A stretch of DNA of 64,000 bases from Cupriavidus sp. U2 (GTDB lineage Bacteria; Pseudomonadota; Gammaproteobacteria; Burkholderiales; Burkholderiaceae). This document shows positions 1-64,000 of the stretch, piece after piece. The first letter of the stretch is position 1. Every line of letters starts with the position of its first letter. A program made the position numbers and the translations under genes. The notes under the pieces are model-generated. The model was not told the DNA's origin and searched no databases. It saw only the letters and a list, made by a program, of their open reading frames with translations. The DNA is taken from contig NZ_RCOG02000001.1 of the NCBI RefSeq assembly GCF_009663685.2, positions 62,152 to 126,151 of the forward strand, read 5' to 3'.

Positions 1-340
1 CTTCGGGCTGGCCGCGTTCGTGGCCATCGTGGGCATCAACTCGGGACTACAGGCGGTAGACACCCTGCGCCATAGCGGTTTGACGATTTTCCTGCTCGGC
101 GCCGTGGTCACGCTGCTGCCGCTGTTCCTGACGATGCTGTTTGGCCGCTACGTGCTCAAGTACGACAACGCCGCGCTGCTGGCCGGCGCGCTGGCCGGCT
201 CGCGCAGCGCCAACCCGGCCTTCGGCGGCATCCTGGACAAGGCCGAAAGCCCCGTGCCGACCGTGCCGTTCGCCATCACCTATGCCCTGGCCAACGTGTT
301 GCTGACGCTGCTCGGCCCGCTCGTCGTCGGCCTTGTCTGA
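1..340 (+). CDS. AspT/YidE-family transporter, C-terminal part (5' end outside window)
   Basis: This is the last ~113 codons of a membrane transporter; the reading frame is open from base 2, so the start lies upstream of the window. The visible part has two hydrophobic segments flanking a cytoplasmic stretch, with the motif GSRSANPAFGG followed by VPFAITYALANV. That pattern is typical of the AspT/YidE/YbjL duplication domain found in aspartate:alanine antiporters and related exchangers of the inner membrane. The substrate cannot be deduced from this fragment. It is convergent with hutG and is followed by an intrinsic terminator at 397-440, so it is a separate transcription unit from the hut genes. 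Confidence is good for the family and low for the substrate. Confidence 0.8.
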   Translation, partial: FGLAAFVAIVGINSGLQAVDTLRHSGLTIFLLGAVVTLLPLFLTMLFGRYVLKYDNAALLAGALAGSRSANPAFGGILDKAESPVPTVPFAITYALANVLLTLLGPLVVGLV

Positions 341-396
341 CGTCTGCCGCCGAAGGGACCACTACGAACTGCAAGGGGAGCGTCACCGCAGCAAAT

Positions 397-440
397 CGGC
401 CCGTCTGTGACACCGAAGTGCCACCACGGGCCGTTCTTTT
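397..440 (+). terminator. Intrinsic terminator of the AspT-like gene
   Basis: The arms CGGCCCGT (397-404) and ACGGGCCG (426-433) form an 8-bp GC-rich stem followed by TTCTTTT. It lies about 60 bp after the stop at 340 and before the convergent hutG end. Confidence 0.7.
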
Positions 441-457
441 GCCGAAACGCCGATGTG

Positions 458-1279
458 TCAGCGCGCTTCCACGAACGCCAGCACGGTTTCCAGCATCTGG
501 CGGATGGCCGGCTGCACGTTGACGGCCTTCGCCGGGTCGTACGCGAACGGGTACACCTCTTCCATGTACGACGACTGCGTCAGTTCCAGCTGGATGGCAT
601 GCACGCCGTCCGCCGGGTTGCCGTACTGGCGCGTGATGTAGCCGCCCTTGAAACGGCCGTTGAGCACGGCCGTATGGTTGGGCACCGCCTGCGCGATCTT
701 GACCACATCGGCTGCCAGGCCGGTGTCGCAGCTCTTGCCGTCGGCCGATCCCAGGTTGAAGTCGGTGAGCTTGCCTTCGAAAAAGCGCGGCAGCACCGAG
801 CGGATCGAGTGGGCGTCCCACAGGGCGATCGTGCCATGCTCGGCGCGCAGGCGCGCCAGTTCCTCCTGCAGCGCGTTGTGATACGGGTGCCAGACCGCGC
901 CCCGGCGCAGCGCGATTTCCGCGTCGTCGGGGCCGCTGGCGCCGTCGGCGTACACCGGCGTCTTGTCGAACGTATCGACCGGGCACAGGCCCGTGGTGTC
1001 CTGGCCCGGGTACAGGTTGGCGTTGTCGGGCGGACGGTTCAGGTCGATCACGTAGCGCGAGTGCGTGGCCATCAGGATCGACGCGCCCAGTTCGCGGGCA
1101 AAGTCGTACAGGCGGTCCATGTGCCAGTCGGTATCGGGCACGGTGCGCGCCTCGGGCGTCAGACGCTCGGCCAGGCCGGCGGGCACATAGGTGCCCACGT
1201 GCGGCATCGACACCAGCAACGGGCGGGTGCCGCGATGCAGCGTGAAAGCGGGAATATCGGTGGTGAAGGAGGAGGACAT
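458..1279 (-). CDS. hutG: N-formylglutamate deformylase
   Basis: This 273-residue protein of the N-formylglutamate amidohydrolase family performs the last histidine-degradation step: N-formyl-L-glutamate plus water gives glutamate plus formate. The family is a cytoplasmic metal-dependent amidohydrolase. Visible family features are the N-terminal SMPHVGTYVP segment, DTDWHMDRLYDFA near residue 60, HSRYVIDLNR near residue 85 and the LWDAHSIRSVLP segment in the middle. The length is normal. It is the last gene of the hut run, 42 bp after the hutF stop, and is probably co-transcribed with it. Together with hutF it marks the five-step (formylglutamate) branch of the pathway rather than the HutG formiminoglutamase branch. 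Confidence 0.93.
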   Translation of the reverse strand: MSSSFTTDIPAFTLHRGTRPLLVSMPHVGTYVPAGLAERLTPEARTVPDTDWHMDRLYDFARELGASILMATHSRYVIDLNRPPDNANLYPGQDTTGLCPVDTFDKTPVYADGASGPDDAEIALRRGAVWHPYHNALQEELARLRAEHGTIALWDAHSIRSVLPRFFEGKLTDFNLGSADGKSCDTGLAADVVKIAQAVPNHTAVLNGRFKGGYITRQYGNPADGVHAIQLELTQSSYMEEVYPFAYDPAKAVNVQPAIRQMLETVLAFVEAR

Positions 1280-1321
1280 CTTGTCTCGGGGCTGCTTGGT
1301 ATGGGGCGGGTTCGGAACCCT

Positions 1322-2728
1322 TCAGTCCGCCAGCAGGCGGGCGCGCGCCTCGGCGAACAACCGGCCCGCATCCCCTTGAAGCGGATGCACGCCGTGCTGC
1401 AAGCGGCGCGTGCCGCCCGTGCGGACTTCCGCTAGTGTCTCATGTCCGTGGCTGGCGAACACGTACGTGGCCAGCGCATGGGCCCCGTCGAGCCCTGCCA
1501 GCGCGGGATGCTGGCCGTCCAGCACCAGGAAATCGGCCCGCTGTCCGGCCGCCAGGCCCGCCACCGGGCGCGCCGCCGCCCGCGCGCCGCCCGCCACGGC
1601 TTCGAGCCAGAGCCGGTCGGCCACCTGCGGATGCCGGTCCGACGCCAGCACATTGCGCCGCTGCAGGCCCAGCCGCTGGCCGTATTCGAACGTGCGCAGT
1701 TCCTCGGCCACGCTGACGCTGGCGTGGCTGTCCGACCCGACGCCCCACCACCCGTGCTGCGCCAGGTACGGCGCGGCCTCGAACACGCCATCGCCCAGAT
1801 TGGCTTCGGTGGTCGGGCAGATACCGGCCACGGCGCCGCTATGGGCCAGCCGCCGCCGCTCGTCCCAGTCCATGTGGGTGGCATGCACCAGGCACCAGCG
1901 TGCGTCCACCGGCGCGTGGTCCAGCAGCCATTGCACGGGCCGCACGCCGTGGGTGGCCAGGCAGTCGTCCACTTCCTTCTGCTGTTCGGCGATGTGGATA
2001 TGCACCGGCGCGGTCGCATCCATCGCGTGCAGCGCGGCAACGGCCTGCGTCAGGCTGTGCGGCGGCACCGCGCGCAGCGAATGGGGAGCCAGGCCCAGCC
2101 GTGCGCCGTAGGCGGTGCAATGCGGCGCCAGCTTTTCCAGCAACGCCTGCATGGCATCGGTATCGTTCAGGAAGCGGCGCTGGTCGGGCTGCGCGGGCTT
2201 GCCGGCAAACCCGGCCGTCTGGTACAGCACGGGCAGCAGCGTCATGCCGATGCCGGCGGCCTGCGCCGCGCGCAGCAGCCGCAGCGACATCTCGGCGCGG
2301 TCGGCATACGGCTTGCCGTCGGGGTCGTGATGGACGTAATGGAATTCGCACACGCTGGTATAGCCGGCGCGCAGCATCTCGATATAGAGCTGCGTGGCAA
2401 TGGCCTCCAGCGCGTCCGGCGACAGGCGCAGCGCAAAGCGGTACATCAGCGTGCGCCAGCTCCAGAACGAATCGCCGCCGGCAGGATCGGCGTCGGGCGA
2501 CACGCTGCGGTATTCGGTCAGCCCGGCAAAGCCGCGCTGGAACGCGTGCGAATGGAGATTCGGCATGCCCGGCAGCACCGGGCCGGCCGCCTCGGGCACC
2601 GATGGCGCCGGCGCGGCGCCAGGCGTGATGGCCGTGAAAGCGCCGTGGGCACCCCACTCCAGCAGCACATCGCGTGCCCAGCCGTCGGGCAGCAGCGCAT
2701 GGCGCGCAAACAGCTGGCCGGCGCTCAT
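1322..2728 (-). CDS. hutF: Formimidoylglutamate deiminase
   Basis: This amidohydrolase-superfamily enzyme of 468 residues converts N-formimino-L-glutamate to N-formyl-L-glutamate and ammonia. Metal-binding and catalytic motifs are [10 protein letters not shown] (HxH) near residue 60, [14 protein letters not shown] in the middle and [14 protein letters not shown] near residue 310. The frame stays open upstream to 3760, but the ATG at 2726-2728 is chosen because it overlaps the hutI stop as ATGA (2725-2728) and begins the conserved N-terminus [14 protein letters not shown]. The overlap implies translational coupling to hutI. The product feeds HutG directly. Confidence 0.94.
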
Positions 2729-3951
2729 CGGAACACCTTGCCCTGCCGCACCACCCCGGCACACGGGTTGCGGCCAAACCAGTAGGCCAGTTCGGCCGGC
2801 GACGCCACGCGCCACAGCGCGAAGTCGGCGGCGCGGCCCGGGGCCAGCCGCCCGTGGCGGTCCGCCGCGCCCAGCGCGCGCGCCGCGTGCGTGGTCACGC
2901 CGGCCAGCGCCTCGGGCACCGTCATGCGGAACAGCGTGCAGGCCATGTTCATCATCAGCAGCAACGATGTGGTGGGCGCTGTGCCCGGGTTGTGATCGGT
3001 GGAAATGGCAATCGGCACGCCATGCTGGCGCAACAGGGCCAGCGGCGGCAGATGGGTATCCCGCAGGAAATAGTAGGCGCCGGGCAGCAGCACGGCCACC
3101 GTGCCGGACTCGGCCATCGCCATCACGCCGGCCTCGTCCAGGTGTTCGAGGTGATCCGCCGACAGCGCCTTGTGCCGCGCCGCCAGTGCCGCACCACCGA
3201 GGTTGCTCAGTTGCTCGGCATGCAGCTTCACGGGCAGGCCGTGGCGTGCGGCGGCCGCGAATACGTGTGCGGTCTGGTCTGGCGAAAATCCGATGCCCTC
3301 GCAGAAGGCATCGACCGCATCGACCAGTTTTTCCTCGGCCAGCGCCGGCAGCATCGTATGGCAGACCAGGTCGATATAGTCGTCGGCGCGGCCCGCGTAT
3401 TCGGGCGGCAGCGCATGCGCGCCCAGGAACGTCGTGTAGACCGTCACGCCATAGGCCTCGCCCAGCCGGCGCGCCACGCGCAATTGCTTGCGCTCGGCGT
3501 CGAGCGACAAGCCATAGCCGGACTTGATCTCGATGGTGGTCACGCCCTCGGCCAGCAGCGCCTCCAGCCGCACGGCCGCCTGCGCGAACAGCGTGGCCTC
3601 GTCGGCCTCGCGCGTGGCCCGCACCGTGGACACGATGCCGCCCCCGGCGCGCGCGATGTCCTCGTAGCTGGCGCCCGCCAGCCGCATCGCGAATTCGTCG
3701 GCACGCTGGCCGCCGTACACCAGGTGCGTATGGCAGTCGATCAGGCCGGGGGTGATCCACGCGCCGCCGGCATCGTGCCGGTCGAGATGGCGATAGCTGT
3801 CCGGCAGATCGGCCAGCGCCCCGAGCCAGGCGATGCGGCCCTGTTCGATCACCAGCGCGCCGTCGCGGACGGCCCGTTCGGGGTCCGCGTCGGGCAGCAG
3901 GTGGCAGTGATGCCAGACGCCATCGGCAGAAGGCGCGTCGTGGAAGTTCAT
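2725..3951 (-). CDS. hutI: Imidazolonepropionase
   Basis: This 408-residue metal-dependent amidohydrolase opens the imidazolone ring: 4-imidazolone-5-propionate plus water gives N-formimino-L-glutamate. Family motifs are visible: [16 protein letters not shown] (HxH metal ligands) near residue 75, [13 protein letters not shown] near 240, SADHLEHL and [11 protein letters not shown] near 320. The length matches the family. It overlaps hutD at its start (ATGA, 3948-3951) and hutF at its end (2725-2728), so hutD-hutI-hutF is a tightly coupled block. Confidence 0.96.
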
Positions 3952-4546
3952 CGGTCCGGCTCCCTATGCAGTATCACGCGCAGGCACAGCGCGGAAAGTT
4001 CGGTATGGGCGCATGTGACGGCCGGCGAACCGGCCGGCATCAGTATGCCCTCGCCCGCCGACAGGTGCTGGCCGTCGCCGCCGCGGCTGTCGCTGGCGTC
4101 CCAGTCGCCGCGCAGCGCCAGGACCAGCACGGTGGCGAAGGTGGGCACCGCCGTGAACGGCTGGCGCATCAGGCGGACTTCGGCGCGGCAGCGGCCCCGG
4201 CGCGTCATCACGTTGAGATCGCGTGTCGGGCCATCGACCAGCGCGGCATGGATCGCCGTATCGCCAGAAAACGCGTATGGCTCGCCCACGCGCACGAGCT
4301 TGTGGCAGAACGAATCGTCGTGGGCCTGCAGATGCACGCCGGCGCCGTCGATCAGCACGATCTGCCGGTCGATGCCCGGAAAGGCCGAGAACGGCCCGTC
4401 CGCGGCGATATCGGCCACGCTGATGCGCCAGTCGAACGTGTCCATGCCGGCGCCCGGCGGCCACACGGCAATCTCGCGCGTGGTGCCGCCGCCGTTCTTC
4501 CACGGCGTGGGGGCGATGGCGTCGAGCGCGAACCGCGTGACGGACA

Positions 4547-4547
<1 letters not shown>
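3948..4547 (-). CDS. hutD: HutD-family protein
   Basis: This 199-residue cupin-fold HutD/YgfI-type protein begins with [17 protein letters not shown], the family signature. HutD proteins occur almost only in hut operons; their biochemical role is not firmly settled, and a metabolite-binding or tuning function has been proposed for pseudomonads. No signal peptide or membrane segment is seen, so it is cytoplasmic. Its ATG shares one base with the hutU stop (TGATG around 4547) and its stop overlaps the hutI start, so it is translated as an internal member of the hutU-D-I-F block. Confidence 0.9.
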
Positions 4548-6250
<1,703 letters not shown>

Positions 6251-6299
6251 GGTGTGTCCCGGTATGTTTGTTGACTGGTCGGATCTGGATGCGCTTGCC

Positions 6300-6371
6300 C
6301 GCTCCCCCAACCCTGCAAACCGACGGCGTTTCAACCACCGATTTTGTCTCCCGTTGCGGGAGGGGGGGAGA
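6300..6371. repeat. Degenerate copy of the composite REP-like repeat
   Basis: In the hutH-hutU gap a CTCCCCCAACC block (6302-6312) is followed about 40 bp later by CTCCCG-TTGC-GGGAG and a G-run. It matches one half of the composite palindromic element seen intact at 15385-15504 and 40176-40297, but is worn down. Confidence 0.55.
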
Positions 6372-6382
6372 TGGCCAGCGTC

Positions 6383-7945
6383 TCAGGCGGCTACGTTCGT
6401 CGGCAAGATCTCCCTCACGGCCTCGGGCCAGCCCGCGCCGGCGTCGCCCTGCACCACCCACTGCTTCATCGCCTCGATATCGGGCGCCAGATAACGGTCG
6501 GATTCCACAAAGGCCACGCGGCTGCGGATGCGGGCCAGTTCCTGCTCCACCAGCGGCGACGACTTCAGCGGCCGATGGAATTCGATGCCCTGCGCAGCGG
6601 CCATGGCCTCGATGCCGACGATCACGGCGGTGTTGGCGGCCATGTCGCCCAGGCGGCGCGCGCCGTAGGTGGCCATCGACACATGGTCTTCCTGGTTGGC
6701 CGACGTAGGCAGGCTGTCCACACTGGACGGATGCGCCAGCGACTTGTTCTCGGACGCCAGCGCCGCCGCCGTGACCTGCGCGATCATGAAGCCCGAATTC
6801 AGGCCGCCATCGCGCACCAGGAACGGCGGCAGGCCGGACAGCCCCGTATCGAGCAGCAGCGCCAGGCGGCGCTCGGAGATGGCGCCAATCTCGGCGATGG
6901 CCAGCGCGATGATGTCGGCGGCAAAGGCCACCGGCTCGGCGTGGAAGTTGCCGCCGGACACCACGTCGCCCTGTTCGGAAAACACCAGCGGGTTGTCGGA
7001 CGCGGCGTTGGCCTCGATGCGCAGGACGCCCGCGGCGTGGGCCAGGTTGTCCAGGCACGCGCCCATCACCTGCGGCTGGCAGCGGATCGAATACGGGTCC
7101 TGCACCCGCCCGCAGGTCTTGTGCGAATCGACGATCTCGCTGCCATCGAGCATCGCGCGCACGGCGCCGGCCACGGCAATCTGGCCCGCCTGCCCGCGTG
7201 CCGCGTGGATGCGGGCATCGAACGGCTTGACCGATCCCTTGATGGCTTCCAGCGACAGCGCGCCTGCCACCAGCCCCGCCGCGAAGGCATCCTCGGCGGC
7301 AAACAGCCCGGCCAGCGCCAGCGCCGTGGACACCTGCGTGCCGTTCAGCAGCGCCAGCCCTTCCTTGGGGCCCAGCGTGAAGACGTCCAGCCCGGCATGG
7401 GCCAGGCCTTGCGCGGCCGGCACGCGGCGGCCGTCGATCATCACATCGCCCACGCCAATCAGCGTGCAGGACATATGCGCCAGCGGCGCCAGGTCGCCCG
7501 AGGCACCGACCGATCCCTTGGCCGGGATGCACGGCGACACGCCGTGGTTGGCCAGCGCCAGCAGGGCATCGATCAGTTCCGGACGCACGCCCGAATGGCC
7601 ACGCGCCAGGCTGACGGCCTTGATCGCCAGGATCAGCCGCACGGTATCGGCCGGCAGGTCGGCACCGGTGCCCACGCTGTGCGACAGCACCAGGTTGCGT
7701 TGCAGTTCGGCCAGCTTGTCGTGGGCGATGCGCGATTGCGCCAGCTTGCCAAAGCCGGTGTTGATGCCATAGACCACGGCGTCGGCGTCGATGATGTCCT
7801 GCACCGTGGCCTGCGCGGCACGCACGCCGGCCCAGGCCGATTCGGCCATCGCCAGCCGCACTTCGCCACGGTAGATGCGGCGCAGGTCGTCCAGCGAGAC
7901 GTGGCCAGGGTTCAGGGTCAGGAGGGAGCGGGAATCGTTGGTCAT
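6383..7945 (-). CDS. hutH: Histidine ammonia-lyase
   Basis: This 520-residue lyase removes ammonia from L-histidine to give trans-urocanate, the committing step of the pathway. The Ala148-Ser149-Gly150 triad in [15 protein letters not shown] is the precursor of the autocatalytic MIO electrophile. [11 protein letters not shown] near residue 59 and [10 protein letters not shown] in the C-terminal half are further family signatures. The length is normal. A HutC-type operator lies 25 bp upstream of the ATG, and hutC itself is immediately upstream on the same strand. The gene therefore begins the repressible catabolic segment hutH-U-D-I-F-G. Confidence 0.97.
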
Positions 7946-7969
7946 CTGCGTACGTCTTTGTTGTATGAG

Positions 7970-7983
7970 CCTGTCTATACAGG
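7970..7983. promoter_or_regulatory. HutC-type operator ahead of hutH
   Basis: CCTGTCTATACAGG is an imperfect dyad (arms CCTGT/ACAGG) 25 bp upstream of the hutH ATG. It matches the CTTGTATRTACAAG-like sites known for HutC of pseudomonads. Two sister copies lie ahead of the transporter-hutC operon. Confidence 0.75.
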
Positions 7984-8037
7984 TTAGTCGAAAAATAAAC
8001 CCGATGGCCCGCTTTTGGCTGGCCTCGGGAATCTGTT

Positions 8038-8799
8038 CTAGCCGAAGGCGGGATTGCCGTCGGCGCGAAACCGGCTGCCCAGCCGATACCGGTTGCCCGG
8101 GTGCAGGCAGCGAACAAATGTGACCGGCACGCCATGTGTCCAGGTGCGGCGGGTCAGCAGCAGGCAGGGCTGCGTGGGCGGCATCTCCAGATGCGCGGCC
8201 TGCTCGGCCGTGGCGGCGATGGCATCGACCACGTGCTCCACCTGGTCATACGGCACGTTGCGCAGCAGGTACTCGCCCGGCTGCGTATCGGCAAAATCCT
8301 GCGTGATGAAATCGGGCGCCACGCGCGGATTCACGTAGCGGTCTTCCAGCTGCACCGGCAAGCCGTCTTCGCGATGGATGCAGATCGAGTGGTACACCGA
8401 TTCGCCGGTGCGCAGTTCCAGCGCGGCTGCCACCTCGATCGACGCCGACACGCGCTCCACCAGGATCACGTCGCAGGCGTAGTCGTGGCCGCGCATGCGG
8501 ATCTCGTCCTGCAGGTTGACCACCGACAGCAGCGTGGACTGCGGCTTGTGTTCGGCCACGAACGTGCCCACGCCGGCCACGCGCACCACCCTGCCCTGCT
8601 CCGACAGTTCGCGCAAGGCCCGGTTGACCGTCATGCGCGACACCGAGAAGCGGTTCACCAGTTCCTGCTCGGACGGCACGCGATCGCCGGGCTGCCACGC
8701 GCCGCTCTGGATCTGGCGCGCGATGTACTCCTTGACCTGCTGGTACAGCGCGGCCGGAGCGTTGGACGGGGAAGGTGCCGGGTTGGCGGACGGATTCAT
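8038..8799 (-). CDS. hutC: Histidine utilization repressor, GntR/HutC family
   Basis: This 253-residue regulator has an N-terminal winged helix-turn-helix ([14 protein letters not shown], then [25 protein letters not shown] near residues 43-68) and a C-terminal UTRA effector domain. HutC represses hut genes and is relieved by urocanate in characterised relatives. The UTRA part carries the conserved EDRYVNP and [12 protein letters not shown] segments. It is the last gene of the transporter operon, starting 29 bp after the ATPase stop, and lies 92 bp upstream of hutH. Because that operon carries HutC-type sites in its promoter region, the repressor is probably autoregulated. Confidence 0.93.
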
Positions 8800-8828
8800 G
8801 ACCTGTTGCGGAATGCCGGATTGCCGGT

Positions 8829-9608
8829 TCAGTGTTCGGCCGATGCCATGGCTTCGGCACGAATCTCTTCGGTGAGCCGCGCCTTGAGCACGGAAAACTC
8901 GGGCGATGTCTTGATCGTGTAATGGCGCGGATGGGCAAAGTCCACCGCGATCTCGCTCTTGATCCGACCGGGCCGCGCGGAAAACACCGCCACGCGGTTG
9001 GCCATGAAAATGGCCTCGTCGATATCGTGCGTGACGAATAATACCGTCTTGCGGTGCGACTCCCAGATCCCCAGCAGCAGCTCCTGCATCAGCACGCGCG
9101 TCTGGTTGTCCAGCGCGCCGAACGGCTCGTCCAGCAGCAGGATCTTCGGATCGTTGGCCAGCGCCCGCGCAATCGCCGTGCGCTGCTGCATGCCGCCCGA
9201 CAGCTGCTTGGGGTAGTGCTGCTCGAAGCCGCGCAGCCCCACGCGGGCGATAAAGAAATCGCTACGTTCCTTCTGCTCGGCCAGGCTCATGCCGCGTTCG
9301 CGCAGCCCGAAGCGCACGTTCTGCTCGATCGTCAGCCACGGGAACAGCGTGTACGACTGGAACACCATGCCGCGGTCGGCGCCCGGTCCGGCCACCGGCT
9401 GGCCATCGAGCAGCACGCGGCCGCCGCTGGGGGTCTCGAGCCCGGCCACGATGCGCAGCAGCGTGGATTTGCCGCAGCCCGACGGGCCCAGGATCGTCAC
9501 GAAATCGTTGTCGCGCACCTCGAAATCGACCGGCAGCAACGCCTGCGTGCTGCCGCCGCGCGGATTCGCGAAGGTACGGGATACCTGCTGGATCGACAGC
9601 GCGCTCAT
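8829..9608 (-). CDS. NitT/TauT-type ABC transporter ATP-binding protein (hut-linked)
   Basis: This 259-residue ATPase drives import through the adjacent permease on the cytoplasmic face of the membrane. Walker A GPSGCGKST is at residues 41-49, signature LSGGMQQR near 136-143, Walker B ILLLDEPFGALD near 156-167 and the switch histidine in FVTHDIDEA. The subfamily is that of nitrate/taurine/aliphatic sulfonate importers (SsuB/TauB-like). The frame is open upstream through the permease; the ATG at 9606-9608 is chosen because it overlaps the permease stop as ATGA. The substrate is inferred to be histidine, urocanate or a related imidazole from its position in the hut locus and its HutC sites. Confidence 0.9.
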   Translation of the reverse strand: MSALSIQQVSRTFANPRGGSTQALLPVDFEVRDNDFVTILGPSGCGKSTLLRIVAGLETPSGGRVLLDGQPVAGPGADRGMVFQSYTLFPWLTIEQNVRFGLRERGMSLAEQKERSDFFIARVGLRGFEQHYPKQLSGGMQQRTAIARALANDPKILLLDEPFGALDNQTRVLMQELLLGIWESHRKTVLFVTHDIDEAIFMANRVAVFSARPGRIKSEIAVDFAHPRHYTIKTSPEFSVLKARLTEEIRAEAMASAEH

Positions 9609-10477
9609 TTGATCGAACTCCACGGAAACAGGCGCTGGTTGGCCAGCTTGAAGACCAGGTCGGACACCAGCCCGATGCAGCCGATGACGATGATGCCGAA
9701 GATGATCTGCCCGGTATTCAGCAGCGCCTGGCTGTCGGTAATCATGTGCCCGATGCCCGAGGACGAGCCGATCAGCTCGGCCACGATCACGTACGTCCAC
9801 GCCCAGCCCAGTACCAGCCGCAGCGTCTCGGCAATCTCGGGCGCCGCGCCCGGAATCAGCACGCGGCGCACGATGCCGCGCGGCGTGGCGCCCAGCGTGT
9901 AGGCGGCCTCCACCAGGTCCTTGCGCGCGCCGCCCACCGTGACCGCCACCATCAGCACGATCTGGAAAAACGAGCCGATGAAGATCACCAGCAGCTTCTG
10001 CGTCTCGCCAATGCCGGCCCACAGGATCAGCAGCGGGATGAACGCCGACGCCGGCAGGTAGCGGCAAAACGACACGAATGGCTCGAAAAACGCCTCGGCC
10101 GCCTTGTAGGACCCCATAAAAATGCCCAGCGGCACGGCCAGCACGGCGGCCAGCACGAAGCCGCCGACCACGCGCCAGACGGTCATGCCGATATCGCCGA
10201 TGAAGCCGTACTGCGTGAACAGCAGCCAGCCCTCGTGCGCCATCGTCACCGGATCGGCCAGGAACGTGCGCGGGACGAAGCCGCCCAGCGTCACCACGGC
10301 CCAGACGCCGAAGAATGCGACAAAGAACGACAGGCCAAGAATCCAGCGGGCCTGCGACGACACCGGCACCAGCGGCGACAGCCACGGATGGCGCGCACGC
10401 GGCGCACGGTCCGCCGGCTGGGCGGCGATGGGCGCGGGCGGGCGCGCCGTGGCGGGAGCTTGCACGGACGACGACAT
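9605..10477 (-). CDS. NitT/TauT-type ABC transporter permease (hut-linked)
   Basis: This 290-residue inner-membrane permease has about six hydrophobic segments and the BPD_transp_1 coupling segment EAAYTLGATPRGIVRRVLIPGA. The first ~45 residues are Pro/Ala-rich and cytoplasmic. An upstream ATG at 10513 would overlap the binding-protein gene by 23 bp. ATG 10477 is preferred because GGAG lies eight bases before it and it starts 13 bp after the preceding stop. It pairs with the ATPase and the binding protein as one importer. Confidence 0.88.
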   Translation of the reverse strand: MSSSVQAPATARPPAPIAAQPADRAPRARHPWLSPLVPVSSQARWILGLSFFVAFFGVWAVVTLGGFVPRTFLADPVTMAHEGWLLFTQYGFIGDIGMTVWRVVGGFVLAAVLAVPLGIFMGSYKAAEAFFEPFVSFCRYLPASAFIPLLILWAGIGETQKLLVIFIGSFFQIVLMVAVTVGGARKDLVEAAYTLGATPRGIVRRVLIPGAAPEIAETLRLVLGWAWTYVIVAELIGSSSGIGHMITDSQALLNTGQIIFGIIVIGCIGLVSDLVFKLANQRLFPWSSIK

Positions 10478-10490
10478 CACGGACTCCGGC

Positions 10491-11453
10491 TTACTTGAGG
10501 TATCGGGCGTCATAGAGCGCCGTCACGTCGGGCACCTGGCGGATCACGCCGATGTCCTTGAGCACATCGGCCGCTTCCTTGCTGAAGCTGGCCAGCTCGC
10601 CCGAGAAGAATTTCTGGTTGGCCGCCTTGTCCTGCCAGCGCAGGTAGGCCGACGACTTGGCGAACTGCTCGCCGGTCTGCTTGACGGCCGCGCCCATGAT
10701 GTCGTTGGACTTCTCGGGCTCCTTGCGGATCATCTCCAGCGCCTCGAAGTAGCTGTCGACCAGCGCCTGGGCGGCCTTGGGATTGTCCTTGAGCCATTTC
10801 GGCACACAGCCCAGCGTGTCGGTCACCATCGGGTAGTCGAGCGTGGTGGCCAGGATCTTTCCGCGCTCCGGATTGGCGCGCACGGTGGACAGATACGGCT
10901 CGTAGGTCATGGCGCCGTCGTTCTGGCCCGCCACGAACGCCTGCGCGGCCGCCTGTGGCGACAGCGTGGTCAGCTTCACGTCCTTGAGCGACATGCCGTT
11001 CTTCTTCAGCATCCACGCCAGCCCGAAGTACGGCGCGGTGCCCGGCGCATCGACGCCGATGGTCTTGCCCTTGAGGTCCGCAAACGTCTTCACGTCGCTG
11101 CGCACAGCCAGGCCGTCGGCGCCGTACGACTTGTCGAGCTGGACGATCTGGGTGATGGGCACGCCGTTGGCGTTCCAGGCCACGTGGGTTTCCACGGTGG
11201 TGGCCGCGCACTGGATGGCCCCGGAGGCCAGCGCCAGGTGGCGGTCCTTCTGCGGAATCATCTTGATATCCACATCCACGCCGTGCTTCTTGAAGATGCC
11301 CGCCTTGTCGGCCAGCGTCAGCGGCGCGAAACCGGTCCAGCCGCTCATGCCGATCGTGACCGGCGTGTTCTGGGCGTGGGCGGGCGCGGCCAGGACTGCG
11401 GCGGCAAGGGTGGACGCAACGGCGGCAAAACGGAACGGCAGGGGCAGCTTCAT
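10491..11453 (-). CDS. NitT/TauT-type ABC transporter substrate-binding protein (hut-linked)
   Basis: This 320-residue periplasmic binding protein of the SsuA/THI5-like class has a Sec signal peptide (about residues 1-27) with a probable cleavage after AHA. Mature-chain features include GMSGWTGFAPLTLADKAGIF at the N-terminus and the DLKGKTIGVDAPGTAPYFG ligand-hinge region. An ATG at 11495 is in frame but would put extra polar residues before the signal peptide, so 11453 is used. It is the first gene of the transporter-hutC operon. Its promoter carries a HutC-type operator, which points to histidine or urocanate uptake; binding has not been shown. Most hut loci use HutT or HutXWV-type transporters instead. 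Confidence 0.88.
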   Translation of the reverse strand: MKLPLPFRFAAVASTLAAAVLAAPAHAQNTPVTIGMSGWTGFAPLTLADKAGIFKKHGVDVDIKMIPQKDRHLALASGAIQCAATTVETHVAWNANGVPITQIVQLDKSYGADGLAVRSDVKTFADLKGKTIGVDAPGTAPYFGLAWMLKKNGMSLKDVKLTTLSPQAAAQAFVAGQNDGAMTYEPYLSTVRANPERGKILATTLDYPMVTDTLGCVPKWLKDNPKAAQALVDSYFEALEMIRKEPEKSNDIMGAAVKQTGEQFAKSSAYLRWQDKAANQKFFSGELASFSKEAADVLKDIGVIRQVPDVTALYDARYLK

Positions 11454-11485
11454 GCTGTCGGCTCCATCAGTCGTGGGGTGAAGGC

Positions 11486-11514
11486 AATCTATCAATCCTG
11501 TATATACAAGTCAA
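11486..11514 (-). promoter_or_regulatory. Promoter with embedded HutC operator for the transporter-hutC operon
   Basis: On the minus strand, -35 TTGACT (11514-11509), a 17-bp spacer and -10 TAGATT (11491-11486) lie 33 bp upstream of the binding-protein ATG. The operator dyad (CCTGTATATACAAG on the plus strand, 11497-11510) fills the spacer and overlaps the -35. Repressor binding there would exclude RNA polymerase. Confidence 0.75.
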
Positions 11515-11652
11515 ACCCGGGGTTTACCTGAGTCATCCGTCAAGTACGTCTTGCTGAACCCCAGTGATGGCGCGCAATTGCGGTGCCCGATCATGCTGCA
11601 ATGCACCGCAGCGGCGCATGAGATTGGCATGGAGTGCCGCGCGATGCACCAA

Positions 11653-11666
11653 CTTGTCTATACAGG
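11653..11666. promoter_or_regulatory. Second upstream HutC-type operator
   Basis: CTTGTCTATACAGG has the same core as the sites at 7970 and 11497. It lies 156 bp farther upstream (start to start) from the promoter-embedded site, a spacing that could allow looping between bound repressors. The 11454-11788 gap holds this site, the promoter and one palindromic repeat, and no convincing gene. Confidence 0.65.
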
Positions 11667-11733
11667 TGACGCAGGCGGAGGGTGACGCAATGGGCGTGCC
11701 TGGCATGGAAGAGGTGTCCGCTACGTGATGGTT

Positions 11734-11765
11734 GCTCCCCTCTCCGCAAGGCGGGAGAGGGGAGC
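11734..11765. repeat. REP-like palindrome
   Basis: GCTCCCCTCTCC-GC and GCGGGAGAGGGGAGC form a near-perfect hairpin between the hut transporter promoter region and the downstream end of the epimerase-like gene. It is a solo copy of the repeat family described at 15385 and 40176. Confidence 0.8.
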
Positions 11766-11788
11766 CGGAAATTGGCACCTTGGCCGCG

Positions 11789-12814
11789 TCAGCGATCAAA
11801 AAACGCGCTGACCGTGGGATAACGCAGCCGCAGGCGCAGTTCGCGCTTGAGCCGGCGGTTGTCGAGCCGGCGCGATTCGCTCATGAAGCTCAGGAGCGTG
11901 GGGTCGATGGTGTCCCGCGCCTGCTGGCGGGTGATGCGCGGCGGGCGCGGCAGGCCCTTGCGGTCTGCCACGAGGTCGAAATAGTCGGCCATGCGCAGTT
12001 CGGTGTCGTCGCTGGCGTGCACCACGCGCTGCGGGCGGCCGCGCCACAACGCGGCGATCATCGCCCGCGCCAGGTCGTCGGCATGGATATGGCTCGTGTA
12101 GACGTCATCCTGCGGCGCCAGCGCAGGCGTGCCCTTGTTCAGGCGCGCCACGGGCAGCCGGTCTTCGGCATAGATGCCTGGAATGCGCACAATGCCGGTC
12201 CGCCAGCCGGCGTCGCGGCCAAAGGCGCGCACCGCCGCTTCCGCCGCCACGCGCCGCCGGGCCCGTGCAGTCTGCGGACGCACCGCATGAAATTCCTGCA
12301 CGCGCGCGCCGCCGCGGTCGCCGTAGACGCCGGTGGTGCTGGCGTAGATGAAGGCCCCCGGGGCACGGTGGCGCGCCGACGCCTCAAACGCGCGGTGCCA
12401 GCCCCGCTCGGGTAGAATGGCGGCCTCGCTGACACCGGGCCGCAGGGCGCGCGTGCGACGCCAGCTGGTGCGCCGTAGCGCACCCAGCAACGCTTGCGTG
12501 CGTGGATCGCCATCGCCCTGACCGGGCGGCGGCGCCAGGTCGATGACCCGGCTGGCCAGCCGCGACAGCCGTGCCAGCGTGGCCGGCTGATCCAGGTTGG
12601 CCACCAGCGGTATCGCGCCGGCTTCGCGCAGTGCCGCCTGGCGCGATGGTTGCGAAGTCACGGCGAACACGCGCATGCGCGTGGCCAGCACGCGCAGGAT
12701 GCGGGTGCCCACATCGCCGCAGCCAACGATCAGCAGGCGCGGACGGCCCAGCCGCCGACGCCGGACGCCCCGTGGGGAAGACAACGCCGCTTGCGGCGAC
12801 AGAATTTGGTTCAT
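11789..12814 (-). CDS. NAD(P)-binding epimerase/dehydratase-like protein (YeeZ-type extended SDR)
   Basis: This 341-residue protein has a Rossmann fold. The nucleotide-binding glycine motif is VGCGDVGTRILR near residues 30-41, and FIYASTTGVYGDRGG near 155 carries the SDR Ser and Tyr region. It resembles YeeZ/YbjT-like NAD-dependent epimerase/dehydratases of unknown substrate. Residues 1-24 (MNQILSPQAA followed by Arg-rich sequence) look non-conserved, and the ATG at 12814 is only 10 bp from the divergent ATG at 12825. The real start may therefore be farther downstream. No pathway partner is evident. Confidence 0.75.
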   Translation of the reverse strand: MNQILSPQAALSSPRGVRRRRLGRPRLLIVGCGDVGTRILRVLATRMRVFAVTSQPSRQAALREAGAIPLVANLDQPATLARLSRLASRVIDLAPPPGQGDGDPRTQALLGALRRTSWRRTRALRPGVSEAAILPERGWHRAFEASARHRAPGAFIYASTTGVYGDRGGARVQEFHAVRPQTARARRRVAAEAAVRAFGRDAGWRTGIVRIPGIYAEDRLPVARLNKGTPALAPQDDVYTSHIHADDLARAMIAALWRGRPQRVVHASDDTELRMADYFDLVADRKGLPRPPRITRQQARDTIDPTLLSFMSESRRLDNRRLKRELRLRLRYPTVSAFFDR

Positions 12815-12824
12815 AGACCCGATT

Positions 12825-13880
12825 ATGGCTTATCAAGTTACCGTCATGCCGAGTGGCCACAAGTTCGAAGTGGCCGCCGACGAAACCATCCTGGGCGCCG
12901 CGCTGCGCCATAGCATCGGCCTGCCCTACGGCTGCAAGAACGGCGCCTGCGGGTCGTGCAAGGGCCGCGTGGTCGAGGGTACGATCCACCAGGGCGACCA
13001 TGCCGCATCGGCGCTGACCGCCCAGGAAAAGACCGAGGGCCGCGCGCTGTTCTGCTGCGCCAACGCCACGTCGGACATCACGATCGAATGCCGCGAGGTG
13101 CATGGCGCCGGCGACATCCCCATCAAGAAGATCCCGTGCCGCGTGGCCACCATGGAGCGCCTGGCCGACGACGTGATCTCGGTCCGGCTGCAACTGCCCG
13201 CCACCGAGCGCATGCAGTTCCTGGCCGGCCAGTACGTGGAATTCCTGCTGCGCGACGGCAAGCGCCGCAGCTATTCGATCGCCACGCCGCCGCACGAGGA
13301 AGGCCCGATCGAACTGCATATCCGCCACATGCCCGGCGGCGCGTTCACCGACTACGTGTTCGGCGCGAAGGAAGGCATGCCGGCCATGAAGGAACGCGAC
13401 ATCCTGCGCTTCGAGGGCCCGCTGGGCAGCTTCTTCCTGCGGGAGGATTCGGACAAGCCGATCATCCTGCTGGCATCGGGCACCGGCTTCGCGCCGATCA
13501 AGGCCATCGTCGAGCATGCCGCCTACACCGGCATCACGCGCCCGATGACGCTGTACTGGGGCGGCCGCCGTCCGGCCGACCTGTACATGCACGCGCTGTG
13601 CGAGCAGTGGGCGCGCGACCTGCCGAACTTCAAGTACGTGCCGGTGGTGTCCGACGCGCAGGCCGGCGACAACTGGACGGGCCGTACCGGCTTTGTCCAC
13701 CAGGCCGTGATGGCCGACCATCCGGACCTGTCGGGCCACGAGGTCTACGCCTGCGGCGCGCCGGTCATGGTCAACGCCGCGCGCACCGATTTCACGGCCC
13801 AGTGCCGCCTGCACGAGGACGCGTTCTTCGCCGATTCGTTCACGTCCGAGGCCGATCTGCACGCGGCCGGCAGCGCCTGA
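12825..13880 (+). CDS. 2Fe-2S ferredoxin-type NAD(P)H flavin reductase (AscD-like)
   Basis: This 351-residue electron-transfer protein has three domains. The N-terminal plant-type ferredoxin has cluster cysteines in GCKNGACGSCKG and a fourth in LFCCAN. An FAD-binding segment carries RRSYSIATPP, and the C-terminal NAD(P)-binding domain carries ILLASGTGFAPIKAI and YACGAPVMV. The order (Fe-S, FAD, NAD) is that of CDP-6-deoxy-delta-3,4-glucoseen reductase and of ring-hydroxylating-oxygenase reductases. No deoxysugar or oxygenase genes lie nearby, so the partner is unknown and the AscD name is only by similarity. ATG 12825 gives the family N-terminus although the frame is open upstream. Confidence 0.85.
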   Translation: MAYQVTVMPSGHKFEVAADETILGAALRHSIGLPYGCKNGACGSCKGRVVEGTIHQGDHAASALTAQEKTEGRALFCCANATSDITIECREVHGAGDIPIKKIPCRVATMERLADDVISVRLQLPATERMQFLAGQYVEFLLRDGKRRSYSIATPPHEEGPIELHIRHMPGGAFTDYVFGAKEGMPAMKERDILRFEGPLGSFFLREDSDKPIILLASGTGFAPIKAIVEHAAYTGITRPMTLYWGGRRPADLYMHALCEQWARDLPNFKYVPVVSDAQAGDNWTGRTGFVHQAVMADHPDLSGHEVYACGAPVMVNAARTDFTAQCRLHEDAFFADSFTSEADLHAAGSA

Positions 13881-13940
13881 CCGGCCCCGCCGCCGTTGGC
13901 GTCGACACAACAATGCCACCCGGGTCTGCCAAATTTCGCT

Positions 13941-13969
13941 TTGACACCCGGGCGCATGCGTCTTATATT
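13941..13969 (+). promoter_or_regulatory. Consensus sigma-70 promoter of the argD leader
   Basis: A perfect -35 TTGACA (13941-13946), a 17-bp spacer and -10 TATATT (13964-13969). The expected start of transcription is at 13976-13977, on or next to the ATG of the leader ORF, so that ORF would be leaderless. Confidence 0.8.
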
Positions 13970-13976
13970 GGCCGCC

Positions 13977-14042
13977 ATGAACACCGCCATGATCCGACGC
14001 CGCGCACGTACGTTGCTCCCCTCCGGGGTGCCGCGCGGCTGA
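13977..14042 (+). CDS. Putative arginine-rich leader peptide of argD
   Basis: This 21-codon ORF (ATG 13977, TGA 14040-14042) lies between a consensus promoter and an intrinsic terminator ahead of argD. Codons 7-11 read Arg-Arg-Arg-Ala-Arg (CGA CGC CGC GCA CGT) and codon 20 is also Arg. The predicted transcript start coincides with the ATG, so translation would be leaderless. Known amino-acid attenuators use runs of codons for the end-product amino acid, and ArgD makes an arginine precursor, so the match between codon and pathway is meaningful. CCCC (14018-14021) can pair with GGGG (14025-14028) inside the ORF. A ribosome stalled on the Arg run would block this and free GGGGTGCC for the terminator region. 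Expression is not proven. Confidence 0.6.
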   Translation: MNTAMIRRRARTLLPSGVPRG

Positions 14043-14070
14043 CCGCAGACAGCGTTTGTTCAGGTCAACA

Positions 14071-14100
14071 AGCCACGGGCAGCCCCCGTGGCTTTTTGCT
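14071..14100 (+). terminator. Intrinsic terminator in the argD leader (putative attenuator)
   Basis: Arms AGCCACGGG (14071-14079) and CCCGTGGCT (14085-14093) form a perfect 9-bp stem with a 5-nt loop followed by TTTTTGCTTTT. It lies between the argD promoter and the argD ATG, so it must be bypassed for argD expression. A competing pairing of 14025-14032 (GGGGTGCC) with 14078-14086 (GGCAGCCCC, one bulged A, one G-U) would disrupt both arms. Confidence 0.8.
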
Positions 14101-14141
14101 TTTCTCCGTCCCTCTTTTCGTGCCGATCCCAGGAGTCCGCC

Positions 14142-15329
14142 ATGGCATTTGCTGAGTTTCCCGTCCAATCGCTGATGTACATCACCAACCGCCCCGAACT
14201 GGTCTTCACCGAAGGCAAGGGTTCGTGGCTGACGGACCATAACGGCAAGCGCTATCTCGATTTCGTGCAGGGCTGGGCAGTCAACGCGCTGGGGCATTCC
14301 AACGAGGGCATGATCCAGGCGCTGGAGACGCAGGCCCGCAAGCTGCTGAACCCGAGCCCGGCCTTCTACAACGAGCCGATGCTCAAGCTCGCGCAGCAGC
14401 TGACCGACAACAGCTGCTTCGACAAGGTGTTCTTCGCCAACAGCGGCGCCGAAGCCAACGAAGGCGCGATCAAGCTGGCGCGCAAATGGGGCCGCAAGCA
14501 CAAGGACGGCGCGTTCGAGATCATCACGATGGACCACAGCTTCCACGGCCGCACGCTGGCGACCATGAGCGCATCGGGCAAGGCCGGCTGGGACACCATC
14601 TTCGCGCCGCAGGTGCCGGGCTTCCCGAAGGCCAACCTGAACGATCTGGCTTCGGTGGAAAAGCTGATCAACGACAAGACCGTCGGCATCATGCTGGAAC
14701 CGGTGCAGGGCGAAGGCGGCGTGATCCCCGCCAGCCGCGAGTTCATGCAGGGCCTGCGCGCGCTGGCCGACAAGCACAAGCTGCTGCTGATCGTCGATGA
14801 AGTACAGACCGGCTGCGGCCGCTGCGGCACGCTGTTCGCGTACGAACTGTCGGGCGTGGAGCCGGACATCATGACGCTGGGCAAGGGCATTGGCGGCGGC
14901 GTACCGCTGTCGGCGCTGCTGTGCAAGGCCGACGTGGCCAGCTTCGAGGCCGGCGACCAGGGCGGCACGTACAACGGCAACCCGCTGATGACGGCCGTGG
15001 GCAGCTCGGTGATCTCGCAGCTGACCGCGCCGGGCTTCCTGGACGACGTGAAGGCCAAGGGCGAATACCTGCGCGAGCAGCTGCTGGCGCTGTCGGCCGA
15101 GTTCGGCCTGGGCGGCGAACGCGGCGAAGGCCTGCTGCGCGCGCTGGTGCTGGGCAAGGACATCGGCCCGCAGATCGTGGAGGAAGCGCGCGAGATGAAC
15201 CCGACCGGCCTGCTGCTGAACGCCCCGCGGCCGAACCTGCTGCGCTTCATGCCGGCCCTGAACGTAACGCACGAAGAGATCGACCAGATGATCGGCATGC
15301 TGCGCGAGTTGCTGAAGAAGCTGGCGTAA
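14142..15329 (+). CDS. argD: Acetylornithine transaminase (class III PLP aminotransferase)
   Basis: This 395-residue PLP enzyme converts N-acetylglutamate semialdehyde and glutamate to N-acetylornithine and 2-oxoglutarate, the fourth step of arginine synthesis. Motifs include [16 protein letters not shown] near residue 100, HSFHGRT near 132, the PLP-contacting [11 protein letters not shown] near 219 and the Schiff-base lysine Lys248 in [12 protein letters not shown] 14142 has AGGAG seven bases upstream and gives the family N-terminus. Class III enzymes overlap in specificity, so succinylornithine or another omega-aminotransferase activity cannot be excluded. The arginine-rich leader upstream supports the biosynthetic assignment. 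Confidence 0.88.
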
Positions 15330-15332
15330 GCA

Positions 15333-15360
15333 AAAAAGCCTCGCGAAAGCGAGGCTTTTT
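15333..15360. terminator. Bidirectional intrinsic terminator after argD
   Basis: AAAAAGCCTCGC and GCGAGGCTTTTT pair perfectly around a GAAA tetraloop, with T-runs on both strands. It closes argD and can also stop read-through from the convergent liv operon. Confidence 0.9.
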
Positions 15361-15384
15361 CGTTGGAAGCAGCAGGTGTTTGCG

Positions 15385-15504
15385 CCCCTCTCCCGCGCGC
15401 GGGAGAGGGGTTGGGGGAGAGGGTAATGCGGTTCTGCTTGCAGTCTGTTGCAATTTGAACCGCGGGCCCTCTCCCCCGCCCCTCTCCCGCGCGCGGGAGA
15501 GGGG
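15385..15504. repeat. Composite REP-like element, copy A
   Basis: Two identical 26-bp palindromes (15385-15410 and 15479-15504; arms CCCCTCTCCCGCG/CGCGGGAGAGGGG) flank a 68-bp centre. The centre begins with TTGGGGGAGAGGG and ends with CCCTCTCCCCC, which are inverted. Its core (TTCTGCTTGC, then GTTGCAATTTGAACCGC) is conserved in copy B at 40176-40297. Confidence 0.85.
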
Positions 15505-15512
15505 CGACTACC

Positions 15513-16229
15513 TCACTCGCCCAGATACGCGGCACGCACCTTCGGATCGTCCAGCATCTGCTTGGCGTCGCCGCTCATCGTGATCAGGCCCGACTCCATC
15601 ACGTAGCCGCGGTGGGCGGCCTGCAGCGCCAGGCGCGCGTTCTGCTCGACCAGCAGCACGGTCACGCCCTGTCCCGACACGGTACGCACCACCTCGAAGA
15701 TCTTCTCGACCATGATCGGCGACAGACCCATCGACGGTTCGTCCAGCAGCAGCAGCTTGGGCTGGCTCATCAGCGCACGCGCCATGGCCAGCATCTGCTG
15801 CTCGCCGCCGGACATCGTGCCGGCCAGCTGGTTGGCGCGTTCCTTCAGGCGCGGGAACGTCTCGAACATGCGGTCGATGTCGGCCTTGATGCCGGCCTCG
15901 TCGTTGCGCGTGTACGCACCCATCTGCAGGTTCTCGGTGATCGTCATGCGCGCGAACACGCCGCGGCCTTCCGGCACCATCGCCAGGCCCTGCTTGAGCA
16001 GCGTGTAGCTGGGCACGCCCTTGATGGACTTGCCCATGTACTGCACGTCGCCGCCGGCCCAGCCCTGCAGGCCGGTGATGGCCTTCATGGTCGTGGTCTT
16101 GCCGGCGCCGTTGGCACCGATCAACGTCACGAGTTCGCCGTCCTGGATCTCCAGATCGACACCCTTGACGGCCTGGATGCCGCCATAGGCCACCTTCAGG
16201 CCCGCAATCTTCAGAATCGTTTGTGGCAT
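15513..16229 (-). CDS. livF: Branched-chain amino acid ABC transporter, second ATPase
   Basis: This 238-residue ATPase is the LivF-type subunit, which powers branched-chain amino acid (or related amide) import from the cytoplasmic face. Walker A GANGAGKTT is near residues 38-46, signature MSGGEQQM near 140 and Walker B LLLLDEPSMGLSP follows it. VEQNARLAL is the characteristic LivF switch region. It is the last gene of livH-M-G-F, 15 bp after livG. The region ends in a repeat element and the shared terminator at 15333-15360. Confidence 0.94.
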   Translation of the reverse strand: MPQTILKIAGLKVAYGGIQAVKGVDLEIQDGELVTLIGANGAGKTTTMKAITGLQGWAGGDVQYMGKSIKGVPSYTLLKQGLAMVPEGRGVFARMTITENLQMGAYTRNDEAGIKADIDRMFETFPRLKERANQLAGTMSGGEQQMLAMARALMSQPKLLLLDEPSMGLSPIMVEKIFEVVRTVSGQGVTVLLVEQNARLALQAAHRGYVMESGLITMSGDAKQMLDDPKVRAAYLGE

Positions 16230-16244
16230 TGCTTCTCTCCCGCC

Positions 16245-17021
16245 TTAGTGCGCCGACGCGCCGAGGTAGGCCTCGATCACGGCAGGATTGCTCTGGACTT
16301 CATGCGGCAGGCCCTGCGCGATGACCTTGCCGTAGTCCAGCACGGTCAGGCGGTTGCACAGGCCCATCACCAGTTTCACGTCGTGCTCGATCAGCAGGAT
16401 GGTCTTGCCATCGTTCTTGATCTTTTCCAGCAGGCCGCGCAGTTCCACCTTCTCGGTGGCGTTCATGCCGGCCGCGGGCTCGTCCAGGGCCAGCAGCTTG
16501 GGCTCGGTGGCCAGCGCGCGGGCGATCTCCAGACGGCGCTGGTGGCCGTACGACAGGTTCTTCGACGTGAAATTGGCGTATTTGCCAATGCCGACGTAGT
16601 CCAGCAGGTCGTGCGCCATGTCCTCGATGCCTTCTTCCTCGCGGCGCACCGCAGGCGGACGGAACACGGCGCCGAACAGGCCGGCCTTGGTCCGCACATG
16701 GCGGCCCACCATCACGTTTTCCAGCGCGGTCATGTCGCCGAACAGGCGGATGTTCTGGAACGTCCGCGCGATACCGGTCTTGGCCACCTCGTGCACGGCG
16801 GTCGGCTGGTACGGCTTGCCGCCCAGCACGAACTCGCCCGAATCGGGCGTGTACAGGCCCGTGATCACGTTGAAGAACGTGGTCTTGCCCGCGCCGTTCG
16901 GGCCGATCAGGCCGTAAATCTCACCGGGCTTGATCTGCAGGCCCACATCGGACAGCGCCTGCAGGCCGCCGAAACGCTTGTTGACCCCCTGTACGGACAG
17001 GAGGAATTCGGAATTGCTCAT
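16245..17021 (-). CDS. livG: Branched-chain amino acid ABC transporter, first ATPase
   Basis: This 258-residue LivG-type ATPase has Walker A GPNGAGKTT near residues 40-48, signature LSYGHQRRLEIARAL (the LivG-specific form) and Walker B LLALDEPAAGMN. The HDVKLVMGLC switch region is also typical. It functions as a heterodimer with LivF below the LivH-LivM channel. The start lies 13 bp after the livM stop and the gene is in the same operon. Confidence 0.95.
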   Translation of the reverse strand: MSNSEFLLSVQGVNKRFGGLQALSDVGLQIKPGEIYGLIGPNGAGKTTFFNVITGLYTPDSGEFVLGGKPYQPTAVHEVAKTGIARTFQNIRLFGDMTALENVMVGRHVRTKAGLFGAVFRPPAVRREEEGIEDMAHDLLDYVGIGKYANFTSKNLSYGHQRRLEIARALATEPKLLALDEPAAGMNATEKVELRGLLEKIKNDGKTILLIEHDVKLVMGLCNRLTVLDYGKVIAQGLPHEVQSNPAVIEAYLGASAH

Positions 17022-17034
17022 GTTGTCCTCCTGT

Positions 17035-18189
<1,155 letters not shown>

Positions 18190-18202
18190 GGATTCTCTCC
18201 CC

Positions 18203-19138
18203 TCAGGCCCGGTCGGCCACGCGTTCGCCCATGATGCCGGACGGACGGAACACAAGTACGGTAATCAGCACGATGAAGGCAAACACGTCCTGGTAGTTCG
18301 AGCCGAACACACCATTGGTCAGGTCGCCGATATAGCCGGCGCCCAGTGCCTCGATCAGCCCCAGCAGCATGCCGCCCACCATGGCGCCCGCCAGGTTGCC
18401 GATGCCGCCCAGCACGGCGGCGGTGAACGCCTTCAGGCCGGGGATGAAGCCCATGTAGAAGTGGGCGTTGCCGTAGTTGGTGGCCATCATCACGCCTGCC
18501 AGCGCCGCCAGCGTGGCGCCGATCATGAATGTGGCCGAGATCACGAAGTTGGGGTTCACGCCCATCAGGCCCGCCACCTTCTGGTTCTCGGCGGTGGCGC
18601 GCATGGCGCGGCCGAGCTTGGTGCGGTTGACCAGGGCCAGCAGGCCTGCCATGACCATCACGGCCAGGCCGATGATGACCATTTCCTTGCCGGTAATGGT
18701 GGCGCCGGTGGAACCGATGTCGATCGGGTCCGAAGGCAGCAGTTGCGGGAACGTCAGCGGGTTGCGCGACCAGATCAGCATCCCCATGGTCTGGAGGATG
18801 ATCGAGACACCGATCGCGGTAATCAGCGGGGCCAGGCGCGGCGCGTTGCGCAACGGCCGGTAGGCCACGCGTTCAATGGTATAGGCAAGCACTGCACAGA
18901 CGGGCATGGCGATCAGCGTGGCGATCACCAGCGTCAGCCATTCGGGCAGGCCGGGGGCGAATTTCTGCAGCCCCATGATTGCCGACAAAGCGGTCAGCGC
19001 GCCAATCATCAGGACGTCGCCATGCGCGAAGTTGATGATGCCCAGAATGCCGTAGACCATGGTGTAGCCCAGTGCGATCAGCGCATAGATGCTGCCGAGC
19101 ACCAGACCGTTCACGATCTGCTGGATAAAGATATCCAT
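18203..19138 (-). CDS. livH: Branched-chain amino acid ABC transporter permease LivH
   Basis: This 311-residue permease has about eight hydrophobic segments and typical LivH segments: LVLGSIYALIALGYTMVYG at the N-terminus, MRATAENQKVAGLMGVN as the ATPase-coupling loop and a C-terminal GSNYQDVFAFIVLITVLVFRPSG. It opens the livH-M-G-F block, separated from the binding-protein gene by 221 bp that includes an intrinsic terminator. Binding protein is therefore likely made in excess over the membrane subunits. Confidence 0.95.
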   Translation of the reverse strand: MDIFIQQIVNGLVLGSIYALIALGYTMVYGILGIINFAHGDVLMIGALTALSAIMGLQKFAPGLPEWLTLVIATLIAMPVCAVLAYTIERVAYRPLRNAPRLAPLITAIGVSIILQTMGMLIWSRNPLTFPQLLPSDPIDIGSTGATITGKEMVIIGLAVMVMAGLLALVNRTKLGRAMRATAENQKVAGLMGVNPNFVISATFMIGATLAALAGVMMATNYGNAHFYMGFIPGLKAFTAAVLGGIGNLAGAMVGGMLLGLIEALGAGYIGDLTNGVFGSNYQDVFAFIVLITVLVFRPSGIMGERVADRA

Positions 19139-19305
19139 GAAAACTCCTGCTTCAGCCCCGCTCCGGCCGGCATGGTGTGGATGCCGCGGAAGGGACGGTA
19201 ATGTTGGATAGGTCGGGTAGGTTGGTAATCAGTTTTGCTGGTGTGCTGCCCGCCCTGTTCCACCCATGGTAAGGATGCTCATAACACGTTGGCGAGACTA
19301 AAAAG

Positions 19306-19336
19306 AACGGCACCGCAAGGTACTCACGGTGCCGTT
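19306..19336 (-). terminator. Intrinsic terminator between binding-protein gene and livH
   Basis: AACGGCACCG (19306-19315) and CGGTGCCGTT (19327-19336) form a 10-bp stem; on the minus strand it is followed by TTCTTTTT. Some read-through must reach livH unless livH has its own promoter in 19139-19305. Confidence 0.8.
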
Positions 19337-19359
19337 CGTCTGGGACGGTAAGCCCCGGA

Positions 19360-20568
19360 TTACATCTTCACGACGTCGAGGACGGACTTCTTCTTGTCCT
19401 TGTACTCGTACAGCGTGATGGTGCCTTCCTTCATGTCGCCCTTCTCGTCGAAGGCGATGTTGCCGATCACGCCCTTGTAGTTCGTCTTGGGCATTTCGGC
19501 CAGGATGGCAGCCGGTTCGGTCGAGTTGGCGCGCTTCATCGCATCCACGATCACCATCACGGCGTCATAGGTGAACGGTGCGTAGATCTGCACCGGCGAG
19601 TTGAAACGGGCCTGGTAGCGCTTCTCGAAATCGGCGCCCGTTTCCATCTTCGACAGGGCCAGGCCGGCTTCCGAGCAGATGATGTTGGTCACTGCGTCGC
19701 CAGCCAGTTCGGCCACCTTGTCGGTACACACGCCGTCGCCGCCAACGATCTTGGACGTGATGCCCAGTTCCTTGGCCTGCTTGGCGAACGGGCCGCCGGT
19801 GGCGTCCATGCCGCCGTACATGATCACGTCCGGCTTCTTGCCCTTGATCTTGGTCAGAATGGCCTTGAAGTCGGTGGCCTTGTCGTTGGTGGCTTCACGT
19901 GCCACCACGTTCACGCCGGCGGCCTTGGCAGTCTTCTCGAACTCGTCGGCCAGGCCCTTGCCGTAGGCGGTGGCGTCGTCGACGATCGCCACGCTCTTGG
20001 CGTGCAGGCTCTTGGCGGCGTAGTTGGCCAGTGCCGGGCCCTGCTGGGCGTCGGTGGCCACCACGCGGTACGTGGTCTTGAAGCCTTGCTTGGTGTAGTC
20101 GGGGTTGGTCGACGACGGCGAGATCTGCGTGATGCCGGCGTCGCTGTAGATCTTCGAGGCCGGGATCGACACGCCCGAATTCAGGTGACCCACCACGGCC
20201 ACGACCTTGGCATCCACCAGCTTCTGGGCCACGGCGGTGCCGGTCTTCGGATCGGCGGCGTCGTCTTCGCCCACCAGCTCCAGCTTGATCTTCTTGCCGC
20301 CGATCTCCAGACCGGTCTTGTTCACTTCCTCGACGGCCAGGCGCGCGCCGTTTTCGTTGTCCTTGCCAAGGTGGGCGATGCCGCCCGTCAGCGGAGCGGC
20401 GTGGCCGATCTTGACGACGGTTTCACCGCCACCGGCGGCGGCAGGCGCCGCGGCGGCCGCCGGTGCAGATGCTGCCGCATCAGCCGGCTTTTCTTCCTTC
20501 TTGCCACATGCAGCGACCAGCGCCACAGCGGCCGCGATCGGCAGAATCTTGGCAAACGTGAATTGCAT
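19360..20568 (-). CDS. Branched-chain amino acid-binding lipoprotein (LivJ/LivK type)
   Basis: This 402-residue binding protein delivers leucine, isoleucine, valine or related ligands to LivHMGF. It starts with a lipoprotein signal peptide whose lipobox VAAC ends at Cys21. An Ala/Pro-rich linker (residues ~30-49) precedes the Peripla_BP_6 domain starting VVKIGHAAPLTGGIAHLGKD. A lipid anchor on this class of protein in a Gram-negative is worth noting, since E. coli LivJ is soluble. ATG 20568 follows an AGGAG site, and the frame is open upstream without conservation. It is the first gene of the liv transcription unit. Confidence 0.92.
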   Translation of the reverse strand: MQFTFAKILPIAAAVALVAACGKKEEKPADAAASAPAAAAAPAAAGGGETVVKIGHAAPLTGGIAHLGKDNENGARLAVEEVNKTGLEIGGKKIKLELVGEDDAADPKTGTAVAQKLVDAKVVAVVGHLNSGVSIPASKIYSDAGITQISPSSTNPDYTKQGFKTTYRVVATDAQQGPALANYAAKSLHAKSVAIVDDATAYGKGLADEFEKTAKAAGVNVVAREATNDKATDFKAILTKIKGKKPDVIMYGGMDATGGPFAKQAKELGITSKIVGGDGVCTDKVAELAGDAVTNIICSEAGLALSKMETGADFEKRYQARFNSPVQIYAPFTYDAVMVIVDAMKRANSTEPAAILAEMPKTNYKGVIGNIAFDEKGDMKEGTITLYEYKDKKKSVLDVVKM

Positions 20569-20645
20569 GAGTGATCTCCTAGGATTCACAAAAACAGGGA
20601 AATAACTACGCCTCCCGGACGTATTCCCTGGACCGCCTTTGTTTA

Positions 20646-20694
20646 GTTTCAATTTGAAACGCGCGCATTGTATCCCCTTTCTTTGCGGATGCAA
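20646..20694 (-). promoter_or_regulatory. Promoter and downstream dyad of the liv operon
   Basis: On the minus strand, -35 TTGCAT (20694-20689), a 16-bp spacer and -10 TACAAT (20672-20667) lie about 100 bp upstream of the binding-protein gene. Directly downstream, at the expected start of transcription, is a 15-bp dyad GTTTCAATTTGAAAC (20646-20660), a candidate repressor site. No leader ORF with branched-chain codons is seen in the 5' UTR. Confidence 0.6.
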
Positions 20695-21181
20695 TACGCG
20701 ACGCAACAACCTGAACCATTTACCCGCCAAATGAGCTAGGGAATTTCCCCAATGCACAGATTGGGGCAATCTCCGCCCACTTGGCAGACCCGTCTCCTTC
20801 CCTTTCAAGAATCATGCCTGCAGCGCCTGTGGCGCCGCACAGGGCACGAATTAAGCCGTCCCGGCGCCACCCATAATGCCGTGCTATTAATTAGGCATTT
20901 CATTCGATTTACCGGACGCCTGCTCTAATGTGCAGAATGTAGCGCCGCACCATAATAGGGAAAACCCCATTCCCCGGGATTACCCTGATATTGTCTGCGT
21001 GTTCGTACAGGTACCCCCGGATAATCACGCAAAATAAGGCATTGCGCCGCGCAAGGCGTATTGCAATGTATTCGCGAAGATACGGCTCGACGCACCGGCG
21101 CGGTGCAACCGGTGGCGATGGAATACGGAGAAGCGCGCCAGAAAGGGGGCGCGGTCGGGAGGAGGTGCCCTGGAAACGCAA
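20695..21181. other. Intergenic region without a supported gene
   Basis: The stretch is more AT-rich than its surroundings, especially 20880-21080. It has a few short inverted repeats (for example CATTGC at 21041 with GCAATG at 21063). A 90-codon minus-strand frame (20909-21181) is very Arg-rich, lacks a ribosome site and looks like chance. Confidence 0.5.
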
Positions 21182-21210
21182 AACGCCGCTGGCGGCTGGC
21201 CAGCGGCGTT
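21182..21210 (-). terminator. Intrinsic terminator of ispH
   Basis: AACGCCGCTGG and CCAGCGGCGTT form an 11-bp stem; on the minus strand it runs into TTTTGCGTTT, 29 bp after the ispH stop. Confidence 0.85.
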
Positions 21211-21238
21211 CGGAAAAGTCAGAAAGCAGGCGGGGTCG

Positions 21239-22231
21239 TCAGGACTGGACCGACACGCTCGCCAGGCCGCGCGGCAGCGGGAACGACATGTTCTCTTCCA
21301 CGCCCTCCAGGGCCCGCACGCTCTTGACGCCGAACGTGCGCAGGCGTTCGACGATGGCCTGGGCCAGCGCCTCGGGCGCCGACGCGCCGGCGGTCAGGCC
21401 GATCCGGCGCTTGCCGGCCACCCACTCGGGCTTGAGCTGCTCGGGGTCGTCCACCATGTAGGCCGGCACGCCAAGGCGGTCGGCCAGTTCGCGCAGGCGG
21501 TTCGAGTTCGAGCTGTTCGGGCTGCCCACCACGATCACCACTTCCACCTGGGGCACCATGAACTTCACGGCGTCCTGGCGGTTCTGCGTGGCATAGCAGA
21601 TGTCCTGCTTCTTGGGCTCGCGGATCTGCGGGAAGCGCGACTTGAGCGCGGCCACGATTTCGGCCGTCTCGTCCACCGACAGCGTGGTCTGCGTGACGTA
21701 CGCCAGCTGGGCCGGGTTGGCAACCTCAAGGCGGTTCACGTCTTCCACCGATTCCACCAGTAGCATGCCCTGCTCGGACTGGCCCATCGTGCCTTCCACC
21801 TCGGGGTGCCCCTTGTGGCCGATCATGATGATCTCGCAGCCTTCGGCGCGCATCTTGCCCACTTCGACGTGGACCTTGGTCACCAGCGGGCAGGTGGCAT
21901 CGAATACCGTGAGGCCACGGCGCGTGGCATCGGCGCGCACTTCCTTCGACACGCCGTGCGCACTGAAGATAACGGTCGAACCGGCTGGCACTTCGTCCAG
22001 TTCGTCGATGAAGATCGCACCCTTCTTGCGCAGGTCGGCCACCACGTAGGCGTTGTGCACGATCTCGTGACGCACGTAGATCGGTGCGCCGAACCGCGAC
22101 AGCGCGCGTTCGACGATTTCGATGGCGCGGTCCACGCCGGCGCAGAAGCCGCGCGGCTGCGCCATCAGGATTTCGGCGTCTGCAGAGGTAGTGAGTTCGG
22201 TCATGCTGCGTTCCATCGCCACGGCGGACAT
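21239..22231 (-). CDS. ispH: 4-hydroxy-3-methylbut-2-enyl diphosphate reductase
   Basis: This 330-residue [4Fe-4S] enzyme catalyses the last step of the MEP isoprenoid pathway, giving IPP and DMAPP. The three cluster cysteines are visible in [23 protein letters not shown] and [13 protein letters not shown], with the [10 protein letters not shown] substrate loop near residue 235. The ATG at 22231 shares its A with the fkpB TGA (TGATG), indicating coupling. Internal ATGs at 22216 and 22204 are alternatives that would still include the whole domain. An intrinsic terminator follows. Confidence 0.95.
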
Positions 22232-22722
22232 CAGAGAATTCCGATCAGCTGGACGTCGAACAGGATCGTCTGTCCGGCCAGCGGGTGGTTGAAATCGAAG
22301 AGCGCCGCGGTGTCGCCGTATTCCTTCAGCACGCCGGCGTACTTGCCGCCGCCGGGCGCGTTGAATTCGACGAGATCGCCGGGGGTGTATTCCTCTTCGA
22401 ACGAGCTGTTCTCGCGCAGCGTGGCCAGCGAGACCCACTGCAGCAGTTCAGGATTGCGCGGGCCGAATGCGTGCTCGGCATCCAGCCGGTACGTCATGCG
22501 GTCGCCCTCGGGCATGCCCAGCAGCGCCTGCTCCAGCGTCGGGGCCAGCTGGCCCTGGCCCAGCAGCAGCGTGGCGGGCTTTTCCTCGAACGTGCTCACC
22601 ACTTCGGTGCCGTTTTCGAGGGCGATACTGTAATGAAGCGTCAGGAAGGAATCGGCCTGGACGGTCTTGCGCGCGGACGCGCCACCAGCGGCGGCTTGCG
22701 CCGAAGAAGTTTGCAAAGTCAT
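22231..22722 (-). CDS. fkpB: FKBP-type peptidyl-prolyl isomerase (SlpA/FkpB class)
   Basis: This ~163-residue cis-trans prolyl isomerase is of the SlyD-related FkpB class. It contains [16 protein letters not shown], the [21 protein letters not shown] hinge into the inserted flap domain, and [19 protein letters not shown] at the C-terminus. The fkpB-ispH pairing is widespread in proteobacteria. The frame permits an ATG at 22749 as well; 22722 is chosen because it leaves fewer non-conserved residues, but neither has a clear ribosome site. Confidence 0.88.
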
Positions 22723-22979
22723 GGGAGTCAACCGGTCAACAGCCGCCATTGTATGCGACTGGACCGTCCGCCGCCGGGTACGGCCGCGCCCCTGTGTCGG
22801 AAATCGACGAAGTTGTTCCGCCGTCGCCGCGCTGGACAGGCCGCCCCAGCCCCATTACAGTGTGGCCCGCACCACTGTTCGTCCGTGGTGCGTCCAGAGC
22901 AGGACCGGCTTCCGGGCGTCATCCCACGTGACGCAGGCGGCACGGCGCAACAGCCCCCTTCCGAATCTGCCGGAAGGCA

Positions 22980-23009
22980 TTGATTCGCCGCTCGATTCCG
23001 GTCTATAAT
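22980..23009 (+). promoter_or_regulatory. Promoter of rpmB-rpmG
   Basis: -35 TTGATT (22980-22985), an 18-bp spacer and -10 TATAAT (23004-23009) lie about 95 bp upstream of rpmB. The rest of the 22750-23109 gap shows no gene; radC, common next to rpmB in other bacteria, is absent here. Confidence 0.75.
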
Positions 23010-23109
23010 GTTCGTTTCGCTGAAGTACCAATCCGCTGCAGTCCGGGCCCGTGCGCCTTTTGTTGATCTGTTGCGAACATTGTCCACGAATAAGATTTAG
23101 GAGTGCTTC

Positions 23110-23343
23110 ATGGCACGCGTCTGTCAAGTGACCGGGAAAGCGCCGATGGTCGGCAACAACGTTTCCCACGCAAACAACAAGACCAAGCGCCGTTTTCTGC
23201 CCAACCTGCAGAACCGCCGCTTCTTCGTTGAATCGGAAAACCGCTGGGTGAGCCTGCGCGTCTCGAACGCCGGTCTGCGCCTGATCGACAAGAAAGGCAT
23301 CGACGCCGTGCTCGCAGACCTGCGCGCACGCGGCGAAGTCTAA
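23110..23343 (+). CDS. rpmB: 50S ribosomal protein L28
   Basis: This 77-residue ribosomal protein has the canonical start [20 protein letters not shown] and [20 protein letters not shown]. It has a ribosome site (AGGAG) before the ATG and is co-transcribed with rpmG 13 bp downstream. Confidence 0.98.
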
Positions 23344-23356
23344 TAAGGAGTAAATC

Positions 23357-23527
23357 ATGGCCAGCAAAGGCGGACGCGACAAGATCAAGCTGGAATCGAC
23401 CGCGGGTACCGGTCATTTCTACACGACCACCAAGAACAAGCGCACCATGCCGGAAAAGATGGAGATCTCGAAGTTCGATCCCATCGCCCGCAAGCACGTG
23501 CCTTACAAGGAAACCAAGATCAAGTAA
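23357..23527 (+). CDS. rpmG: 50S ribosomal protein L33
   Basis: This short gene (56 residues) begins [20 protein letters not shown] and ends with [17 protein letters not shown] precedes the ATG. It lacks the paired CxxC motifs, so it is the zinc-free (C-minus) form of L33. It follows rpmB closely and is closed by a strong terminator at 23551-23574. Confidence 0.97.
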
Positions 23528-23550
23528 TTGATCCCTGGTCTTCAGCCGAA

Positions 23551-23574
23551 AGCCCCGCCCTCGCGGGGCTTTTT
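23551..23574 (+). terminator. Intrinsic terminator of rpmB-rpmG
   Basis: AGCCCCGC (23551-23558) and GCGGGGCT (23563-23570) form an 8-bp stem followed by TTTTT. Confidence 0.9.
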
Positions 23575-23750
23575 GCTTTGGGGCATCCGCCTGCACCGGG
23601 CTTGGGCGCCGCCGGCGTTGTGGCCCCTGCCTTCCCACGCCCCGCCAACCCTTGTCAGACAAGGGAAAGATGTCAGTTTCGTGGCAAGCCGGTGTAGACT
23701 TGCCAGCTTTCCCCATCACGCTTTCGCCCCCGAAGCGATCCCCCTGCACC

Positions 23751-25364
23751 ATGAACTTCGATGTCGCGATTGTCGGCAGCGGTCTGGCCGGCCTTACCGT
23801 CGCGCTGCAACTGGCCGACACCCACCGGGTTGTCATCCTCAGCAAGCGCGCCATGACAACGGGGGCCAGCGACTGGGCGCAGGGCGGCATTGCGGCAGTG
23901 CTCGATTCCGGTGACAGCCACGACGAGCATACGCAGGACACGCTCGTCGCCGGTGCCGGACTCTGCGACGAGGAAGCCACGCGCTTCATCGTGGAGCATG
24001 GGCGCGAGGCAATCCAGTGGTTGATCGATCGCGGCGTGCCGTTCACGCGCGACGAGCAGGCGGAACTGGGCTTCCACCTGACGCGCGAGGGCGGCCACAG
24101 CCGCCGCCGGATCATCCACGCGGCCGATGCCACGGGCCACGCCGTGGTCACCACGCTGGCCGAGCAGGCGCGCAAGCATCCGAACATCACGATCCTGGAA
24201 GACCAGTTCGCGATCGACCTGATCACGTCGGCCAAGCTGGGACTGCCGGGCAACCGCTGCTACGGCCTCTACGTGCTGGATGTGACCACGGACGAGGTGC
24301 GCACCATCACGGCCACGCATACGGTGCTGGCGGCCGGCGGCGCGGGCAAGGTCTATCTCTATACAACCAATCCCGACACGGCCACCGGCGACGGCATCGC
24401 CATGGCCTGGCGCGCGGGCTGCCGTGTGGCGAACATGGAATTCATCCAGTTCCACCCGACCTGCCTCTATCACCCCTACGCCAAGTCGTTCCTGATCTCC
24501 GAGGCGGTGCGCGGCGAAGGCGGCCTGCTGAAGCTGCCCGACGGGACCCGTTTCATGCCCGAACACGACGAGCGTGCCGAACTGGCGCCGCGCGACGTGG
24601 TGGCCCGCGCCATCGACTTCGAAATGAAAAAGCGCGGCATCGACTGCGTCTATCTCGACATCACGCACCAGCCCGAGTCGTTCCTGAAGGAGCACTTTCC
24701 CACCATCCACGCACGCTGCCTGGAACTGGGCATCGACATCGCGCGCGAGCCGATTCCGGTGGTGCCGGCCGCGCACTACACCTGCGGCGGCGTGGTCACG
24801 GATACCGCGGGTCGCACCGATATCGGCAACCTGTACGCGGTCGGCGAGACCGGCTGCACGGGCCTGCATGGCGCCAACCGCCTGGCATCCAATTCGCTGC
24901 TCGAATGCATGGTGATCGGCCAGGCCGCAGCCTTGGACATCGCGTCACAGGGCAAGTCCGGCGCGCCCGATATCGCGCTGCCCGCCTGGGACGAAAGCCG
25001 GGTCTCGGATGCGGACGAAGAAGTGGTGGTATCGCACAACTGGGATGAGCTGCGCCGGATGATGTGGAATTACGTGGGCATCGTGCGCACCGACAAGCGC
25101 CTGGAGCGCGCCCAGCACCGCATCGGCCTGCTGCGCGAGGAGATCGCCGAGTACTACGCGAACTTCCGCGTCACGCGCGACCTGCTGGAGCTGCGTAACC
25201 TGGTGGAAGTGGCATCGCTGATCGTCGATGGCGCGTACTCGCGCCACGAGAGCCGCGGGCTGCACTACAGCCGGGACTATCCGGAAACGCTGCCGAAGGC
25301 GCTGCCCACGGTGCTGCAGCCGGAAACGGGCCGGGCGGCCCGCCACCGTCAGCACCGGCGCTGA
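23751..25364 (+). CDS. nadB: L-aspartate oxidase
   Basis: This 537-residue FAD enzyme oxidises L-aspartate to iminoaspartate, the first step of de novo NAD synthesis. The FAD-binding dinucleotide motif [14 protein letters not shown] is at residues 8-21. [24 protein letters not shown] and the C-terminal FAD segment [24 protein letters not shown] are conserved. The frame is open upstream to 23652, but ATG 23751 starts immediately before the Rossmann motif. It is convergent with nadC-nadA; a GC hairpin without T-run (25370-25386) separates them. Iminoaspartate passes directly to NadA. Confidence 0.96.
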
Positions 25365-25397
25365 CCAAAGGGCCGAGGCTCGGCCCCTGGTTGGCCC

Positions 25398-26261
25398 TTA
25401 GCCGATGATGCGCAGCGAGTAGTCGGTCGCGCGCACATCCTTGGTGAGCGCGCCCACCGAGATGCGGTCGACACCGGTTTCGGCGGACCGGCGGATCGTC
25501 TCGTAGTTCACGCCGCCGGAGACTTCCAGCAACGCACGGTCGTGGTTCAGCGCCACGGCCTCGCGCATCATCTCCAGCGTGAAGTTGTCGATCAGCACCG
25601 ACTTCGCGCCCGCTGCCAGGGCTTCTTCAAGTTCGGCGATCGATTCCACCTCGATCTGGATCGACGCCTCGGTACGCAGCGCCAGCGCGGCCTCCATCGC
25701 CGCCGTGATGCTGCCCGCCGCGGCAATGTGGTTTTCCTTGATCAAAATGCCGTCGTACAACGCCAGGCGCTGATTCTCTCCGCCACCCACCTTTACCGCA
25801 TACTTCTGCGCCAGCCGCAGGCCAGGCAGCGTCTTGCGCGTATCGAGCACGCGTGCGCGCGTATCGGCGATCAGATCGGCGTAGCGGCGCGTGGCCGTGG
25901 CCACGCCCGACAGCAGCTGCAGGAAGTTCAGCGACGGACGCTCGGCGGTCAGCAGCGCCCGGGCCGGGCCCGTGATCTCGCAGACCACGTCGTCGGGCGC
26001 CATGCGCGCGCCCTCTTCCTTGCGCCACGTCACCTGCAGGCGCTCGTCCACGGCCTTCATGCACGCCTCGAACCACGGGCGCCCGCACAGCACGGCGGCT
26101 TCGCGCACGATCACGCGCGCCTGCACCGGCTTGTCGGCCGGCACCAGCAGGCCGGTCAGGTCGCCGGTGCCCACATCCTCGGCAATGGCGGCGCGAACAT
26201 TGGCTTCCAGCGCCGCCTTGAGTGCCGGGCCGTAGCTGTCGAATACCGGATTCACGCTCAT
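25398..26261 (-). CDS. nadC: Nicotinate-nucleotide diphosphorylase (carboxylating)
   Basis: This 287-residue quinolinate phosphoribosyltransferase makes nicotinate mononucleotide from quinolinate and PRPP. Conserved [20 protein letters not shown] lines the active site, followed by [15 protein letters not shown] and [17 protein letters not shown]. Its start overlaps the nadA stop by four bases (ATGA, 26258-26261), so the two are translationally coupled. Confidence 0.96.
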
Positions 26262-27412
26262 GCCGGGCCCACCCCCTGGAACAGCGCGGCCGCCTTGGCC
26301 AGGTCTGCGGCAGGACGCACATTGGTCTTCTGCTGCGCAGCGAAATCGAGCATGCGGTCGATGCAGGTGACGGCACGCCGGCCGATATCGGCATCGACGT
26401 GGATTTCATTGCGGCCGGTCTCTAGCACTTCGGCCAGATTGGTCAGTGCGTTCATGGCCATCCACGGGCAGTGCGCGCAGCTCTTGCAGGTGGCGCTGTT
26501 GCCGGCCGTGGGCGCCTCGATGAACAGCTTGCCCGGCGCGGCCATGCGCATCTTGTGCAGGATGCCGTTGTCGGTGGCCACGATGAATTCGTTCGCATCG
26601 AGCTGCTGGGCAGCGGCAATCAGCTGGCTGGTGGAGCCCACCACATCGGCCTGCTCGACCACGTTCGCGGGCGACTCCGGATGCACCAGGATCTTCGCCT
26701 GCGGGTGTTCGCGGCGCAGCAGGTCGAGTTCGATGCCCTTGAACTCGTCATGCACCAGGCACGAGCCCTGCCACAGCAGCATGTCGGCGCCAGTCTGCTT
26801 CTGGATATAGCTGCCCAGGTGCTTGTCCGGTGCCCACAGGATCTTCTCGCCGCGCGCGTGCAGATGCTCGACGATCTTCAGGCCGATGCTGGACGTCACC
26901 ATCCAGTCGGCGCGCGCCTTCACGGCGGCGCTGGTGTTCGCGTAGACCACCACGGTCCGGTCCGGATGCGCGTCGCAGAACGCGGTGAATTCGTCGGCCG
27001 GGCAGCCCAGGTCGAGCGAACACGTCGCGTCGAGGTCCGGCATCAGGATGGTCTTTTCGGGGCTCAGGATCTTGGCCGTCTCGCCCATGAAGCGCACGCC
27101 GGCCACGACCAGCGTCTGCGCCGCGTGATCGCGGCCGAAACGCGCCATTTCCAGCGAATCGGACACACAGCCGCCCGTTTCCTCGGCCAGGTCCTGCAGG
27201 TCGGCATCGACGTAGTAATGCGCCACCAGCACCGCGTTGCGCTCCTTGAGCAGCTTGCGGATACGGTCCTTGAGGGCGCCGCGCTCATCCGGCGTCAGTG
27301 CCGGCGGCACCTTGGCCCAGGCATGGGCCACGCAGCTACCGCCGGCGGCGTTGTCGGCATCCGCGAGGTTCGGCTTTTCGAACTCGACGGTCTTGATCGA
27401 TTGTGGGGTCAT
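26258..27412 (-). CDS. nadA: Quinolinate synthase
   Basis: This 384-residue [4Fe-4S] enzyme condenses iminoaspartate with dihydroxyacetone phosphate to quinolinate. Cluster cysteine candidates lie in [22 protein letters not shown] and the C-terminal [33 protein letters not shown] and [16 protein letters not shown] are also family segments. GAGGAG lies upstream of the ATG. With nadC and the facing nadB it forms the complete de novo NAD branch. Confidence 0.96.
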
Positions 27413-27499
27413 CTGTGCAGTACTCCTCGGGGCACCCGGTGGCCGCCGCGCTTGAGCGCGCGATCTATGCCGCGAACATGGGGGAGTGTAGCCAAAAGA

Positions 27500-27525
27500 A
27501 AAGCCCCGCCTGGGGCGGGGCTTTT
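27500..27525 (-). terminator. Intrinsic terminator of the desaturase gene
   Basis: AAAGCCCCGCC and GGCGGGGCTTTT form a perfect GC-rich stem; on the minus strand it runs into TTTTCTTTT. It isolates nadA from the desaturase gene upstream. Confidence 0.9.
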
Positions 27526-27553
27526 AGCCATGACGGGCGCGTCGGCGATTGTA

Positions 27554-28744
27554 TCAGGCGTACCGGCGCAGGCGCAGCGAAAACTCCTGCAGTGCCTGGA
27601 TGCCGCTGGCTTCGGCGCGATGGCACCACGCCTGCAGCTGGGCCAGCAGTTGCTCGCGCGTCATGTTCGAGCGGCCCCAGATCACGGCCAGCTCGCGGCG
27701 CATTTCCACGTAGGTGTGCAGCATCTTGTTCTTCTCGGTGATGCTGGCCAGCTGCTGGCGCTGCGGCGCTCCCAGCTTCACTTCCTCGCGGTGGATCCAC
27801 TTGCGGGCCGGCTTGTAGCTCTTGTACTCGGGCGAATTGCCTTCCTTGTGCTTGCGCAGCTCGGCCTTGTACGCGTTCTTGAGCGCCTTGGCGTAGCGCG
27901 CCATCACGTCGTAGCGGTTGGCGATGATCGCTTCCAGCGTGTTGTGATCCACCGGACGCGCTTCCACCAGGCGAGCCTTGGGCGGGGTCTTCTTGACCTT
28001 GGCCAGGCCGACCGACTGCATCGCGCGGATGTACCACCAGCCCACGTCGATCTCGTACCACTTGATCGAGAACTTGGCCGACGTCGGATACGTGTGGTGG
28101 TTGTTGTGCAGCTCTTCGCCACCAATGATGAAGCCCCACGGCGACACGTTGGTCGATGCGTCCTCGCAATCGTAGTTGCGATAACCCCACCAGTGGCCAA
28201 GGCCGTTGATGATGCCGGCGGCGTGGATCGGGATCCACAGCATCTGCACGGCCCACACGCTCATGCCGACCACGCCGAACAGCGCCAGGTCGATGATCAG
28301 CATCAGGCCCACGCCCTGCCAGCCAAAGCGCGAATACACATTGCGCTCGACCCAGTCATCGGGCGTGCCGTGACCGAACTTGGCGATGGTTTCCTTGTTC
28401 TTGGCCTCGGCGCGATACAGCTCCGCGCCTTCCAGCAGCACCTTGCGGATGCCGCGAGTCTGCGGGCTGTGCGGATCGTCCTCGGTTTCGCACTTGGCGT
28501 GGTGCTTGCGGTGAATGGCGGTCCATTCCTTGGTCACCATGCCCGTCGTCAGCCAGAGCCAGAAGCGGAAGAAATGCTGGGCAATGGGATGCAGGTCCAG
28601 CGACCGGTGCGCCATGCAGCGGTGCAGGAAGATCGTGACACCGGCAATCGTGATGTGCGTCACCACGAGCGTGTAGATCACGATCTCCCACCAGGACCAG
28701 TTGGCGAGGCCGTTGGCGGCCCAGTCAAGAATTGTGTCGAACAA
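27554..28744 (-). CDS. Acyl-lipid/acyl-CoA desaturase
   Basis: This 396-residue integral membrane di-iron desaturase introduces a double bond into fatty acyl chains. The three histidine boxes are clear: HRCMAHRS near residue 41, HRKHHAKCETEDD near 78 and EELHNNHHTYPTSAKFS near 210. Four hydrophobic segments are placed as in Delta-9 desaturases. Beyond the usual end, residues ~290-396 form a charged Lys/Arg/Gln-rich helical extension. The TTG at 28744 is taken as start because GGAG lies nine bases upstream and the protein then begins MFDTILDW; an in-frame upstream extension is not conserved-looking. Regiospecificity cannot be told from sequence. Confidence 0.88.
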   Translation of the reverse strand: MFDTILDWAANGLANWSWWEIVIYTLVVTHITIAGVTIFLHRCMAHRSLDLHPIAQHFFRFWLWLTTGMVTKEWTAIHRKHHAKCETEDDPHSPQTRGIRKVLLEGAELYRAEAKNKETIAKFGHGTPDDWVERNVYSRFGWQGVGLMLIIDLALFGVVGMSVWAVQMLWIPIHAAGIINGLGHWWGYRNYDCEDASTNVSPWGFIIGGEELHNNHHTYPTSAKFSIKWYEIDVGWWYIRAMQSVGLAKVKKTPPKARLVEARPVDHNTLEAIIANRYDVMARYAKALKNAYKAELRKHKEGNSPEYKSYKPARKWIHREEVKLGAPQRQQLASITEKNKMLHTYVEMRRELAVIWGRSNMTREQLLAQLQAWCHRAEASGIQALQEFSLRLRRYA

Positions 28745-29052
28745 ACTATGTTCTCCGTCGTAAAACGAGTGTTTGCAGCGCGGCACCACCGTGCGGCGCA
28801 CCTGTCGCGCAGAAAAAAGACTGCAAATTTATCGATTGCGATAGCTTTCTGGCGCGGGCTGTATCCCTGAGGGAGCCTGGCCGAGGCACGAACCGCTGCA
28901 ATCTGGCGGTTGTCTGGTGTGGGGCTGCGGGTCATCCGTATACCCCGCGACAACCCGGCATTCTACCGGATCGGCGCGAGAGGGACATCCGCTTTTTCCC
29001 CGACTTCGATACCTGCCAGCGGCCTTTGTTCCGCAGGTGATGCGCGAGGAAC
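28745..29052. other. Intergenic region, probable desaturase promoter region
   Basis: No gene is supported. It contains a small dyad TATCG-ATTG-CGATA (28831-28844) about 90 bp upstream of the desaturase start, a possible regulator site. Two short frames on either strand are chance reading. Confidence 0.4.
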
Positions 29053-30408
29053 TTACTCGGCGTTGGCTGCGGTGACGGACAAGGCACCCGGAGTGGGGTT
29101 CAGCACCCGCAATTCTCGCTGCGGGAACGGTATGGACACGCCATGTTGCTGGAAAGTTCGCCAAATGGCGCGGTTCATCGCCGATTGCACGCCCAGCTTG
29201 CCGTTCTGCGGATCGGCGATGTAGACGGCGGCTTCGTACTCGATACCGCTATCGGCAAACGCCACCAGGAAGGCGGCGGGCGCCGGGGCATCCAGCACAC
29301 GCGGAATATCGCGCACACATTCCTGCAGCAGCCCGATCACCGTTTCGGGGTCCGTGTTGTAGTCGGCCTGCACCCGCACCGCCACCCGCACATTGGTGCC
29401 CGAGAACGAATGGTTCTGCACCGACTGGGCCACCAGCTGCTCGTTTGGCAGCAGCGTTTCGCCGTCGCCGTTGCGCAGCACCGTGTAGCGCGTGCGGATC
29501 TGCGACACGATCCCGGTGTACTTGTCCACGGTGATCTGGTCCCCGAGCGCGATCGAGCGGTCCAGCAGGATGATGAACCCGGAGATGTAATTGCTGGCGA
29601 TCTTCTGCAGGCCCAGGCCGAGGCCCACGCCCAGCGCGCCGCCGAACACCGACAGCACGGTCAGGTCGATTCCCACCAGTGACAGGCTCACCAGCAGCGA
29701 TACCAGCAACAGCAGCGCCTTGGTGATCCGCGTCAGCACCACCTTGAGATTGGCGTCCAGGGTCTGGGCGCGCATCAGGCGGTCTTCGAGCCAGGAGCCG
29801 AACCACATCGCCACCAGCACGGTCAGCAGGATCCAGACCACACCCATCAGCGCGTCGGCAATGCTGATCGGGTGCTTGCCGCCCACCGAGAACCGCACGG
29901 ACTCCATCCACCGCACCACGTCTGGGAGCAGGCCTACCACATACAGCGCCATGCCGATCCACACCAGCGTGGTCAGCACCTTCTCCACCAGCACCAGCAT
30001 GCCGTGGAGCTGTCCGTTGGCGGACATCACCCGGCGAAGGATATAGAAGGTGAAATACAGGCCCGTGATGCCGAACAACGGCACCAGCGCCAGCCGCAGC
30101 ACGCTGATCGACGCGAACGGCGCCAGCGCGTACCGCGCCATCAGCACCAGCAGCCACGCGAACAGCGGGAACATGGCCCGCTCCAGGCTGACGGCCGCCA
30201 GGCGCAGCGCGAAGCTCGACGTCTGGTGCCGCGCTTCGAGCCGCTTGACCACGTTGCGCGCCAGCGGCCACGCCACCAGCAGGCACGCGGCCAGGATGCC
30301 GATCTGCCAGAAGAACCCTTGCCCGCCTGCATCGTGGATCAGGTCGTCGAGCATCTTGCCCATGACCGAATGCGAGCGGGTCAGCGCCGCGAGCGTATCG
30401 GGGTTCAT
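29053..30408 (-). CDS. MscS-family mechanosensitive ion channel
   Basis: This 451-residue inner-membrane channel has five or six hydrophobic segments. The MscS pore and hinge motif GGALGVGLGLGLQKIASNYISGFIILLDRSIALGD is near residues 255-290. It is followed by the beta domain (VSQIRTRYTVLRNGDGETLLPNEQL) and the C-terminal alpha-beta vestibule. The family releases solutes on hypo-osmotic shock. The length exceeds E. coli MscS (286) because of extra N-terminal membrane helices, as in YbdG/YnaI-like channels. It stands alone, 53 bp downstream of the rRNA methyltransferase gene on the same strand. Confidence 0.9.
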   Translation of the reverse strand: MNPDTLAALTRSHSVMGKMLDDLIHDAGGQGFFWQIGILAACLLVAWPLARNVVKRLEARHQTSSFALRLAAVSLERAMFPLFAWLLVLMARYALAPFASISVLRLALVPLFGITGLYFTFYILRRVMSANGQLHGMLVLVEKVLTTLVWIGMALYVVGLLPDVVRWMESVRFSVGGKHPISIADALMGVVWILLTVLVAMWFGSWLEDRLMRAQTLDANLKVVLTRITKALLLLVSLLVSLSLVGIDLTVLSVFGGALGVGLGLGLQKIASNYISGFIILLDRSIALGDQITVDKYTGIVSQIRTRYTVLRNGDGETLLPNEQLVAQSVQNHSFSGTNVRVAVRVQADYNTDPETVIGLLQECVRDIPRVLDAPAPAAFLVAFADSGIEYEAAVYIADPQNGKLGVQSAMNRAIWRTFQQHGVSIPFPQRELRVLNPTPGALSVTAANAE

Positions 30409-30461
30409 CGTGCCGCCTTCTGCATGGTTTTGCGCATCTCCCGCTTCAACCTTTTACTCCC

Positions 30462-31859
30462 TTAGCGCGTGCGTTCCAGCACGGCCGCGAAGAAGCCGTC
30501 GGTCTGGTGGATGTGCGGATACAGCGCCAACATGCCGCCTTCTGCCGGCAAATCGGGCACCGTGATCTTCTGCTCCGCGAAAACCTCCGCCGCCGGCACG
30601 AGGCGGAAGTTCTCGTTCCTGGCCAGGAAATCACGGACGATGGCTTCGTTTTCGGCCTCCAGCACGCTGCAAGTGGCGTACACGACACGTCCGCCGCCCT
30701 TCACCAGCTTGGCAGCAGCCTCCAGGATCGCCGCTTGCTTGGCGGTCAGTTCCAGCACCGATTCGGGCGTCTGACGCCACTTCAGGTCCGGATTACGGCG
30801 CAGGGTGCCCAGGCCGCTGCACGGTGCATCGACCAGCACGCGGTCGATCTTGCCGGCAAGACGCTTGACCTTGACATCGCGCTCGGAGTCGATCAGCACC
30901 GGATGAACGTTGGACAAACCGCTACGTGCCAGGCGGGGCTTCAGGTTGGCCAGGCGCTTTTCCGACACATCGAACGCATAGAGGCGGCCCGTCGAACGCA
31001 TGGCCACACCCAGCGCCAGCGTCTTGCCGCCTGCACCCGCGCAAAAGTCGACGACCATTTCGCGACGCTTCGGTGCCAGCAGATGGCACAGCAGTTGGCT
31101 GCCTTCGTCCTGTACTTCGACGCCGCCGTTGATGAACAGCGGCAGCTGGTTCAGCGCGGGCTTGCCCTTCAGGCGGATACCGGCGGGGGCCATCGGCGCC
31201 GGTTCGGCCGCGATACCAGCGGTCTGCAGTTCGGCCAGCGCCTCCTCGCGGGAGAGCTTGGCCGTGTTGACGCGCAGGTCCAGCGGTGCCGGGCGCAGCC
31301 AGGCATCGCCCAGGGCGGCCGTGAACGCTTCGCCATGATGCGCCACCAGGTCGTCGTACAGCCACTCCGGGAGGTTGGCACGCACGCGCGGCGCCAGGCT
31401 CGATCGCTCGATCGTGGTCAGGCGGTCCAGCCACTCGGCTTCGTCGGGATACAGGAACGGCGTCAGCGTGTCGCGACCCAGCGTGGCGGCGAGGCCCAGC
31501 AGGCCCAGGCGGCGCGTGGCCGCGCCGGTGCCGCTTTCGGCAAATTGACCAAATTCGACGCGTCGGCGCAACACTGCGAAAACTGCTTCGGCAATGATTC
31601 CGCGATCACGATGGCCAAGTTTGTTATTTTCACGGAAGTAGTGGCTCACCACGGCATCGGCCGGACGCGCGAACAGCAGCACCTTGCCGATCAGGCGGTC
31701 GATGTGCTGCAGGTGAAACGCCTGCAGCGCGCCCGGCGTACGCGGCGCGTGATTGGCCTGGTCACCCTGAGACCTGCGGATCGGGCTGGCCTTGCCCTTG
31801 CTGCCGCGCGAACGCTGGCGGTTGTCGCGGGAGGTCGTGTTTTCTTGTTGGCGACTCAT
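30462..31859 (-). CDS. RsmB/NOP2-family rRNA (cytosine-5) methyltransferase
   Basis: This 465-residue SAM-dependent RNA methyltransferase has a Lys/Arg/Ser-rich N-terminus (~50 residues), an RNA-binding NusB-like part and the catalytic domain. That domain carries VVDFCAGAGGKTLALG (SAM site), VDAPCSGLGTLRRNPDLKW (Pro-Cys motif) and VYATCSVLEAENEA (catalytic Cys). The likely target is a cytosine in 16S rRNA as for RsmB, but the exact position is not determined by sequence. The start ATG overlaps the purN stop by four bases (31856-31859). Confidence 0.88.
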   Translation of the reverse strand: MSRQQENTTSRDNRQRSRGSKGKASPIRRSQGDQANHAPRTPGALQAFHLQHIDRLIGKVLLFARPADAVVSHYFRENNKLGHRDRGIIAEAVFAVLRRRVEFGQFAESGTGAATRRLGLLGLAATLGRDTLTPFLYPDEAEWLDRLTTIERSSLAPRVRANLPEWLYDDLVAHHGEAFTAALGDAWLRPAPLDLRVNTAKLSREEALAELQTAGIAAEPAPMAPAGIRLKGKPALNQLPLFINGGVEVQDEGSQLLCHLLAPKRREMVVDFCAGAGGKTLALGVAMRSTGRLYAFDVSEKRLANLKPRLARSGLSNVHPVLIDSERDVKVKRLAGKIDRVLVDAPCSGLGTLRRNPDLKWRQTPESVLELTAKQAAILEAAAKLVKGGGRVVYATCSVLEAENEAIVRDFLARNENFRLVPAAEVFAEQKITVPDLPAEGGMLALYPHIHQTDGFFAAVLERTR

Positions 31860-32515
31860 GGCTGTTTTCCTGCCGCTGCGGGCGAGATGGCCATGAACCA
31901 TTGGGGTTCGGCCGGTTGAACTTGAACTACGCCGTCCTGCACATGCAGGCGGTCTTCGACAAACCAGCGCACGGCGCGCGGGTAAATGACATGTTCGCTA
32001 TCGAGCAAACGATCGGCCAGGGAGTCTGGCGTATCGCCAGGCAGAACGTCGAGCGCAGCCTGTACCACAATCGGGCCGTGATCGAGTTCGGGCGTGACGA
32101 AATGCACGGTCGCGCCATGCAGCTTGACGCCCGCCTCCAGGGCTTGCCGGTGCGTATGCATGCCCGGAAAGCTCGGCAGCAGCGACGGATGGATATTCAG
32201 CATCCGGCCCGCGTAATGCTCGACGAAGTCGTCGGTCAGGATACGCATGAAGCCGGCCAGCACCACCAGGTCGGGCTGGTACGCGTCGATGGCGTCGCGC
32301 ATCTCCGCGTCGAAACTGGAACGATCGGGAAACTGCTTGTGATCCACCACGCCCGTGGCGATACCGTGATCGGCGGCAAACTGCAGGCCCGAGGCATCGG
32401 GCCGGTTCGACAGCACTGCGGCCACGCGCGCCGGCCACCGCTCGGCCGCGCAGGCCCGGACAATGGCTTCCATATTGGAGCCGCGCCCGGAAATCAATAT
32501 GACAATATTTTTCAT
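31856..32515 (-). CDS. purN: Phosphoribosylglycinamide formyltransferase
   Basis: This 219-residue enzyme transfers a formyl group from 10-formyltetrahydrofolate to GAR, the third step of purine synthesis. Motifs include ISGRGSNMEAIVRAC at the N-terminus, LAGFMRIL near residue 90, the catalytic MLNIHPSLLPSFPG (Asn and His) and ELDHGPIVVQ with the catalytic Asp. ATG 32515 gives the canonical start MKNIVILISG. It is coupled by overlap to the rRNA methyltransferase gene. Confidence 0.96.
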   Translation of the reverse strand: MKNIVILISGRGSNMEAIVRACAAERWPARVAAVLSNRPDASGLQFAADHGIATGVVDHKQFPDRSSFDAEMRDAIDAYQPDLVVLAGFMRILTDDFVEHYAGRMLNIHPSLLPSFPGMHTHRQALEAGVKLHGATVHFVTPELDHGPIVVQAALDVLPGDTPDSLADRLLDSEHVIYPRAVRWFVEDRLHVQDGVVQVQPAEPQWFMAISPAAAGKQP

Positions 32516-32752
32516 CGCCGCGATTCTACCAAGCTGTGGTGCAAACGCTTGCAATCCGTGCTCAATAGGTACTTAATTACCGCGAAACGCGCCTCCCACA
32601 ACGCTTTTGGGCACGCCTGCAAGAAGAAATACCCAAGTGCCACCGATTGTGACGCGCACCCCGCTCTGTTAGAGTGGGTCCTACGTCCACGCGCCGCTTT
32701 CTCGGAAAACGGTGACAACAAGGACGAAACGGGAAATTAGACGGGAATACGC

Positions 32753-33412
32753 ATGTCGAACGCTGCACCGACTTTGTTGGTGGTCGATGATCATCCTATG
32801 GCTCTTTCCGGCACCACCGCCTTCCTGGCGGAGGTGATGCCCGACGTTGCTGTCCACGCTGCCGGGAGCGCCAAGGAGGCTCTCCACTCGCTGAACCAGG
32901 GACTTCGTCCCGATATCGTGCTGCTCGATATCTGGTTGAATGACGGCACTGGCTTCGATGCCATGCAGGCGTTCAAGACCGTGATTCCGGGCGCACGTTT
33001 CATCTTCATGTCCGCCGAGGCCACGCCCGAGATCGTGGGCCGTGCGCGTGCGCTGTCCGCATGCGGCTTCGTCGGCAAGCATCTCGATGCCAATGCCTTT
33101 ACGGCCGCCGTGCGCAAGGTGCTGGCCGGCGATACGAGCTTTCCGTCGGACGAAGCGCTGTCCGGTCGCTCGCAGTCGTTCGGCCCGGCGCACGGCATCC
33201 CCGTCACCCCGGCCGAACTGGGCCTGACGCCGCGCCAGGGCTCGGTGCTGGCACTGGTGCTGGAAGGGCTGCCGAACAAGGTCATCGCACGCAAGCTGGG
33301 GCTGACCGAAAACACGGTCAAGGAACACGTGTCTGCCATTCTGCAGCGCCTGGGCGTGCGTACGCGCATGCAGGTGATGTCGCGCATGGAGCGCTTCCGC
33401 CTGCGCCAGTAA
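32753..33412 (+). CDS. NarL/FixJ-type response regulator
   Basis: This 219-residue regulator has a receiver domain (residues ~7-125) and a LuxR-type DNA-binding domain (~155-205). In the receiver, acidic residues lie in VVDDHP, the phospho-acceptor is Asp59 in LLDIWLNDG and the conserved lysine is Lys109. The C-terminal domain has LTPRQGSVLALVLEGLPNKVIARKLG followed by the recognition helix TENTVKEHVSAIL. It faces the hybrid histidine kinase gene at 33548-35437, with a shared bidirectional terminator between them. The two are therefore plausible partners, though separately transcribed. Regulated genes are unknown. Confidence 0.92.
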   Translation: MSNAAPTLLVVDDHPMALSGTTAFLAEVMPDVAVHAAGSAKEALHSLNQGLRPDIVLLDIWLNDGTGFDAMQAFKTVIPGARFIFMSAEATPEIVGRARALSACGFVGKHLDANAFTAAVRKVLAGDTSFPSDEALSGRSQSFGPAHGIPVTPAELGLTPRQGSVLALVLEGLPNKVIARKLGLTENTVKEHVSAILQRLGVRTRMQVMSRMERFRLRQ

Positions 33413-33440
33413 GCGCCCTGCCCTGCCAGCCACAATAAGG

Positions 33441-33474
33441 AAACGCCGCCTCTGGTATCCAGGGCGGCGTTTTT
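33441..33474. terminator. Bidirectional terminator between regulator and kinase genes
   Basis: AAACGCCGCC (33441-33450) and GGCGGCGTTT (33463-33472), with an inner CTGG/CCAG stem, are followed by a T-run on the plus strand and preceded by A residues. Confidence 0.85.
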
Positions 33475-33547
33475 GTCTGGATGATGCCTTTCGACGCGTC
33501 GTTGAACGGACCGGACAGACAGATAGACGGAACAGACGGCGACCGCT

Positions 33548-35437
33548 TCAGCCAACCTGCAGCCAGCGGCGCAGCAGCATGCGCAGATTGGCCGGGTCCA
33601 CCGGCTTGGGCAGCACGAAATAGCCGGCATCCTCGGCCGCCAGCAGCGCCGCCGATTTCAGGTCGCCAGTCAGCAAGGCGCTGCGCGCCTGCGGCTGCGT
33701 GGTCTGCCAGCGTTCCAGCAGGTCCAGGCCGTTCTCGTTGCCCGGCAGGCGCAAGTCGCAGAAGATGATGTCCGGCTTCAGGCCCTTGGCGAACAGTGCA
33801 TCGGCCTCCTGCCCGTGCGCGGCACAGGCGACGCGGATACCCCATGCCTCCATCAGCGCGATCCACGCCTTGCGGATCTGGCTGTCATCGTCCACCACCA
33901 GTACCGTGCCGCGCAGCCGATCCTGCCGCGCTTCCTCGGCCTGCGCATTGGCGCGCATGGCACGGACGTTGGCCACGGTCTCGGCCGGCACCGGCGCCAG
34001 CGCGAACCAGAACACCGAACCCTTGCCCGGCACCGAGCGCACGCCATAGGTGCCGCGCATCAATCGCACGCATTCCTTGAAGATGGCCAGCCCCAGCCCC
34101 AGGCCCTGCGACGGATCGCGCTGGGGGTTATGCACCTGGTAATAAGGCGAAAAAATCTCGGGCAAGTGTTCCGGCGTGATACCCGCGCCGGTGTCCCAGA
34201 CTTCCACGCGCACATGCTTGCGGCGCTGCCGCGCGGTGACCAGGATGCCCCCGCGCCTGGTATAGCGCAGCGCGTTCTGCACGAGGTTGAACAGCGCGCG
34301 CCGCAGCAGCACAGGTTCGGCCATCGCGTAAAGTTCGTCAGGCACGCGCGGCGTCAGCGTCAGACCGCTCTCGCGCGCATCGGCGGCGAACTGGCTCATG
34401 ACGTCGTGGATCAACGAGTGCAGCTCGCATGGCTCCAGCGTGGGCAGCACCTTGCGCCCTTCGAGCTTGGACAAGTCCAGCAGCGAGCGGAACAGCAGGT
34501 CGATGGTCTGCGTGCCGGCCGCCACCTGCTCCACCAGCGGATGCAGCGCGCTGGACTGGTTGCGCGCGCGCAGCGCCTCGACCAGCATCACCAGCGCGTG
34601 CACGGGCTGGCGCAGGTCGTGGCTGGCGGCAGCCAGGAAGCGAGATTTTTCCTCGCTGGCATGGAGCGCCCGCTCCTTTTCCTCCTGGAACTGCTTGGCC
34701 AGCCGGCGGCTTTCCGATTCGAGCTGGATGGCGCGCACCAGCGTATGCTGCAGGTTCAGCGAATGGCGCGCCAGCATCAGCGCATAGACCACCAGCAGCA
34801 GCTGCACGTAGCCGCCATGGGCCGGAAAGGCGATCTCGGCCAGCAGGATATTGGGCACCAGGATCGGCACGCCGGCAAAAACCAGATTCGAAGGGATCGG
34901 CGACTGCGACGTGGCGCCGCCCGCCAGCACTCCCAGCGTCAGCAGGTACAGCACGCTGGAAAACACCACCGAGCCTGTATACAAATGCAGCAGCGCCGAG
35001 CTTCCCCAGGTCAGGCCTGTCAGGAAGGCTATCGCCCGCATGTTGTTCCACCACTTGCGCGTGTGCGCCGAACGGCTCATCTTGCCGCTGTCGCGCTGGT
35101 ATCCGAGGTAGAACCAGCTGCCGCCAGCCGTCAGCAGCAGCATGATTGCGCACCAGACCAGTAGCGCGGCATGGCTGGCTTCGTTCCAGAACGCCCAGGC
35201 GGTCAGGCCCGGCAGGAGCACGGACGAGGCAATGGCGGTGGGGGAGACGCGATGGACCGTGGCCAGCAGCTTGGCCCGCGTCTCGGTGTCCAGTTGCGGC
35301 CCGGGGGGCGGCAATATCTTGTTAAGCAGCGCGTTCAAGTGTGGCCTGGCATGTAAGGCGACGACATTCCGCTGCGACAGACCCGGGGAGCGGCGACTGT
35401 TGCAGGAATCGCGCGGTTCTTGTTCTGAATTGGGCAT
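33548..35437 (-). CDS. Hybrid sensor histidine kinase/response regulator
   Basis: This 629-residue inner-membrane protein has about six hydrophobic segments between residues ~65 and 225, so sensing is probably within or near the membrane. A coiled linker (~235-262) is followed by the phospho-accepting His273 in AAASHDLRQPVHALV. The HATPase domain has N-box NLVQNALRYT ~384-393, DTGAGI ~415 and GLGLGLAI ~445-452. A C-terminal receiver has phospho-acceptor Asp561 in IIFCDLRLPG and Lys611. No periplasmic sensor domain or HPt domain is present, so the receiver may gate kinase output. The ATG at 35437 is used; one at 35467 is also in frame. Confidence 0.88.
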   Translation of the reverse strand: MPNSEQEPRDSCNSRRSPGLSQRNVVALHARPHLNALLNKILPPPGPQLDTETRAKLLATVHRVSPTAIASSVLLPGLTAWAFWNEASHAALLVWCAIMLLLTAGGSWFYLGYQRDSGKMSRSAHTRKWWNNMRAIAFLTGLTWGSSALLHLYTGSVVFSSVLYLLTLGVLAGGATSQSPIPSNLVFAGVPILVPNILLAEIAFPAHGGYVQLLLVVYALMLARHSLNLQHTLVRAIQLESESRRLAKQFQEEKERALHASEEKSRFLAAASHDLRQPVHALVMLVEALRARNQSSALHPLVEQVAAGTQTIDLLFRSLLDLSKLEGRKVLPTLEPCELHSLIHDVMSQFAADARESGLTLTPRVPDELYAMAEPVLLRRALFNLVQNALRYTRRGGILVTARQRRKHVRVEVWDTGAGITPEHLPEIFSPYYQVHNPQRDPSQGLGLGLAIFKECVRLMRGTYGVRSVPGKGSVFWFALAPVPAETVANVRAMRANAQAEEARQDRLRGTVLVVDDDSQIRKAWIALMEAWGIRVACAAHGQEADALFAKGLKPDIIFCDLRLPGNENGLDLLERWQTTQPQARSALLTGDLKSAALLAAEDAGYFVLPKPVDPANLRMLLRRWLQVG

Positions 35438-35484
35438 ATCATGCCGCCTTTTGCGGCGCTGCGCCATGGCGGAGTGGCGGATAG

Positions 35485-35509
35485 GCCCACAAATTCGCCA
35501 TTTGTGGGC
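35485..35509. promoter_or_regulatory. Perfect 10-bp inverted repeat between the kinase gene and ribF
   Basis: GCCCACAAAT (35485-35494) and ATTTGTGGGC (35500-35509) are perfect complements separated by 5 bp, 48 bp upstream of the kinase ATG and 113 bp upstream of ribF. There is no T-run, so it looks like an operator for a dimeric regulator. Confidence 0.5.
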
Positions 35510-35581
35510 AGCTTGCCTACAACGGCACAAGGCCGGTGCCGTCAAAAGAGGCAATCCGGCGGCACGCGGGGCCATTCGCCT

Positions 35582-35587
35582 TATAAT
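35582..35587 (+). promoter_or_regulatory. -10 element of the ribF promoter
   Basis: A perfect TATAAT 35 bp upstream of the ribF GTG; no good -35 is visible at the right spacing. Confidence 0.45.
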
Positions 35588-35622
35588 GCTCGCTTTCCCT
35601 GAAAAGCTCGTCCGCCGTCCTC

Positions 35623-36612
35623 GTGAAAGTCTTCCGCGGCCTGCCCAACGCCGAAAGCCGGGCGCCCTGCGCGCTCACCATCGGCAATTTCGACGGTGTG
35701 CATCGCGGCCACCAGTCGCTGCTCGCGCGCGCCCGTGCGGCCGCCGACGCGCGCGGCCTGCCGCTATGCGTCATGACGTTCGAGCCGCACCCGCGCGAAT
35801 TCTTTGCGCCGGAGCACGCCCCCACCCGCATTGCCCTGCTGCGCGACAAGCTCGATGCCCTGCGCCGCAACGGCGTGGACCGCGTGGTGGTGGAACACTT
35901 CAACGCCCATTTTGCCGCCCAGTCGCCGCAGCAGTTCGTCGAGAACGTGCTCTGGCACGGCCTGCATGCGCGCTGGGTGCTGGTGGGCGACGATTTTCGC
36001 TTTGGCGCCAAGCGCGCCGGCGACTTCGGCTACCTGCAGCAGGCCGGCGGCCAGTTTGGCTTCGATGTGGAGCAGATGGGCTCGGTCTCCGAAGGCGGCA
36101 TCCGCATTTCGAGTTCGGCCGTGCGCCAGGCGCTGGCCGATGGCGACCTGGAACACGCGCGTCGCCTGCTGGGCCACGGCTATGCCATCAGCGGCCACGT
36201 GATTCACGGCCGCAAGCTGGGCCGCAACCTGGGGTTTCCGACCCTGAACCTGCGGATCACGCACAAGCGCCCGGCCGTGAACGGCATCTTCGTGGTGCAG
36301 GTCCATGGCATTGCCGACCACCCGCTGCCAGGCGTGGCCAGCATTGGCGTGCGACCCACCGTGGAAGACGCCGGCCGCGTGCTGCTGGAGGTGCATTTGT
36401 TCGACTTCAACGCGAACCTCTACGGCAAGCTGGTGCGCGTGGAATTCATGAAGAAGCTGCGCGACGAAGAGCGTTTTCACACGCTCGAGGCGCTGACCGA
36501 GGCCATCGCCAAGGATGCCCGCGAAGCCCGGGCGTTCTTCGGCCTGGAGGCCGCCAATCCGGCCGGCGACCGGCGCGACTTCGCCACCTCCGCCACCGAC
36601 CGAATTAGCTAG
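35623..36612 (+). CDS. ribF: Bifunctional riboflavin kinase/FMN adenylyltransferase
   Basis: This 329-residue enzyme makes FMN and then FAD from riboflavin. The N-terminal adenylyltransferase half carries [29 protein letters not shown] and [12 protein letters not shown]. The C-terminal flavokinase half carries [15 protein letters not shown] and [13 protein letters not shown]. The GTG at 35623 begins the family N-terminus ([12 protein letters not shown]) directly. It is followed 121 bp later by ileS in the same direction; ribF-ileS-lspA is a common order in proteobacteria. Confidence 0.95.
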
Positions 36613-36615
36613 CGG

Positions 36616-36647
36616 CCGGCGGCGCGCCCATGCATGCGCGCCGCCGG
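36616..36647. other. Very stable GC hairpin between ribF and ileS
   Basis: CCGGCGGCGCGC (36616-36627) and GCGCGCCGCCGG (36636-36647) are a perfect 12-bp GC-only stem around an 8-nt loop. No T-run follows, so it is not a typical terminator. It may affect RNA stability or read-through from ribF into ileS. Confidence 0.6.
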
Positions 36648-36733
36648 GACCCGCCCTGCCTTGCCCCGAAATGACACGCGCGCGGCGGTCATCCCCCGGT
36701 CCGCGCCCAAACGAATTGCCCCGAGAATCAACC

Positions 36734-39613
36734 ATGTCCGACGACAAACGCGCCAAGCCTGAAAAAAGCAAGTATCCGGTCAACCTGCTGGATACCCCGT
36801 TCCCGATGCGCGGCGACCTGCCCAAGCGCGAGCCGCTGTGGGTCAAGCAATGGCAGGACAAGCAGCTCTACAAGAAGATCCGCGCCGCGCGCAAGGGGGC
36901 GAAGAAGTTCGTGCTGCACGACGGCCCCCCGTACGCCAACGGTGACATCCACATCGGCCATGCGGTGAACAAGGTCCTGAAGGACATGATCATCAAGGCG
37001 CGCGGCCTGACCGGCCTGGACGCCGTCTACGTGCCGGGCTGGGACTGTCACGGCATGCCGATCGAGATCCAGATCGAGAAGCAGTTCGGCAAGGGCCTGC
37101 CGGTGCAGGAAGTCCAGGCCAAGGCACGCGCCTACGCCACCGAGCAGATCGCCCGCCAGAAGAAGGACTTCGAGCGCCTGGGCGTGCTGGGCGACTGGGA
37201 CAATCCGTACCTGACCATGAACTTCAGCAACGAAGCCGACGAGCTGCGTGCGCTGGGCAAGATCATGGAAAAAGGCTATGTGTTCCGCGGCCTGAAGCCG
37301 GTGAACTGGTGCTTCGACTGCGGTTCGGCACTGGCCGAGGCCGAAGTCGAATACAAGGACAAGGTCGACCTGTCGATCGACGTGGGCTTCCCGTTCGCGG
37401 AGACCGACAAGATCGCCCACGCGTTCCACGTGCCGCTGGCGCAGCTCGAAGGCAAGCCGGGCTGGATCGTGATCTGGACCACCACGCCATGGACGATCCC
37501 GTCCAACCAGGCGCTGAACATGCACCCGGAAGTGGAATACGCGCTGGTCGAGACCCCGCGCGGCTTCCTGATCCTGGCAAAGGATCGCGTCGAGGAACAG
37601 CTGAAGACCTATGCGCTGGAAGGCCGGATCGTGGCTACCGCGCGCGGCGATGCGCTGACCGAGGTGCGCTTCCACCATCCGCTGTCCAGGATGGACGCCG
37701 GCTACGCGCGCACGTCGCCGGTGTACCTGGGCGACTACGTGACCACCGACACCGGCACCGGCATCGTCCACTCGGCCCCCGCCTACGGCGTGGAGGATTT
37801 CCAGTCGTGCAAGGCGCACGGCATGCCGGATTCGGAAATCATCAGCCCGGTGATGGGCGATGGCGTCTATGCCAGCACGCTGCCGCTGTTCGGCGGCCTG
37901 TCGATCTGGGATGCCAACCCGAAAATCGTCGAAGTACTAAGTGAGTCGGGCAACCTGTTCAACTCGCACAAGTACGAGCACAGCTACATGCATTGCTGGC
38001 GCCACAAGACGCCGATCATCTACCGCGCCACGTCGCAGTGGTTCGCGGGCATGGACGTGGACCCGGCCGACAACGGCCCGACGCTGCGCGAGAGCGCGCT
38101 GGCCGGCATCGAGGGCACCGAGTTCTACCCGTCGTGGGGCAAGCAGCGCCTGCACAACATGATCGCCAACCGCCCGGACTGGACGCTGTCGCGCCAGCGC
38201 CAATGGGGCGTGCCGATGGCCTTCTTCATCCACAAGGAAACCGGCGCGCTGCATCCGCGTACGCCGGAGCTGCTGGAAGAAGTGGCCCGGCGCGTGGAGC
38301 AGCACGGCATCGAGGCCTGGCAGTCGCTGGACCCGAAGGACCTGCTGGGCGACGAAGCCGCGCTCTATGAGAAGAACCGCGACACGCTGGACGTCTGGTT
38401 CGACTCCGGCACCACGCACTGGACCGTGATCCGTGGCTCGCATCGCGACGAACTCTACGATCCGTCGGCCGACACGCCCGATGGCCGTCTGGCCGACCTC
38501 TACCTGGAAGGCTCGGACCAGCACCGCGGCTGGTTCCATTCGTCGCTGCTGACCGCCTCGATGCTGTACGGCAAGCCGCCCTACAAGGCGCTGCTGACGC
38601 ACGGTTTCACGGTGGACGGCGAAGGCCGCAAGATGTCGAAGTCGGTGGGCAACACGGTGGCGCCGCAGGACATCTCGAACAAGATGGGCGCGGAAATCAT
38701 CCGCCTGTGGGTCGCTTCGACCGACTATTCCGGCGAGCTGTCGATCTCCGAGGAAATCCTCAAGCGCGTGGTGGAAGGCTATCGCCGCATCCGCAACACG
38801 CTGCGCTTCCTGCTGGCCAACCTGACCGACTACGACCACGCGAAGCATGCGCTGCCGGCCGCGGAATGGCTGGAAATCGACCGCTACGCGGTGGCCCTGA
38901 CCGACCGCCTGCAGAAGGAAGTGCTGTCGCACTACCAGGCGTACGAGTTCCACCCGGTGGTGGCCAAGCTGCAGACATTCTGCTCGGAAGACCTGGGCGG
39001 CTTCTACCTCGACGTGCTGAAGGACCGCCTGTACACGACGGCCCCCGATTCGCAGGCGCGCCGTGCCGCGCAGAACGCGCTGTACCACATCACCCAGGCG
39101 ATGCTGCACTGGATGGCGCCGTTCCTGTCGTTCACGGCCGAGGAAGCCTGGCAGGTGTTCGCGCATGGCACCGAGCACACCGACACGATCTTCACGAGCA
39201 CGTACTACGACCTGCCCCCGGTCAGCGAAGCCGACGACCTGCTGCAGAAGTGGCACGAGATCCGCGCGGTGCGCGCCGAAGTCACGCGCCAGCTGGAAGC
39301 GGTGCGCGTGGAAGGCGACATTGGTTCGTCGCTGCAGGCCGAGGTCACGATCGCCGCCGGCGGTCCGGTGCTGGCCGCGCTGCAGAGCCTGTCCGACGAC
39401 CTGCGCTTCGTGCTGCTCACGTCGGCGGCCAAGGTCACACCGGCGCCGGAAGGCGGCGACCTGCTGGTGACGGTCACGCCGTCGCAGCACGCCAAGTGCG
39501 AACGTTGCTGGCACTATCGCGCCGACGTGGGCCACAACCCGGCGCATCCCACCCTTTGCGGCCGCTGCGACAGCAACCTGTTCGGCGCCGGTGAACACAG
39601 GAGCCACGCCTGA
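36734..39613 (+). CDS. ileS: Isoleucyl-tRNA synthetase
   Basis: This 959-residue class I aminoacyl-tRNA synthetase attaches isoleucine to tRNA-Ile. The HIGH motif appears as [15 protein letters not shown] near residue 66-80, the editing domain carries TTPWTIPSN, and [10 protein letters not shown] is the KMSKS loop near residue 630. The C-terminal zinc ribbon is CERCWHY ... LCGRCDSN, so this is the bacterial zinc-containing type. ATG 36734 gives the usual start; a longer open frame to 36515 overlaps ribF and is not coding. Its TGA overlaps the lspA ATG. Confidence 0.97.
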
Positions 39614-40161
39614 TGGCATCGTCCTCGACCCGTTCGTCGCGTTCGTCCTCGCCGCGCAGCAAGAGCAAGTCCGGCGGCAAGCCCAGCGCCAACGTCACGC
39701 CGTGGCTGTGGATGGCGTTTGCGCTGCTGGTGGTGATGATCGACCAGTTCTTCAAGGTCGTGATCACCCGGTCGTTCCAGTACGCCGAATCGCGGCCCGT
39801 CACCAGCTTCTTCAACCTGGTGCTGGTCTACAACAAGGGCGCGGCGTTCAGCTTTCTGGCTGACGCCGGCGGCTGGCAACGCTGGTTCTTCACGGTGCTG
39901 GGCGTGGCGGTGGGCGGCTTCATCGTCTGGCTGCTGTATCGCCATACCGGGCAGAAGATGTTCTGCCTGGCCGTGTCGCTGGTCCTGGGCGGCGCGGTGG
40001 GCAACGTGGTGGACCGCGTGATCCACGGCCATGTGATCGACTTCCTGGACTTCCACTGGCGCAACACGCATTTTCCGGCCTTCAACGTGGCCGATTGCGC
40101 AATCACGGTCGGCGCGATCCTGCTGATCGTGGACGAATTGCGACGCGTGCGACGTCACTGA
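39613..40161 (+). CDS. lspA: Lipoprotein signal peptidase (signal peptidase II)
   Basis: This 182-residue inner-membrane aspartyl protease removes signal peptides from diacylglyceryl-modified prolipoproteins. Four hydrophobic segments are present. The two catalytic aspartates lie in [11 protein letters not shown] and [14 protein letters not shown], and NKGAAFSFL is also conserved. The first ~28 residues are an unusual Ser/Arg/Lys/Gly-rich cytoplasmic extension before the first helix ([13 protein letters not shown]). The ATG shares its A with the ileS TGA, so the long N-terminus is tied to translational coupling. Confidence 0.95.
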
Positions 40162-40175
40162 GGGCTCGTCGTACT

Positions 40176-40297
40176 CCCCTCTCCCGGCCGCGGGAGAGGG
40201 GTTGGGGGAGAGGGCTCGGAGGCTCTGCTTGCCACTCGTTGCAGTTTGAGCCGCCCGCCCCTCTCCCCCGGCCCCTCTCTCAGAAGTGGGAGAGGGG
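40176..40297. repeat. Composite REP-like element, copy B
   Basis: It has the same architecture as copy A at 15385: palindrome 40176-40201, TTGGGGGAGAGGG, a core with TCTGCTTGC and GTTGCAGTTTGAGCCGC, then CCTCTCCCCC and a second, less perfect palindrome at 40272-40297. It fills most of the lspA-coaBC gap. Confidence 0.85.
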
Positions 40298-40380
40298 CGC
40301 AAACCTGTCGCATCCTCCCAGCGCCCCCCCTCACCCGGCGGTATCATGCACAGATTCCCGTTCCCTGAAGAGCCTTCCCC

Positions 40381-41607
40381 ATGGATCTGCGCGGCAAGCA
40401 CATTGTCCTTGGCCTGACCGGCGGCATCGCCTGCTACAAGTCGGCCGAGCTGGTACGGCTGCTGACCAAGGCAGGTGCCACCGTGCAGGTGGCCATGACC
40501 GAAGCGGCAACGCATTTCATCACCCCGGTTACGATGCAGGCGCTGTCCGGGCGCCCGGTGTTCCTGTCGCAATGGGACGCGCGCATCGACAACAACATGG
40601 CGCATATCGACCTCTCGCGCGAGGCCGACGCCATCCTGATCGCCCCGGCTTCCACCGACTTCCTGGCCAAGGTGGCCAACGGCCTCTGTGACGATCTGCT
40701 CACCACGCTGTGCATCGCGCGCGAGTGCCCGCTGCTGGTGGCACCAGCCATGAACCGCCAGATGTGGGCCGCCGCGCCGACGCAACGCAATGCGGCCCAG
40801 CTGCGCGCCGATGGCGTGGCGATCCTGGGCCCCGGCACCGGCGACCAGGCCTGCGGCGAAATCGGCGACGGCCGGATGCTGGAGCCCGAGGAACTGGTGG
40901 AAGACCTGATCGCGTTCTTCCAGCCCAAGCCGCTGCAGGGCAAGCGGGTGCTGATTACCGCCGGCCCGACGTTCGAGGCCATCGATCCGGTGCGCGGCAT
41001 CACCAACCTGTCGTCGGGCAAGATGGGCTTCTCGATCGCCCGCGCGGCCCGCGAAGCCGGTGCCGACGTGCTGCTGGTGGCCGGACCCACATCGCTGCCC
41101 ACGCCGCGCGGCGTGGCGCGCACCGATATCCGCAGCGCCCAGCAGATGCACGATGCGGTCATGGCGCAACTGCGCGATGTCGATGTGTTCGTCGCCGTGG
41201 CCGCCGTGGCCGACTGGCGCCCGGCCGACGTGGCCCAGCAGAAGCTGAAGAAGGCCAACGACACCGACACGCCGACGCTGCAGTTCGTGCAGAACCCCGA
41301 CATCCTGGCCGCCGTGGCAGCCCGCGCGGATGCGCCCTACTGCGTGGGATTCGCGGCCGAAAGCGAGAACCTGGAGCAGTACGGCGAGCAGAAGCGCCAG
41401 CGCAAGGGCGTGCCGCTGCTGGTGGGCAATATCGGCCACCACACCTTCGGCCTCGACGACAACGAGATCGTGCTGTTCGATGCCAACGGCATGACGCGCC
41501 TGCCGCGTGCCGACAAGCTGTCGCTGGCCCGCGAGCTGGTGGCCGCCATCGGCCAGCGCCTGCCGCACAAGTCCGTGTCACACCGCCGCACCCACAGCCA
41601 TGAGTAA
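40381..41607 (+). CDS. coaBC: Bifunctional phosphopantothenoylcysteine decarboxylase/phosphopantothenate-cysteine ligase
   Basis: This 408-residue enzyme performs two consecutive steps of coenzyme A synthesis. The N-terminal FMN-dependent CoaC half has [17 protein letters not shown], the catalytic-His region [12 protein letters not shown] and the PAMNRQMW substrate clamp. The C-terminal CTP-dependent CoaB half begins [28 protein letters not shown]. Its last codons overlap by 8 bp with the following oxidoreductase gene. The ileS-lspA-coaBC-dut neighbourhood is common in Burkholderiales. Confidence 0.96.
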
Positions 41608-42619
41608 TACCCGTCCCAAGCTGCGCCTGTCCGTGCTGGACCAGAGCCCGGTCATCCACGGCCATACGGCCCGCGACGCCATCGCGGCCACCGTCGACCT
41701 GGCCCAGATGGCCGACAGCCTCGGCTTCACCCGCTACTGGTGCGCCGAGCATCACGGCCTGCAAGGCGTGTGCAACCCGGCCCCCGAAGTCATGCTGGCG
41801 CGGCTGGGCAGCGTGACCCGGCGCATCCGGCTGGGGTCGGGGGGCGTGATGCTGCCCTACTACAGCCCGTTCAAGGTGGCTGAGCAGTTCCGCATGCTCG
41901 AGGCGCTGTTTCCGAACCGGATCGACCTTGGCGTGGGTCGTGCCCCAGGCGGCGACATGCGCACCGCGCAGGCGGTGGCCATGGGCCAGTACAACCGGGG
42001 CGACCGGTTCCCGCAGCAGGTGCAGGACCTGGCCTTCCTGCTGCGCGGCGAGGTGCCGCCCGACCATCTGGCCGAAGGCGTGCTGCTGCAGCCGGCCATC
42101 GATACCCGGCCCGAGATCTGGGTGCTCGGTTCCAGCGACTTCGGTGGCGCGCTGGCCGCACGGCTGGGGCTGCGATTCGCCTTCGCTCATTTCATCAACG
42201 CCCATGGCGGCGATATGGTGGCGCGGCAGTACCGCGAGGATTTCGAGGCCGGGTACGAAGACAAGCCATACAGCGCGGCTGCGGTGTTCGTGATCTGCGC
42301 CGATACCGAGGCCGAGGCCTCGGCGCTGGAGCGCGCCGTCGATATCCGCCGGCTGCAGATGGCCTATGGCGTCAACGCGCCGATTCCGTCGCTGGCCCAG
42401 GCCGCCGATTTCACGCCCACCGAGCGCGACCGCCTGATCATCGAACGCGAGCGGCCCCGGACGATCTGCGGCACGCCCGCGCAGGTGGCCGAGCGCATGC
42501 TGGCGCTGAAGGACCGCTTCGCGGCCGACGAACTGGTGGTGCTGAGCGTGACGGCGTCATACCAGGCGCGCATGCGCACGTATGAACTGCTGGCCGAGGC
42601 CTTCGACCTGCAAGGCTGA
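41600..42619 (+). CDS. LLM-class (luciferase-like) flavin-dependent oxidoreductase
   Basis: This 339-residue bacterial-luciferase-fold protein is closest in pattern to the YhbW/MsnO8-type group. SVLDQSPVIHG is at the N-terminus, LGFTRYWCAEHHG near residue 38, FPNRIDLGVGRAPGGD near 105 and LGSSDFGGALAARLGL near 175. Such proteins use reduced flavin, but the substrate is unknown. The ATG at 41600 lies within the last codons of coaBC, implying coupling. It separates coaBC from dut, which are adjacent in many relatives, and may be a lineage-specific insertion into that order. Confidence 0.85.
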   Translation: MSNTRPKLRLSVLDQSPVIHGHTARDAIAATVDLAQMADSLGFTRYWCAEHHGLQGVCNPAPEVMLARLGSVTRRIRLGSGGVMLPYYSPFKVAEQFRMLEALFPNRIDLGVGRAPGGDMRTAQAVAMGQYNRGDRFPQQVQDLAFLLRGEVPPDHLAEGVLLQPAIDTRPEIWVLGSSDFGGALAARLGLRFAFAHFINAHGGDMVARQYREDFEAGYEDKPYSAAAVFVICADTEAEASALERAVDIRRLQMAYGVNAPIPSLAQAADFTPTERDRLIIERERPRTICGTPAQVAERMLALKDRFAADELVVLSVTASYQARMRTYELLAEAFDLQG

Positions 42620-42716
42620 TCGCGGGGCGCGACATCACGTGGCGGATCGAAGTGGCGGATCAGCAAAGGCGGCGCGGTATCATGCCGCCTTTGTCCCCTC
42701 GTACGAATCCACATCC

Positions 42717-43211
42717 ATGACCGTAGCCGCGAATCCGACTGTCGAAATCAAGGTGCTCGACGCCCGCCTGAACGACTGGGGCCTGCCCGCCTACCAGAGC
42801 GACATGGCCGCCGCCATCGACCTGCACGCCTGCGTGGACGGCCCGGTGACCATCGAACCCGGCACGCCGGCGCAACTGGTGCCGGCCGGCTTCGCGGTGC
42901 ATATGGCCAACCCGTTCATGTGCGCGACCATCGTGCCGCGCTCGGGCCTGGGTCACAAGAAGGGCCTGGTCCTGGGCAACTCGATCGGCGTGATCGATGC
43001 CGACTACCAGGGCCAGATCATGGTGAGCGTGTGGAACCGCAACGCGCCGGGCACCGAGCCGATCGTGATCCAGCCCGGCGAACGCATTGCCCAGATGATG
43101 TTTGTGCCGGTACTGCGTCCGGTGTTCACAACGGTGGAAGCGTTTTCGGAAGATTCCGCGCGCGGCGCCGGCGGCTTCGGCTCGACCGGCGTGGCACACG
43201 CGAAGGCGTAA
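42717..43211 (+). CDS. dut: dUTP diphosphatase
   Basis: This 164-residue trimeric dUTPase hydrolyses dUTP to dUMP and pyrophosphate, preventing uracil incorporation into DNA. The five family motifs are in order: AAIDLHAC, PRSGLGHKKG, GVIDADYQGQI, GERIAQMMF and the C-terminal RGAGGFGSTG. ATG 42717 is chosen; the frame is open upstream but unconserved. A REP-like palindrome (43227-43257) follows the stop and may act as a 3' hairpin. Confidence 0.96.
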   Translation: MTVAANPTVEIKVLDARLNDWGLPAYQSDMAAAIDLHACVDGPVTIEPGTPAQLVPAGFAVHMANPFMCATIVPRSGLGHKKGLVLGNSIGVIDADYQGQIMVSVWNRNAPGTEPIVIQPGERIAQMMFVPVLRPVFTTVEAFSEDSARGAGGFGSTGVAHAKA

Positions 43212-43226
43212 GGCCAGATCGGTGTT

Positions 43227-43257
43227 CTCCCCTCTCCCGTGAAATGGGAGAGGGGAG
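43227..43257. repeat. REP-like palindrome
   Basis: CTCCCCTCTCCC and GGGAGAGGGGAG are perfect 12-bp arms around a 7-nt loop in the 52-bp gap between the convergent dut and VOC genes. Confidence 0.85.
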
Positions 43258-43263
43258 CAAGAA

Positions 43264-44109
43264 TCAGCGCTGCTCGAAGATCAGCGCCACACCATTGGCC
43301 TGCGCGGCCGGGATCCACGTGATGGACGGCGACAGGTCGGTGGCCTGCACCCCATTGGCCCGCCAGTGCGCGCGGGCTTTCTTCAGATCGTCAGTGGCAA
43401 GCCGGATCGCTGCATAGCCCGTGGCGCCATGCCGGAGCCCCGGCACGTCGGCAGCATCGGCCAGCGCCTGCGGCGCCGTGACCACGAACGATGCACCATC
43501 GATATCGAGCATCGCCGTTTCGCCACTGGCACGCGCAATCGTCGCGCCGGTCAGCGTGGCATAGGCTTCGGCCGTGGCCGCCACCCGATCCGCTTCCACC
43601 ACCAGATACGTCGCCGCAATCGCCGTTGCGCCATTCGCGTGCGTCAGCCATTCCGGCCGCCACAGCAGTTCCGGCGTGCGATGCTCGCAGACGAAATAGC
43701 GGGCGCCTGGCGCCTGGTCCAACGCCGTCACGCGGAACGTGGCGGGGTGCTCCGAACCATCGTCCAGACGCACCGGGCGAGAGAATTCGATGGGGTCCGA
43801 AGGATGAAAGCCGGCTGCACGCAGCCGGTCGGCCGTGGCAAACGCATCGCGGCTCTTGCACGACATGGCTGCGCAACCGCCACCGCGCTGCTGGGCATTC
43901 CAGTAATACTGGCGGCTCGGGCTGGGCGCCGTCACATGCAGCAATTCCAGGTAGTCGCGCGCCAGCATGATGCAGTGGTTCTGCGATCCCAGCGTGTGAT
44001 AGCCGCGCGGCGTCAGCGTGAAACCCAGCGCGCGCCAGCGGTCTGCGGCAGCGTCCAGGTCTGCGCAGACGATGACGGCGTGGTCGAACGGTTCGGGTAA
44101 CGTCGGCAT
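43264..44109 (-). CDS. VOC/glyoxalase-like domain protein
   Basis: This 281-residue protein of the vicinal-oxygen-chelate superfamily (Glyoxalase_3-like) starts with FDHAVIVCADLDAAADRWRALGF and then HTLGSQNHCIMLARDYLELL. The second half repeats the fold (YLVVEADRVAATAEAYATLTG). Family members include isomerases, dioxygenases and binding proteins, so the reaction cannot be named. It starts 4 bp after the stop of the Bug-type binding protein gene and is evidently in its operon, which hints at metabolism of the ligand carried by that protein. Confidence 0.82.
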   Translation of the reverse strand: MPTLPEPFDHAVIVCADLDAAADRWRALGFTLTPRGYHTLGSQNHCIMLARDYLELLHVTAPSPSRQYYWNAQQRGGGCAAMSCKSRDAFATADRLRAAGFHPSDPIEFSRPVRLDDGSEHPATFRVTALDQAPGARYFVCEHRTPELLWRPEWLTHANGATAIAATYLVVEADRVAATAEAYATLTGATIARASGETAMLDIDGASFVVTAPQALADAADVPGLRHGATGYAAIRLATDDLKKARAHWRANGVQATDLSPSITWIPAAQANGVALIFEQR

Positions 44110-44113
44110 CGGA

Positions 44114-45127
44114 TCAGTCGAACTGGATGTTGGCCTTGCGGGCCACGGCCTGCCACTTGTCGTGCTCGTGACGGACCAGGTTGCCCAGGTCGGCCGGCGA
44201 CCCCACGGCGATTTCGAATCCCTGCGCGGTCAGCGCCTCCACCACGCGGGGCTGCTTGATCGATGCGCCCAACGCGTCGTGCAGGCGCATCACGGTGTCC
44301 TGCTGCATCTGCGCCGGCCCGAAAACGCCAATCCACGAATAGGCTTCAAAGCCCTTGTAGCCTTGTTCGGCCACGGTCGGCACCTGCGGCATCTGCTTGA
44401 TCCGGCTCGTCCCGGTGACGCCAAGCACCTTGATCGTCCTGGCCGCCACGTGGGCCTGTACGGCCGCGTAGCTGCTGAAGAACAGGTCTACCTCCCCTGC
44501 CAGCACGGCCTGCACAGCCGGTCCGCCGCCCTTGTAGGGCACGTGCAGGAAATGTACGCCGGCCTCGGTGGCCAGGGCTTCGGCGGCCAGCTGGTTCAGG
44601 CTGCCGATGCCCGACGACGCAAAGCGCACCGCGTTCGGGTTCGACTTCGCCAGCTCGATCAATTCACGCACGTTCGAAGCCGATAGCGCCGGGTTGGCGG
44701 CGATAACAAGCGGGAAGCGCACGAGTTGGGTGATCGGCGTGAAATCCTTGAAGGTATCGTACGGCAGGTTCTTGTACGCAAACGGGTTGATGGCGTGCGT
44801 GTCGAAAGCCATCAACAGCGTGTTGCCGTCCGGCTTGGCCCGCGCCACGGTGCTGCTGGCAATCAGGCCGCCGGCGCCGGGCTTGTTGTCCACCACCACG
44901 GTCTGTCCCAGGATCGTCTTCAATCCCGGTTGCAGCTGTCGGGCCACGATATCGACGCTGCCCCCGGGCGGGAACGGCAGGACCATCGAAATCGGCCGGC
45001 TGGTTGCCGAGGGCTCGGCTGCATGGGAAACCTGGGCGAGGCCCGCGAATGACGCCACGGGCATGGCGCCCATCGGCAGGGACTTGAGCAGCAGGCGGCG
45101 CAGCCGCATGCGGTCGGGAGAAGACAT
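44114..45127 (-). CDS. Bug-family (TctC-like) periplasmic substrate-binding protein
   Basis: This 337-residue extracytoplasmic binding protein is of the tripartite tricarboxylate transporter type. The export signal is ~37 residues with RRLLLKS before the hydrophobic core, compatible with Sec or Tat, and likely cleavage after SHA. Family segments are LPFPPGGSVDIVARQL, VVDNKPGAGGLIASSTVARAKPDG and GVHFLHVPYKGGGPAVQAVLAG. These genes are hugely expanded in Burkholderiales and usually, as here, lack adjacent TctA/TctB membrane genes. The ligand is probably a carboxylate but is unknown. Confidence 0.9.
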   Translation of the reverse strand: MSSPDRMRLRRLLLKSLPMGAMPVASFAGLAQVSHAAEPSATSRPISMVLPFPPGGSVDIVARQLQPGLKTILGQTVVVDNKPGAGGLIASSTVARAKPDGNTLLMAFDTHAINPFAYKNLPYDTFKDFTPITQLVRFPLVIAANPALSASNVRELIELAKSNPNAVRFASSGIGSLNQLAAEALATEAGVHFLHVPYKGGGPAVQAVLAGEVDLFFSSYAAVQAHVAARTIKVLGVTGTSRIKQMPQVPTVAEQGYKGFEAYSWIGVFGPAQMQQDTVMRLHDALGASIKQPRVVEALTAQGFEIAVGSPADLGNLVRHEHDKWQAVARKANIQFD

Positions 45128-45290
45128 CAGAGACTCGGGCTGGGCGGCCGGATGGCCGCGGAATCAGGAAAAGGCGGCATGCCACCAGCCGCGTATTTTG
45201 CCCGATGATCGCGCAACTTGCAGGATTGCCCTTCGCTTATCGCCCAAAAATGGAACAATCGCACCCCGATTTGCCGGAAAACGGACAAAA

Positions 45291-45319
45291 AAATGGCCGG
45301 GGGAAACCCGGCCATTTTT
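45291..45319. terminator. Bidirectional terminator downstream of clpA
   Basis: AAATGGCCGGG and CCCGGCCATTT pair around a short loop, with A-runs before and T-runs after. It lies 31 bp beyond the clpA stop. Confidence 0.9.
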
Positions 45320-45349
45320 GCGTTGCGGCGTGGCGCAATCGGGGCGCGC

Positions 45350-47647
45350 TCAGACTTCCGCGCGCTGCTCGCTTTCCGGCGCCTCGGGCGGCTCCGGATC
45401 GGCTTCCGAGAAGGTCAGCTTGATCTGGTCCGCTTCGTCCAGGTCCACGGCCACCTTGCCACCGGTGACCAGCTTGCCGAACAGCAACTCGTCCGCGAGT
45501 GCCTTGCGGATCATGTCCTGGATCAGACGCTGCATCGGACGCGCGCCCATCAGCGGATCGAAGCCCTTCTTGGCCAGGTACTTGCGCAGCTTTTCCGAGA
45601 AGCTGGCTTCCACCTTCTTCTCGTGCAACTGCTCTTCCAGCTGCATCAGGAACTTGTCCACCACGCGCAGGATGATTTCCTCGTCCAGCGCCCGGAAGCT
45701 GATGGTCGCATCCAGACGGTTGCGGAACTCCGGCGTGAACATGCGCTTGATGTCGGCCATCTCGTCGCCCTGTTCGCGTGCCGTGGTGAAGCCGATGGTG
45801 GCCCGGTTCATCGTCTCGGCCCCCGCGTTCGTGGTCATGATGATGATCACGTTGCGGAAGTCGGCACGACGACCGTTGTTGTCGGTCAGCGAACCGTGGT
45901 CCATCACCTGCAGCAGGATATTGAAAATATCCGGATGTGCCTTCTCGATCTCATCAAGCAGCAGCACGCAGTGCGGCTTCTTGGTGACGGCCTCGGTCAG
46001 CAGGCCACCCTGGTCAAACCCGACATAGCCCGGCGGCGCGCCGATCAGACGGCTGACCGCATGGCGCTCCATGTATTCCGACATGTCGAAGCGCAGCAGT
46101 TCGATGCCCATGATGAACGCGAGCTGCTTGGCCACTTCGGTCTTGCCCACGCCCGTGGGGCCCGAGAACAGGAACGAGCCGATGGGCTTGTCGGTCTTGC
46201 CCAGGCCGGCGCGCGACATCTTGATTGCCGATGCCAGCGCCTCGATGGCCGGGTCCTGGCCGAACACCACCGACTTCAGGTCGCGCTCCAGCGTCTGCAG
46301 CTTGCTGCGGTCGTCCTGGTTCACGCTCTGCGGCGGGATGCGGGCAATGCGCGACACAATGTCCTCGATCTCGCCCTTGCCAATGGTCTTCTTCTGCTTC
46401 GACTTCGGCAGAATACGCTGCGCGGCACCTGCCTCATCGATCACATCGATGGCCTTGTCAGGCAGATGGCGGTCGGTGATGAAGCGGGCGGACAGTTCGG
46501 CCGCCGCGGTCAGCGCCGACGCCGCGTACTTGACACCATGGTGCTCTTCGAAGCGCGACTTCAGACCGCGCAGGATCTGCACGGTCTGGTCCACCGACGG
46601 CTCGACCACGTCGATCTTCTGGAAACGACGCGACAGGGCCGCATCCTTCTCGAAAATGCCGCGATATTCCGTGAACGTGGTGGCACCCACGCACTTGAGC
46701 TGGCCCGACGACAGCGCCGGCTTGAGCAGGTTGCTGGCGTCCAGCGTGCCCCCCGATGCGGCGCCCGCGCCGATCAGCGTGTGGATTTCGTCGATGAACA
46801 GGATCGCGTGCGGATTGTCCTTGAGCGACTTCAGCACGCCCTTGAGCCGCTGTTCGAAGTCGCCGCGGTACTTGGTGCCAGCCAGCAGCGCGCCCATGTC
46901 GAGCGAGTACACGGTAGCCTTTTCCAGGATATCGGGCACCTCGTTCTTGGTGATGCGCCAGGCCAGGCCTTCCGCAATGGCGGTCTTGCCCACGCCGGCT
47001 TCGCCCACCAGCAGCGGGTTGTTCTTGCGCCGGCGGCACAGCACCTGCACCACGCGCTCCACCTCGCTGTCGCGGCCGATCAGCGGATCGATCTTGCCGG
47101 CCTTGGCCAGCGCGTTCAGGTTCTGGGTGTATTGCTCGAGCGGGCTTTCCTTGCCGTCGCCGCCCTCGCCTTCGGGGTTGCCCTCGCCGTGCTTGGCCGG
47201 TTCGGCCTGGTCCTTGCGGATGCCATGGCTGATGAAGTTGACCACGTCCAGGCGCGTCACGCCCTGCTGCTGCAGGTAGTACACCGCGTGGGAGTCCTTT
47301 TCGCCGAAGATGGCCACCAGCACGTTGGCGCCGGTCACCTCCTTCTTGCCATTCGACGTCGACTGCACGTGCATGATGGCGCGCTGGATCACACGCTGGA
47401 AGCCCAGTGTGGGCTGCGTGTCCACTTCATCGGTGCCCGGTACGACAGGCGTGTTGTCTGCGATGAAATTCTTCAGACTGGTGCGCAAGTCCTCGATATT
47501 GGCCGCGCAGGCGCGCAGCACTTCAGCTGCTGTGGGGTTGTCGAGCAGCGCCTGCAGCAGGTGCTCCACCGTAATGAATTCGTGGCGTGCCTGGCGAGCC
47601 TCGACAAAGGCCATGTGCAGACTTACTTCCAATTCTTGCGCAATCAT
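45350..47647 (-). CDS. clpA: ATP-dependent Clp protease ATP-binding subunit ClpA
   Basis: This 765-residue AAA+ unfoldase feeds substrates to ClpP. The N-domain spans residues 1-~145, followed by an acidic/Gly linker (~160-185). AAA module 1 has GEAGVGKT and AAA module 2 has GPTGVGKT, with [13 protein letters not shown] as the first Walker B region. The C-terminal acidic tail is Glu-rich. The ATG at 47647 overlaps the clpS stop by four bases (ATGA), coupling the unfoldase to its adaptor. Confidence 0.97.
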
Positions 47648-47970
47648 GCTTCCTCCATCACGCACTGCAGGGGGTGGCCCGCCTGCCGCGCATGGGTTGA
47701 TACAAGCTCGACCTTGGTCGCCGCAATATCCCGCGTGTAGATACCACAAACGCCTTTACCTTCCCGGTGGACGGTGAGCATGATCTGCGTCGCCGTTTCC
47801 CGGTCCCTGCTGAAATACTGCTGCAGGATCATCACGACAAACTCCATCGGAGTGTAGTCGTCATTGAGCAGGAGCACCTTGTACATCGCCGGCGGCTTGA
47901 GCTGCTGCTCTTTCCGCTCGATGACTGTGCCTGCTTCGCGTTGGGGGGTGTTCGCCAGCCGTGTCGCCAT
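47644..47970 (-). CDS. clpS: ClpS, N-end-rule adaptor of ClpAP
   Basis: This 108-residue adaptor binds N-degron substrates and docks on the ClpA N-domain. The core [20 protein letters not shown] is followed by [24 protein letters not shown], the residues forming the N-degron pocket. The N-terminal ~25 residues are flexible and charged. The gene overlaps clpA, and its upstream gap is shared with a divergent cold-shock gene. Confidence 0.96.
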
Positions 47971-48556
47971 GGCTTTTATTCTAACCCTTACTCACAAGTC
48001 TGCAATTTGGGGAACTGGCCCGGTATTCAAGGGCAGCCCTTCGGAAAAATCCTGGCGTGGGCAACCGCACAAAGGGCGCCCGGCGCACGTTCTCGGTGCA
48101 TGGTACGCGCCCGCCGACCCTTGCCGGGGCACCTGACGGGCCGCCAGACGGCATTTTCAAAAATCCATGCACCACGGCGACAAAGGTACCATCTGGCGCC
48201 GTTTCAATCCCGCCACACCCCACGCCCAGTGGGGAATCTGCCAGCTTGACAGTATGTAGGTTTGCCAGAAAAATCGTTTGCACATCGGGGCCTGGGCAGC
48301 GAGCCGAAGCAAAAAGTCCAGACCGGATGTATCCGTGAGCAGGGAGGCCCACGACCGGCGTAGGTCAGCCATTTGCGGCGCGTTTCCGGAGGCGGTTTCG
48401 TTTCCGGAGGGGCGCGGCGGCTGGCCACGCGAATTTCATTTGCGCGGCGCTTTACGCGGCCGGTCCGTCAGGAACGGCACGCTGGGCCCGCCAGGGTGGT
48501 TTTCAGCTGGCCATTGGTTTCCCCGCTTGAAATCAGCTTTTTCGTTGGGGGAGTTT
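47971..48556. other. Long divergent intergenic region between clpS and csp
   Basis: No gene is supported in 586 bp; open frames on the minus strand (for example 47981-48352) have no ribosome site or recognisable family. A TTGACA at 48246-48251 with AAAAAT 17 bp on could drive csp with a ~280-nt 5' leader. Long leaders are usual for cold-shock mRNAs, but this assignment is weak. Confidence 0.4.
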
Positions 48557-48766
48557 ATGGCAAGCGGTATCGTCAAATGGTTCAATGACGCCAAGGGTTT
48601 CGGATTTATCAAGCCGGACGATGGCGAGGAAGAACTGTTTGCGCACTTTTCGGCAATCCAGATGGCGGGCTTCAAGACGCTGAAGGAAGGCCAGCGCGTT
48701 TCGTTCGAGGTGGTGCAAGGCCCGAAGGGCAAGCAAGCCACGAACATCCAGGACGCCGCCCAGTAA
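48557..48766 (+). CDS. Cold-shock domain protein (CspA family)
   Basis: This 69-residue single cold-shock-domain protein binds single-stranded RNA/DNA. RNP1 is KGFGFIKP (residues 13-20) and RNP2 is LFAHFSAI (27-34). GGGGGAG precedes the ATG. The next signal downstream is the intrinsic terminator at 48916-48951. Confidence 0.95.
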
Positions 48767-49169
48767 AGTGCGCCGCGGCCGAACACGCCATACAGAGCGG
48801 CGTCGGCCAATGCGGATGTGAAGGGGGGAAACTTCCTTCGGAACGGGATCCAGTGCCACGGCTGGCAATGCCAGTCCGGGGCACGCGCCAAGCGCGTACG
48901 CCAAGCATCCGGAAAAACGCCCGGCCCATGTGAACCATGTGCCGGGCGTTTCTGTTTCTGCGTTGCCCGCTGCGGTTCCCGGGTGCGGAACGGCGTTCCG
49001 TAAAGCCCCTCGCCGAGCCGGCACTGTCAACCAAGTCAAGGAAACGTCCCAGGGCCGACTCGCTTTCGTAGGAGCGCCATTTCGGCATCGATGGCGGCTT
49101 CGTAGACTGGCCCGAGCCATCCCCGCGCATGTTGCGCGCGGACACGCTCGACCATCGGAGCTTCGCCAA
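48767..49169. other. Intergenic region between csp and the carbonic anhydrase gene
   Basis: Apart from the csp terminator (48916-48951) I see no gene or clear regulatory site. Minus-strand frames across it run through both flanking genes in the wrong sense. Confidence 0.5.
48916..48951 (+). terminator. Intrinsic terminator of csp
   Basis: AACGCCCGGC (48916-48925) and GCCGGGCGTT (48941-48950), with an inner CATG/CATG stem, are followed by TCTGTTTCTG. It lies 150 bp after the stop, leaving a long 3' UTR. Confidence 0.75.
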
Positions 49170-49937
49170 ATGACACACACGCTACGAGCAGCCGCCTTCT
49201 GCGGCGCCATCGTCATGGGGTCAGCCAGCGCAATCGCCGCCGACCCGCCTGGCCACGACCCTCACGCCTGGTCCTACGAAGGCGCGACGGACCCCTCTCA
49301 CTGGGGCGAATTGGACCCCGGATTTTTCCGATGCGCGACGGGCAAACTGCAATCGCCCGTGGATATCCATGGTGCGACACCGGCGCACCTTCCGGCGCTC
49401 GCGTTTCACTATCGGCCCACGCGGGTCAAGGTCGCCAATACCGGACATACGATCGAGGTGCGGCCCGCTGGCGCCGAGACGCTGACCACGGCTTCGGGCA
49501 CCTATCGGCTGGCGCAATTCCACTTTCACACGCCCAGCGAGACCCGCTTCAACGGCAAGGCCTACCCGCTGTCCGTGCACTTTGTCCACCAGGACGATAA
49601 AGGGCGCGTCGTCGCCGTGGTCGCGGTCATGTTCAGGATGGGCAAACCCAACCCGCAACTGGCCACGCTGTTCCGCACGCTGCCCAAGCCGGGCGCCCAG
49701 CCCGTGCCGATGCCCGGCCGGGTCAACATCGCCGGCCTGCTGCCTAAATCACATCACTACTACACGTTCCCCGGCAGCCTGACCACACCGCCTTGTACCG
49801 AGGATGTCCAGTGGTACGTGATGAAGCAGCCGCTGACGATCTCGCCGCAACAACTGGCCGCGTTTCGTAGCCGCTATCCGATGAATGCGCGGCCGCCCCA
49901 GCCGCTGGATGGGCGCGCCGTGCAGTCGGGCGGTTGA
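49170..49937 (+). CDS. Alpha-class carbonic anhydrase, periplasmic
   Basis: This 255-residue zinc enzyme interconverts CO2 and bicarbonate. The Sec signal peptide spans ~1-24 with cleavage after AIA. Zinc ligands are the two His of QFHFHTPSE and the His in SVHFVHQDD. GSLTTPPCTEDVQWYVM and KLQSPVDIHGA (the conserved Q-S-P-[IV]-[DN]-I pattern) confirm the alpha class. GGAG lies ten bases before the ATG. The periplasmic enzyme would supply bicarbonate or capture CO2 at the envelope. It shares its downstream region with the convergent icd gene. Confidence 0.93.
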   Translation: MTHTLRAAAFCGAIVMGSASAIAADPPGHDPHAWSYEGATDPSHWGELDPGFFRCATGKLQSPVDIHGATPAHLPALAFHYRPTRVKVANTGHTIEVRPAGAETLTTASGTYRLAQFHFHTPSETRFNGKAYPLSVHFVHQDDKGRVVAVVAVMFRMGKPNPQLATLFRTLPKPGAQPVPMPGRVNIAGLLPKSHHYYTFPGSLTTPPCTEDVQWYVMKQPLTISPQQLAAFRSRYPMNARPPQPLDGRAVQSGG

Positions 49938-49947
49938 AGGACACCCG

Positions 49948-49985
49948 AAAAAAAAAAAGGCCCGGCCACCTCGCGGTGCCGGGGC
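49948..49985 (-). terminator. Intrinsic terminator of icd
   Basis: On the minus strand a CCCCGGCACC / GGTGGCCGGG stem-loop runs into an 11-base T-run (the A-run 49948-49958 on the plus strand), 25-60 bp after the icd stop. Confidence 0.85.
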
Positions 49986-50009
49986 GCTTGCCGTCCGGGT
50001 CGGCCAGCC

Positions 50010-51260
50010 TTACATGTTGTCGATCATCACCTGGCCGAAGCCCGAGCACGACACCTGCGTGGCGCCTTCCAGCAGCCGCGCGAAGTCATAGGTCACCTTC
50101 TTCGACTGGATCGATTTCTCCATCGACTCGATGATCAGGTCGGCAGCCTCGGTCCAGCCGATATGGCGCAGCATCATTTCTGCGGACAGGATTTCCGAAC
50201 CCGGATTCACGTAGTCCTTGCCAGCGTATTTCGGCGCCGTGCCATGCGTGGCCTCGAACATCGCCACGTCGTCCGACATGTTGGCGCCCGGCGCGATGCC
50301 GATGCCGCCCACCTGGGCCGCCAGCGCGTCGGAGATGTAGTCGCCGTTCAGGTTCAGCGTGGCGATCACCGAATACTCGGCCGGGCGCAGCAGCACCTGC
50401 TGCAGGAACGCATCGGCGATAACGTCCTTGATCACGATGTCGCGGCCGGTCTTCGGGTTCTTGAACCTGCACCACGGGCCACCATCGACCAGTTCGGCAC
50501 CGAATTCCTGCTGCGCCAGCTCGTAGCCCCAGTCACGGAAGCCACCCTCGGTGAACTTCATGATGTTGCCCTTGTGCACCAGCGTGACCGACGGCTTGTC
50601 GTTGTCGATCGCATACTGGATCGCCTTGCGCACCAGCCGTTGGGTGCCCTGTTTCGACACCGGCTTCACGCCAATGGCGGATGTGTCCGGGAAACGGATC
50701 TTCTTGACGCCCATTTCGTCCTGCAGGAAGGCGATCAGCTTCTTCGCCCCCTCGCTGCCGGCCTCCCATTCGATGCCGGCGTAGATGTCCTCCGAATTCT
50801 CGCGGAAGATCACCATATTGGTCTTTTCCGGCTCGCGCACCGGCGACGGCACGCCCTTGAAATATCGAACCGGGCGCAGGCACACATAGAGATCGAGCTG
50901 CTGGCGCAGCGCCACGTTCAGCGACCGGATGCCGCCACCAACCGGCGTGGTCAACGGGCCCTTGATCGACACCACGTACTCCTTGACCACGTCGAGCGTC
51001 TCTTCGGGCAGCCAGACGTCCGGGCCGTAGATGCGCGTGGACTTCTCGCCGGCGAAGACCTCCATCCACGCGATCCTGCGCTGGCCGCCATAGGCCTTGG
51101 CCACGGCGGCGTCCACCACCTTCAGCATCACCGGGGTGATATCGACGCCCGTGCCGTCGCCTTCGATATACGGAATGATCGGGTTGTCCGGCACGTTCAG
51201 CGAGAAATCGGCGTTGACCGTGATCTTCTCGCCTGCCGGCACCTTGATGTGCTGATACAT
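50010..51260 (-). CDS. icd: Isocitrate dehydrogenase (NADP+)
   Basis: This 416-residue TCA-cycle enzyme oxidatively decarboxylates isocitrate to 2-oxoglutarate. [15 protein letters not shown] is at the N-terminus. The [27 protein letters not shown] segment carries the active-site Ser that is phosphorylated in E. coli. [14 protein letters not shown] and [30 protein letters not shown] (coenzyme site) follow. ATG 51260 is chosen; the frame is open further upstream to 51416 but unconserved. A TACAAT element (51345-51340) and a 14-bp palindrome at 51421 lie upstream. Confidence 0.96.
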
Positions 51261-51420
51261 GTTCGTCTCCAACTGCGGATGGGGGTGATGGCTGGCACCA
51301 GGCCGCAGAGCCCGGCGACGCGATTGTGTTGTGCGAGGCATTGTAACGGGCGTTTCGCCACCGTCGCGTGTCCTCGGCCAACGGCATCCGCGCCCGGCGG
51401 GTGTGCCACATCGCACAGCA

Positions 51421-51434
51421 GTCTTATATAAGAC
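51421..51434. promoter_or_regulatory. Perfect 14-bp AT-rich palindrome upstream of icd
   Basis: GTCTTATATAAGAC is a perfect palindrome between the divergent icd and pseudouridine synthase genes, followed by the partial repeat ATAAGACC. The same 12-bp core recurs at 56320-56331 inside another promoter. It resembles an operator for a dimeric regulator that I cannot name. Confidence 0.65.
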
Positions 51435-51525
51435 ATAAGACCTATCTGTATATTATGCATAAAGCGATGGCGCGCGCCAACGTTTGCGCGCCGGCCATGG
51501 CGGCACTGGTGGATAATGCGCGGCC

Positions 51526-52137
51526 ATGACCTTGATCGCCCTCAACAAGCCCTTCCAGATGATGAGCCAGTTCTCCGCGCATCCGTCGCGGGCGACGCTG
51601 GCTGACTGCGTCGACATGCCTGGCGTCTACCCGGCCGGACGCCTCGACGCGGACAGTGAAGGCCTGCTGCTGCTGACCGACGACGGCGCGCTGCAGACGC
51701 GCATCGCCGACCCCAGGCACAAGCTGGCCAAGACCTATCTGGCGCAGGTGGAGGGCATACCCGACGATGCCGCGCTGGCCCGCCTGCGCGCGGGCGTGGA
51801 TCTTGGCGATTTCACGACGCTGCCGGCTGCTGTGCGCGTGGTCGATGCACCCGACTGGCTATGGGATCGCGATCCGCCGATCCGGTATCGCGCGGCCATT
51901 CCCACCACCTGGGTTGAACTGCAGATTCGCGAAGGCAAGAACCGCCAGGTGCGGCGGATGACGGCCGCCGTGGGCTTTCCCACGCTTCGGCTGATCCGGG
52001 CAGCCATCGGCAACCTGTCGCTGCCCGAGCTTGGCCTGATGCCGGGGCAATGGAGCGAGGTGGATGTCCGCGCACTGGGACTTCCATCCCGGCCATCACA
52101 TGTCCGTGGCGCAATACATGTGCCCAGACGCCGGTAA
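51526..52137 (+). CDS. RluE-like 23S rRNA pseudouridine synthase
   Basis: This 203-residue RsuA/RluB/E/F-family pseudouridine synthase lacks an S4 domain, as does RluE. The catalytic Asp lies in AGRLDADSEGLLLLTDDG near residue 40. KTYLAQVEG, ELQIREGKNRQVRRMTAAVGFPTLRLIR and the C-terminal GQWSEV segment are conserved. By similarity to RluE it would modify a uridine of 23S rRNA near the peptidyl transferase centre. ATG 51526 begins the domain directly (TLIALNKPFQMMSQFS). Confidence 0.9.
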   Translation: MTLIALNKPFQMMSQFSAHPSRATLADCVDMPGVYPAGRLDADSEGLLLLTDDGALQTRIADPRHKLAKTYLAQVEGIPDDAALARLRAGVDLGDFTTLPAAVRVVDAPDWLWDRDPPIRYRAAIPTTWVELQIREGKNRQVRRMTAAVGFPTLRLIRAAIGNLSLPELGLMPGQWSEVDVRALGLPSRPSHVRGAIHVPRRR

Positions 52138-52261
52138 AACGCAGTTACAAATAGTGTTAAACACGACGTCAACGGCAAAAGATGGCGTTTCGTTTTTGCG
52201 AGTGACACGTCTACGCGCGTCGAACCCTCCAAATACTGGATACATTTCTGAGGTACTCGCA

Positions 52262-52456
52262 ATGAAAAAACTGATCGCTGCCCTGGTTGTTGGCCTGTTC
52301 GCTACCGGCGCTTTCGCGCAAGCTTCGGCTCCCGCTGCTGACGCTGCGCCGGCCGCCAAGGAAGCCGCGAAGCCCGCGAAGTCCACCCATCACAAGCATT
52401 CGTCGACCAAGCACCACGCCAAGAAGGCGGAAGCTTCGGCACCGGCCGCCCAGTAA
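52262..52456 (+). CDS. Small exported His/Lys/Ala-rich protein (Asr-like)
   Basis: This 64-residue product has a clear Sec signal peptide (MKKLIAALVVGLFATGAFA, cleavage after AFA). The mature chain is made almost only of Ala, Lys, His, Ser and Pro, with KSTHHKHSSTKHHAKKAEA. The composition and plan resemble the acid-shock protein Asr of enterobacteria, a periplasmic polycation, but the sequence is too low in complexity to prove homology. CTGAGG lies ~10 bases before the ATG. No partner gene is apparent. Confidence 0.7.
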   Translation: MKKLIAALVVGLFATGAFAQASAPAADAAPAAKEAAKPAKSTHHKHSSTKHHAKKAEASAPAAQ

Positions 52457-52607
52457 GGCGACCCCGCGCGCGGACACCTTCCGCGCGTCTGTAGAAAGGC
52501 AGGCGCCCATGCGACCTGCCTTTTTTCATGTCCGGCGCTTTCGGCACGGCCGGCATGGCTGCGCTATGCTCTCGCCTGCAGCAAGACCCCCAACGACAAG
52601 ATCCGCC

Positions 52608-53057
52608 ATGCATCCCGTGTTCAAGACCTTGATGGCCGTGGGCGCCGCCGCGCTGACGAGCCTGGCCCAGGCGCAGTCCGCGCTGCCTGTCATCCCGCTG
52701 ACCGCCGGCATGTACGCCATCCAGGCCGAAGTGGCGGCATCGTCCGAAGCGCGCGAGCGCGGCTTGATGTTCCGCAAGTCGATGCCCGCCAACGCCGGCA
52801 TGCTGTTCGTGTTCGAGGAAAAGGCCGGGCACTGCTTCTGGATGCGCAACACGGACCTGCCGCTTTCCATCGCCTTCCTGGCCGATGACGGCAGCATCGT
52901 GAACATCGAGGACATGAAGCCCCAGACCGAGGACAACCACTGCCCGCGCGCGGCCGTGCGCTACGCGCTGGAGATGAACAAGGGCTGGTTTGCGCAGAAG
53001 GGCATCAAGCCCGGCGCAAAGATCGGCGGCCTGCCGCAAGCGCGGCAGGGGCAATAG
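52608..53057 (+). CDS. DUF192-family exported protein
   Basis: This 149-residue protein has a signal peptide (~residues 1-23, cleavage after AQA) and the DUF192 fold. The conserved segments are ARERGLMFRKSMPANAGMLFVF, CFWMRNTDLPLSIAFLADDGSIVNI and YALEMNKGWFAQKGIKPGAKI. The family is periplasmic or extracellular in many bacteria and has no established biochemical function. Upstream in-frame ATGs (for example 52509) would add an unconserved N-terminus; 52608 places the signal peptide correctly. Confidence 0.85.
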   Translation: MHPVFKTLMAVGAAALTSLAQAQSALPVIPLTAGMYAIQAEVAASSEARERGLMFRKSMPANAGMLFVFEEKAGHCFWMRNTDLPLSIAFLADDGSIVNIEDMKPQTEDNHCPRAAVRYALEMNKGWFAQKGIKPGAKIGGLPQARQGQ

Positions 53058-53081
53058 CGTTTCCTGGTTCGATCGTGCTTC

Positions 53082-53567
53082 CTAGTCGCGGAAGTTGTTG
53101 AAGTCCAGGGGCGCCTCGCTGACGTCCTTGCGCAGCAGCGCGATCACCGACTGCAGGTCGTCGCGCTTGGTGCCCGTCACGCGCACGGCGTCGCCCTGGA
53201 TGCTGGCCTGCACCTTGATCTTGCTGTCCTTGATCATGCGCACGATTTTCTTCGACAGGTCGCCGGTCACACCCTTCTTGATCGTGATGACCTGCTTGAC
53301 CTTGTCGCCGCTGATCTTCTCGACCTTGCCGTAGTCCAGGAAGCGCACGTCCACATTGCGCTTGGCCATCTTGTTGATCATCACGTCCTTGACCTGGCCG
53401 AGCTTGAAGTCGTCATCGGCAAACGCGGTCAGTTCGCCTTCCTTCTGCTCGACGCGGGCGTCGGACCCCTTGAAGTCGAAACGCGTGGAGATTTCCTTGT
53501 TGGCCTGTTCCACGGCGTTCTTCACTTCCACCATATTGGCTTCACACACTACGTCAAACGACGGCAT
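53082..53567 (-). CDS. YajQ-family nucleotide-binding protein
   Basis: This 161-residue protein begins [20 protein letters not shown] and contains [12 protein letters not shown] and the C-terminal [27 protein letters not shown], all family-diagnostic. It has two ferredoxin-like folds. YajQ relatives bind nucleotides, and a Xanthomonas member binds cyclic di-GMP; whether this one does is unknown. It is divergent from murB. Confidence 0.95.
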
Positions 53568-53629
53568 ATCGATTCTCCTGGTCTTGCATGGCGCGCCGTT
53601 TGCCCCGGCGGCCGGTTCATGCGGTTACG

Positions 53630-53635
53630 TATAAT
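53630..53635 (+). promoter_or_regulatory. -10 element of the murB promoter
   Basis: A perfect TATAAT 39 bp upstream of the murB ATG, in the divergent yajQ-murB gap; the -35 is not obvious. Confidence 0.45.
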
Positions 53636-53674
53636 CTTGGCCTGCCCCGGTCCGGGGTGCTTTCCCCGTCCTTC

Positions 53675-54697
53675 ATGGCAGATTTTTACGAATTTTATCC
53701 CCTGCGCACCCACAATACATTCGGGTTCGATGCGCGTGCGCGTCTGGCGGCGCATATTCGCAGCGAATCCGACCTGGTTTCGGCCCTGTCGGACCCGCGC
53801 GCGGCCGGGATGCCGGTGGTGGTGCTCGGGGGTGGCAGCAACGTCGTGCTGACCGGCGATCTCGACGCCTGCGTGCTGCTGATGGAAATCCCGGGCTACG
53901 ACATCGCCGAGGACGTCACCGAAGGCCGCGCCGACTGGCTCGTGACGGCCGGTGCCGGCGAAAACTGGCACGGCCTGGTGAGCCGCACGGTTGCCGACGG
54001 TGTGCCGGGCCTCGAAAACCTGGCCCTGATCCCGGGCACGGCCGGCGCCGCCCCGATCCAGAACATCGGCGCCTATGGCGTGGAATTGCGGGACCGCTTC
54101 GCACGGCTGCGCGCCTACGATCGCCAGGCACGCGAATTCGTCACGCTGGATCTGGACGCCTGCGCGTTCGGCTACCGCGACAGCCTGTTCAAGCGCGAAG
54201 GCCGCGACCGCTACATCATCACGGCCGTGACGCTGCGGCTGCCGAAGGCCTGGCAGCCAGTGCTGAACTACGGCGAACTGGCGCGCGAACTGCAACACAT
54301 TGCATCACCCAGCGCCGCACAGGTGCGCGATGCCGTCATCGCCATCCGCTCGCGCAAGCTGCCCGATCCGGCACAGATCGGCAACGCGGGCTCGTTCTTC
54401 AAGAATCCGGTGGTGGAAGCGGCGCAGCGCGATGCGCTGGTGGCCGAGCATCCGGCGCTGGTCAGCTATCCCCAGCCCGACGGTCGCTACAAGCTGGCGG
54501 CGGGCTGGCTGATCGACCAGTGCGGCTTCAAGGGCCTGGACGACGGCCCGGTGGGCGTCTACGGCAAGCAGGCGCTGGTGCTGGTGCATCATGGCGGCGG
54601 CACGGGCGCCGCGCTGCTGAAGCTGGCGGACCGCATCGCGGATACGGTCCAGGCGCGCTTTGGCGTCAGGATCGAGCCGGAACCGGTGATCCTTTGA
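53675..54697 (+). CDS. murB: UDP-N-acetylenolpyruvoylglucosamine reductase
   Basis: This 340-residue FAD enzyme reduces UDP-GlcNAc-enolpyruvate to UDP-MurNAc, the second committed step of peptidoglycan synthesis. [15 protein letters not shown] is the FAD phosphate loop. [33 protein letters not shown] and [11 protein letters not shown] (with the catalytic Ser) follow. [21 protein letters not shown] marks the type I form. ATG 53675 gives the usual N-terminus ([16 protein letters not shown]). Confidence 0.96.
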
Positions 54698-54706
54698 AGG
54701 GTGTAC

Positions 54707-54740
54707 TTCTCCCCTCTCCCGCCGGCGGGAGAGGGGAGAA
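54707..54740. repeat. 34-bp perfect REP-like palindrome
   Basis: TTCTCCCCTCTCCCGC at 54707-54722 and its exact complement at 54725-54740 are joined by a CG that is itself symmetric. It lies between convergent murB and ppnP and is the most perfect copy of the repeat family here. Confidence 0.9.
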
Positions 54741-54763
54741 AACCGTGCAGCTCAAGCCAAAGC

Positions 54764-55075
54764 TCAAGCGAAGTGGCAGACGTAGTCCAGGGTCTCGGTC
54801 ACTTCGATGTCGAAGCTGCTATTGCCCGGCACGTCGAACTGCTGGCCCGCGCCGTAGGTCTTCCATTCTTCCGAGCCGGCCAGGCGCACGCGGCAGCTGC
54901 CCGCGTTGATTTCCATGACTTCCGGCGCGCCCGTGCTGAACGTCAGCGCGGCCGGAAAGATCACGCCCAGCGTCTTGCGCGTGCCATCGGCAAACAGCAC
55001 CGTGTGGCTCACGCACTTGCCATCGAAATACAGGTTGGCCTTTTTGACGACCGACACATTGTCGAACTGGCTCAT
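54764..55075 (-). CDS. ppnP: Pyrimidine/purine nucleoside phosphorylase (DUF1255/PpnP)
   Basis: This 103-residue cupin-fold protein has the family pattern [17 protein letters not shown] at the N-terminus, [21 protein letters not shown] in the middle, and [25 protein letters not shown] at the end. Characterised homologues phosphorolyse diverse nucleosides. ATG 55075 is preceded by GAGGAG. It lies downstream of argF on the same strand but is separated by a terminator at 55112-55139, so it may have its own promoter or depend on read-through. Confidence 0.92.
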
Positions 55076-55111
55076 CTCAATCTCCTCGGATCTTGCGGTT
55101 CGTAAAGACGT

Positions 55112-55139
55112 AAAAAAGGGAGCCATCGCGGCCCCCTTT
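55112..55139 (-). terminator. Intrinsic terminator of argF
   Basis: AAAGGG-A-GCC and GGC-C-CCCTTT form a stem with one mismatch; on the minus strand it ends in a six-base T-run 20-47 bp after the argF stop. Confidence 0.75.
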
Positions 55140-55158
55140 CATTGGCTCCAGCGGCGGC

Positions 55159-56082
55159 TCAGTAGCGGCCGCAGAGCAGGTATTCCATCAGCGCCTTCTG
55201 CACGTGCAGGCGGTTCTCGGCTTCTTCCCACACCACGCTGCGCGGGCCGTCGATGACGGCGGCTTCCACTTCCTCGCCACGGTGCGCCGGCAGGCAGTGC
55301 ATGAACAGGGCATCGTCAGCGGCGCAGTCCATCATCGCCGTGGTCACCATCCAGTCCTTGAACGCGCGCTTGCGCGCTTCGTTCTCGGCCTCGAAGCCCA
55401 TGCTGGTCCAGACGTCCGTGGTCACCAGGTGCGCGCCCTGGCAGGCTTCCAGCGGATTGGCGAACACCCTCACGCGCGGCGCGGCCGATGCCGGCACCAT
55501 GGCCGGGTCCAGCTGGTAGCCCGGGGGCGCCGAGAACGTGAACGTGAAGTCGAGCCGCTCGGCCGCCTGGATCCAGGTGTAAGCCATGTTGTTGGCGTCA
55601 CCGATCCAGGCCACGGTCTTGCCGGCAATGCTGCCGCGCTGCTCGATATACGTGAAGATATCGGCCAGCACCTGGCAGGGGTGGTATTCGTTGGTCAGCC
55701 CGTTGATCACCGGCACGCGCGAATGCGCGGCAAAGCGGTCGATGATGTCCTGGCCGTAGGTGCGGATCATGATGATGTCGACCATGCGCGAGATCACCTG
55801 TGCGGCATCCTCGATCGGCTCGCCACGCCCCAGCTGCGAATCGCGCGTGTTCAGGAACACCGCATGGCCACCCAGCTGGTGGACACCGGCCTCGAACGAC
55901 AGGCGCGTACGCGTGGAATTCTTTTCGAAGATCATGGCCAGCGTGCGGTCGTGCAGCGGGTGCCATGTCTCGTAGTTCTTGAACTTCGCCTTCAGGATCC
56001 TCGCGCGGTCCAGCAGGTACGCGTACTCGTCGGCACCGAGGTCGCTGAACTGGAGGTAATGCTTGATCGGGGTTGGGCTCAT
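55159..56082 (-). CDS. argF: Ornithine carbamoyltransferase (anabolic)
   Basis: This 307-residue enzyme converts ornithine and carbamoyl phosphate to citrulline, the sixth step of arginine synthesis. The carbamoyl-phosphate loop is Ser56-Thr57-Arg58-Thr59 in FEKNSTRTRLSFE. HPCQVLADIFTYIE and MHCLPAHRGEEVE are ornithine-side motifs. The ATG at 56082 gives the canonical start (SPTPIKHYLQFSDLGADEY). There is no Shine-Dalgarno sequence; the 11 bases before the ATG are TTCTTTGTTTT. The ATG overlaps the TGA of an arginine-rich upstream ORF (56079-56207), so argF translation appears to depend on coupling to that ORF. Confidence 0.95.
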   Translation of the reverse strand: MSPTPIKHYLQFSDLGADEYAYLLDRARILKAKFKNYETWHPLHDRTLAMIFEKNSTRTRLSFEAGVHQLGGHAVFLNTRDSQLGRGEPIEDAAQVISRMVDIIMIRTYGQDIIDRFAAHSRVPVINGLTNEYHPCQVLADIFTYIEQRGSIAGKTVAWIGDANNMAYTWIQAAERLDFTFTFSAPPGYQLDPAMVPASAAPRVRVFANPLEACQGAHLVTTDVWTSMGFEAENEARKRAFKDWMVTTAMMDCAADDALFMHCLPAHRGEEVEAAVIDGPRSVVWEEAENRLHVQKALMEYLLCGRY

Positions 56083-56207
56083 AAAACAAAGAAGGCGGCT
56101 CGCTTGGGACACGCAGCCCGATTGCGCGGAAGTGCAATCCATGAGGGCTGGAGCGTGTCGCGGAGCCGCCTTTCGCGTCGCTTACGCAATGTAATTGCAA
56201 AGATCAT
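56079..56207 (-). CDS. Putative arginine-rich leader peptide of argF
   Basis: This 42-codon ORF starts at ATG 56207 and its TGA (56081-56079) overlaps the argF ATG as ATGA. Nine of 42 residues are Arg, six of them within residues 8-16 (LRKRRERRLR spans 7-16), including a rare AGG codon at position 13. An extended -10 element places the transcript start within two bases of its ATG, so it would be leaderless like the argD leader. Codons 13-15 are the 5' arm of a long hairpin whose 3' arm ends just before argF. Ribosome pausing on the Arg run would hold that arm open. The function is inferred from arrangement; the peptide has no known family. Confidence 0.6.
   Translation of the reverse strand: MIFAITLRKRRERRLRDTLQPSWIALPRNRAACPKRAAFFVL
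56083..56170 (-). promoter_or_regulatory. Long leader hairpin directly upstream of argF
   Basis: Read on the minus strand, four nested stems occur: GGCGGCTC (56170-56163) with GAGCCGCC (56101-56094), GACACGC (56159-56153) with GCGTGTC (56114-56108), AGCCC (56149-56145) with GGGCT (56119-56115), and GATTGC (56139-56134) with GCAATC (56125-56120). Together they make 26 base pairs, followed by TTCTTTGTTTT and the argF ATG. It can act as an intrinsic terminator or as a block to argF translation. Confidence 0.65.
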
Positions 56208-56212
56208 AAGGG

Positions 56213-56221
56213 ATTATTCCA
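56213..56221 (-). promoter_or_regulatory. Extended -10 promoter element of the argF leader
   Basis: TGGAATAAT on the minus strand (56221-56213) matches an extended -10 (TGnTATAAT with one change). Transcription should start 5-7 bases on, at the leader ATG (56207). The -35 is poor, as is usual with extended -10 promoters. Confidence 0.55.
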
Positions 56222-56319
56222 GCTTTGGCGAGCCCGGTCCGTTAACCTCCAGAAGCGGCACTGGCGCGCCCCTGGGGGTCACTGACAGGTTTCCGACAGG
56301 ATTCAGCCTTATGCGCAGG

Positions 56320-56337
56320 TCTTATATAAGATATAAT
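56320..56337 (+). promoter_or_regulatory. Promoter with AT-rich palindrome upstream of the DUF3579 gene
   Basis: A perfect -10 TATAAT (56332-56337) is immediately preceded by TCTTATATAAGA (56320-56331), the same 12-bp core as the palindrome upstream of icd. A TTATGC 17 bp before the -10 is a weak -35. A bound regulator would sit in the promoter spacer. Confidence 0.65.
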
Positions 56338-56532
56338 ACTCGCTGATTCACGCGGGGCCCGGCATACCGATGCCAACAGCCCGCCGCCGGCATCAAAAGT
56401 GCCCCCGCCGACACCACGCCCCGCTGGTCATGTCCGGATGCGCGCGAACCATTCGCCCGCCGGATGCGTCAAACGGTGCGCCCGTTGAAGCGGGTTTACC
56501 GTCGAGTCACCAAGCAGAATCCCCGCAGTCCC

Positions 56533-56838
56533 ATGACCACCCCCCAAGTCCGCGAATATTTCATCCAAGGCGTTACGAAGGAAGGCAAGACCTTCCGCCC
56601 CAGCGACTGGGCCGAGCGGCTGTGCGGCGTGATGGCGCAATTCCGTCCCGAAGGCGATACCGGCGATCCCCGCCTGACCTACTCGCCGTATGTGCGCCCG
56701 GTGATCGTGGCTGGCGTCAAGAACGTGGTGGTGGATACCCGGCTGCGCGACATCGAGCCGAAGGCGCTCGATTTTGTCCTGAACTTCGCCCGCGACAACA
56801 ACCTCCAGGTGGTGGAAGCCTGCTCGGTCGAACACTGA
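56533..56838 (+). CDS. DUF3579-family protein
   Basis: This 101-residue protein has the family segments REYFIQGVTKEGKTFRPSDWAERLCGVMAQFRP and YSPYVRPVIVAGVKNVVVDTRLRDIEP. No signal peptide or membrane segment is seen. The family is largely confined to betaproteobacteria and has no assigned function. ATG 56533 begins MTTPQVREYF; a longer frame upstream is unconserved. Its promoter carries the palindrome shared with icd. The gene is convergent with rpsT and has its own terminator. Confidence 0.88.
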   Translation: MTTPQVREYFIQGVTKEGKTFRPSDWAERLCGVMAQFRPEGDTGDPRLTYSPYVRPVIVAGVKNVVVDTRLRDIEPKALDFVLNFARDNNLQVVEACSVEH

Positions 56839-56866
56839 CACCGAAGTCGACGCACCCCATATGAAG

Positions 56867-56891
56867 AAACCCGGCCGGCGCCGGGTTTTTT
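56867..56891 (+). terminator. Intrinsic terminator of the DUF3579 gene
   Basis: AAACCCGG and CCGGGTTT form an 8-bp stem around CCGGCG, followed by a six-base T-run. Confidence 0.85.
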
Positions 56892-56940
56892 GTTGCCGGC
56901 CGCACGCGGCCAAGCCAGCCGCAGCGACGCCCCAGAAAAC

Positions 56941-56968
56941 AAAAAAGCCCGTCCGAAGACGAGCTTTT
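56941..56968 (-). terminator. Intrinsic terminator of rpsT
   Basis: On the minus strand AGCTCGTC and GACGGGCT (one G-U) pair around TTCG, followed by TTTTTT, 35-60 bp after the rpsT stop. Confidence 0.8.
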
Positions 56969-57002
56969 CTTTCTGCAGGCCACCGGGGTGGCCCAGGCAG
57001 AC

Positions 57003-57269
57003 TTAGGCGGCCATGCCCTTGATGGCTGCCGACAGGCGCGACTTGTGACGAGCGGCCTTGTTCTTGTGCACGATCTTCTTGTCAGCAATGCTGTCGATGA
57101 TCGTTTGCGACTGCTTGAAGATTTCAGCAGCTGCAGCCTTGTCGCCGGCGTCGATTGCCTTGCGAACTGCCTTGACGGCGGTGCGCAGACGCGAGCGCAG
57201 GCTGGAATTGTGGGCGTTCGCGGCGACGGCTTGGCGCGCGCGCTTGCGAGCTTGTGCGGAATTTGCCAT
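57003..57269 (-). CDS. rpsT: 30S ribosomal protein S20
   Basis: This 88-residue S20 begins [23 protein letters not shown] and ends with [20 protein letters not shown]. It is monocistronic, highly basic and of normal size, with AGGAAG upstream of the ATG. It is divergent from murJ, a frequent pairing in proteobacteria. Confidence 0.98.
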
Positions 57270-57622
57270 GTATCTCTTCCTGAATTCAGAATGCGCGCCC
57301 GGGGCGACGCAATAATTTGGGACGCAACAATTAAGTCACATCGTGCGACCCGGGATGTTTCGACAAACGAATCCTGGACGCGACTGTCCTTGCGAATCGG
57401 CGATTATACACACATGCTGCCGGCACAGGCAAGGGTGATTCGTATACCCGCGCTGACGGTCACCCAACATCGGCCGATCCGTATAATAAGCGCCACATCC
57501 GGCGCCGCCTGGCCGCAGACCGTGGCGCCGCGGCAACTTTTGGGGCCAAACGGGCGTCTGAACCGCATTCCGCCCTGGCTGCGTAGCGGCCGGCCGGCCT
57601 GAAGCTTTCCCCGACTACCACC
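57270..57622. other. Divergent promoter region between rpsT and murJ
   Basis: The 353-bp gap holds no supported gene. A perfect -10 TATAAT (57482-57487, plus strand) lies 141 bp upstream of murJ without a strong -35. Promoter elements for rpsT are presumably in 57270-57400 but are not clear by eye. Confidence 0.5.
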
Positions 57623-59173
57623 TTGAACCTTCTCAAAGCCCTTGCCACCATCAGTGGCCTGACGATGCTGTCGCGCATCACGGGCCTGATGCGCGAAATC
57701 CTGATTGCCCGGGCCTTCGGCGCCTCGGACATGACCGACGCCTTCAACGTGGCGTTCCGCATCCCCAACATGCTGCGCCGCATCTTTGGCGAAGGGGCCT
57801 TCTCGCAGGCCTTCGTGCCGATCCTGAACGAATACCACGGCAAGCGGGGCGACGCCGAGACGCATCTGCTGATCGACGCCGTGGCCACGGTGATGGCCTG
57901 GGTGCTGGCCGCCGTTTCGCTGGTGGGCGTGATTGCCGCGCCGATCGTCATGACCGTGGTGGCCACGGGCTTCCGCGGCGACGCCGAGACCTACGACTCG
58001 GCGGTGTTCATGACGCGCGTGATGTTTCCGTACATCGGCCTGATTTCGATGGTGGCACTGGCCTCCGGCATCCTGAACAGCTGGCGCAACTTCGCGGTGC
58101 CCGCCTTCACGCCCGTGCTGCTCAACCTCTGCCTAATCGTGGCCGCGGTCTGGGTGGGCCCCCACCTGAAGCAGCCGATCTACGCGCAGGCGTGGGGCGT
58201 GCTGATCGGCGGCGTGCTGCAGCTGGCCATCCAGGTGCCGGCCATGCGCCGTCTGGGCGTGCTGCCGCGGATTTCGCTGGACCTGCGCCAGGCCTGGTCC
58301 AATCCCGGCGTGCGGCGCGTGGTCAAGCAGATGGCGCCGGCCCTGCTGGCCGTGTCGGTGGCCCAGATCAGCCTGATCATCAATACGAACATCGCATCGC
58401 GCCTGGGTGCCGGCGCCGTGTCGTACATCACCTATGCAGATCGCCTGATGGAGTTCCCGACGGCGCTGCTGGGCGTGGCGCTGGGGACCATCCTGCTGCC
58501 GAGCCTGTCGCGCGCCAACGCCAACGACAACCGCGAGGAATACTCGGGCCTGCTCGACTGGGGCCTGCGGCTGACCTTCCTGCTGGCCCTGCCCTGCGCG
58601 GCCGGGCTGATGCTGTTCGGCACGCCGCTGACATCCGTGCTGTTCAACTATGGCCGCTTCGACGCCCACGCGGTGGAGATGACGCGTCAGGCGCTGGGCA
58701 CCTATGGCGTGGGCCTGCTGGCGCTTATTCTCATCAAGATCCTGACGCCGGGCTTCTATGCGCGGCAGGACATCCGCACCCCGGTCAAGATCGCGATCCT
58801 GGTGCTGGTCATCACGCAGCTGTCCAACTTCGTGTTCGTGCCGGTGCTGGGCCATGCCGGCCTGCCGCTGTCGATCAGCTTTGGCGCCACCGTCAACGCG
58901 CTGCTGCTGTTCTTCGGGTTGCGCCGGCGGGGCTTCTACCGCCCGGCGCCGGGCTGGGGCATGTTCCTGCTGCGGCTGGCGGCGGCCATGCTGATCCTGT
59001 CCGGCATGCTGCTGTGGTTCTCGCGCAATTTCGACTGGGTGGCGATGGGTACCACGCCGTGGCTGCGCATCGCGCTGATGGCCGCCTGCCTGGTACTTGC
59101 AGCGGCGGTCTACTTCGGTACACTGTGGCTCATGGGCCTGCGCTACGCAGCCTTCCGGCGCCGCGCCGGCTAG
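57623..59173 (+). CDS. murJ: Lipid II flippase MurJ
   Basis: This 516-residue inner-membrane MOP-superfamily protein flips lipid II to the periplasmic face. About 14 hydrophobic segments are present. The family N-terminus reads LLKALATISGLTMLSRITGLMREILIARAFGAS, followed by FRIPNMLRRIFGEGAFSQAFVP with the essential Arg residues. The start is a TTG at 57623 (MNLLKALA), the only start giving the conserved N-terminus; no strong ribosome site is visible. It is followed 16 bp later by the SirB1-family gene. Confidence 0.95.
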   Translation: MNLLKALATISGLTMLSRITGLMREILIARAFGASDMTDAFNVAFRIPNMLRRIFGEGAFSQAFVPILNEYHGKRGDAETHLLIDAVATVMAWVLAAVSLVGVIAAPIVMTVVATGFRGDAETYDSAVFMTRVMFPYIGLISMVALASGILNSWRNFAVPAFTPVLLNLCLIVAAVWVGPHLKQPIYAQAWGVLIGGVLQLAIQVPAMRRLGVLPRISLDLRQAWSNPGVRRVVKQMAPALLAVSVAQISLIINTNIASRLGAGAVSYITYADRLMEFPTALLGVALGTILLPSLSRANANDNREEYSGLLDWGLRLTFLLALPCAAGLMLFGTPLTSVLFNYGRFDAHAVEMTRQALGTYGVGLLALILIKILTPGFYARQDIRTPVKIAILVLVITQLSNFVFVPVLGHAGLPLSISFGATVNALLLFFGLRRRGFYRPAPGWGMFLLRLAAAMLILSGMLLWFSRNFDWVAMGTTPWLRIALMAACLVLAAAVYFGTLWLMGLRYAAFRRRAG

Positions 59174-59189
59174 TCAGGAACACCGCCCC

Positions 59190-60038
59190 ATGACCTCCAC
59201 GAAAGTCCTGGATTACTTCGCCAGCCTCGTGGCCGACGACGATGCGATCCCGCTCACCGAAACCGCGCTTGCGATTGCCCAGGACGCCTACCCTGACCTG
59301 GACCTGCAAGCCGAACTGGCCGCCCTTGACGTACTGGCGGTGCGCCTCAAGCGGCGGATCGCCGAAGGCACGCCCGCCATCCAGCGCCTGCGCCTGCTAA
59401 ACCATTTCTTCTACCGCGACCTGGGCTTCGGACCCAACGCCAACGATTACTACGACCCGGACAATTCGTACCTGAACGTGGTGCTCAAGCAGCGCCGGGG
59501 CATTCCGATCTCGCTGGCGGTGCTGTACATGGAGCTGGGCCAGCAGATCGGCCTGCCGCTCAAGGGCGTGTCGTTTCCCAACCATTTCCTGGTGCGCATG
59601 ACGATTCCCGCCGGCGAGGTCGTGCTCGACCCGCTGACTGGCGAAACGCTGTCGAAGGAACAGTTGCAGGAAATGCTCGACCCGTTCCTGGAGCGCGAGG
59701 GCATCACGGGGTCGAATGAAGTGCCGCTGGGGCTGTTCCTGCAGGTGGCCGGCCATCGCGAGATCGTGGCGCGCATGCTGCGCAACCTGAAGACCATCTA
59801 TCTGCAGGAATCGCGCTGGCAGCGGCTGCTGGCGGTGCAGAACCGGCTGGTGATCCTGCTGCCCGATTCGATCGAGGAAGTCCGCGATCGCGGCCTGGCA
59901 TATGCCAATCTGGAGTGCTTCCGGCCGGCGCTGGAAGACCTGGAAGCCTATGTCCAGGCGCGGCCCGACGCCGCCGACACCACGCAGATCCGCGACCGCA
60001 TGCCAGCCCTGCGCATGATGAGCCGCAGCCTGAGCTGA
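59190..60038 (+). CDS. SirB1-family transglutaminase-like/TPR protein
   Basis: This 282-residue cytoplasmic protein has an N-terminal SirB1 (transglutaminase-like) domain with LNHFFYRDLGFGPNANDYYDPDNSYLNVVLKQRRGIPISLAVLYMELG and GVSFPNHFLVR. Its C-terminal TPR-like helices contain RWQRLLAVQNRLVIL and RDRGLAYANLECFRPALEDLEAY. The family's function is not established. CAGGAA precedes the ATG. It probably shares a transcript with murJ. Confidence 0.88.
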   Translation: MTSTKVLDYFASLVADDDAIPLTETALAIAQDAYPDLDLQAELAALDVLAVRLKRRIAEGTPAIQRLRLLNHFFYRDLGFGPNANDYYDPDNSYLNVVLKQRRGIPISLAVLYMELGQQIGLPLKGVSFPNHFLVRMTIPAGEVVLDPLTGETLSKEQLQEMLDPFLEREGITGSNEVPLGLFLQVAGHREIVARMLRNLKTIYLQESRWQRLLAVQNRLVILLPDSIEEVRDRGLAYANLECFRPALEDLEAYVQARPDAADTTQIRDRMPALRMMSRSLS

Positions 60039-60072
60039 CGTCCGGCCGCGGCGCTCAGGGCAATGCGCAGCC

Positions 60073-60738
60073 TTAACGGTCAGCCGGGGCGCGCGTGCGG
60101 CCCTTGCCGCGCACCAGCTTCCACAGCCCGCCCAGCACCAGCGGCACCACGGCCGCGCCGATCCCGGCCAGCACGATCAGGTTCAGATACTGCTTGATGA
60201 AGGGCAGGTTGCCGAAGAAGTACCCGGCGAATACCAGGCCGAACACCCACGTGGCCGCACCGATCACATTGAACAGCTGGAAGCGTGCAAAGGTCATCTG
60301 CGACACGCCCGCCACGAACGGCGCGAAGGTGCGCACGATCGGGATGAAGCGCGCCATCACCAGCGTCTTGCCGCCGTGGCGCTCATAGAAGTCGTGCGTC
60401 TTGCGCAGGGCCTGCTGGTCCAGGAAGCGCCAGTGCTGGTCGAACACCTTGGGCCCGATCCAGCTGCCCACGAAGTAGTTGACTGTGTTTCCCGTGACGG
60501 CGGCCACGAACAGCAGGCCCGCCAGCATCCATTCGTTCATGGCGCCTGCCGCGCACATGGCGCCGGCAATGAACAGCAGCGAGTCGCCCGGCAGGAACGG
60601 CAGCACCACCAGTCCGGTCTCGGCAAAGACGATGGCAAACAGGATGCCGTAGACCCAGACCCCATAGTCCAGGACAAACTGCCCCAGGAATTTGTCGACA
60701 TGCAGGACCATGTCGATCAGATGCAATACGGTATCCAA
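60073..60738 (-). CDS. DedA-family membrane protein
   Basis: This 221-residue integral membrane protein of the DedA/VTT family has four to five hydrophobic segments. The diagnostic segments are FAETGLVVLPFLPGDSLLFIAGA, FYERHGGKTLVMARFIPIVRTFAPFVAG and FNVIGAATWVFGLVFAGYFFG. DedA proteins are linked to membrane potential and to recycling of undecaprenyl or other lipid carriers. The TTG at 60738 is chosen because GGAGAGAGG lies just upstream; an ATG at 60711 is the alternative. It is convergent with the SirB1-family gene. Confidence 0.9.
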   Translation of the reverse strand: MDTVLHLIDMVLHVDKFLGQFVLDYGVWVYGILFAIVFAETGLVVLPFLPGDSLLFIAGAMCAAGAMNEWMLAGLLFVAAVTGNTVNYFVGSWIGPKVFDQHWRFLDQQALRKTHDFYERHGGKTLVMARFIPIVRTFAPFVAGVSQMTFARFQLFNVIGAATWVFGLVFAGYFFGNLPFIKQYLNLIVLAGIGAAVVPLVLGGLWKLVRGKGRTRAPADR

Positions 60739-60851
60739 ATTAGCCTCTCTCCAAAGAAGGCCCCCATCATACAAGAGCCATTACGACAATCCGTCACCTC
60801 TTGGCGGGACTTGTGCCGAAAACGTGTCCGGCCGCACGTATAATCGCCCGC

Positions 60852-62837
60852 ATGCCTGCCGACGCCGCCCTGCCTGACGCCTCAGCCCCCCTTCGCACCA
60901 CCCAGCCTGGCCGCCCGATCCGTCCGTTGCCGGATCAACTGATCAGCCAGATTGCGGCTGGCGAGGTGGTGGAGCGCCCCGCTTCGGTGGTCAAGGAACT
61001 GCTCGAAAACGCACTCGATGCCGGCGCCACGCAACTGGGTATCCGGCTGGAGGAAGGCGGGGTGCGGCGCATTGTCATCACCGACAACGGCTGCGGCATT
61101 CCCGCCGACGAACTGCCCGTTGCGCTGATGCGCCACGCCACCAGCAAGATCGCCTCGCTCGATGAACTGGAATCGGTCCTGACGCTCGGTTTCCGGGGCG
61201 AGGCCCTGGCGTCGATTGCCTCGGTCTCGCACCTGGTACTGACCAGCCGCACTGCTGCGGCCGCACACGCTACCCAGATCAGCGCCGACAGCGGCCAGCT
61301 GCAGCCCGCCTCGGGCGGCGTGGGCACGATGATTGACGTGCAGCACCTGTACTTCAACACGCCAGCGCGTAGAAAGTTCCTGAAATCGGAACAAACCGAA
61401 CTGGGCCACTGCCTGGAGATGATCCGGCGCGCGGCGCTGGCACGGCCCGAAGTCACGATCTCCGTCCACCACAACGGCAAGCCGCTGGAGCACTGGAATG
61501 CCGGCGACGTGTCCACGCGCACCGCGCAGGTGCTCGGCAGCGACTTCGCGCGGGCGCGGCTGGCGCTGGATGAAGACGCCGATGCGTTGCACCTGTACGG
61601 CTTTGCCGGCCTGCCTACGGCATCGCGCGGACGGCCCGACCAGCAGTACTTCTTCGTCAACGGGCGCTTCGTGCGCGACAAGCTGCTGAACCACGCCGTG
61701 CGCAGCGCCTACCAGGACGTGCTGCACGGCGACCGCTTTCCGTCGTACGTGCTGTGCCTGGACCTGCCGCCCGAGCTGGTCGACGTCAACGTCCACCCGT
61801 CGAAGATCGAAGTGCGCTTCCGCGAATCGCGCGCGGTCCATCAGTTTGTCTATCACGCCGTGCAGCGTTGCCTGGCGCGCCAGGCCGGCGAACAGGGCGA
61901 CAGCCTGCATTCCGATACCGGCGACGGTGCCGGCCTGATGCCGATGCCCACCGCGCGCCCGGCCACGCCCGCACCCGGGGTGCCCGGCGCCGCGCCGCAA
62001 TGGATCAATTACTCGGCGGGCCGCCAGACCGAACTGGGTATTGCGCAGCCGCGCCAGGCCTATCTGGGCATGGTGCGTGACGCCACCTCGCCGGGATCGG
62101 CCAACCCGGGGTCGTGGCAGCCGTCGTCGCGCCCGCCCGCCTGGCTGGCCGACGCCCAGGCCGCCCGTGCCGACGACCCGCCCAGCCTGCTGGACCGCCT
62201 GCCGCCGCGCGTCCCGGAACTGCCGGGCGCCGACGCCGAATCGGGCGAGGCCGATCATCCGCTCGGCTACGCCATCGCCCAGTTGCACGGCATCTACGTG
62301 CTGGCGCAGAACGCGCGCGGGCTGGTGCTGGTGGACATGCACGCGGCGCACGAACGCATCCTATACGAACAGATCAAGGATGGCCTGGCCGCGCGCCAGC
62401 TGGCGGTGCAACCGCTGCTGATTCCGGTCACGCTGCCGGCCAGTCCGGTGGAAATCGGCGCGGCCGAAGAGCACCAGGAAACACTGCAGCTGCTGGGCTT
62501 CGATATCGCGCCGGTGTCACCCACCACGCTGGCCGTGCGCGCCATTCCGGCCCTGCTCAAGCAGGCCGATGCCGAAGCACTGGCGCGCGACGTGCTGCGC
62601 GACCTGCAGTCCTACGGCGGCTCACGCGTGCTGGCCGAACGTCAGAACGAACTGCTGGCCACGCTGGCCTGCCATAGCGCCGTGCGCGCCAATCGCAAGC
62701 TGACCGTCGAGGAAATGAACGCGCTGCTGCGCCAGATGGAACAGACCGAACGCGCCGACCAGTGCAATCATGGTCGTCCCACCTGGGTGCAGCTGACCGT
62801 GACCGAACTCGACCGTCTGTTCCTGCGCGGCCAGTAA
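60852..62837 (+). CDS. mutL: DNA mismatch repair protein MutL
   Basis: This 661-residue GHKL ATPase couples MutS mismatch recognition to strand removal. ATPase motifs are VVKELLENALDAGAT (catalytic Glu), ITDNGCGIP and LGFRGEALASIASVSH in the first ~130 residues. A Pro/Ala-rich linker spans ~350-455. The C-terminal dimerisation domain contains VDMHAAHERILYE, which fits the endonuclease motif DxHAxxExxxxE. An intrinsic nickase activity is therefore possible, unlike in E. coli MutL. The ATG at 60852 precedes IRPLPDQLISQIAAGEVVERPASV. It is followed 27 bp later by miaA. Confidence 0.96.
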   Translation: MPADAALPDASAPLRTTQPGRPIRPLPDQLISQIAAGEVVERPASVVKELLENALDAGATQLGIRLEEGGVRRIVITDNGCGIPADELPVALMRHATSKIASLDELESVLTLGFRGEALASIASVSHLVLTSRTAAAAHATQISADSGQLQPASGGVGTMIDVQHLYFNTPARRKFLKSEQTELGHCLEMIRRAALARPEVTISVHHNGKPLEHWNAGDVSTRTAQVLGSDFARARLALDEDADALHLYGFAGLPTASRGRPDQQYFFVNGRFVRDKLLNHAVRSAYQDVLHGDRFPSYVLCLDLPPELVDVNVHPSKIEVRFRESRAVHQFVYHAVQRCLARQAGEQGDSLHSDTGDGAGLMPMPTARPATPAPGVPGAAPQWINYSAGRQTELGIAQPRQAYLGMVRDATSPGSANPGSWQPSSRPPAWLADAQAARADDPPSLLDRLPPRVPELPGADAESGEADHPLGYAIAQLHGIYVLAQNARGLVLVDMHAAHERILYEQIKDGLAARQLAVQPLLIPVTLPASPVEIGAAEEHQETLQLLGFDIAPVSPTTLAVRAIPALLKQADAEALARDVLRDLQSYGGSRVLAERQNELLATLACHSAVRANRKLTVEEMNALLRQMEQTERADQCNHGRPTWVQLTVTELDRLFLRGQ

Positions 62838-62864
62838 GCCCCTGTTTCCCGTTGACCGTTTGAT

Positions 62865-63818
62865 ATGTCATCGCAGTTTTCTGACTTTCCGCCGATCGTC
62901 TGCCTGCTGGGGCCCACCGCGTCCGGCAAGACCGCTGCCGCGCTGGAGCTGGCCGCGCGCCGCCAGGTGGAAATCATCAGCCTCGATTCCGCGCTGGTCT
63001 ATCGCGAGATGGATATCGGCACGGCCAAGCCCACGCCGGCCGAACTGGCCAGCGTGCGGCACCACCTGATCGACATCATCGATCCGCTCGACAGCTACTC
63101 GGCCGCGCAATTCGTGACCGATGCCGAACGGCTGATCGACGAGATCCGGTCGCGCGGATACACACCGCTGATCGTCGGCGGCACCATGCTCTATTACAAG
63201 GCGCTGACGCAGGGCCTGAACGATCTGCCGCAGGCCGATGCCACCGTGCGTGCCGAACTCGACGCGCTGGCTGCCGAGCGCGGCTGGCCCGCGCTGCATG
63301 CGATGCTGGCCGAGGCCGATCCGGTCACGGCCGCGCGCCTGGCGCCCAACGATGCGCAGCGCATCCAGCGTGCGCTGGAGATCTACCGGCTCAGCGGCCA
63401 GCCGATGTCGGCCCTGCTGGCCCGCCAGGCCGATGCGCGGACCTTCACGGGCGCGGCCGATGCGCGCTACCGTGTGATTGCGCTGGAGCCCTCGGACCGC
63501 GCAGTGCTGCACACCCGTATCGCCGACCGCTTCGACGCGATGCTGGCTGGCGGGCTGATCGACGAGGTGCAGCGGCTGCGCGCACGCGGGGACCTGCATC
63601 TGGGGCTGCCCTCGATGCGCTGCGTCGGCTATCGGCAAGTGTGGGAATACCTGGACGGCGACTGCGATGCCGCCACCATGCGCGAGCGCGGCATTGCCGC
63701 CACGCGCCAGCTTTGCAAGCGGCAACTGACGTGGCTGCGCGGCACGCCGGAGCGCATCAGCGTCGATGCCCTCGCACCCGACTACGTCGCGCAGGTGGCC
63801 CAGGCTGCGGGCTGGTGA
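62865..63818 (+). CDS. miaA: tRNA dimethylallyltransferase
   Basis: This 317-residue enzyme adds the dimethylallyl group to A37 of tRNAs reading UNN codons. The P-loop is [17 protein letters not shown] (residues 14-30). [33 protein letters not shown] and [18 protein letters not shown] are conserved, and [14 protein letters not shown] is the C-terminal tRNA-binding segment. The mutL-miaA order is common in proteobacteria, and the IPP-derived DMAPP it uses comes from the IspH pathway. Confidence 0.96.
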
Positions 63819-63865
63819 CCGCGCGCCGGGTGACCGATAATCATCGCTTCCGTTTTTTTGAGCGA

Positions 63866-64000
63866 ATGACGATGACCGCCTTCCTGATCCGCCCCGCCAC
63901 GCCGGCCGACAGCGCCACGCTGTTCCGCCTGATCTCGGAACTGGCCGAATACGAAAAGCTGACGCATCTGGTGGAAGCCACGCCGCAGAAGATTGGCGAC
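63866..64000 (+). CDS. GNAT-family N-acetyltransferase, N-terminal part (3' end outside window)
   Basis: The last 45 codons of the window read as the start of a GNAT protein. After MTMT come FLIRPATPADSATLFRLISELAEYEKL and VEATPQKIGD, the usual first strand and helices. ATGs at 63866 and 63872 are both in frame; the first is given. The acetyl-CoA motif lies beyond the window, so substrate and completeness are unknown. Confidence 0.75.
   Translation, partial: MTMTAFLIRPATPADSATLFRLISELAEYEKLTHLVEATPQKIGD

Follow-up and report, generated by a model that had tools for sequence, protein, structure and literature searches.

Conserved arginine codons and a terminator-like hairpin upstream of argF in Cupriavidus suggest a possible arginine attenuator

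The argF locus and its leader reading frame

The window, a 64,000-nt stretch of the Cupriavidus sp. U2 genome, carries on its minus strand (55159-56082) an open reading frame that we take to be argF, encoding ornithine carbamoyltransferase, based on an earlier sequence-based note (the original prediction) and on general knowledge of the family. Orthologues within the genus share 90-99% identity, and the best matches among named genomes were to Ralstonia sp. 25mfcol4.1 (99%) and Cupriavidus species (91-95%). The gene was recovered from 59 of 60 Cupriavidus genomes, the lone miss being a genome that is 54% complete, and 53 distinct Cupriavidus argF upstream sequences were collected for comparison across the genus.

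As originally predicted, a 42-codon ORF lies directly upstream of argF (56207-56079, minus strand) with arginine at codons 8, 10, 11, 13, 14 and 16, and its TGA (56081-56079) overlaps the argF ATG (56082-56080), which by eye has no Shine-Dalgarno sequence. When read from an internal TTG the leader ORF has 36 codons (56079-56189, minus strand). When the 382-nt intergenic region was shuffled 2000 times, an ATG ORF with at least six Arg in nine codons close to its start arose in 18 shuffles (in 32 if any start codon was allowed), and the GC-rich 64-kb window holds 30 ORFs of this kind, 12 of them starting with ATG. The single argF leader sequence is weak evidence, and conservation of the Arg block carries the case.

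Comparison with relatives indicated that the leader is a real, conserved feature. A known Rfam element was ruled out as its explanation, as no match was obtained with the window sequence or with L134, and RF02884 matched 0 of 6 argF loci. The whole window gave nothing at gathering score, and a relaxed threshold returned one chance-level match on the opposite strand.

The argF promoter and 5' end

A scan listed a -35 element, TCGCCA, at 56226-56231, and the -10 element, TATGAT, lies at 56203-56208, both on the minus strand. The form TNGNCA-17-TATGAT occurs in 52 of the 53 distinct Cupriavidus upstreams, L015 being the exception, and AATAATCCCTTATGAT is present in 50 of the 53. Across 66 argF upstreams from named genomes, picked by genus out of the 80 argF matches listed, the looser pattern TNGNCA-N16-18-TATRHT was found in 47. 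Every upstream from Cupriavidus (9/9), Ralstonia (2/2), Burkholderia (9/9), Caballeronia (8/8), Trinickia (2/2) and Mycetohabitans/Vallotia (2/2) has it, as do all but one from Paraburkholderia (15/16), whereas none does in Polynucleobacter (0/11), Pandoraea (0/3) or the Oxalobacteraceae-type group (0/4). These genus labels combine record titles with our own grouping; of the Burkholderia entries, L138 and L141 look more like Caballeronia, and L098 and L114, counted under Polynucleobacter, are uncultured beta proteobacteria. The -10 box is TATGAT or TATGCT in Ralstonia, Burkholderia, Paraburkholderia, Caballeronia and Trinickia, and TATAAT at the Oxalobacteraceae-type loci.

This conservation across genera places ATG 56207-56205 within the -10 hexamer, and the ATG therefore probably lies outside the transcribed RNA. 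The original prediction had read TGGAATAAT as an extended -10 that sets a leaderless start at 56207. Neither part held up in the comparison, since TGN precedes AATAATCCC in just 10 of 53 Cupriavidus upstreams, AATAAT stands ahead of the box in nine Cupriavidus only among the 66 named-genome upstreams, and the codons that follow the ATG (2-6) are not coding-like. In C. metallidurans, -10 hexamers start 11.7 +/- 0.9 bp ahead of the transcription start site (PMC9045368), and this spacing predicts that argF RNA starts near 56196, give or take 1-2 nt.

Arginine codons are constrained within Cupriavidus

The candidate leader start codon, TTG at 56187-56189 on the minus strand, lies ~7 nt from the predicted 5' end, is without a Shine-Dalgarno sequence, and is kept in 52 of 53 distinct Cupriavidus upstreams (TGG in L040). 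It is followed by the Arg block (56160-56186, minus strand), which, in the numbering that starts from the ATG, consists of codons 8 CGT, 10 CGA, 11 CGC, 13 AGG, 14 CGG and 16 CGC. The motif ATTGCG-Y-A-N-GCGACG was found in 52 of 53 upstreams, with ATGGCG replacing ATTGCG in L040, and ATTGCGYANGCGACG with its adjacent bases, which lie outside the hairpin stem, is near-invariant across the genus. The ATG of the -10 box shares its frame with the block in 50 of 52 leaders. In 49 of the 51 leaders that have the ATG, as well as, by reading, in L040, where the TTG is missing, this frame stays open across the block. The ATG frame is broken in L019 (stop after three codons) and L021 (out of frame), and L015 has no nearby in-frame ATG because an insertion separates the ATG from the block. 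Three leaders (L015, L052, L056) are frame-shifted after codon 12.

The insertion in L015 belongs to genome G002 (also L280), spans ~2.8 kb and sits in the leader between promoter and Arg block; by eye, from its features, we presume that it is group II intron-like.

Codon changes were counted as minimum changes on an argF coding-sequence tree for 46 of 48 leaders, with L015 and L021 dropped; the relatives are interrelated, and such parsimony counts vary with tree and alignment. Codons 2-6 showed 17, 16 and 8 changes at positions 1, 2 and 3, and by this measure evolve without coding constraint. Codons 7-12 showed 2, 3 and 9 changes; for comparison, argF codons 2-101 gave 40, 9 and 322. Arg codons 8, 10 and 11 had 0, 0 and 9 changes, all nine synonymous, and arginine was retained in all 46 leaders. 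Four amino-acid changes fell in codons 9 and 12 together and one in codon 7. Such a pattern would be expected if arginine identity matters; the evidence it offers is modest, because seven of the nine third-position changes are at codon 8 and two at codon 11, while codon 10 never changed, so that the signal rests on two variable sites.

A conserved small hairpin over the block (56189-56173) was rejected as the sole reason for its conservation. It is broken in L016 with no compensating change, the T/C variation at codon 8 breaks another pair, and it is without covariation support.

A terminator-like hairpin ends next to the argF start codon

A nested hairpin is present ahead of argF as predicted, but it is larger than the 26 bp between 56170 and 56094 first described: the fold extends from 56172 to 56092 on the minus strand with 31 predicted pairs, with an outer stem of 56172-56163 paired to 56101-56092 and the inner stems nested within. 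The T-rich tract that was said to run up to the argF ATG is seen in the window as CTTTGTTTT (56083-56091, minus strand), and a similar gap occurs in other genera. Codons 13-15 do form part of the outer 5' arm, but the arm, AAGGCGGCTC, also takes in the last part of codon 12, and the conserved Arg codons directly adjoin it. A predicted folding energy of -55.1 kcal/mol was obtained for the 146-nt stretch 56215-56070, compared to a shuffle mean of -38.6 (z -4.4), with 0 of 200 shuffles as stable, and among 22 Cupriavidus sequences 4 of 26 consensus pairs changed on both sides with pairing kept.

Terminator d scores were 4.1 for the window hairpin, a median of 2.5 (range -6.1 to 12.6) for the 53 leaders, and 23.8 for argD. 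By these scores the argF hairpin is terminator-like, not a strong terminator. Its U tract is interrupted, and a consensus terminator scan of the window did not list it. The consensus fold contained no mutually exclusive antiterminator hairpin. The small hairpin at 56189-56173 does not overlap the outer stem, and a long-range CUUAUGA/UUAUGAG pairing was discarded, its 5' half being the -10 box.

The original prediction also held that argF is translated by ribosomes arriving from the leader. Read from the TTG, 13 of 52 Cupriavidus leader stops overlap argF (+1), 37 lie 10-65 nt upstream and 2 lie at +29. With the overlap kept in 13 of 52, leader-argF coupling is not a conserved design, and translational coupling through the ATGA overlap was dismissed. 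Leader stops thus range from -65 to +29 relative to argF and fall inside or past the hairpin, not ahead of a terminator.

The hairpin is shared with other genera and the Arg frame is not

We surveyed the hairpin at 46 loci from Cupriavidus, Ralstonia, Burkholderia, Paraburkholderia, Caballeronia, Trinickia, Glaciimonas and Vallotia, a set without Polynucleobacter and Pandoraea. At 29 of these loci a hairpin confined to the leader ends 7-11 nt ahead of the argF ATG. At the other 17 (e.g. L107, L119, L134, L147, L155, and, among the short leaders of Cupriavidus, L085 and L086) the lowest-energy hairpin ran into the promoter, so those loci alone do not demonstrate the stem. Stem sequences vary by genus, being AAGGCGGC/GCCGCCTT in Ralstonia, GGCGGCAG/CTGCCGCC in Glaciimonas, ACGGCGG/CCGCCGT in Burkholderia and Paraburkholderia, and CGGCGGC/GCCGCCG in Caballeronia, where the gap between stem and ATG is less U-rich (CTTGCGTTTC).

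A Candidatus Vallotia endosymbiont (L159) retains the hairpin and the TATTTGTTTTTATG end ahead of argF with an altered stem sequence. Retention of the hairpin despite this alteration suggests selection on the element.

The 5' arm found in the Burkholderia group, CGACGGCGGCGCCGT, would translate as RRRRR. We considered this block as a homologous sensor and rejected it, since no in-frame ATG, GTG or TTG follows the -10 box at any of the 29 loci with the block and the frame is not kept. The distance from -10 to block varies modulo 3, with loci split 6/4 in Paraburkholderia, 7/1/1 in Burkholderia and 4/2/2 in Caballeronia, and the 2 Trinickia loci in one class; six Paraburkholderia loci with a different block were left out of this test. 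Likewise, none of 11 Ralstonia loci has an in-frame start for its AGG CGG codons. The original prediction had proposed absence of the ORF or stems from close relatives as its refutation, and alignment of argF upstreams for in-frame Arg codons as a check. The relatives divide on this point: the hairpin is common to other genera but the ORF is absent there, and in-frame Arg codons are conserved in Cupriavidus but not beyond it. Among the loci compared, the Arg reading frame at argF is found in Cupriavidus only.

An arginine leader at argD and the lack of ArgR

A second Arg-run leader in the window precedes argD on the plus strand (13941-14103; MNTAMIRRRARTLLPSGVPRG). Its promoter, TTGACA (13941-13946), 17 nt, and TATATT (13964-13969), is followed by an ATG at 13977, seven nt past the box, a TGA stop at 14040-14042, and a strong terminator at 14070-14103. 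Arg-run ATG ORFs were found in 40 of 53 argD upstreams, a set that left out L197 (43% identity) and 13 further argD matches, and a terminator-like hairpin follows the ORF in 39 of 53. Among control upstreams of argB, argC and argG, 8 of 40 have an Arg-rich ATG ORF and in 2 of 40 such an ORF precedes a hairpin; these two resemble the ends of ribosomal protein genes. The 14 argD loci without both features include three from Cupriavidus that are Arg-rich but fail the strict rule (L191, L193, L194), and loci from other genera without such a leader (e.g. L244, L245, L272, L277).

Leaders of this type in relatives (L254-L279, L195, L196) are exemplified by MNRIQSELRRRRSPLP and MLSLQTNLRRRRSLLP, and an arginine attenuator at argD that is widespread in Burkholderiaceae is a well-supported prediction. 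In Burkholderia-type genomes this leader corresponds to the Rfam family RF02884 (BcKCsr7), which matched 10 of 14 argD loci scanned, with E values of 3e-16 to 2e-35; the argD leader of the window itself scored E 0.011, below the gathering score. Since these 10 loci coincide with a family annotated as 'Burkholderia sRNA 7', the comparison suggests that the BcKCsr7 sRNA is the terminated transcript of the argD attenuator.

A search for the arginine repressor ArgR (PF01316) was negative in all 100 family genomes and all 25 relatives, and positive in 9 of 14 control genomes. A comparative study describes ArgR as conserved in many gammaproteobacteria and absent from other classes (PMC5343134). By eye, no argD-like leader was seen at the 11 of 34 retrieved argC/argG loci and the 3 of 8 retrieved argB loci that were read; two argB loci (L286, L285) have Arg-containing short ORFs of no clear form.

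The predicted attenuator at argD raises the prior for one at argF. Both leaders place a run of Arg codons ahead of an arginine gene in one genome, in hosts where no ArgR was found, but the kinship suggested originally, through a shared leaderless start and Arg-codon sensor, is functional at most, as start, stop position and distribution differ. Unlike the argF leader, the argD leader has its ATG ~7 nt past the -10 box, consecutive RRR(R) and a stop ahead of a strong terminator. It also occurs beyond the genus, whereas the argF Arg frame was found in Cupriavidus only and the argF leader matches no Rfam model.

A possible attenuation mechanism and its alternatives

By comparison of genomes, argF in Cupriavidus has a conserved promoter, a conserved hairpin and conserved Arg codons, in hosts where ArgR was not found. 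The explanation that we consider best, with a confidence slightly short of an even chance, is a Cupriavidus-specific arginine attenuator whose outer stem is opened by the stalled ribosome itself. It would be built on a hairpin that also precedes argF in other genera of the Burkholderiaceae. Here we infer that the leader is translated, which start codon is used, that transcription terminates at the hairpin and that the outcome responds to arginine. The argF RNA would begin near 56196, and a ribosome initiating at or near TTG 56189 would translate Arg codons 8, 10, 11 and 13-14. When charged Arg-tRNA is scarce, the ribosome would stall and mask the 5' arm AAGGCGGCTC, preventing the outer stem from forming beside the U-rich tract and freeing RNA polymerase (or the argF start region). 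With ample arginine, the ribosome would clear or leave the block, the full hairpin would form and argF would be off. If the stalled ribosome acts as the antiterminator, an alternative RNA hairpin is unnecessary.

Stall modelling led us to propose this direct masking. If the ribosome is taken to cover 15 nt, starting at the first A-site base, a stall that places codon 10 or 11 in the A site removes the outer stem, and the inner stem stays, away from the U tract. The idea that ribosome occupancy of the Arg run controls the hairpin is consistent with the Cupriavidus comparison and plausible, if unproven. The synonymous-only variation of codons 8, 10 and 11, the lack of covariation support for the small hairpin over the block, the failure to find ArgR in the family genomes and relatives searched, and the Arg-run leader at argD in the same genome also argue for the attenuator. 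Set against it are the weak start, with a TTG so close to the predicted 5' end and lost in L040, a codon signal drawn from two variable sites, the three frame-shifted leaders, and the lack of a comparable leader at argB, argC and argG where these were read by eye. In addition, a modelled stall with codon 8 in the A site leaves the outer stem able to form, the U tract is imperfect and the terminator score low, and other genera have the hairpin without a translatable Arg run.

This last point is the starting point of the main rival, which we regard as a serious if somewhat doubtful possibility: the hairpin would be a peptide-independent element of the argF 5' UTR common to several genera, acting as a partial terminator or, together with the U-rich gap, enabling a start without a Shine-Dalgarno sequence, and the Arg run would be a GC-rich by-product. 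The position of the hairpin 7-11 nt ahead of the ATG in 29 of 46 loci, with stems that differ between genera, fits this reading, as does the Burkholderia CGACGGCGGCGCCGT block, which resembles an Arg run but has no in-frame start (0/29) and varies in spacing modulo 3. However, it does not account for the near-invariance of ATTGCGYANGCGACG and the bases that follow, all outside the stem, or for Arg codons that vary at third positions only.

Leaderless translation from ATG 56207 with coupling to argF through the overlapping stop is very improbable. The ATGA overlap and missing Shine-Dalgarno sequence in the window, the ATG frame open in 49 of 51 leaders and in L040, and the frequency of leaderless mRNAs in C. 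metallidurans (4.67% of primary transcription start sites; PMC7563307) would fit it, but the ATG is part of a conserved -10 box, codons 2-6 are unconstrained (17/16/8), the overlap is kept in 13 of 52 and the frame is broken in L019 and L021. We give equally little credence to a terminated or processed argF leader acting in trans as a small RNA, which the BcKCsr7 identity of the Burkholderia-type argD leader encourages by suggesting that such leader RNAs can accumulate, but which is countered by the lack of any Rfam family matching the argF leader.

Relation to known leader systems

In the leader-peptide attenuators of trp, his and leu, a short ORF with a run of end-product codons precedes a terminator-like hairpin. 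The argF leader shares with them a short ORF of cognate codons, a terminator-like hairpin and a biosynthetic gene downstream. It differs in being specific for arginine, in a weak start, in codons that overlap the terminator's own 5' arm, in an ORF that enters or crosses the hairpin, and in that no alternative antiterminator hairpin was found.

Two systems with arginine-related leaders offer further comparison. In the Salmonella speF leader (orf34), ribosome pausing at Arg codons of the leader ORF likewise alters RNA folding, but speF makes putrescine from ornithine and does not serve arginine biosynthesis, its transcription starts 516 nt upstream, and its outputs involve Rho, RNase G and mRNA structure (PMC6386406). 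Pseudomonas aeruginosa carA has a leader peptide ahead of an arginine/pyrimidine gene, but there it is pyrimidine control that possibly acts by attenuation, arginine control is transcriptional, and the organism is a gammaproteobacterium (PMC4997734). Within the retrieved text of the open PMC literature, we found no report of an arginine leader ahead of argF or argD in betaproteobacteria, and no settled account of how betaproteobacteria control arginine synthesis without ArgR.

More broadly, it is conceivable, though we would sooner doubt it, that Burkholderiaceae, where no ArgR was found, control arginine synthesis by Arg-codon attenuation in two forms, a classical leader at argD and a Cupriavidus type at argF with codons in the terminator 5' arm and the stalled ribosome as sole antiterminator. 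If true, attenuation at argD and argF would answer how ArgR-less betaproteobacteria control this pathway, add a new amino-acid specificity to the attenuators of biosynthetic genes, and reinterpret the Rfam 'sRNA' BcKCsr7. The argF design would also be unusually compact, its sensor codons being the terminator arm.

Other observations at arginine genes

The window holds two copies of an exact palindrome, TCTTATATAAGA (0.00 expected), one at 51422-51433 beside an isocitrate dehydrogenase-like gene and the other at 56320-56331 in the intergenic stretch ahead of argF. Of 22 named loci tested, 12 also have it upstream of argF (9 Cupriavidus, 2 Ralstonia and 1 Pandoraea; the other 10 are without it), and it may be the binding site of a regulator. 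In L209, what we presume by eye, from its features, to be an intron end similar to that in the G002 argF leader lies upstream of argC. Cupriavidus argC itself (L210 and others) falls under the TIGR01850 cut-off in 11 of 11 genomes, and genomes of other families pass it (6/6), which suggests that Cupriavidus argC belongs to a different subfamily.
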